Source: a virus
Length of the DNA: 21,341 nucleotides
Strand: one strand, 5' to 3'
Virus record (IMG/VR): IMGVR_UViG_3300044731_001710
Span: 1 to 21,341 of that record
Shown here one piece after another: positions 1 through 21,341 of the stretch. The notes below the pieces were generated by a model, which searched no databases, was not told the DNA's origin, and saw only the letters and a program-made list of their open reading frames with translations. Position 1 is the stretch's first letter. Every line of letters starts with the position of its first letter. A program made the position numbers and the translations under genes.

Positions 1-90
1 TATATAGAGGTGTTTTATAATCGAATTCGTGCTCATTCTGCCCTTGATTATCATGCACCTTTAGAATATGAAGAAAATTATGAAATTTAA
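1..90 (+). CDS. IS3-family transposase OrfB, C-terminal end (partial)
   Basis: The open frame enters from the left edge and encodes 29 residues before TAA. The stretch reading VFYNRIRAHSALDYHAPLEY matches the C-terminus of the DDE integrase domain of IS3-family transposases, where an YN..R.HS.L....P.E(Y/F) signature follows the catalytic glutamate. The catalytic residues lie upstream, outside the window. Whether the element is intact cannot be judged. It lies next to the toxin-antitoxin and recombinase genes, so this edge of the phage genome has been a site of insertion. Confidence 0.8.
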   Translation, partial: YIEVFYNRIRAHSALDYHAPLEYEENYEI

Positions 91-116
91 TAGTCCACTT
101 TTCGGGGATCATACCA
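1..116 (+). mobile_element. 3' end of an IS3-family insertion sequence
   Basis: The window opens inside an insertion sequence. The last 29 codons of an OrfB-type transposase run to the TAA at 88-90. The following 26 bases contain TCCACTTTTCGGGG and reach a CA dinucleotide at 115-116, which would be the outer end of the right terminal repeat (IS3-family ends are TG...CA). The left end and most of the element lie outside the window, so the boundary at 116 is inferred from the terminal dinucleotide and not from a matched inverted repeat. Confidence 0.6.
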
Positions 117-206
117 CCCTTTATTTTAAAAGATAAATTAAAATAGCTAAACAATATATGAATCTAACCGAAGCAAGAAAACACTTTTTCAAATGGAGCT
201 ACATTT

Positions 207-848
207 ATGGATGAATTAAAAGAACTAATTGATAACTATAAAATAGAAAAAATATTTGATTATATAAATAATGATTTATTAAGTTTAAAAGAAATAGAAA
301 AACCTTCAGTTATTATTTATTTTTTTGATAAAAATTTTTATAAAAAATACGCTAATGAATCTGAAGTTTATCTAAACTTTTCCAAATTAAAAACTGAATG
401 TTTTCTTGATAGAGAGAGTAAAACATTTATAACAAATAATCATTTTGATATAAATGGAATTATATTCAAAGATAATAATGATAAAATTATAATTTCATGT
501 TTAAAAAATGGACTTTTAAAAATTCAGTTTAATTATGGAAATGAAAAATCTGAAGAAATAATAGATGAAATAATTAATTTATACAGTAAAAATGATGTAA
601 GAGAATATTATAATAAAATTAATTTTTCTTATAATATAATTGGTATTAAAATAAACGAAACAGTACATAGTAAAAACTCATTAGGCGAAGAGAAACGTTT
701 TAAATGTTCTAGTATTCAAGAAAATAGATTTGATGTGAAACTTGGTTATAATTCTACCAACAGAGACACGAGTAATCAATTTAATGACTATTTAATAAAT
801 GAACTTAGAACAATACTAAATAATCTTAAAAATTATACCAATAGTTAA
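207..848 (+). CDS. Hypothetical protein, 213 aa, extremely AT-rich
   Basis: I do not recognise this protein. It is 213 residues, rich in Asn, Lys, Ile and Tyr, with no signal peptide or membrane segment and no catalytic motif I can identify. The ATG at 207 is preceded by GGAG at 195-198, a good Shine-Dalgarno spacing. It lies about 90 bp beyond the inferred IS end and convergent with the gene at 880-1602. Its codon use is far more A/T-biased than that of the portal, recombinase or bet genes, suggesting a different origin. It could be a host accessory gene or phage cargo; an Asn/Lys-rich soluble protein beside a toxin-antitoxin pair could be a defence or stress gene, but nothing in the sequence shows that. 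Confidence 0.6.
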   Translation: MDELKELIDNYKIEKIFDYINNDLLSLKEIEKPSVIIYFFDKNFYKKYANESEVYLNFSKLKTECFLDRESKTFITNNHFDINGIIFKDNNDKIIISCLKNGLLKIQFNYGNEKSEEIIDEIINLYSKNDVREYYNKINFSYNIIGIKINETVHSKNSLGEEKRFKCSSIQENRFDVKLGYNSTNRDTSNQFNDYLINELRTILNNLKNYTNS

Positions 849-879
849 TCAACAACCATCAGATACGAAGCCGCATTTC

Positions 880-1602
880 TTAAGCTGTCCCGTAAAGTTC
901 AATACATGGCAAACCAAATTCTAGATATTTCTTTGGATAACTTTTATCATAAAATCCATAATAACCCATTACCCACCCAATTTGAACAGATATTTGATTT
1001 ATAATAAACATCATAGATAGACGGTCTCGCCATTCTTTTTTTAAAGCTTTTTGATGTTTATTTAGCAATTCAAAGAAAATATTTTGCGGACAAAAGAACT
1101 TATCTTTATTATAAAAAGATGAATTATAACGAAGAGAATCTAATGAATCGAAAATATCTCTTCCTAAACGTAAAGTTTGAACGACGATACTGCTTGGCGT
1201 ATTGTTTCTTAATTCTGAAAATTGATTTTCTTTTTCTTCTTTAGTTTTATTCTTATGATCAAGTAAAAATTTTGAAAATATTTCATAGGATTTTTCAGCT
1301 TCTGACTCAATAAGTTTTTGAATATGCGGAATTACTTCTAATGATTTTTTGTTGTTAAGATTTTTAGCAACTAAAAATCCCAAATAGGAACAAAGATGTG
1401 CAACCATTATTTCTGGAGTCTGAGCCATTTTTTCTTGTTTTAAAATTTCGGTTAGGTCTTCAACAAAATAGCACAAATTTTTCATAACCCCGTATTCTAG
1501 ATCAACAATACTACTAGAAAGAAGTGTAGGATTTTCTAACTCATCATAGTTAATTGTAGGCAGCATGTTTTTTGGATATTTTGGTTTATGTTCAGAAATC
1601 AT
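880..1602 (-). CDS. Hypothetical helical protein, 240 aa
   Basis: I do not recognise this protein. It is 240 residues, with long predicted helices (roughly residues 30-115 and 165-215) and no evident transmembrane segment. The C-terminal third has several aromatic residues (WVMGYYGFYDKSYPKKY). The ATG at 1602 has AGGA eight bases upstream, and a TATAAT -10 lies at 1628-1623, so it is probably transcribed on its own. It is downstream of, and separated by about 90 bp from, the antitoxin gene on the same strand, and converges with the AT-rich gene at 207-848 with 31 bp between them. Fused or alternative functions cannot be judged. Confidence 0.6.
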   Translation of the reverse strand: MISEHKPKYPKNMLPTINYDELENPTLLSSSIVDLEYGVMKNLCYFVEDLTEILKQEKMAQTPEIMVAHLCSYLGFLVAKNLNNKKSLEVIPHIQKLIESEAEKSYEIFSKFLLDHKNKTKEEKENQFSELRNNTPSSIVVQTLRLGRDIFDSLDSLRYNSSFYNKDKFFCPQNIFFELLNKHQKALKKEWRDRLSMMFIINQISVQIGWVMGYYGFYDKSYPKKYLEFGLPCIELYGTA

Positions 1603-1622
1603 TTCATTAATCCTATGTAGTA

Positions 1623-1628
1623 ATTATA
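1623..1628 (-). promoter_or_regulatory. Possible promoter -10 for the 240-aa gene
   Basis: Reading the minus strand, TATAAT occupies 1628-1623, about 20 bases before the ATG at 1602, giving a short leader that still contains the AGGA ribosome-binding site. A convincing -35 hexamer is not visible at 16-18 bp spacing. A TTGCA-GGA-TGCAA dyad lies further upstream and could be an activator or repressor site. Only the -10 match is directly seen. Confidence 0.4.
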
Positions 1629-1692
1629 TAAACTTCCTTGTTTTAAATTGCATCCTGCAAATTTCACTTTATTTTAAATGTTTAAATAGAGT

Positions 1693-2037
1693 TTAAGCAA
1701 CTTCGCTTTTTTCTATTGCCTTATTTTCAAAATATTGAGGATCTGAATCAATTAAGTTTAATAATCTTAAAGCTGCTCCATTAGGATGGCTCTTGCCATA
1801 TTCCCATGCCTCAACTGTTTTTTTAGATACTCCCAAAAACTCAGCAAAAATAGCTTGAGAAAAGGATAATTTCTCTCTTAATTTACTTATTTCTTTTGCC
1901 GTCATATCTTGTACAGGGTGAATTTTAACACTTGTTACTTTTAGCTTTTTATTTCCTTTTGCGTGATCTAAAGCTTCGTTTAAACCTGACAATATTTCAT
2001 TAAAATATTCATTATTTCTTTTTTGTTTTTTTATCAT
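1693..2037 (-). CDS. higA: HigA-type antitoxin, Xre-family helix-turn-helix
   Basis: The 114-residue protein has a C-terminal HTH (about residues 50-100 from the chosen start). Its reading, LREKLSFSQAIFAEFLGVSK followed by KTVEAWEYGKSHP, is the pattern of HigA/MqsA-like antitoxins that bind the operator of their own operon and neutralise the partner toxin. The frame extends upstream to a GTG at 2049, but the ATG at 2037 has AGG at the right distance, so I use that. It overlaps the end of the toxin gene by 26 bp, toxin first, which is the HigBA order. The two dyads upstream of the toxin gene are its likely binding sites. Confidence 0.85.
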   Translation of the reverse strand: MIKKQKRNNEYFNEILSGLNEALDHAKGNKKLKVTSVKIHPVQDMTAKEISKLREKLSFSQAIFAEFLGVSKKTVEAWEYGKSHPNGAALRLLNLIDSDPQYFENKAIEKSEVA

Positions 2038-2380
2038 TTTCAGCCTCACTTTTAATATTTAAGACGATATCAGCTAATATTTTTTTTTCTGAATTAGAAA
2101 GATTCTCTTTCACACTCTTAGGAAAAAAAGCAATGATATAAATCCGTTCTTTTGATTTTACATCTAAATAAAGAACCCGTAATGATCCGCTTTTCCCTTT
2201 ATTCCCGTCAGAAACTCTAAGTTTCCTTAATCCGTGAGTCCCTTCTATTAAATCGCCAGATTCTGGATCTTCTCGCAATTCTTTTTCGATTCTGCCTTCA
2301 ATCTCTTGAACTTTTAATTTAGAAAATTGTTTATTTAACTTGTCGATAAACGTATTTGACCACACAAAAATTCGTTCCAT
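2012..2380 (-). CDS. higB: HigB/RelE-family toxin
   Basis: The 122-residue protein resembles the RelE/HigB superfamily of ribosome-dependent mRNA interferases. The middle reads GLRKLRVS..GKSGSLRVLYLDV, followed by IYIIAFFPKSVKENLSNSEK, the usual beta-strand core and C-terminal helix of the 'addiction module' toxin branch. The ATG at 2380 is preceded by AAAGGGG seven bases away. The last dozen residues (NDKKTKKK) overlap the antitoxin start, indicating translational coupling. Such pairs on prophages usually act in plasmid or prophage stabilisation or as anti-phage modules; here the role is inferred only from family and position beside the recombinase. Confidence 0.85.
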   Translation of the reverse strand: MERIFVWSNTFIDKLNKQFSKLKVQEIEGRIEKELREDPESGDLIEGTHGLRKLRVSDGNKGKSGSLRVLYLDVKSKERIYIIAFFPKSVKENLSNSEKKILADIVLNIKSEAENDKKTKKK

Positions 2381-2404
2381 GAATTTACCCCTTTAGTCTC
2401 AATT

Positions 2405-2433
2405 AAAATATCCTATTTTTTAGGGTAAGTCAA
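2405..2433 (-). promoter_or_regulatory. Promoter of the toxin-antitoxin operon
   Basis: On the minus strand TTGACT (2433-2428) and TATTTT (2410-2405) are separated by exactly 17 bp, giving a near-consensus sigma70-type promoter. Transcription would start about 2398, leaving a short leader before the toxin ATG at 2380. The spacer is almost entirely occupied by a CCTA-TTTTT-TAGG dyad, so a repressor bound there would directly block RNA polymerase. Confidence 0.75.
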
Positions 2434-2464
2434 CACAAAACCCTATTTTTTAGGGTTTTGTGTT
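2411..2464. repeat. Two operator dyads of the toxin-antitoxin operon, 30 bp apart
   Basis: The outer dyad has perfect 14 bp arms, AACACAAAACCCTA (2432-2445) and its complement (2451-2464), around five T. The inner copy, CCTA-TTTTT-TAGG at 2412-2424, repeats its core exactly 30 bp away, close to three helical turns. The inner one lies between -35 and -10, the outer just upstream of -35. This is the arrangement expected for cooperative autorepression by the HigA antitoxin. The outer dyad has no T-run after it on either strand, so it is not a convincing terminator. Confidence 0.75.
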
Positions 2465-2544
2465 TATTCCATTGTTATTATTATATTAATTATCTAGTTG
2501 GGGTTATTTGCATGGTGTGCCACAAAGCGAATTATATGATTAAT

Positions 2545-3171
2545 TTAAAAATCTTGGTCTATTTCGCCTAATTTTTTTTGTATTAATTTTTTTGCTTTAG
2601 GTCTGAGTTCCCCATTAGGGGACACATAATCGTAAATAGTAGTAGATTTAATGCCTACTTGTTGGCCTATTTCTGAGACTGTTAAATTTTTATCTTTTAT
2701 TAGAGCCATCAATGTTTTTAATTTGGGAATCGTCATTTTAAAAGGAGCACCACCGAACCTACCCCTAGCCCTTGCGGCTTTGAGTCCTGCATTTACTCTT
2801 TCTATCATTAACGCCCTTTCAAATTCTGCCAACGAAGCAAAAACCGTAAACAAAAACTTGCCGTGTGGCGTGGTGGTATCAACTGGTGCCCCTGTTAAAA
2901 CTTTTAGGCTGATTTCTCTTTTATTTAAATCGTTTATAAGCTGGATGAGGTGTTGCAAGTTGCGGCCTAGTCTATCCAAACTATAAACTATCAATATGTC
3001 TCCAGCTCTAAGAGCTTTAAGGCAAGCATTCAAGCCTACTCTGTCCGCTTTTGACCCAGAAACTTTATCTTCGTATATGTTTTCAACGCTTACTCCTGCA
3101 CCTCTTAAAGCATCTAGTTGTAAATCTAAATTTTGATCGGTTGTGCTTACTCTCATGTAGCCTATTAACAT
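2545..3171 (-). CDS. Serine recombinase, Hin/Gin/Pin invertase-resolvase family
   Basis: This 208-residue protein has the full small serine recombinase architecture. The N-terminal catalytic domain starts MLIGYMRVS, with nucleophile Ser9 and Arg7; the active-site SLDRLGR lies at about 64-70; the E-helix FERALMIERVNAGLKAARARG follows at about 117-137; a C-terminal HTH (TVSEIGQQVGIKSTTIYDYV) binds DNA. Length and motifs match functional enzymes. Such enzymes invert tail-fibre cassettes in Mu, P1 and related phages or resolve transposons. It sits directly after the tape-measure gene, where baseplate and fibre genes would be expected. I see no convincing gix/hix-like crossover site in the window, so its substrate is unknown. 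GC content appears higher than in the flanking genes. Confidence 0.92.
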   Translation of the reverse strand: MLIGYMRVSTTDQNLDLQLDALRGAGVSVENIYEDKVSGSKADRVGLNACLKALRAGDILIVYSLDRLGRNLQHLIQLINDLNKREISLKVLTGAPVDTTTPHGKFLFTVFASLAEFERALMIERVNAGLKAARARGRFGGAPFKMTIPKLKTLMALIKDKNLTVSEIGQQVGIKSTTIYDYVSPNGELRPKAKKLIQKKLGEIDQDF

Positions 3172-3320
3172 AGCAAAAATCCTTTCGCTAAACTTGGCAA
3201 TTAACGGAATTTAAAAACAGGTTAAAAAGTCTCGGAAAGCTCTATAAAATCTTTCGTTAACTCATCGGTAATCAAATTTTTTTAAACTGTCAAATTTTAT
3301 GATTAATGAAAGAAAAGAGG

Positions 3321-5897
3321 CTAATCGAATGGGCTGGCTCTGCCAAGATTAAGACCCATAAAAACATTTGAGCTTTCTGATTTGGCAATTGCAGTTGTTC
3401 CATAGGGAGCGTTTAAATCGATCTGGATTTTACCGCTAACTTCGCTAGGTGCGGCTTTCTGGCTTATTGGAGGAATATTTATATTTTGGGGTTGGAACTT
3501 AAAGCTATGTGGCTCTATTCGATTTTTAAAATCAAGGCCTTTTAAGGGATTTTCAATAATGGGGGAAGCCACTTTTTGAGATACCACGGGAGCCATTGGA
3601 GCCGCTAAACTTGGCATAGTCATATTTGCAAATAAGGGTTGGATAGGCTCAATTTTAGGCAAAAACGATTGCCCCATTGATAAATTGGGTAGCTTATCAG
3701 CCTTTTTTATGGCTCCCATAGGAGCATCAATAACATCTTTAAAATTAGATAAATCGAGCTGTGGCTTTATTGTTTGCGTAGGAATTGGGAAGCTATTATA
3801 AGCCACTTTATCAGGTTGCTGTTGGGCTTTTGGCTTGGTTTCAATTCCTAACATTCTCTGGAAATTTTCAAAAGCTTCTCTTAGATAGTCAATAACAGGC
3901 TGAATTTTATCAAGAAGACCTTGAAAAACCGTCGTTAAACCTTCTTTAATATCTAAAATGTACTGTAAAAATCCAGCTTTAGGATTATCCCAAATATTGC
4001 CTAATGTTGTAGAAATCCAATTAAAAACGCTTTTTATAACCTGCCATATATTTTTAAATGATGATGTTAAATAATCATAGTAACTAGTAAACCCAAGCTT
4101 TAAATCGTCCCAAACACCGCAAAAAATGCCTTTCATCCAATCATAAAATTTTATAAATTCAACTAAAGCTACGTTTAAACCTAGTTTAATATCATCCCAA
4201 TATTTTATCGTTACCCAAGATAAACCAGCAATAACGGCAGCAATAGCCATTACAGTTAAACCTATGGGGTTAGCTACTGCCAAAGCTCCTACAAATTTAA
4301 ATGCTGTGCCTATAGCCATTAATGCTTTAAATGCTGCCCCACCAAATAAAATAAAACTTCCCTTGATAGCTAACAAAGAAAATTTAAGGCCACCTAAAAC
4401 AGCCCCTACCGTTAGAATAGCTGAGGATATCCCTGTAAATGCTCCTAAAATAATGCCACCAAAGGAAACCAATTGTCCTATCCATGGGAATTCGACTACT
4501 AAATTCTCAAACTTCGTAATTAATTGTGATAGCTTAGCAAAAGTTTCAGACAAAACATCTAAAAGCCCTGAATTTACAAAAGTGATTTTCAAATTTTCGA
4601 AAGAAGCTTGAAAAGTATCAACTTTGTTTTTGTAACTATCCGCTACCAATTTATATTTATTGTCTAAAACCCCATCGGAATTAGATAAATTATCGGCAGA
4701 TTTCAGCCAGTCGCCTTTTCCTTTGTTACCAAAAGTTACAGTGGCGTGTATGCCCTCTTTCCCAAATAATTTAGTGCTGTGAGCCATGAAGATTTCACTA
4801 GGAAGCGATTCCTTCGCTTTTTGGAAGGTTTCAATAATATATTTCATATCAAATTGACCTTTGATATCAGTCAATTTACTCATATCGAAGCCTAGTCCTC
4901 GTGCCGCTTGTACTTTCTCATTTTCGCCTTTTTTACTTGGTTTTAAATCAATTCCTGCTTTTTCGTATTGTTCTCTTAATGCAGGATTAGCTTTGACCAT
5001 ATTTTTAAAATCGTTGGATTGTGTACGGGCTTCTAACAGTCCAAACATAAAATTCTTTGAAGCTGTAGCCACTTCTGAGCCTTCTATGTCGTTATTACCT
5101 GCACTTGTGATAAAGCTAGCGGCCTGTTCCTTACTAAGCCCCATCAGCTTTGCAATGGGTGCAATAGCCTTCATAGATTGTAAAACGTTTTCTAAGTTAG
5201 CCCCTGACGCAATCTCAAGCTTATGTAAGAATCCCCCTATTTTGGAGTAGTCGAATTCTTCAAACGTATTTGCAACCCCTGATAAAGTCCCTATGCTATT
5301 TAACGGATCAGTTTTTTGAATAGAAAGTTTCGATTGTTGAATAGCAACTTTTGAAATGCTCACAAGCTGGCCTACATCTTCAACACCTTTTCTTGCCGCT
5401 TCACGCATAACTTTTGAAATTTCGGGAAGCCCTACACCCATTTGTTGAGAAAGTTTCTTCGCTTCAATTTCTAAAAGATTTTTAGCACCCGAATTTAAAT
5501 TCGCTGATTCCGCTATAATGTCCACATTTAATTTATAGTCACTTGCCCCATCAAGACCGCTTGTAATTGCAGATGTTAATTTATTACCTAAATCATTAAG
5601 AGGCTGTATATAATCATTGAAGCCATTTTTTAAATCTTTTAAATTAGATCTAAAATCAGAAAACATATTTTTAAACGTGTTCTTAGTTTTAGACCCCATT
5701 ATATCAAGATTAGTACCGAGTTTATTAAAGCCACCGCCTAAATTTTGGAGTTCTTTTCCCAAATTACTTAGCTCATTCATGTTACCGATGTTTTTAATCG
5801 AGTTTGCTATTTGGGAAAAATCCTTTTGAAGCTTGTCGAAGTCACTAGAAAAAGAGTCAATGGTGCTTAATTCTATTTTTAAAGGAATAGTCGTCAT
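3321..5897 (-). CDS. Phage tail tape measure protein
   Basis: The 858-residue protein sets tail length and helps DNA passage. The N-terminal third is helical and Asn/Leu-rich; the middle carries the conserved tape-measure core. Hydrophobic segments at about 480-570 (FGGIILGAFTGISSAILTVG and following) are typical. After them come Trp-containing repeats (YWDDIKLG, VWDDLKLGF, IWDNPKAGF) seen in many tape measures, then a Pro-rich tail. The frame runs back to 5945, but the ATG at 5897 fits best: it overlaps by ATGA the stop of the -1 frame extension of the chaperone, as in lambda-type G-T/H coupling, and it begins with a typical MTTIPLKIEL start. Downstream there are 149 bp and then the recombinase gene. 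Confidence 0.9.
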   Translation of the reverse strand: MTTIPLKIELSTIDSFSSDFDKLQKDFSQIANSIKNIGNMNELSNLGKELQNLGGGFNKLGTNLDIMGSKTKNTFKNMFSDFRSNLKDLKNGFNDYIQPLNDLGNKLTSAITSGLDGASDYKLNVDIIAESANLNSGAKNLLEIEAKKLSQQMGVGLPEISKVMREAARKGVEDVGQLVSISKVAIQQSKLSIQKTDPLNSIGTLSGVANTFEEFDYSKIGGFLHKLEIASGANLENVLQSMKAIAPIAKLMGLSKEQAASFITSAGNNDIEGSEVATASKNFMFGLLEARTQSNDFKNMVKANPALREQYEKAGIDLKPSKKGENEKVQAARGLGFDMSKLTDIKGQFDMKYIIETFQKAKESLPSEIFMAHSTKLFGKEGIHATVTFGNKGKGDWLKSADNLSNSDGVLDNKYKLVADSYKNKVDTFQASFENLKITFVNSGLLDVLSETFAKLSQLITKFENLVVEFPWIGQLVSFGGIILGAFTGISSAILTVGAVLGGLKFSLLAIKGSFILFGGAAFKALMAIGTAFKFVGALAVANPIGLTVMAIAAVIAGLSWVTIKYWDDIKLGLNVALVEFIKFYDWMKGIFCGVWDDLKLGFTSYYDYLTSSFKNIWQVIKSVFNWISTTLGNIWDNPKAGFLQYILDIKEGLTTVFQGLLDKIQPVIDYLREAFENFQRMLGIETKPKAQQQPDKVAYNSFPIPTQTIKPQLDLSNFKDVIDAPMGAIKKADKLPNLSMGQSFLPKIEPIQPLFANMTMPSLAAPMAPVVSQKVASPIIENPLKGLDFKNRIEPHSFKFQPQNINIPPISQKAAPSEVSGKIQIDLNAPYGTTAIAKSESSNVFMGLNLGRASPFD

Positions 5898-6040
5898 TTG
5901 AAATACTCTTTCATTTCGTCCAATAATTCTATTACTTCCCCACAATTTAACTCTAAAATGTCTTTTTTAGACCAATGTAAATTATGGGCAAAATGAATTA
6001 TTATTCGGGTAATTGTGTGTCTTTCAAAACAGGCTTCTTC
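5894..6040 (-). CDS. Frameshift extension (T-part) of the tail assembly chaperone
   Basis: In the -1 frame relative to the gp41-like gene, an open stretch without its own start runs from the slippery region to the TGA at 5896-5894. It encodes 48 residues, including HFAHNLHWSKKDILELNCGE and then an ELLDEM end. The pattern of a Trp, a run of acidic and Leu residues and a helical end matches the T portions of lambda G-T-like chaperones. Its stop overlaps the tape-measure ATG. If joined at the slippery site the product would be about 133 residues. The open frame is seen; translation by frameshifting is inferred from tail-phage practice. Confidence 0.7.
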   Translation of the reverse strand, partial: EEACFERHTITRIIIHFAHNLHWSKKDILELNCGEVIELLDEMKEYFK

Positions 6041-6294
6041 AAAAAACCTTTTAAAACTTCCATGCAACGTCCGTAATCTGTAAAATCTAAATCTATTAAA
6101 TTATCTTTTTTTATTCCACATACACGACTAAACACATCTAACAACGCTTTAGGCGTGTTCATTTTATCGAATTCTAAATCTAGTGCATCACCTAAACTTA
6201 TTCTTTGTATTGTAATTTCATCGACTTCCCCTTCTTTCGTTGTGATGGGGTAATCTAATTTTACGGTTACTGAGCCTCTATTTTTTGTTGTCAT
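6001..6294 (-). CDS. Mu gp41-like tail assembly chaperone (G-part)
   Basis: This 97-residue protein lies between tail tube and tape measure. It reads SVTVKLDYPITTKEGEVDEI and QRISLGDALDLE, which is the Mu gp41 family pattern: an opening beta strand with LDYPI followed by a helix of the 'R...GD' kind. Such proteins coat the tape measure during tail assembly and are not kept in the virion. ATG at 6294 has AAAGGA upstream. Near its end the coding frame contains T_TTA_AAA (6055-6049) and T_TTT_TTG (6046-6040), two -1 slippery heptamers, which give access to the extension described separately. Confidence 0.82.
   Translation of the reverse strand: MTTKNRGSVTVKLDYPITTKEGEVDEITIQRISLGDALDLEFDKMNTPKALLDVFSRVCGIKKDNLIDLDFTDYGRCMEVLKGFLKKPVLKDTQLPE
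6040..6055 (-). promoter_or_regulatory. Tandem -1 translational frameshift sites
   Basis: Reading the minus strand in the chaperone frame, T TTA AAA (6055-6049) is followed two bases later by T TTT TTG (6046-6040). Both fit the X XXY YYZ rule for -1 slippage. Slipping at either enters the frame that is open until the TGA overlapping the tape-measure start. Having two usable sites 9 bp apart is unusual; the lambda-type system usually has one. Confidence 0.7.
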
Positions 6295-6326
6295 GATAAA
6301 ATCCTTTTACTTTTATAAATTTATTA

Positions 6327-6689
6327 TTAAACTTCTGCATGCTTGCAGCCAACAAATTTAACTGAAATTTCGCCCTTTTCCGTATCTGCTTCTACGCCTT
6401 TTTCATTTGTTGAAAAAGCTTGATATAAAGTGAATGTTTTTCCATCTGGTAAATCAAGCGTAATTGTAGCATCTTCAATATCTGCAATATCTTTCAAAGC
6501 TATATCTTTTTTAACAATAACCCCTTCAATAAATGCCGCTGTAGTTTCTCCAGTAAAACCAAGCACGCCCTGATGCGCTAATTTTTCAGTACGTTTTATT
6601 TCTCCACCACCATACTTAAAAGAACCTGTGGCAAAGTATAATTTTCCATTCACTTTTAAAGAAATAACGCCACCTAACATTTTACTCAT
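6327..6689 (-). CDS. Phage tail tube protein, Mu gpM-like
   Basis: This 120-residue protein begins MLGGVISLKVNGKLYFATGS and continues with Y.GG..KR, then PDGKTFTLYQAF, then GEISVKFVG near the end. That order matches the Mu tail tube family: an N-terminal GGxxxxKVxG strand, an alternating beta core and a final 'EGxxxVxF.G' strand. It forms the inner tube of a contractile tail and is encoded directly after the sheath, as in Mu-like phages. ATG at 6689 has AAGGATA eight bases upstream. Length is typical for the family. Confidence 0.85.
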   Translation of the reverse strand: MSKMLGGVISLKVNGKLYFATGSFKYGGGEIKRTEKLAHQGVLGFTGETTAAFIEGVIVKKDIALKDIADIEDATITLDLPDGKTFTLYQAFSTNEKGVEADTEKGEISVKFVGCKHAEV

Positions 6690-6700
6690 TTGTATATCCT

Positions 6701-8143
6701 TTATCTAAATTGGATCTGAACAGCGGTTTGGATTAGCTGCCTAATTAATGTAGGAGGTAACAAGAAATTAAGACGGCCTTTATTTTTCTCATCAATTTCT
6801 ACTACTAAATTTTCAATAAAATCTTTTGAATCTTGGACAAGTCCCAATTGTTCCCAATGTAAAAATCTGGAAATAGCTTCACACTTTGCAAGCTTTGGAG
6901 TTAATATTTTTTGACTTGGTGAAACAACGGCCGTGTTTTTTGCTAATTTAAATCTGCTATACTTTGACCAAAAATAATTTTTAAAATCACGTCTTATAAA
7001 AGATAAAGTAAAAACGGTCTCAGGACTAAGTAAACTTTCGTCTGGCAATCCAGCATCATTTTTTTTGTATGCGGTTAAAAGTCGTTCAATTCTTGCAGTA
7101 GTTCCTACTGTATTAATTACTCCAATCCCACGATTTAATAATTCCACAACCTCAGAGTTTTGTAATCTGTTGGTGACATCAGGGGGATCTATACCATTTA
7201 ACGGGACAGTTTGCAGCGGCCTAGCTGGATCAATGGAAACACTAACCGCTACGGCGGCAGCAAGAGCCGCTGATATCTCGTGATTGCCTTTTGGTGATTT
7301 ATGATAAGCTGAATAAATAATGTATGGGGTATTTAAATCGTCGAATTTATCGGTATCCGCCGTGGCTTTATTGTTTGTTCCGTAAACTAACACGCCATCT
7401 AATTGTTTTGCCGCATGCCAACGTTTTTCAAGCTCTGCTGAAAATTTTTCTAAAATAGTTTTATCCACAAAAGAAGAAACAAAAAAATCAAAATCAAAAT
7501 CTTTAATTATATCTTTAAAAATCTTTGATATTTCAAAACTTGAAGACACCCCACCTGAAAATTCAAGTTTTGTTTCAACTTCATTTACTTTAAAAATGCC
7601 TATTTTTCCATTTAAAGCCGCTGTTTTTTGAGTTGACGTAACTACAATTTCGGACGGTTTGTTATTAGCTGAATTTACTTTTACAGTAAACAATATCCCG
7701 TGTTGACTCATCCATTTATTAAATTCGTCTTCTATATTTTTAGTGATCAAACTGTACGCAACATTTGCCCAATAACCGTTATAAGTAAAATTGATATACT
7801 CATTTTCTTTCATTGTATCTGGTATTTTGTATGTAATTTTAGCGGCAATGTTGCTATTAGGTACTGCCATGCCCCAAAGTTCTGTCGCATTTCCTATATC
7901 ATTGTCTTTGTAGGATATAAACATTTCGTGCATAATGGTATTTCGACCAAAAATATCAATTACTGTTTTTTCACTTGAAAGTCTAAATAATTTATTGTGA
8001 TTTTCTTTTAATTTGTCATCAATATTTGCGGTAGAAATTAACAAAGTTTTAGTAACTTTGTTAGCCCCACTGGCGGCACTTGTATCAAATTCAATCCAGC
8101 AACTCGGTTGCCTTGTATCGGTTATTGTATTAAAGGAAACCAT
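6701..8143 (-). CDS. Contractile tail sheath protein, Mu gpL-like
   Basis: The 480-residue protein opens MVSFNTITDTRQPSCWIEFD with a following SAASGA. It ends with a C-terminal domain that is typical of sheath proteins: FTLSFIRRDFKNYFWSKYSR, then a region rich in Leu and Trp, and finally NFLLPPTLIRQLIQTAVQIQ. The 'LLPP.L..QL......QF' end is shared with Mu gpL. Length is close to that of Mu gpL. Its presence shows the virion has a contractile, myovirus-type tail, although the head genes are lambda-like. ATG at 8143 overlaps the previous gene by 14 bp and has AAGGATA upstream, so translation is coupled. Confidence 0.85.
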   Translation of the reverse strand: MVSFNTITDTRQPSCWIEFDTSAASGANKVTKTLLISTANIDDKLKENHNKLFRLSSEKTVIDIFGRNTIMHEMFISYKDNDIGNATELWGMAVPNSNIAAKITYKIPDTMKENEYINFTYNGYWANVAYSLITKNIEDEFNKWMSQHGILFTVKVNSANNKPSEIVVTSTQKTAALNGKIGIFKVNEVETKLEFSGGVSSSFEISKIFKDIIKDFDFDFFVSSFVDKTILEKFSAELEKRWHAAKQLDGVLVYGTNNKATADTDKFDDLNTPYIIYSAYHKSPKGNHEISAALAAAVAVSVSIDPARPLQTVPLNGIDPPDVTNRLQNSEVVELLNRGIGVINTVGTTARIERLLTAYKKNDAGLPDESLLSPETVFTLSFIRRDFKNYFWSKYSRFKLAKNTAVVSPSQKILTPKLAKCEAISRFLHWEQLGLVQDSKDFIENLVVEIDEKNKGRLNFLLPPTLIRQLIQTAVQIQFR

Positions 8144-8645
8144 TTTTATTATCCTTTTCTTCGTTATTTAATTGTATTTCTAATTTTGGTAATTTTAATT
8201 CTTCAACTTCTTCCCATGGAATAGGGTGGAACTCATAGTTAACAAGATAATTTAGAGTCATTATTTCACATAAACTCGAACTTATTTTTTCGTTTGTATC
8301 GTATTCCATGCCTTCATATTTTATCTTAAAATTGGGGGATATAAACGAGGCCATTTCATTTTCAATTAATTCTGCTATATCTTCTGCAAGCTCCCAACCA
8401 TCTAAATCATTAATGGGGTACTTATTAAAAATAAGAACCTTTAATAAAACATCTCTTTCTGTTCCATATGGGAAAATATCTTTAACCATTTTTTCAGGAA
8501 CACTTAAAATGCTTACAATTGGATAAGTTTCTTTATTATCAAAAGAATGTAAGTAATTTATTCGTAACTGAACTTTATTAAAGAGTTTTTTAAGATACTC
8601 AAAAATCTCTTTTTTTATTAATTTTCTTGTTACTTGAATTGTCAT
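8130..8645 (-). CDS. Tail terminator/completion-like protein
   Basis: The 171-residue protein lies between the FII-like head-tail connector and the sheath, the position of the tail terminator (lambda gpU-type) or Mu gp37-type protein. It reads PIVSILSVPEKMVKDIFPYG, then VLLKVLIFNK and a helix WELAEDIAELIENEM; the order strand, strand, helix with a dimer-like acidic helix fits the terminator fold, but sequence similarity is weak. The acidic tail ends EEKDNKNGFL. The frame opens at a GTG (8654), but ATG at 8645 is five bases after AGGTGA, which I prefer. It overlaps the previous gene by 47 bp. Confidence 0.6.
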   Translation of the reverse strand: MTIQVTRKLIKKEIFEYLKKLFNKVQLRINYLHSFDNKETYPIVSILSVPEKMVKDIFPYGTERDVLLKVLIFNKYPINDLDGWELAEDIAELIENEMASFISPNFKIKYEGMEYDTNEKISSSLCEIMTLNYLVNYEFHPIPWEEVEELKLPKLEIQLNNEEKDNKNGFL

Positions 8646-8958
8646 GATACTCACCTAGATAATATTTGATAAATCCTTGCAAAGTTTCTTGTGCTACAAC
8701 GCTATATTTCTTTTCTTTAATTTTAACAAAATTGACTTCTACTCTATCAAATTCATCTTTAGATTTTACACTGACCGTACAAAGGTAATCAGTAATACTT
8801 GCAATAGAGTTTTCTAAAGGGGTAAGTAACTTCTCCCCATAAATACCAGTCAATAAATTAAACCTATCGTCTTTAAATTGGACTAAAAGCGGCTCACCTA
8901 ATGTTCTGTTAATTATATTTGAAGCGTTTTCTACTAATGAATTAAAGTTTATTTTCAT
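8599..8958 (-). CDS. Head-tail connector, lambda FII-like
   Basis: The 119-residue protein follows the decoration protein and precedes the tail terminator-like gene. The length and beta-rich middle (LLVQFKDDRFNLLTGIYGEK and DRVEVNFVKIKEKKYSVVAQ) fit the lambda gpFII family: these proteins form a ring that receives the tail. The opening 'F..L...A...I....G' and a mid-protein G-Y/E-V turn are shared. Its start ATG (8958) overlaps the stop of the upstream gene by one base (TAATG), indicating translational coupling. The call rests on position plus weak pattern; a head completion protein of another type is possible. Confidence 0.6.
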   Translation of the reverse strand: MKINFNSLVENASNIINRTLGEPLLVQFKDDRFNLLTGIYGEKLLTPLENSIASITDYLCTVSVKSKDEFDRVEVNFVKIKEKKYSVVAQETLQGFIKYYLGEYHDNSSNKKINKKRDF

Positions 8959-9284
8959 TATATGAGAATCTCCGCTAATTCATTTTCACCGCTAGTTAGG
9001 GCATAACCAATTAAATTATTATTTTGAGTTGCTGATAATGTTCTAGCGGCAGTGTCCAAATATATCGGAGCACCTGCAACGAATTTTCCTGTCACTGCTA
9101 ATAAAAATTGGCCTTTAAAATCCACTGTAACATGCTCACCTTGTTTTGCGTTAGTTAACGGTACGTAAACTATTTTACCTAATAAATAGGGTTCATGTGC
9201 TTTTACATTTTCAGGAGCTGAAAAATATCCAGTTGTATATTCGCCAATTTTGCCAGTGTAATGTTTAGGTTTTTCTAAAGTCAT
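8958..9284 (-). CDS. DUF2190-type capsid decoration protein
   Basis: The 108-residue protein is a small beta-rich protein. The segments KIVYVPLTNAKQGEHVTVDF, GQFLLAVTGKFVAGAPIYLD and a final LIGYALTSGENELAEILI fit DUF2190/capsid-cement proteins, which stabilise the capsid shell as trimers. The 'G..I(V)...P...A..G' pattern and 'IGYAL..G....AEI.L' end are characteristic. It follows the capsid gene directly, as expected. ATG at 9284 has AAAGGA upstream. Its end overlaps the FII-like start by one base. Confidence 0.78.
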   Translation of the reverse strand: MTLEKPKHYTGKIGEYTTGYFSAPENVKAHEPYLLGKIVYVPLTNAKQGEHVTVDFKGQFLLAVTGKFVAGAPIYLDTAARTLSATQNNNLIGYALTSGENELAEILI

Positions 9285-9325
9285 TTTTTTAATCCTTTCT
9301 AAATTTAGTTATGTTTGTTACTTTA

Positions 9326-11308
9326 TTATTTCCCAGGATTGTAAAAAACCCCTTTATAACTGGATATTGCAGCCGCAAAATCCAGTAACCCAATAAAGTC
9401 AATTGAAAGTGTATCGAAATTTTGTTGTTTCCTTAGTTGCGAACCTGTGGAACCTGCTAAATATGCGGTTTTGACTATGTCATATTGAATTGGATTAGCA
9501 GTCATGTACCAGCCATGAGGGTTGATACTATCTAAAGACGGGTCGACAATTAATTGGAATCTATTTGCGTATATATTGATGTCTTCAGCTTTATTTGCAT
9601 TGACAGAAGCAAGAGCACGGTAAGCTGAATTTTCTAAATTCTTTGGTACAATTAGCCAACACCCATATAAGCCTATTCGGTTACCATCTAATGCTACTTG
9701 TGCAGCTAAAGCATTGTCACCTTCCTCAAATGTTTTTGCGCTTGGAATGCCTTTGATGGCAGCTAGATTGCCGTGTTCTTTACAAAATACGGTGTGGCCA
9801 TCCGCCATTTTATAAGTAAGATCTGAAAACAAAGACATGATTATTTTCTTTTCAGTCATTGCCGCACCACGTCCAAACATTTTTGGAATTTCTTGCAATA
9901 ATCCTATTTCATCGCCTATGATTGCTTGACGAGTGATAGATAATTTCTTTTGAAAAGTGTCTAATTTAATAGAATTTTGAGTGTTGTTTGTGGAGTGTCC
10001 TTGCTTTGGTGGCGCACCTTCTGGCGTTTTTTCAAACTCGGTAAATATTGTCGTATCAACAAGATTAGTTGCTTTAAAGTCTGGTAACACCATGGGGCTA
10101 ATTAAAGGTTTATAGGGTTGCTCAATAAGTCCATAATTGAATTTTACGACTTTATTCACAACTGTATGAAGTGCATCTCCAAATAATGCCGAATTTATCC
10201 CACGTTCCGCAATTTCGTTTCTGTCGTATCCGCTTAAATCTCTATTTAAACATTTAATAGTATCAAGAAAGGAAATGCCACGATAATTTGCGCCTATTTC
10301 CTGTATTTCTTCGACACCAATACGAGCAGCAAGGGCATTTTCAATGCCTCGTTGCATATGTTTTATTTCACAGTGGTCTGTCCCATATACAGGTGCAGAG
10401 TGCGATTTAATTGGATTATTCTTTTCAAAATTTTCCATTGCGTATTGAGTAATAAGTTTTTTGCCATGTTGAATATCTAACGCATCAGTTAAAACATTAT
10501 GTGTTTGTTCTGTATTTAGAGAACGTTTTGCACATAGGACGCTTAAATCTGCATAAAAAACAGAACTCTTAGGTATGTCCGTAGTATTTGCGGAATTTAG
10601 AGAACGAGTTTCTGTTTTTATATCAGAAACGGCATTGCTTGATTCTATCGTCGTTGAATTATTAGCAACATTGTCATTCATAGAAGCTGTTATTGCTGGC
10701 TCGCTTGTTTTCATGGCACGGCCGATTTTATTTTTATAAAACATTGTATCTGTTTCTCCTTCAATTATTGTTTCGTTATAGGAATTGTTATCATCAGTTA
10801 ATGAACGAATATTTGCTTTATAATCCGCTGATACAGGGACTATTGAAATTTCAAATGGTTCTAATTTTGTGATTAATTTTGTTTTATATGCGTAGTTTTC
10901 TTTTTGTAGCCATTTTATAAGAAGTGTAAAATATCCCATGGAAATACTGGTAATAATTCCATCTTTTATATCTTGCCAAAGGTCATCTAATCCTGATCGT
11001 TTTGATAATCTAGCCGCTACATGTAACAAACCATTTTCGATCCATGCGTCTGTTGTACGGCCTAATATATGGGAAATATCATCCCGTTTGTGGTTATTAA
11101 GTAGGCTTGCTCCTGCCTTTAATCTATTTAAAACTACACTGTCATCAGAGATAACTAGCTCTTCAAAATAAGTAACTTCTTTACCATTTATTAATACAGT
11201 TCTTGGAGTTTCTGCACCTGTTGAAGCAATTAATATAAAGGATCTATCTTCATCTTTTGTGCTTTCAGGCTTTAATTTAAAACAAGATTCTAAAACGGAT
11301 ATTGTCAT
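9326..11308 (-). CDS. Prohead protease / major capsid protein fusion
   Basis: A single 660-residue protein combines two roles normally on separate genes. Residues 1-190 are an HK97/S78-like prohead protease: LLNNHKRDDISHILGR carries His73, TSISMGY carries Ser123, and EPFEISIVPVSADYKA lies downstream. Residues about 195-250 form an Asn/Ser/Thr-rich linker, possibly scaffold-like. From about 340 to the end is a major capsid domain (GVEEIQEIGANYRGISFLDT and following, ending YKGVFYNPGK). The protease would cut itself off during maturation. ATG at 11308 overlaps the portal stop by ATGA and GGAGGT lies just upstream. No separate capsid gene exists elsewhere in the window, so the fusion is very likely the functional form. 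Confidence 0.88.
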   Translation of the reverse strand: MTISVLESCFKLKPESTKDEDRSFILIASTGAETPRTVLINGKEVTYFEELVISDDSVVLNRLKAGASLLNNHKRDDISHILGRTTDAWIENGLLHVAARLSKRSGLDDLWQDIKDGIITSISMGYFTLLIKWLQKENYAYKTKLITKLEPFEISIVPVSADYKANIRSLTDDNNSYNETIIEGETDTMFYKNKIGRAMKTSEPAITASMNDNVANNSTTIESSNAVSDIKTETRSLNSANTTDIPKSSVFYADLSVLCAKRSLNTEQTHNVLTDALDIQHGKKLITQYAMENFEKNNPIKSHSAPVYGTDHCEIKHMQRGIENALAARIGVEEIQEIGANYRGISFLDTIKCLNRDLSGYDRNEIAERGINSALFGDALHTVVNKVVKFNYGLIEQPYKPLISPMVLPDFKATNLVDTTIFTEFEKTPEGAPPKQGHSTNNTQNSIKLDTFQKKLSITRQAIIGDEIGLLQEIPKMFGRGAAMTEKKIIMSLFSDLTYKMADGHTVFCKEHGNLAAIKGIPSAKTFEEGDNALAAQVALDGNRIGLYGCWLIVPKNLENSAYRALASVNANKAEDINIYANRFQLIVDPSLDSINPHGWYMTANPIQYDIVKTAYLAGSTGSQLRKQQNFDTLSIDFIGLLDFAAAISSYKGVFYNPGK

Positions 11309-12645
11309 TTATTACCTCCTATTTTTTTATTTTTATTATCCGTTTTATTTTTTAATGGGGTATTTAAAACTTGTTCAGACGAGGTATAGCCATCTTCTCT
11401 TCTAATTTCTTCCACTGTTTTTAATTGATGTTGCAAAGCGAGGACATGCGCTTTCACGTCTTTTAATGTGTCGATACTTTCTCGCTTCGGAGCTGTCCAA
11501 ATTGCTTTTATTTTTTCAACTTCAAATTTTGGATAATGATAGTTAACTCCCTCGGCAAACCATTTAACAATGGGGTCGCACATCTGAGGGATAATTGTAT
11601 TTTCTCTCCACGCATCTACATTTTTGTAGTACTCTACCAGCCCAACACGGGCAGAACTAAAATTAACTTCAGATAGATCAGACGTTAATAATTCATACGG
11701 CATGCTGATAGCTGCGGCTATTTTCTTTAAAGTAACGCTTACAAATTCTGCATAACCTAAAACATTGGGTGGAGTGGGAAAAGTAACGGTTTTTCCTGCT
11801 GGCAGATATTCTATCGTACCTGCGCCCATTGTCTCACCTTCTAAATGCCGAGGATTGTCTTTTTCGGCAATTTGGCTTCCGCCTTGGATGTCATGCACGA
11901 AAGCCGAAAAACAGCTTGCTACACGCCTTCTAATGAGTTCCGAAGTTTGATAATCATCAAGATGTTTTAAATCGAGCATAGCAGGTGTAAGCGTTGGGAT
12001 TCCTCTAATCTGCCCAGCTCGTTCTATTTTTATTAATTGCAACATCTCAGTGGCAGGAATAAAACTCGATTCGGCCGTGTTATGGCTATGCTTAACCATG
12101 AAGCCTAGCCGCCTACCACGTGGATTTACAACAACACCTTGAACGATTTGCCCCATTGGGGAGGTTGTTTGATTTAAACTCTCATCTACTAACTCTGCCT
12201 CTATAAGGCCAATTTCAAAACCTAATAAGTTATCCGCTGGATACCAGCGAAGAAACGCATCACCGCCAGCCGCTACCTCCCGACAAGCTAGGGATTGGAG
12301 GCCGTAAAGATTTAGCATGCCATCGGCACTTACATTTGCGCTTTTTGCCCATTCGTCCCATAGCTCTTGCAGGAATCTATTCTTTTTATTTCCATAATAA
12401 ATATCTGCCAGTATCCCACCACCAACCACGTTATTTTGGATGGATGACATGGCTTTGGAAGGATAGCCGCTATCGTCCACCAGTTGGCGGCTTCTAGCCC
12501 TTAGAGTACTCAAATTATATGCAAGTTTATGATTAATCCCATGTGTATCTAATGCAAGCCAATTTTGATGGCGTGCGCTTCTGCTAGCCGCTGCAAACGA
12601 CCTTGTGTTGATTTCCCATTGATAATAGACATTATCTTGGATCAT
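11305..12645 (-). CDS. Phage portal protein, lambda family
   Basis: The 446-residue protein forms the dodecameric gateway for DNA at the capsid vertex. It reads AAASRSARHQNWLALDTHGI near the start, then ARSRQLVDDSGYPSKAMSSI and NVVGGGI, then REVAAGGDAFLRW. These are the lambda-type portal signatures (lambda gpB family). Later comes RGIPTLTPAMLDLKHLDDYQ and the FSSARVGLVEYYKN region of the wing/crown. It is somewhat shorter than lambda gpB because the C-terminal part is trimmed. The start ATG (12645) overlaps gpW by 14 bp. A C-terminal Lys-rich tail (DNKNKKIGGNK) ends it. Confidence 0.9.
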   Translation of the reverse strand: MIQDNVYYQWEINTRSFAAASRSARHQNWLALDTHGINHKLAYNLSTLRARSRQLVDDSGYPSKAMSSIQNNVVGGGILADIYYGNKKNRFLQELWDEWAKSANVSADGMLNLYGLQSLACREVAAGGDAFLRWYPADNLLGFEIGLIEAELVDESLNQTTSPMGQIVQGVVVNPRGRRLGFMVKHSHNTAESSFIPATEMLQLIKIERAGQIRGIPTLTPAMLDLKHLDDYQTSELIRRRVASCFSAFVHDIQGGSQIAEKDNPRHLEGETMGAGTIEYLPAGKTVTFPTPPNVLGYAEFVSVTLKKIAAAISMPYELLTSDLSEVNFSSARVGLVEYYKNVDAWRENTIIPQMCDPIVKWFAEGVNYHYPKFEVEKIKAIWTAPKRESIDTLKDVKAHVLALQHQLKTVEEIRREDGYTSSEQVLNTPLKNKTDNKNKKIGGNK

Positions 12646-12844
12646 AAATCATTACTCGCCTGTTTGGTCTGTTCCTATTTAATGAATTAATTTTTGTAAT
12701 TAAAATATCCCGTGCATTTAATAGTTCGCTTGTTGTTTTAAAATGAACTTCTTTACCATCAAATTTAACAATTTTTACATTGCTAAATATGGCTTCCTCA
12801 ACGGCTTCCAATTGCTCCATTAATTTTGATCTGTTTTCTGACAC
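12632..12844 (-). CDS. gpW-like head-tail joining protein
   Basis: The 70-residue protein begins the minus-strand structural operon and precedes the portal gene, as gpW does in lambda. It has the gpW pattern: an N-terminal helix (KLMEQLEAVEEAIFS) followed by VKIVKFDGKEVHFKT, a Ser/Glu-rich loop and a helix with a basic C-terminus (RNRPNRRVMIYDPR). The start is a GTG at 12844 preceded by GAGGGGG, inside one arm of the large dyad. The protein would plug the portal channel during DNA retention. Small size limits certainty, but the context is strong. Confidence 0.78.
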   Translation of the reverse strand: MSENRSKLMEQLEAVEEAIFSNVKIVKFDGKEVHFKTTSELLNARDILITKINSLNRNRPNRRVMIYDPR

Positions 12845-12857
12845 GGTTTCACCCCCT

Positions 12858-12962
12858 CAAAATTTTAAAAAATCACGTAGCCAATTGATTCGCTTAGTTT
12901 TTTTAAATCCGATTTAAAAAGTCCAACCCTTTCAATTAGGTACGTGCTTTCTTAAAATTTTG
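12858..12962. repeat. 105 bp interrupted palindrome; divergent control region
   Basis: A 31 bp element lies in opposite orientation at 12858-12888 and 12932-12962. The copies agree at 27 of 31 positions; shared cores are TCAATT, TACGTG and TTAAAATTTTG. Inside them 9 bp perfect arms TTTTTAAAT/ATTTAAAAA (12900-12908 and 12912-12920) flank CCG. Both pairs share one centre, base 12910, though the bases between them (12889-12899, 12921-12931) do not match. Each element ends at the Shine-Dalgarno of its outward gene: gpW on the left and endolysin on the right. This is therefore the shared 5' control region of both late operons. No strong -35/-10 pair is visible, so an activator-dependent promoter or an mRNA leader element is possible. 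Confidence 0.75.
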
Positions 12963-12974
12963 GAGGTTTTGAAG

Positions 12975-13490
12975 ATGAGCAGATTAAACGAGTTTTTAAA
13001 CATTTTGGACAAAGTGGAAGGGAGACATAGCAATGATCCTCGTGATAGGGGAGGGGAAACTTTTAGAGGGATTACCCAAAAAACATACAATAATTTTTGT
13101 AAAAAAATGGGTATTCCTATTAAACCTGTCAGCTCATTATCTGACGAAGAAGTTAAATATTTTTATCAAGAAGAAATTTTTAAGAACTGTCGCTTTAATG
13201 AGCGAATAGAAATTCATTATAATTATTTTGATTGTTTAGTTAATGGGGGTAGTTATGGTCACAAAAAAATAACTGAATATATGAATGCAAAAATATTAGA
13301 AAGACCCATGACAGAATCAGAAATTTTAGAAACCCTCTATGACTTTAGATTAAAACAATTCAAAAAAATAGCTGAAATATATTACAAAACTACCTCAATA
13401 AATGAATACCCATTAAAAGGTTGGATAAACCGCATATCTAAAATAAGGGCGTATTTCAATAATAAAAAAAGGATAACAAATGGAAAATAA
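12975..13490 (+). CDS. Endolysin, GH108-type N-acetylmuramidase
   Basis: The 171-residue protein degrades peptidoglycan at the end of the lytic cycle. It carries the GH108 signature VEGRHSNDPRDRGGETFRGI with catalytic Glu15 in the EG motif, and continues with the GH108-like FYQEEIF and YFDCLVNGG segments, ending in a GW.NR motif (GWINRISKIR). It has no signal sequence, so it needs a holin. The frame also opens at a TTG at 12960, but ATG at 12975 has GGAGG (12962-12966) at the proper distance and is preferred. It overlaps the next gene by 11 bp, giving a lysis cassette. Confidence 0.9.
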   Translation: MSRLNEFLNILDKVEGRHSNDPRDRGGETFRGITQKTYNNFCKKMGIPIKPVSSLSDEEVKYFYQEEIFKNCRFNERIEIHYNYFDCLVNGGSYGHKKITEYMNAKILERPMTESEILETLYDFRLKQFKKIAEIYYKTTSINEYPLKGWINRISKIRAYFNNKKRITNGK

Positions 13491-13857
13491 TTCAAGCCCC
13501 CCAAATAATAAATCACAGGATAATGCCAATACAATGACTGAAAGATTGGTCAATAAAGTTACTGAAGGTTTCACAGGCTCAGGCGCACCTTATGTTTTTG
13601 GTACTGTGGTTTTGATTACAGTTTTTGTATTTGTGGGCTATGTAGCTAAAGATATAAACAATGGAGTTTTAGCTAAAATAGATGATATTTATAAAGAGCA
13701 AAAACAAGCAAATATTAATTCTGAAAAGATTCAAGTGAAACTTGAATCGAATCAAAGGGACTTATTGAATCTTAAAGAACAACAATTGAAAATTGAGAGA
13801 CTTCAAGCAGAACAAGAGAAACGTCTATACCGTATAGAATCAAAGAAGAACTATTAA
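13480..13857 (+). CDS. Holin- or inner-spanin-like membrane protein
   Basis: The 125-residue protein has one clear membrane segment at about residues 38-58 (YVFGTVVLITVFVFVGYVAK). A hydrophilic N-terminus of 30 residues precedes it, and a long charged helical region (about 66-122) likely to form a coiled coil follows. One transmembrane segment plus a coiled coil fits either a type III-like holin or an inner-membrane spanin. Directly following the endolysin and overlapping it by 11 bp supports a lysis role. RBS AAAGGATAA lies just before the ATG. No lipoprotein outer spanin is visible in other frames. Confidence 0.65.
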   Translation: MENNSSPPNNKSQDNANTMTERLVNKVTEGFTGSGAPYVFGTVVLITVFVFVGYVAKDINNGVLAKIDDIYKEQKQANINSEKIQVKLESNQRDLLNLKEQQLKIERLQAEQEKRLYRIESKKNY

Positions 13858-13886
13858 TTTAATTAAATATTAAGGATGATATTTTT

Positions 13887-14495
13887 ATGAATACAATTTT
13901 AAATTATCAAGTAATACAAGTAAACGATTCCCAATATTGGGACATTTACTATAATGAATTTATGCAAGATTTCCCTGATGAAATTACTTTTATTCGTGAA
14001 GGAATTTTAACAAATGAGCAAAAATTAAAAAGACAAAATCTATTAAATAAGACTTCAAATATCTCTCATCATTTTATTTTAAAAGACGGTGATAAAGCTA
14101 TTGCATTATTTAGGGGAGAGCAGAGAGACATAGATGTTTACTATCTACGCCATGGAGTCGTTAAAAAAGAATATCAAAGGCAGGGGATTTTATCGGAGTG
14201 TCTGAATAAAGCAATTGAGTATTGCAAAGAATTAGGATTTATTCAGATTATATGCTGCTTTGTCTTATCAAATAACAATATATTGGCGCAAATGATTAAG
14301 AAAGATTTTTATATTACAGGGATAGAAACACATGCCGAATATGGGCAAATAGGCTGGCTAACTCATTTTTTAAATGAAGATTTAAAGAAAGCCTATTTAT
14401 ACAGAACTGGCATGGTTTGCTTTTCCGATAAATTATGTGAACATTCAGAAGGAAATATGCAAAAGCTTCTAAACTTGATTAAAGGAAATTCTTAA
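13887..14495 (+). CDS. GNAT-family N-acetyltransferase (phage cargo)
   Basis: The 202-residue protein contains the acetyl-CoA binding motif of the GNAT fold at about 88-113. VVKKEYQRQGIL is the Q/R-x-x-G-x-G/A-like pyrophosphate loop, with the following helix ECLNKAIEYCKELGF, followed by FVLSNNNILAQMIKKDFY, the usual B motif region. Substrate is not predictable. It is unrelated to lysis yet sits in the lysis-to-terminase stretch and shares its direction, as cargo (moron) genes do. RBS AAGGATGA precedes ATG 13887. The 29 bp gap to the holin-like gene shows no terminator, so it is likely co-transcribed. Confidence 0.85.
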   Translation: MNTILNYQVIQVNDSQYWDIYYNEFMQDFPDEITFIREGILTNEQKLKRQNLLNKTSNISHHFILKDGDKAIALFRGEQRDIDVYYLRHGVVKKEYQRQGILSECLNKAIEYCKELGFIQIICCFVLSNNNILAQMIKKDFYITGIETHAEYGQIGWLTHFLNEDLKKAYLYRTGMVCFSDKLCEHSEGNMQKLLNLIKGNS

Positions 14496-14499
14496 ATAT

Positions 14500-14877
14500 A
14501 TGAAAAAATCTAATTTAATTTATACAATAATAACATTAACAATTATGGTAATTAGTGGATTTACTTTTTACCCTCTTTATAAAGTTTGGCAGCAAGAAAA
14601 AGAAGGAGAAGCAGAATTAGCACGAGCAACATCAAATAGGAAAATTAAAATCCTTGAAGCAGAAGCAAAAAAAGAAGCTGCAATTTCAGAAGCTCTTGCA
14701 GAAATAGAACGGGCTAAAGGTGTAGCTAAAGCAAACGAAATTATAGGCAGCTCATTAAAAAATAATGAGAGTTATTTACGTTATCTTTGGATATCAAATT
14801 TAAATGGGAATAATAAAGAAGTGATTTATATTCCTACAGAAGCAAATTTACCCATACTAGAAGCAGGCAAAAGATAA
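14500..14877 (+). CDS. Small membrane protein resembling the tail of SPFH/stomatin proteins
   Basis: The 125-residue protein has an N-terminal membrane segment at about residues 7-27 (IYTIITLTIMVISGFTFYPL). It is followed by a helical region rich in Glu/Ala/Lys (EAELARATSNRKIKILEAEA and IERAKGVAKANEIIGSSLKN), and then YLRYLWISNL and IYIPTEANLPILEAG. The Ala/Glu helix with 'ANEIIG.SL..NE.YLRYLWI' and the 'VIYIPTEANLPI' end resemble the C-terminal region of stomatin/prohibitin family proteins, but the SPFH domain is absent. Similar small phage proteins are known to me. Function is not established. It starts four bases after the GNAT gene stop with no strong RBS, so coupled translation is likely. 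Confidence 0.65.
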   Translation: MKKSNLIYTIITLTIMVISGFTFYPLYKVWQQEKEGEAELARATSNRKIKILEAEAKKEAAISEALAEIERAKGVAKANEIIGSSLKNNESYLRYLWISNLNGNNKEVIYIPTEANLPILEAGKR

Positions 14878-14887
14878 ATAAAAATTC

Positions 14888-15247
14888 TTAATCTTTCTTT
14901 ATTGCCTTTCTCCAAGTTTTAAGCTGGACATACCCAATCACATCATTTTCATTATCAAGTTTTGGTTTTAAAATTACAGGTATTTGTAAATCAACTATTA
15001 ATTTTTTTGTATACCTAAGCTCAGTCCCCAATATTCTAGCAACATCTTTATATTTCAAATTATCGCTATCAAAACTAGGATGAGTTTTTAGAAAATTAAT
15101 CTTATAATTTTTATCTTTTTTTCTAATCATTGAATCGTACATGTTCAAATTTCTGAGAGCGTTGTTTGCATAATTTTCAGGGTTTTCAAGCCCCAAATGT
15201 TTAGCTATATTTAAAAATCGCTCTCTTGTTTTTTCACCTTCAGACAT
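14888..15247 (-). CDS. Small protein with possible C-terminal DNA-binding domain
   Basis: The 119-residue protein is not recognised as a known family. Its last 57 residues (from about LKYKDVARILG) contain a helix-turn-helix-like pattern with L.IP and a final K.W....KD. The same pattern occurs in the 74-residue protein at 20020-20244. The N-terminal half is helical and basic. It lies on the opposite strand to the surrounding genes and 42 bp downstream of the 28-codon gene, so both are probably expressed from the strong promoter at 15429-15457. A small regulator is the likeliest role. Its 3' end is 10 bp from the end of the converging SPFH-like gene. Confidence 0.6.
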   Translation of the reverse strand: MSEGEKTRERFLNIAKHLGLENPENYANNALRNLNMYDSMIRKKDKNYKINFLKTHPSFDSDNLKYKDVARILGTELRYTKKLIVDLQIPVILKPKLDNENDVIGYVQLKTWRKAIKKD

Positions 15248-15289
15248 TAAGCAATCTCTTTCTTTGTTTCTTATTCTTTTAAATATTTT

Positions 15290-15376
15290 TCATTCCACTC
15301 CAAATTTTGTATAAGTATCGCCTAAATAATTCCCAACAATCCCGTTTAAATCTGTCATAGTTGATGCGGTTGTCAT
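15290..15376 (-). CDS. 28-residue small protein with strong ribosome-binding site
   Basis: The frame is open back to 15481, but that longer form would begin upstream of the -35. The ATG at 15376 is preceded by AGGAGG a few bases upstream. The product is 28 residues (MTTASTMTDLNGIVGNYLGD then TYTKFGVE). No membrane segment or known motif is visible. It could be a leader peptide, an anti-repressor-like or small regulator, or a coupling peptide for the 119-residue gene. The full consensus RBS suggests genuine, strong translation. Codon content is too short to judge. Confidence 0.55.
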   Translation of the reverse strand: MTTASTMTDLNGIVGNYLGDTYTKFGVE

Positions 15377-15428
15377 TTTGAGCCTCCTATTTTGTTTTCT
15401 AAGAAAATTCAATTCCTTAGTCTCGCAA

Positions 15429-15457
15429 ATATAAAACATAGGGGTATGTTTTGTCAA
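15429..15457 (-). promoter_or_regulatory. Strong promoter with palindromic operator
   Basis: On the minus strand TTGACA (15457-15452) is followed by TTATAT (15434-15429, 17 bp spacing) or TATATT (15433-15428, 18 bp). The spacer holds the dyad AAAACATA-GGGG-TATGTTTT (15433-15452 on the plus strand), which is perfect over 8 bp arms and touches both hexamers. Transcription would start about 15421 and reach the 28-codon gene at 15376. A repressor bound here would block the promoter; its identity is not shown, but candidates are the 119-residue and 74-residue proteins. Confidence 0.75.
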
Positions 15458-15566
15458 TCTTGGTCTTAAGATTTTTTCCAATTCTTATCCTGAAAATTTT
15501 TTGTTAAAAATTCTCCCAATAAAATCAATTTAAAAAGTTATCCATAATTAATTTAAAATTAAAATT

Positions 15567-15594
15567 AGTTAACCGATTACATTAGAAGTTAACC
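15567..15594 (+). repeat. Direct repeat AGTTAACC, 20 bp apart
   Basis: AGTTAACC occurs at 15567-15574 and again at 15587-15594, both in the intergenic region upstream of the plus-strand gene at 15626. GTTAAC is itself palindromic. The 20 bp period (about two helical turns) suggests two adjacent protein-binding sites on one face of the DNA. No certain -10/-35 pair is visible between them and the ATG, which has AGGA about eight bases upstream. Confidence 0.45.
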
Positions 15595-15625
15595 TGTAGC
15601 TATCTGAATAAAAAGGAATAGTTGC

Positions 15626-16210
15626 ATGGAAATAAAAATAACACCAAGGACAATTTGTACGGTAATAGACGATTTGGGAAGAGTGAGCACTTTAATCGGA
15701 AAAGATATCTATGATTTTAAAAAATCTCCGAGAGTTCTTCTTGAGCCAGTTAGGCAAGCTTGTTTTATTTTAAGTAGATATGCTTATTTTTCCAGAGGCC
15801 ATGTCATGGTTGAAGATCTGATGGCCGAAACTCTCCTTGTTACGAAGACGAATGTCAAACCGTGCCATGTGCTTTTAGCTATAGAAATGCTTGCACCCAA
15901 ATTCTACCGACTTGCAGAACAAGGAAAACCCTTGCCGCTATGGCTGAAAAAAAAAGAACTTCCTCCCGTTATTAACGGTTGTCTTGAATCTTATTACAAA
16001 ATAAAAGAGGACACTAAACAAAAAAAACAATTAGGTTTTACATTAACAAGGATTGAAAATGGCTACCATCCAAATAAAAACAAAAACGTTAGATTCATTA
16101 AAAAAAGCAACAAAAGAAATAGCATCTCAAGCATTAAAAGCGGCAATTCGTCGCTCGTTGGAACAAACTCAAAAAAGTGTCACCTCATTTGCAAGAGCAC
16201 AATTAAATAA
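15626..16210 (+). CDS. Unrecognised phage protein; 3' end may be frameshifted
   Basis: The encoded protein is 194 residues in the single frame. Residues 1-130 look like a genuine domain (PRTICTVIDDLGRVSTLIGK, PVRQACFILSRYAYFSRGHV, LAIEMLAPKFYRLAEQG), but I do not recognise it. The last 50 residues are basic, Ser/Asn/Lys-rich and overlap the Z-like gene by 152 bp, and look like out-of-frame reading. At 16019-16027 CAA AAA AAA offers a slippery A-run. In the -1 frame the reading ends at TGA 16054-16056, three bases before the Z-like ATG. The true end is therefore probably about 16056, through frameshift or a one-base error. The start ATG at 15626 has AGGA upstream. Confidence 0.55.
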   Translation: MEIKITPRTICTVIDDLGRVSTLIGKDIYDFKKSPRVLLEPVRQACFILSRYAYFSRGHVMVEDLMAETLLVTKTNVKPCHVLLAIEMLAPKFYRLAEQGKPLPLWLKKKELPPVINGCLESYYKIKEDTKQKKQLGFTLTRIENGYHPNKNKNVRFIKKSNKRNSISSIKSGNSSLVGTNSKKCHLICKSTIK

Positions 16211-16688
16211 ACAAAAAGAAATTAAAGTACCTGTAAAGCTTTTTCACAAGCGTGTTTTTAAACAATTAAAGGCAAAAGATAATACCCCCATAAAAGACAT
16301 GAAAGCCTCTATAGGTTTTTCCACATTCCAAGAAGCAGTTTCAAATTTTCAACTTAGAACTGAAAAAATATTAGGTAAAAAAGGAAAGCGTAAATATACA
16401 AAAGTAACAGCTAAGATTTTAGGAAAAGATGTTGCTACAAACCGAACATTTTTAAGGCTTAGTAAAAAAGGCAATGCAATTAAAAATACTAAAATTGCAT
16501 TAGGTCGTGAGTCTTCCGCTAGAGATTCATACAAGAGAGAGATGAGTAATGTAAGCATGACCGATGTAATTAAAAACAATATGGGAATTGCAGATTTAAT
16601 AAGTGCTAAAGCAAAGCAAACTTATTTAAACAGATTGAAGCACAATATAAATTATTATTTAGACAAAGAATTAAAGAAAGTAAAATAA
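16059..16688 (+). CDS. Minor tail protein Z-like
   Basis: The 209-residue protein resembles lambda gpZ-type minor tail proteins (prophage minor tail protein Z family). It opens MATIQIKTKTLDSLKKATKE, then ALKAAIRRSLEQTQKS, and is rich in Lys and Arg throughout, ending with helices and DKELKKVK. The family is basic and helical at the N-terminus and acts at the head-tail joining end of tails. The frame opens at TTG 16053, but ATG 16059 has AAGG six bases upstream and is preferred. Its location before TerS, away from the FII/U-like genes on the other strand, is unexpected. TerS begins one base after its stop. Confidence 0.7.
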   Translation: MATIQIKTKTLDSLKKATKEIASQALKAAIRRSLEQTQKSVTSFARAQLNKQKEIKVPVKLFHKRVFKQLKAKDNTPIKDMKASIGFSTFQEAVSNFQLRTEKILGKKGKRKYTKVTAKILGKDVATNRTFLRLSKKGNAIKNTKIALGRESSARDSYKREMSNVSMTDVIKNNMGIADLISAKAKQTYLNRLKHNINYYLDKELKKVK

Positions 16689-16689
16689 A

Positions 16690-17382
16690 ATGACTTCTAT
16701 TTTAATAAATGCCACAAACCTTGCTAAAGAAATGGGAGTCAGCAAACCCTACATATCTAAACTAATTGCTCAAAAAAGATTAGATTTTGCAAAAAACGTT
16801 GATAGTAAAGGAAAAGTTTTATATGACTTAACTCAGGTTTTAAAAGTTTTTTCAAAAAAAAATACAAATAATTTAGATGACAGTAAAAAAGAAAATGATA
16901 TTAATGAAAAAATTAACAAAAATTCTAATGACACTTATTCAAACAATCGTAACAATAATATTTCTAGTTTCAATACTTATAACAATAAGCATCGTGCTAG
17001 GTCTAGCAATGGCTCTAATTTCCATGTTCGCACGCCCGTAAATAATACAGAAAACAATAACAATTCTGATTTAAGATATGACTTTGAGAAAACAAAAAAA
17101 ATGGCTTTAGACGTTAAGAGAACACGTTTAAAGCTTTTGCAAGAGAAAAAAAGTTTAATTAGTTCGGAAGAAGTTGAAAAAGAAGCATTTGAAATAGGTA
17201 GAAAAGTTAGAATACAATTGATGTTAATTCCCCAAAGGGTTTGCAATCTTTATTCCAGTTTTACAGAACCCCATACAATTAAAACACATTTAACTAAAGA
17301 GTTAACAAATGTTTTGAATATTTTAAATCTACCTGAAGAGAAGGAAACAGAAAAAGTAACAGGTGATATAGATGGGGTATAG
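16690..17382 (+). CDS. terS: Terminase small subunit, lambda Nu1-like
   Basis: The 230-residue protein recognises the packaging site. Its N-terminus holds an HTH (ILINATNLAKEMGVSKPYIS) as in Nu1. The middle (about 55-125) is a low-complexity, Asn-rich segment (repeats of NN, NNNN) unlike typical Nu1. The C-terminal third has VEKEAFEIGRKVRIQLMLIP, then RVCNLYSS.TEPHTIKTHL, which matches the terminase small subunit consensus (EAFE.GR.VR.....IP.R). It overlaps TerL by 11 bp, with AGGTGA of TerL inside its 3' end, so the two are translated together. Confidence 0.85.
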   Translation: MTSILINATNLAKEMGVSKPYISKLIAQKRLDFAKNVDSKGKVLYDLTQVLKVFSKKNTNNLDDSKKENDINEKINKNSNDTYSNNRNNNISSFNTYNNKHRARSSNGSNFHVRTPVNNTENNNNSDLRYDFEKTKKMALDVKRTRLKLLQEKKSLISSEEVEKEAFEIGRKVRIQLMLIPQRVCNLYSSFTEPHTIKTHLTKELTNVLNILNLPEEKETEKVTGDIDGV

Positions 17383-19237
17383 AGACGCTTTTCTTCGTGG
17401 AATAAAGCCAATTGAACAAATTGACTTGCCTGAATGGTGCGAAAAGTATGTAAAACTTTCTTCTAAATCTTCAGCCGAGGCAGGTAATTACAGTGTGGAG
17501 CGTGTGGAATATTTGAGAGAGCCAATGAAGTTATTAAGCTTAAGCTCGCCTTTTCAGATTGTAACTTTAATGAAGGGGGTACAATTAGGGCTATCTACAT
17601 TTGCAAACAACTTGTTAGCTTATTATGCAGATTTAGACCCATGCCCTTTATTGCTTGTTATGCCTAATCAAGAGTTGGTGGAGGGATTTAGTAAGAACAG
17701 ATTTACGCCTTTGCTAGATGAGATTCCAAAGATTAAAGATAAATTTAAAGCTGCTCGTTCTCAAGCTGGCGGTAACACTACTTTAATGAAAGAATATGAG
17801 GGCGGTGTTTTATACTTTGCAGGTGGAAATAGTTCTGCTGGATTATGCTCTAATCCAGTAAGAATTCTCGTTCTTGATGACGTTGATCGCATGCCTCGGA
17901 ATCTTGACGGAGAAGGTTCGCCTATAAAATTAGCTTCTGCAAGAACCTCTACATTTTCCAATAAAAAAATATTTATCAATAGTACGCCCACGGACGCAAA
18001 AACAAGTTTAATTTATAAAAGTTACTTAGAAGGAGACCAACGAAAGTTTCATGTACCCTGTCCCCATTGTGAGCATTTTCAAGAACTCTTAATCGGTCAA
18101 TTAAAATGGGAAGAAGATAATTTTGAGTCTGTAAAATATGAATGTATCCAATGTAAAAATTTATTTTCTGAAATTGATAAAATAAATATTATTCCTCGTG
18201 GCAAATGGATTCCTACCGCTAAAAGCAAAGACCCTAATCATGCAAGTTTTCATATTAGCTCAATGTATGCGCCAATAGGTTGGAAAAGTTGGGCAGATAT
18301 TGCAAGGCAAATTGAAGCGGCCGCTTTTGATGAAAATGCAAAAATTAGTTTGATAAACCTAGAAGCTGGTTTGCCTGTCGAAGAAACAGGAGAAATATTT
18401 GACTTTGAAAAGATATACAATAGACGTGAATATTACCCACAAAATATAGTCCCTAAAGGGGCATGCCTTTTAACCTGTGGGGCTGATGTTCAGCATGATA
18501 GAATTGAATTAGAAGTTGTGGCTTGGGGAAAAAACAGGGAAAGCTGGAGTATTTGTTACAGGACTTTACTAGGGGACACTTCACAAGCTGAGGTGTGGGA
18601 TGAGTTAAGAAAAGTAACAAATGAGTTATTTCCTGTAGCAGATAGTGACGCTGTGTTACCTATTGAAAGAATGGGCATTGACTGCTCAGATGGGAATCGG
18701 TCAAATTTTATTTATAACTTTTGTAGAACTCACGAGCGATTTAATCAAGTCATTCCCGTTAAAGGAACGTCTACACGTGGCACAAAAGGAATGTGTTCTA
18801 CAATTGATGTAAAAGAAAAAAATAGCAATGGATTTTATTTAGGTAAAACAATTAAAGTTTTATCTGTGCAAGTTGATAAGTTTAAGACTGAATTTTATGG
18901 TAATTTAAACAGACGAATTGAAGACGGCAAAACCCCAATTGCTTATTGCCATTTTCCAGATTATCCAGAATATTATTTTAAAATGTTATGTTCCGAGACG
19001 TATTATAATAATCATTGGAAGAAAACTTTTACAAGAAATGAAGCTTTAGACTGCCGAATTTATGCAAGAGCAGTGGCATACGATTTGGGGATTGACACAT
19101 ATTCAGAGCAAAAATGGCAAGAGCTAAATGACCGAATTTATGCAAAAAAACCTAAAATTAAAATTGAACCTAAAAAACGTGAAAGAGAACGTGACCCATT
19201 ATTGGAAAACTGGAATCGTTCTTTAAGAGATTTTTAG
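17372..19237 (+). CDS. terL: Terminase large subunit, lambda GpA family
   Basis: The 621-residue protein is the ATP-driven DNA packaging motor and nuclease. It has a variant Walker A region (LMKGVQLGLST, about 66-76), a Walker B VLDDVDRM (167-174), a CPHC...CIQC zinc-ribbon with Cys230, 233, 258 and 261, and a nuclease domain starting with LTCGADVQHDRIELEVVAWG. The latter contains Asp372 (GADVQ). Near the end is RNEALDCRIYARAVAYDLGI. Length and order fit the GpA family (lambda gpA has 641). Start ATG 17372, overlapping TerS, has AGGTGA upstream. The orientation is opposite to gpW and the portal. Confidence 0.93.
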   Translation: MGYRDAFLRGIKPIEQIDLPEWCEKYVKLSSKSSAEAGNYSVERVEYLREPMKLLSLSSPFQIVTLMKGVQLGLSTFANNLLAYYADLDPCPLLLVMPNQELVEGFSKNRFTPLLDEIPKIKDKFKAARSQAGGNTTLMKEYEGGVLYFAGGNSSAGLCSNPVRILVLDDVDRMPRNLDGEGSPIKLASARTSTFSNKKIFINSTPTDAKTSLIYKSYLEGDQRKFHVPCPHCEHFQELLIGQLKWEEDNFESVKYECIQCKNLFSEIDKINIIPRGKWIPTAKSKDPNHASFHISSMYAPIGWKSWADIARQIEAAAFDENAKISLINLEAGLPVEETGEIFDFEKIYNRREYYPQNIVPKGACLLTCGADVQHDRIELEVVAWGKNRESWSICYRTLLGDTSQAEVWDELRKVTNELFPVADSDAVLPIERMGIDCSDGNRSNFIYNFCRTHERFNQVIPVKGTSTRGTKGMCSTIDVKEKNSNGFYLGKTIKVLSVQVDKFKTEFYGNLNRRIEDGKTPIAYCHFPDYPEYYFKMLCSETYYNNHWKKTFTRNEALDCRIYARAVAYDLGIDTYSEQKWQELNDRIYAKKPKIKIEPKKRERERDPLLENWNRSLRDF

Positions 19238-19354
19238 CATGCTTTAGTTTTTATAAATTATTTTACTTCGTTTTAGAAAAAAAATTTTTCTGGTGACTTG
19301 CCTTCAGCTTCCGAATCCTTTACTCATTGCATATGCTCTGTCCTAAATTTAAAG

Positions 19355-19384
19355 TTGAGGTTTTTGTTACTGCAAAAACCTCAA
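19355..19384. terminator. Hairpin after the TerL gene, possible terminator
   Basis: TTGAGGTTTTTG (19355-19366) and CAAAAACCTCAA (19373-19384) form a perfect 12 bp stem with a 6-base loop. It is 118 bp after the TerL stop. The following bases, TATTATTTACTC, are AT-rich but not a clean T-run, so termination is plausible but not certain; a protein-binding dyad is the alternative. Confidence 0.45.
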
Positions 19385-19505
19385 TATTATTTACTCTTGC
19401 AACAAGATGTTGTTACAAAATACTTTTTCAACAAAAAATGTTTGGTTATTAGGCAAAGCATAACAATGCCGATAAATTTATTTTCATTTAGATTTTTTTG
19501 CTTGT

Positions 19506-19534
19506 TTGCACGGCTGTAAAATTTGCTCTATGCT
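19506..19534 (+). promoter_or_regulatory. Promoter of the 148-aa gene
   Basis: TTGCAC (19506-19511) and TATGCT (19529-19534) are separated by exactly 17 bp, giving a fair sigma70-type promoter. The transcript would start near 19541 and reach the ATG at 19577. No palindromic operator overlaps it. Confidence 0.6.
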
Positions 19535-19576
19535 AATATTGGCTTTTGGCCATAACCTTAAAAAAAGAACAGAATT

Positions 19577-20023
19577 ATGAGAACATTTTTACCTAAATTA
19601 CCCGATCATTTATACTATTTAAGCTCTATTCACAAAGCATGTGAAAACGAAACTTTTGATAATTGGCTTGAAGTTTTTGAAAATACGGTAATTAAAGCAA
19701 TTTTAGAAAAAGAGAGTGGTTTTACAGAAACAGAAGCAAAAGAACTGTTTGATAATACGGAACAACACGCAATTAATTTTGTAAATTTATTAGCTAGATT
19801 TCTTTGTGAACAGCAAGCAGGAAATAAATACTGGAACGAGCAAGAATGGCTTATCTATTTAAAACCAGTTGAAGATACACTTGCAAAAGAAGCACGATCA
19901 AGAGCGGAAAAACATTTAGCAGATATCCCAAAAATTATAGAAAAAAAGACAGCAATAAATTCTAGACCTGAATATAACTTAGAAATAAAAGATAACTTGG
20001 TACGATTAAAAAAGATTAATTAA
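19577..20023 (+). CDS. Hypothetical protein, 148 aa
   Basis: I do not recognise this protein. It is 148 residues, largely helical and acidic in the first two thirds (ENETFDNWLEVFENTVIKAI), and more basic at the C-terminus (RLKKIN). No membrane segment or cysteine motif. ATG 19577 is the first start after a good promoter and is preceded by an A/G-rich stretch (AAAAAAAGAACAG) that may act as RBS. It converges with the small HTH gene and overlaps its stop by 4 bp. Position between terminase and recombination genes fits a phage accessory or early gene. Confidence 0.6.
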   Translation: MRTFLPKLPDHLYYLSSIHKACENETFDNWLEVFENTVIKAILEKESGFTETEAKELFDNTEQHAINFVNLLARFLCEQQAGNKYWNEQEWLIYLKPVEDTLAKEARSRAEKHLADIPKIIEKKTAINSRPEYNLEIKDNLVRLKKIN

Positions 20024-20244
20024 TCTTTGTAAGTTTCTTTCCATTCTTTTATTAAATAAATTCGCTGTTCCCCATATCTGCAAGGTTCAACTCTTGACGG
20101 TATTTTTAACTCACTTGCTGCTAATCTAGCTGTTATTTTTGTGCATTTTAAAACTTCCGCAAGCTCTGATGTTTTTAGTTCATCTTTGTCACACTCTTTT
20201 AAAATTTTTGCTCGTTGCATCTTTAATGCCTCTTTAAATCCCAT
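20020..20244 (-). CDS. Small helix-turn-helix DNA-binding protein
   Basis: The 74-residue protein has a predicted HTH in LKTSELAEVLKCTKITARLA, followed by ASELKIPSRVEP and a C-terminal IYLIKEWKETYKD. This is the size and form of small phage regulators or excisionase-like proteins. It is encoded downstream of bet, 43 bp away, with GGGGAG before ATG 20244, so co-transcription with bet is likely. A perfect 18 bp palindrome (20264-20281) lies in the gap. The final L.IP and K.W....KD pattern is shared with the 119-residue protein at 14888-15247. Its target is not known; the palindrome is one candidate. Confidence 0.65.
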   Translation of the reverse strand: MGFKEALKMQRAKILKECDKDELKTSELAEVLKCTKITARLAASELKIPSRVEPCRYGEQRIYLIKEWKETYKD

Positions 20245-20263
20245 TTACTCCCCTTTTCTATGG

Positions 20264-20281
20264 GGCAGTCAATTGACTGCC
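20264..20281. repeat. Perfect 18 bp palindrome between bet and the HTH gene
   Basis: GGCAGTCAATTGACTGCC is its own complement with no loop. It lies in the 43 bp gap between the bet stop (20288) and the HTH gene start (20244). A loopless palindrome is a weak hairpin but a typical symmetrical protein-binding site. Since the gap is transcribed from bet, it might instead be an mRNA processing element. A second copy is not seen in the window. Confidence 0.6.
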
Positions 20282-20287
20282 TGCCTG

Positions 20288-21325
20288 TTATGCGTGCATT
20301 GCCTCTTCGTCAAGATTCTTCAAATGCTCCTCCAAAAAACATAGGGGCACCCCCATACTTTTTTCATTAAAAGCCTTGTAAATCGGGGCTTTTTCTTCTG
20401 AGGTCTTGCAATTTTTTACACATTTTAATTGCGCCATAAGGTCTTTAAAAATTTCTCTATGGTTGTCTTTGCCCGTGTAAGGTTCTTTATCTGATTCCAG
20501 TTCAGCTTTAGGGGCTTGAGTAGAAGCAGGAGCAGCAAGGGCTACTGGAGCGGTTTTAACGGCCGTTACATGCTCGCTAATTGCTTTTACAGGGCTTGAT
20601 TCAACCTCTATCACATTGTTAGCTTGAGCCATTTCTTCGGGTGCATAATAGCCAGAAAGTTCCTTTGGAAAGGCTTTACGAAGAGCTAAAGCCTCGCCAC
20701 ACTTGCCAAGCATCAACTCAGGAAACTTGCGCCACATTGGGGAAACTTCGTTTTTAATTTTTTCTTCTTTATTATCAAAAGTTTGTACGTAAGAATCCCA
20801 TTTAGCGATGGCGTAAGTGGGAGCCTCGAATCCTTTGCGATAAACTCCTACTTTAGCAGCATAAGGAAACTCGCCTTTGCTAGCGTCGCCTGTCCAAACT
20901 TCTTTCCAGATCCCATCCTTACCGCAAAATAATGTTGGTGTTTGGCCTGCATAATCGGGATGTGCGCTTGCTATGGCTCTAAATCCATCAATTGATATTT
21001 GAATCGTAGCTATTTTTTTATCTTTTGTTGTAGCGTCTTTATTCCAGCGTCTTATCATATAAACTTGTCTCGAAAATGGGTCTAATCCTGTTCTTTGGCA
21101 CGTCATGAGGAACATTTCTAATTCTAAGTCGGTAGCTCCTTTTGCAATCTGGTCTTTGATAAGCTCAACTCTAGCCCTATCGAATCCATATTGCGCAAGA
21201 CGTTCTAGGGTTTCGTTTGATGTTGCTGTTATTGCTGTTTCTGTTGCTCCTGTGGAAACAGCAGGGATTTTAATTTCTGTGGGTTTTATTGTATATTTAT
21301 TAACGGGTTTTCTTACTACTGTCAT
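20288..21325 (-). CDS. bet: Phage recombination protein Bet (lambda Red beta type)
   Basis: The 345-residue protein anneals complementary single DNA strands in Red-type recombination. The core reads LEMFLMTCQRTGLDPFSRQV, ATIQISIDGFRAIASAHPDY, then CGKDGIWKEVW and PMWRKFPELMLGKCGEALAL followed by RKAFPKELSGYY. These are the Bet-family signatures, a branch of the RecT superfamily. After residue 235 the tail is Ala/Pro-rich and Lys-rich, as often seen. ATG 21325 has AAGGA eight bases upstream. The usual partner exonuclease (exo/RecE) is not in the window and may lie beyond the right edge. It is followed by the small HTH gene. Confidence 0.93.
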   Translation of the reverse strand: MTVVRKPVNKYTIKPTEIKIPAVSTGATETAITATSNETLERLAQYGFDRARVELIKDQIAKGATDLELEMFLMTCQRTGLDPFSRQVYMIRRWNKDATTKDKKIATIQISIDGFRAIASAHPDYAGQTPTLFCGKDGIWKEVWTGDASKGEFPYAAKVGVYRKGFEAPTYAIAKWDSYVQTFDNKEEKIKNEVSPMWRKFPELMLGKCGEALALRKAFPKELSGYYAPEEMAQANNVIEVESSPVKAISEHVTAVKTAPVALAAPASTQAPKAELESDKEPYTGKDNHREIFKDLMAQLKCVKNCKTSEEKAPIYKAFNEKSMGVPLCFLEEHLKNLDEEAMHA

Positions 21326-21341
21326 GGGGAAATTCCTTTTC

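Follow-up and report, generated by a model that had tools for sequence, protein, structure and literature searches.

The window analysed here is the whole stretch of 21,341 nucleotides of the IMG/VR virus record IMGVR_UViG_3300044731_001710 (positions 1 to 21,341). Within it, head genes and lysis genes face away from each other across an intergenic region occupied by a long imperfect palindrome. Leftward of the palindrome, gpW is followed by the portal, capsid, sheath and tape-measure genes. Rightward lie the GH108 endolysin, a small ORF having a relative in phage W8red 2, a GNAT gene and an SPFH-like fragment, past which come an ORF on the minus strand, two conserved ORFs, terS and terL. A terminator-like, bidirectional hairpin is found 3′ of terL at 19354–19385. 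The genes and the palindromic features are as follows.

11305–12645, minus strand: portal protein, lambda family (PF05136, 1e-76)
12632–12844, minus strand: gpW / head-tail adaptor Ad1, with which the head operon begins (phrog_2545, 8.4e-9)
12975–13490, plus strand: endolysin, glycosyl hydrolase 108 (GH108), first gene of the lysis side (PF05838, 8.4e-16)
17372–19237, plus strand: terminase large subunit, terL (PF05876/PF20454), on the strand opposite to gpW and portal
12858–12962, no strand: whole imperfect palindrome, two ungapped 52-nt arms about 12910, 41/52 paired
12900–12920, no strand: central dyad TTTTTAAATC-C-GATTTAAAAA with 10/10 perfect arms, candidate shared regulator site
12858–12888, minus strand: left 31-bp element TCAATTGGCTACGTGATTTTTTAAAATTTTG, which may serve the head operon as core promoter
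12932–12962, plus strand: right 31-bp element TCAATTAGGTACGTGCTTTCTTAAAATTTTG, 27/31 identical to the left one, which may serve the lysis operon as core promoter in the same way as the left element would the head operon
12857–12852, minus strand: gpW Shine-Dalgarno (SD) AGGGGG, with the gpW GTG at 12844
12962–12966, plus strand: endolysin SD GGAGG, with the endolysin ATG at 12975

Several other genes were noted along the way. The protein of 125 aa encoded at 14500–14877 (plus strand) matches phrog_11227 and apparently corresponds to the C-terminus of an SPFH/prohibitin-like protein, and L029 47–793 resembles a longer version of it. On the minus strand, 1693–2380 is taken up by a type II toxin-antitoxin pair with the toxin first, the RelE-like toxin gene (2012–2380) overlapping the MqsA/HTH_3-type antitoxin gene (1693–2049). 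A serine resolvase (2545–3171, minus strand), ~57% identical to the TniC/TinR resolvases of plasmid transposons, is located beside phage tail genes, which is unusual; no further transposon part was identified there. In the sister contig of this phage (L026), a lipoprotein-like ORF with collagen-like G-x-D/G-x-N repeats lies at 2608–3405, beyond recT.

The arms of the inverted repeat (12858–12909 and 12911–12962) are 52 nt long, 79% complementary and separated by a spacer of 1 nt in an AT-rich region. Read from the centre outward, the left arm consists of GATTTAAAAA AACTAAGCGAA TCAATTGGCTACGTGATTTTTTAAAATTTTG and the right arm of GATTTAAAAA GTCCAACCCTT TCAATTAGGTACGTGCTTTCTTAAAATTTTG. The arms agree at 10/10 positions in the inner block, 4/11 in the middle one and 27/31 in the outer one, 41/52 in total. 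A sequence-only reading of this DNA had described two inverted 31-bp elements, 27 of 31 positions identical, and two 9-bp inner arms, all sharing a centre at 12910. The arm alignment confirmed the counts and coordinates of the elements as well as the single centre, both arm pairs being parts of one ungapped inverted repeat. The inner arms do exist and share this centre, but their length had to be corrected, as they are 10 bp each without a mismatch (12900–12909 and 12911–12920). The central dyad is its own sole match in the window at ≤3 mismatches. Both outer elements terminate in TTTTG, at 12962 on the plus strand and at 12858 on the minus strand, and each meets the SD of its gene, as the same reading had stated, 12–13 nt ahead of the start codon.

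The dyad is far beyond chance. Among 200 dinucleotide-shuffled versions of the window, the best dyad of the same size reached 33/52, and among 5000 shuffled versions of the intergenic region 30/52. The runner-up of the window itself reached 30/52, and the best one among 96 further loci, which total 1.05 Mb and come mostly from related phages, reached 36/52. The pattern CAATTNNNTACGTGNTTTNTTAAAATTTTG, which was built from the two element copies themselves, was found twice against an expectation of 0.00, and only at the two element sites. An assembly chimera or a fold-back artefact was rejected because the arms would then be identical, but they differ at 11/52 positions (21%). In addition, a second IMG/VR contig, IMGVR_UViG_3300044647_002327, overlaps the window, has different ends and carries the identical palindrome. 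It should be noted that a 36/52 dyad in W8red 2 (L008 15896–16000) is formed by two inverted copies of TTAGTTTGTACACGGTGTACA upstream of a parA-like gene. As a pair of parS-like sites, it was set aside as unrelated to the palindrome studied here; the pair suggests that W8red 2 is a plasmid-like prophage.

The 31-bp element was searched for at ≤3 mismatches, and no other copy was found in the window, W8red 1, W8red 2 or the further records searched. The sister contig contains no copy besides the shared pair, so that the whole phage of ~26 kb has two, against the many copies by which the promoters of single-subunit phage RNA polymerases are recognised. Upstream of 21 other starts in the phage, nothing rose above chance after counting tests, and a general late promoter with more copies was rejected on these grounds. 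The scan of IMG/VR returned the sister contig and two matches inside coding sequence, with no other non-coding copy. These two element-like matches, in L021 and L022, were attributed to chance. A mobile palindromic repeat (MITE/REP-like) was also rejected, as the IMG/VR scan gave no further non-coding copies beyond this phage. Since further copies are missing, the element is neither a mobile repeat nor a demonstrated genome-wide late promoter. No Rfam family matched the window at gathering scores.

The gene order was compared with that of the relatives in which terL or portal genes were detected. The nearest of them is Proteobacteria phage MWH-Nonnen-W8red 2 of Silvanigrella (portal 43%, TerL 47%). 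The portal, sheath, terL, 16053 ORF and lysin proteins were queried against viral_contigs and the portal against genome_contigs; all protein relatives other than the sister contig are ≤48% identical and are collinear wherever the genes are present. At the DNA level, 12601–13500 had no blastn match among 50,697 phage records. In W8red 2, terL, gpW and portal follow in that order on the same strand, circular continuity being assumed, as the record ends meet between gpW and portal. One strand carries terL and, downstream of it, gpW and/or portal in W8red 2, WO, PY223, L010, L029 and L032, and the terL–portal order is common to Wolbachia WO, Bordetella PY223, L010, L012, L013, L015, L029, L031, L032 and others. 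Among the relatives compared, the window phage is the only one in which the lysis genes and terL face away from gpW. Flipping the endolysin-to-terL segment of the window regains the common order, and from this synteny we infer that the palindrome sits on the junction of a lineage-specific inversion. The fold-back junction offered by the sequence-only reading can thus be kept as a possible evolutionary origin, the relatives with terL, gpW and portal on one strand pointing to a lineage-specific rearrangement.

Two side observations were made in the records compared. In L029, a relative of 28% GC, a DprA-like gene, named by eye, lies between terL and gpW (8253–9110). In W8red 1 (L023), a block with identical ORFs and masked stretches occurs at both 22917–25296 and 31979–34358, possibly as an assembly duplication.

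Each arm of the palindrome contains a hexamer resembling a −10 box near its outer edge.

12953–12958, plus strand: −10-like TAAAAT (5/6 to TATAAT), right arm, predicted start at 12963–12967
12862–12867, minus strand: −10-like TAAAAT (5/6), left arm, where TTAAAAT begins at 12868, predicted start at 12857–12853

At the normal spacing of 16–18 bp, no −35 better than 3/6 was found in either arm; the sigma-70 matches are weak and the intergenic region contains no 9/12 site. We give an even chance to the reading that the palindrome is a divergent late promoter region in which two inverted core promoters are arranged about one shared dyad. It is most likely a known type of divergent promoter in a new, unusually symmetric form. 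According to this model, a single late core promoter would be present in two inverted copies, each ending at the SD of its own gene. The TAAAAT of each arm would serve as the −10, and RNA would start 5–9 nt past it, at or just inside the SD, where the homology of the arms stops. A dimeric regulator would bind the central 21-bp dyad, the centre of which precedes each of the two predicted starts by ~53–57 bp, and would influence the two operons to the same degree. As a good −35 is missing, this regulator would have to be an activator.

The mismatches between the arms bear on this model. If there were two functional blocks, the inner 10 and the outer 31 positions would be expected to be kept and the middle 11 to have diverged. 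Seven mismatches fall into the middle 11 (permutation p 0.012), and this clustering, modest in effect and tested post hoc, mildly favours functional inner and outer blocks. The proposal of the sequence-only reading that a symmetrical activator site coordinates head and lysis expression is partly supported, as it fits the anatomy and has a precedent in phage P2. Three points speak against the preferred model. The leader would be only ~8–13 nt long with RNA beginning in the SD, which is unusual. The element is found upstream of no other operon of this phage. Finally, none of the relatives searched carries even one copy of it, so that no conservation supports its function.

The candidates for the regulator were sought among the encoded proteins. 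The Ogr/delta zinc-finger activator (PF04606, Ogr_Delta) had no match in G000, G001, W8red 2 and the L029 record, in a search in which the E. coli control was positive and the records were partial. The phage RNA polymerase profile (PF00940), searched without a positive control, had no match in the partial records, and sigma r4 gave nothing over the cut-off. Three small proteins are alike at 20–26% identity: those encoded at 14888–15247 (minus strand) and 20020–20244 (minus strand) of the window and at 3977–4273 of L026. Two of the three were modelled and showed a winged-helix secondary structure with moderate confidence; their matches in the PDB were weak, many of them being DNA-binding regulators. 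With weak fold matches and no link to the site, these proteins were not accepted as the established regulator of the dyad, and they may be regarded as candidates only.

The layout was also compared with known divergent promoters. In the annotated P2 record, the divergent starts at 3016 and 3127 are 111 bp apart, and a single activator site (3057–3087) serves both pO and pP; the midpoint, 3071.5, is 55.5 bp from each start. Both phages thus have divergent late operons including head genes, and in P2 the one activator site lies midway. The annotated spacing of P2 falls within the ~106–114 bp predicted here, a fit that holds if TAAAAT is the −10. However, the intergenic region of P2 has no long palindrome, as 20/60 positions are paired around its midpoint, which is the chance level, and it does not contain the inverted-copy core promoters proposed for the window phage. 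P2 has an Ogr/delta activator, whereas no Ogr_Delta protein was found in the two partial contigs of the window phage. The latter also has no TGT-N12-ACA on either strand of 12845–12975, a strict pattern that missed the annotated P2 site as well. Furthermore, the window phage is unrelated to P2, possesses a lambda-type portal and a GpA terminase, and differs in operon content, with lysis and terminase genes on one side.

In the P2-like phage Smp131, pP′ and pO′, its divergent late promoters, are attributed to a single 18-bp site that is read in either orientation (PMC3931495). This assignment is a prediction, and the passages on it mention no inverted core promoters (PMC3931495). The Ogr motif of Smp131 is absent in the window phage. 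The bacterial bidirectional promoters of Warman et al. also combine pseudo-symmetric DNA with divergent transcription; they share a single −10, and their starts are usually ~18 bp apart (range ~10–23), whereas the best −10-like hexamers of the window phage are ~85 bp apart, at the outer edges (PMC12825309). The layout itself is known from phage P2, and the unusual symmetry is what is new.

A bidirectional promoter could also lie at the centre of the palindrome, which we consider rather unlikely. It would have inward −35s in the arms (candidates TTGATT at 12885–12890, plus strand, and TTGAAA at 12935–12930, minus strand), overlapping −10s at the centre and starts near 12920 and 12900. The outer 31-bp elements would then be 5′ leaders acting as translation enhancers or regulator sites, a role that seems equally doubtful. 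Full leaders of ~55 nt with intact SDs would escape the short-leader weakness of the preferred model. TTGAAA-17-TCGGAT is the best minus-strand pair (8/12) and is mirrored on the plus strand by TTGATT-17-TCCGAT, and bacteria commonly have bidirectional promoters whose starts are separated by ~18 bp (PMC12825309). However, the central −10 hexamers match at only 3/6 positions and have no A at position 2, no 9/12 site is present here either, and the folds of the leader RNAs are unremarkable against shuffles (z 0.70 and −1.71).

Improbable to a similar degree, in our estimate, is that the palindrome is an evolutionary scar, left by a fold-back duplication at the inversion breakpoint that copied the endolysin leader before gpW, without a shared regulator. 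The one gapless centre over 105 bp, the lineage-specific inversion at the same place and a weak gapped similarity in the 60 nt that follow the SDs (p 0.043) are consistent with such an origin. Yet the mismatches are clustered and not even, within 30 nt of the SD the continuing similarity falls short of significance (p 0.15), and the other breakpoint, after terL, contains no remnant or copy of the palindrome centre (best 15/21). A scar is in any case compatible with a present role as a promoter.

It is very unlikely that the palindrome matters for DNA structure and not for transcription, be it as cos/pac, a replication origin, a protelomerase target or a mobile palindromic element. The single-stranded DNA folds well (−20.4 kcal/mol, z −5.97) and is AT-rich, but each end of the palindrome falls on an SD, terS is 3.8 kb distant, an odd-numbered centre and no protelomerase seen speak against a hairpin telomere, and a mobile repeat would not agree with the lack of a second copy in the phage or, coding matches aside, in IMG/VR.

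Returning to the divergent late promoter, the lysis-to-terL inversion likely deprived gpW of its upstream operon, and gpW would have gained its promoter either when the lysis promoter was copied in inverted orientation or when the inversion brought a second late promoter. The arms may accordingly derive from the inverted duplication of one promoter or from two late promoters joined back to back. It is conceivable, with a small probability, that one inverted duplication during the lysis–terminase inversion divided a collinear late operon and at the same time duplicated its promoter. This would be the birth of a promoter by fold-back, with the entire control region formed at once and the palindrome then kept by selection on the dyad of a shared non-Ogr activator.

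If the preferred model is true, the general view of phage regulation would stay unchanged, and the P2 layout, in which a single regulator site is placed halfway between two divergent late operons, would be seen a second time in an unrelated phage. The symmetry would here extend to the core promoters, in a group of phages that has received little study and has a Silvanigrella phage as its nearest named relative. The phage would also offer a readable example of how head and lysis genes are kept in step after the inversion of an operon.
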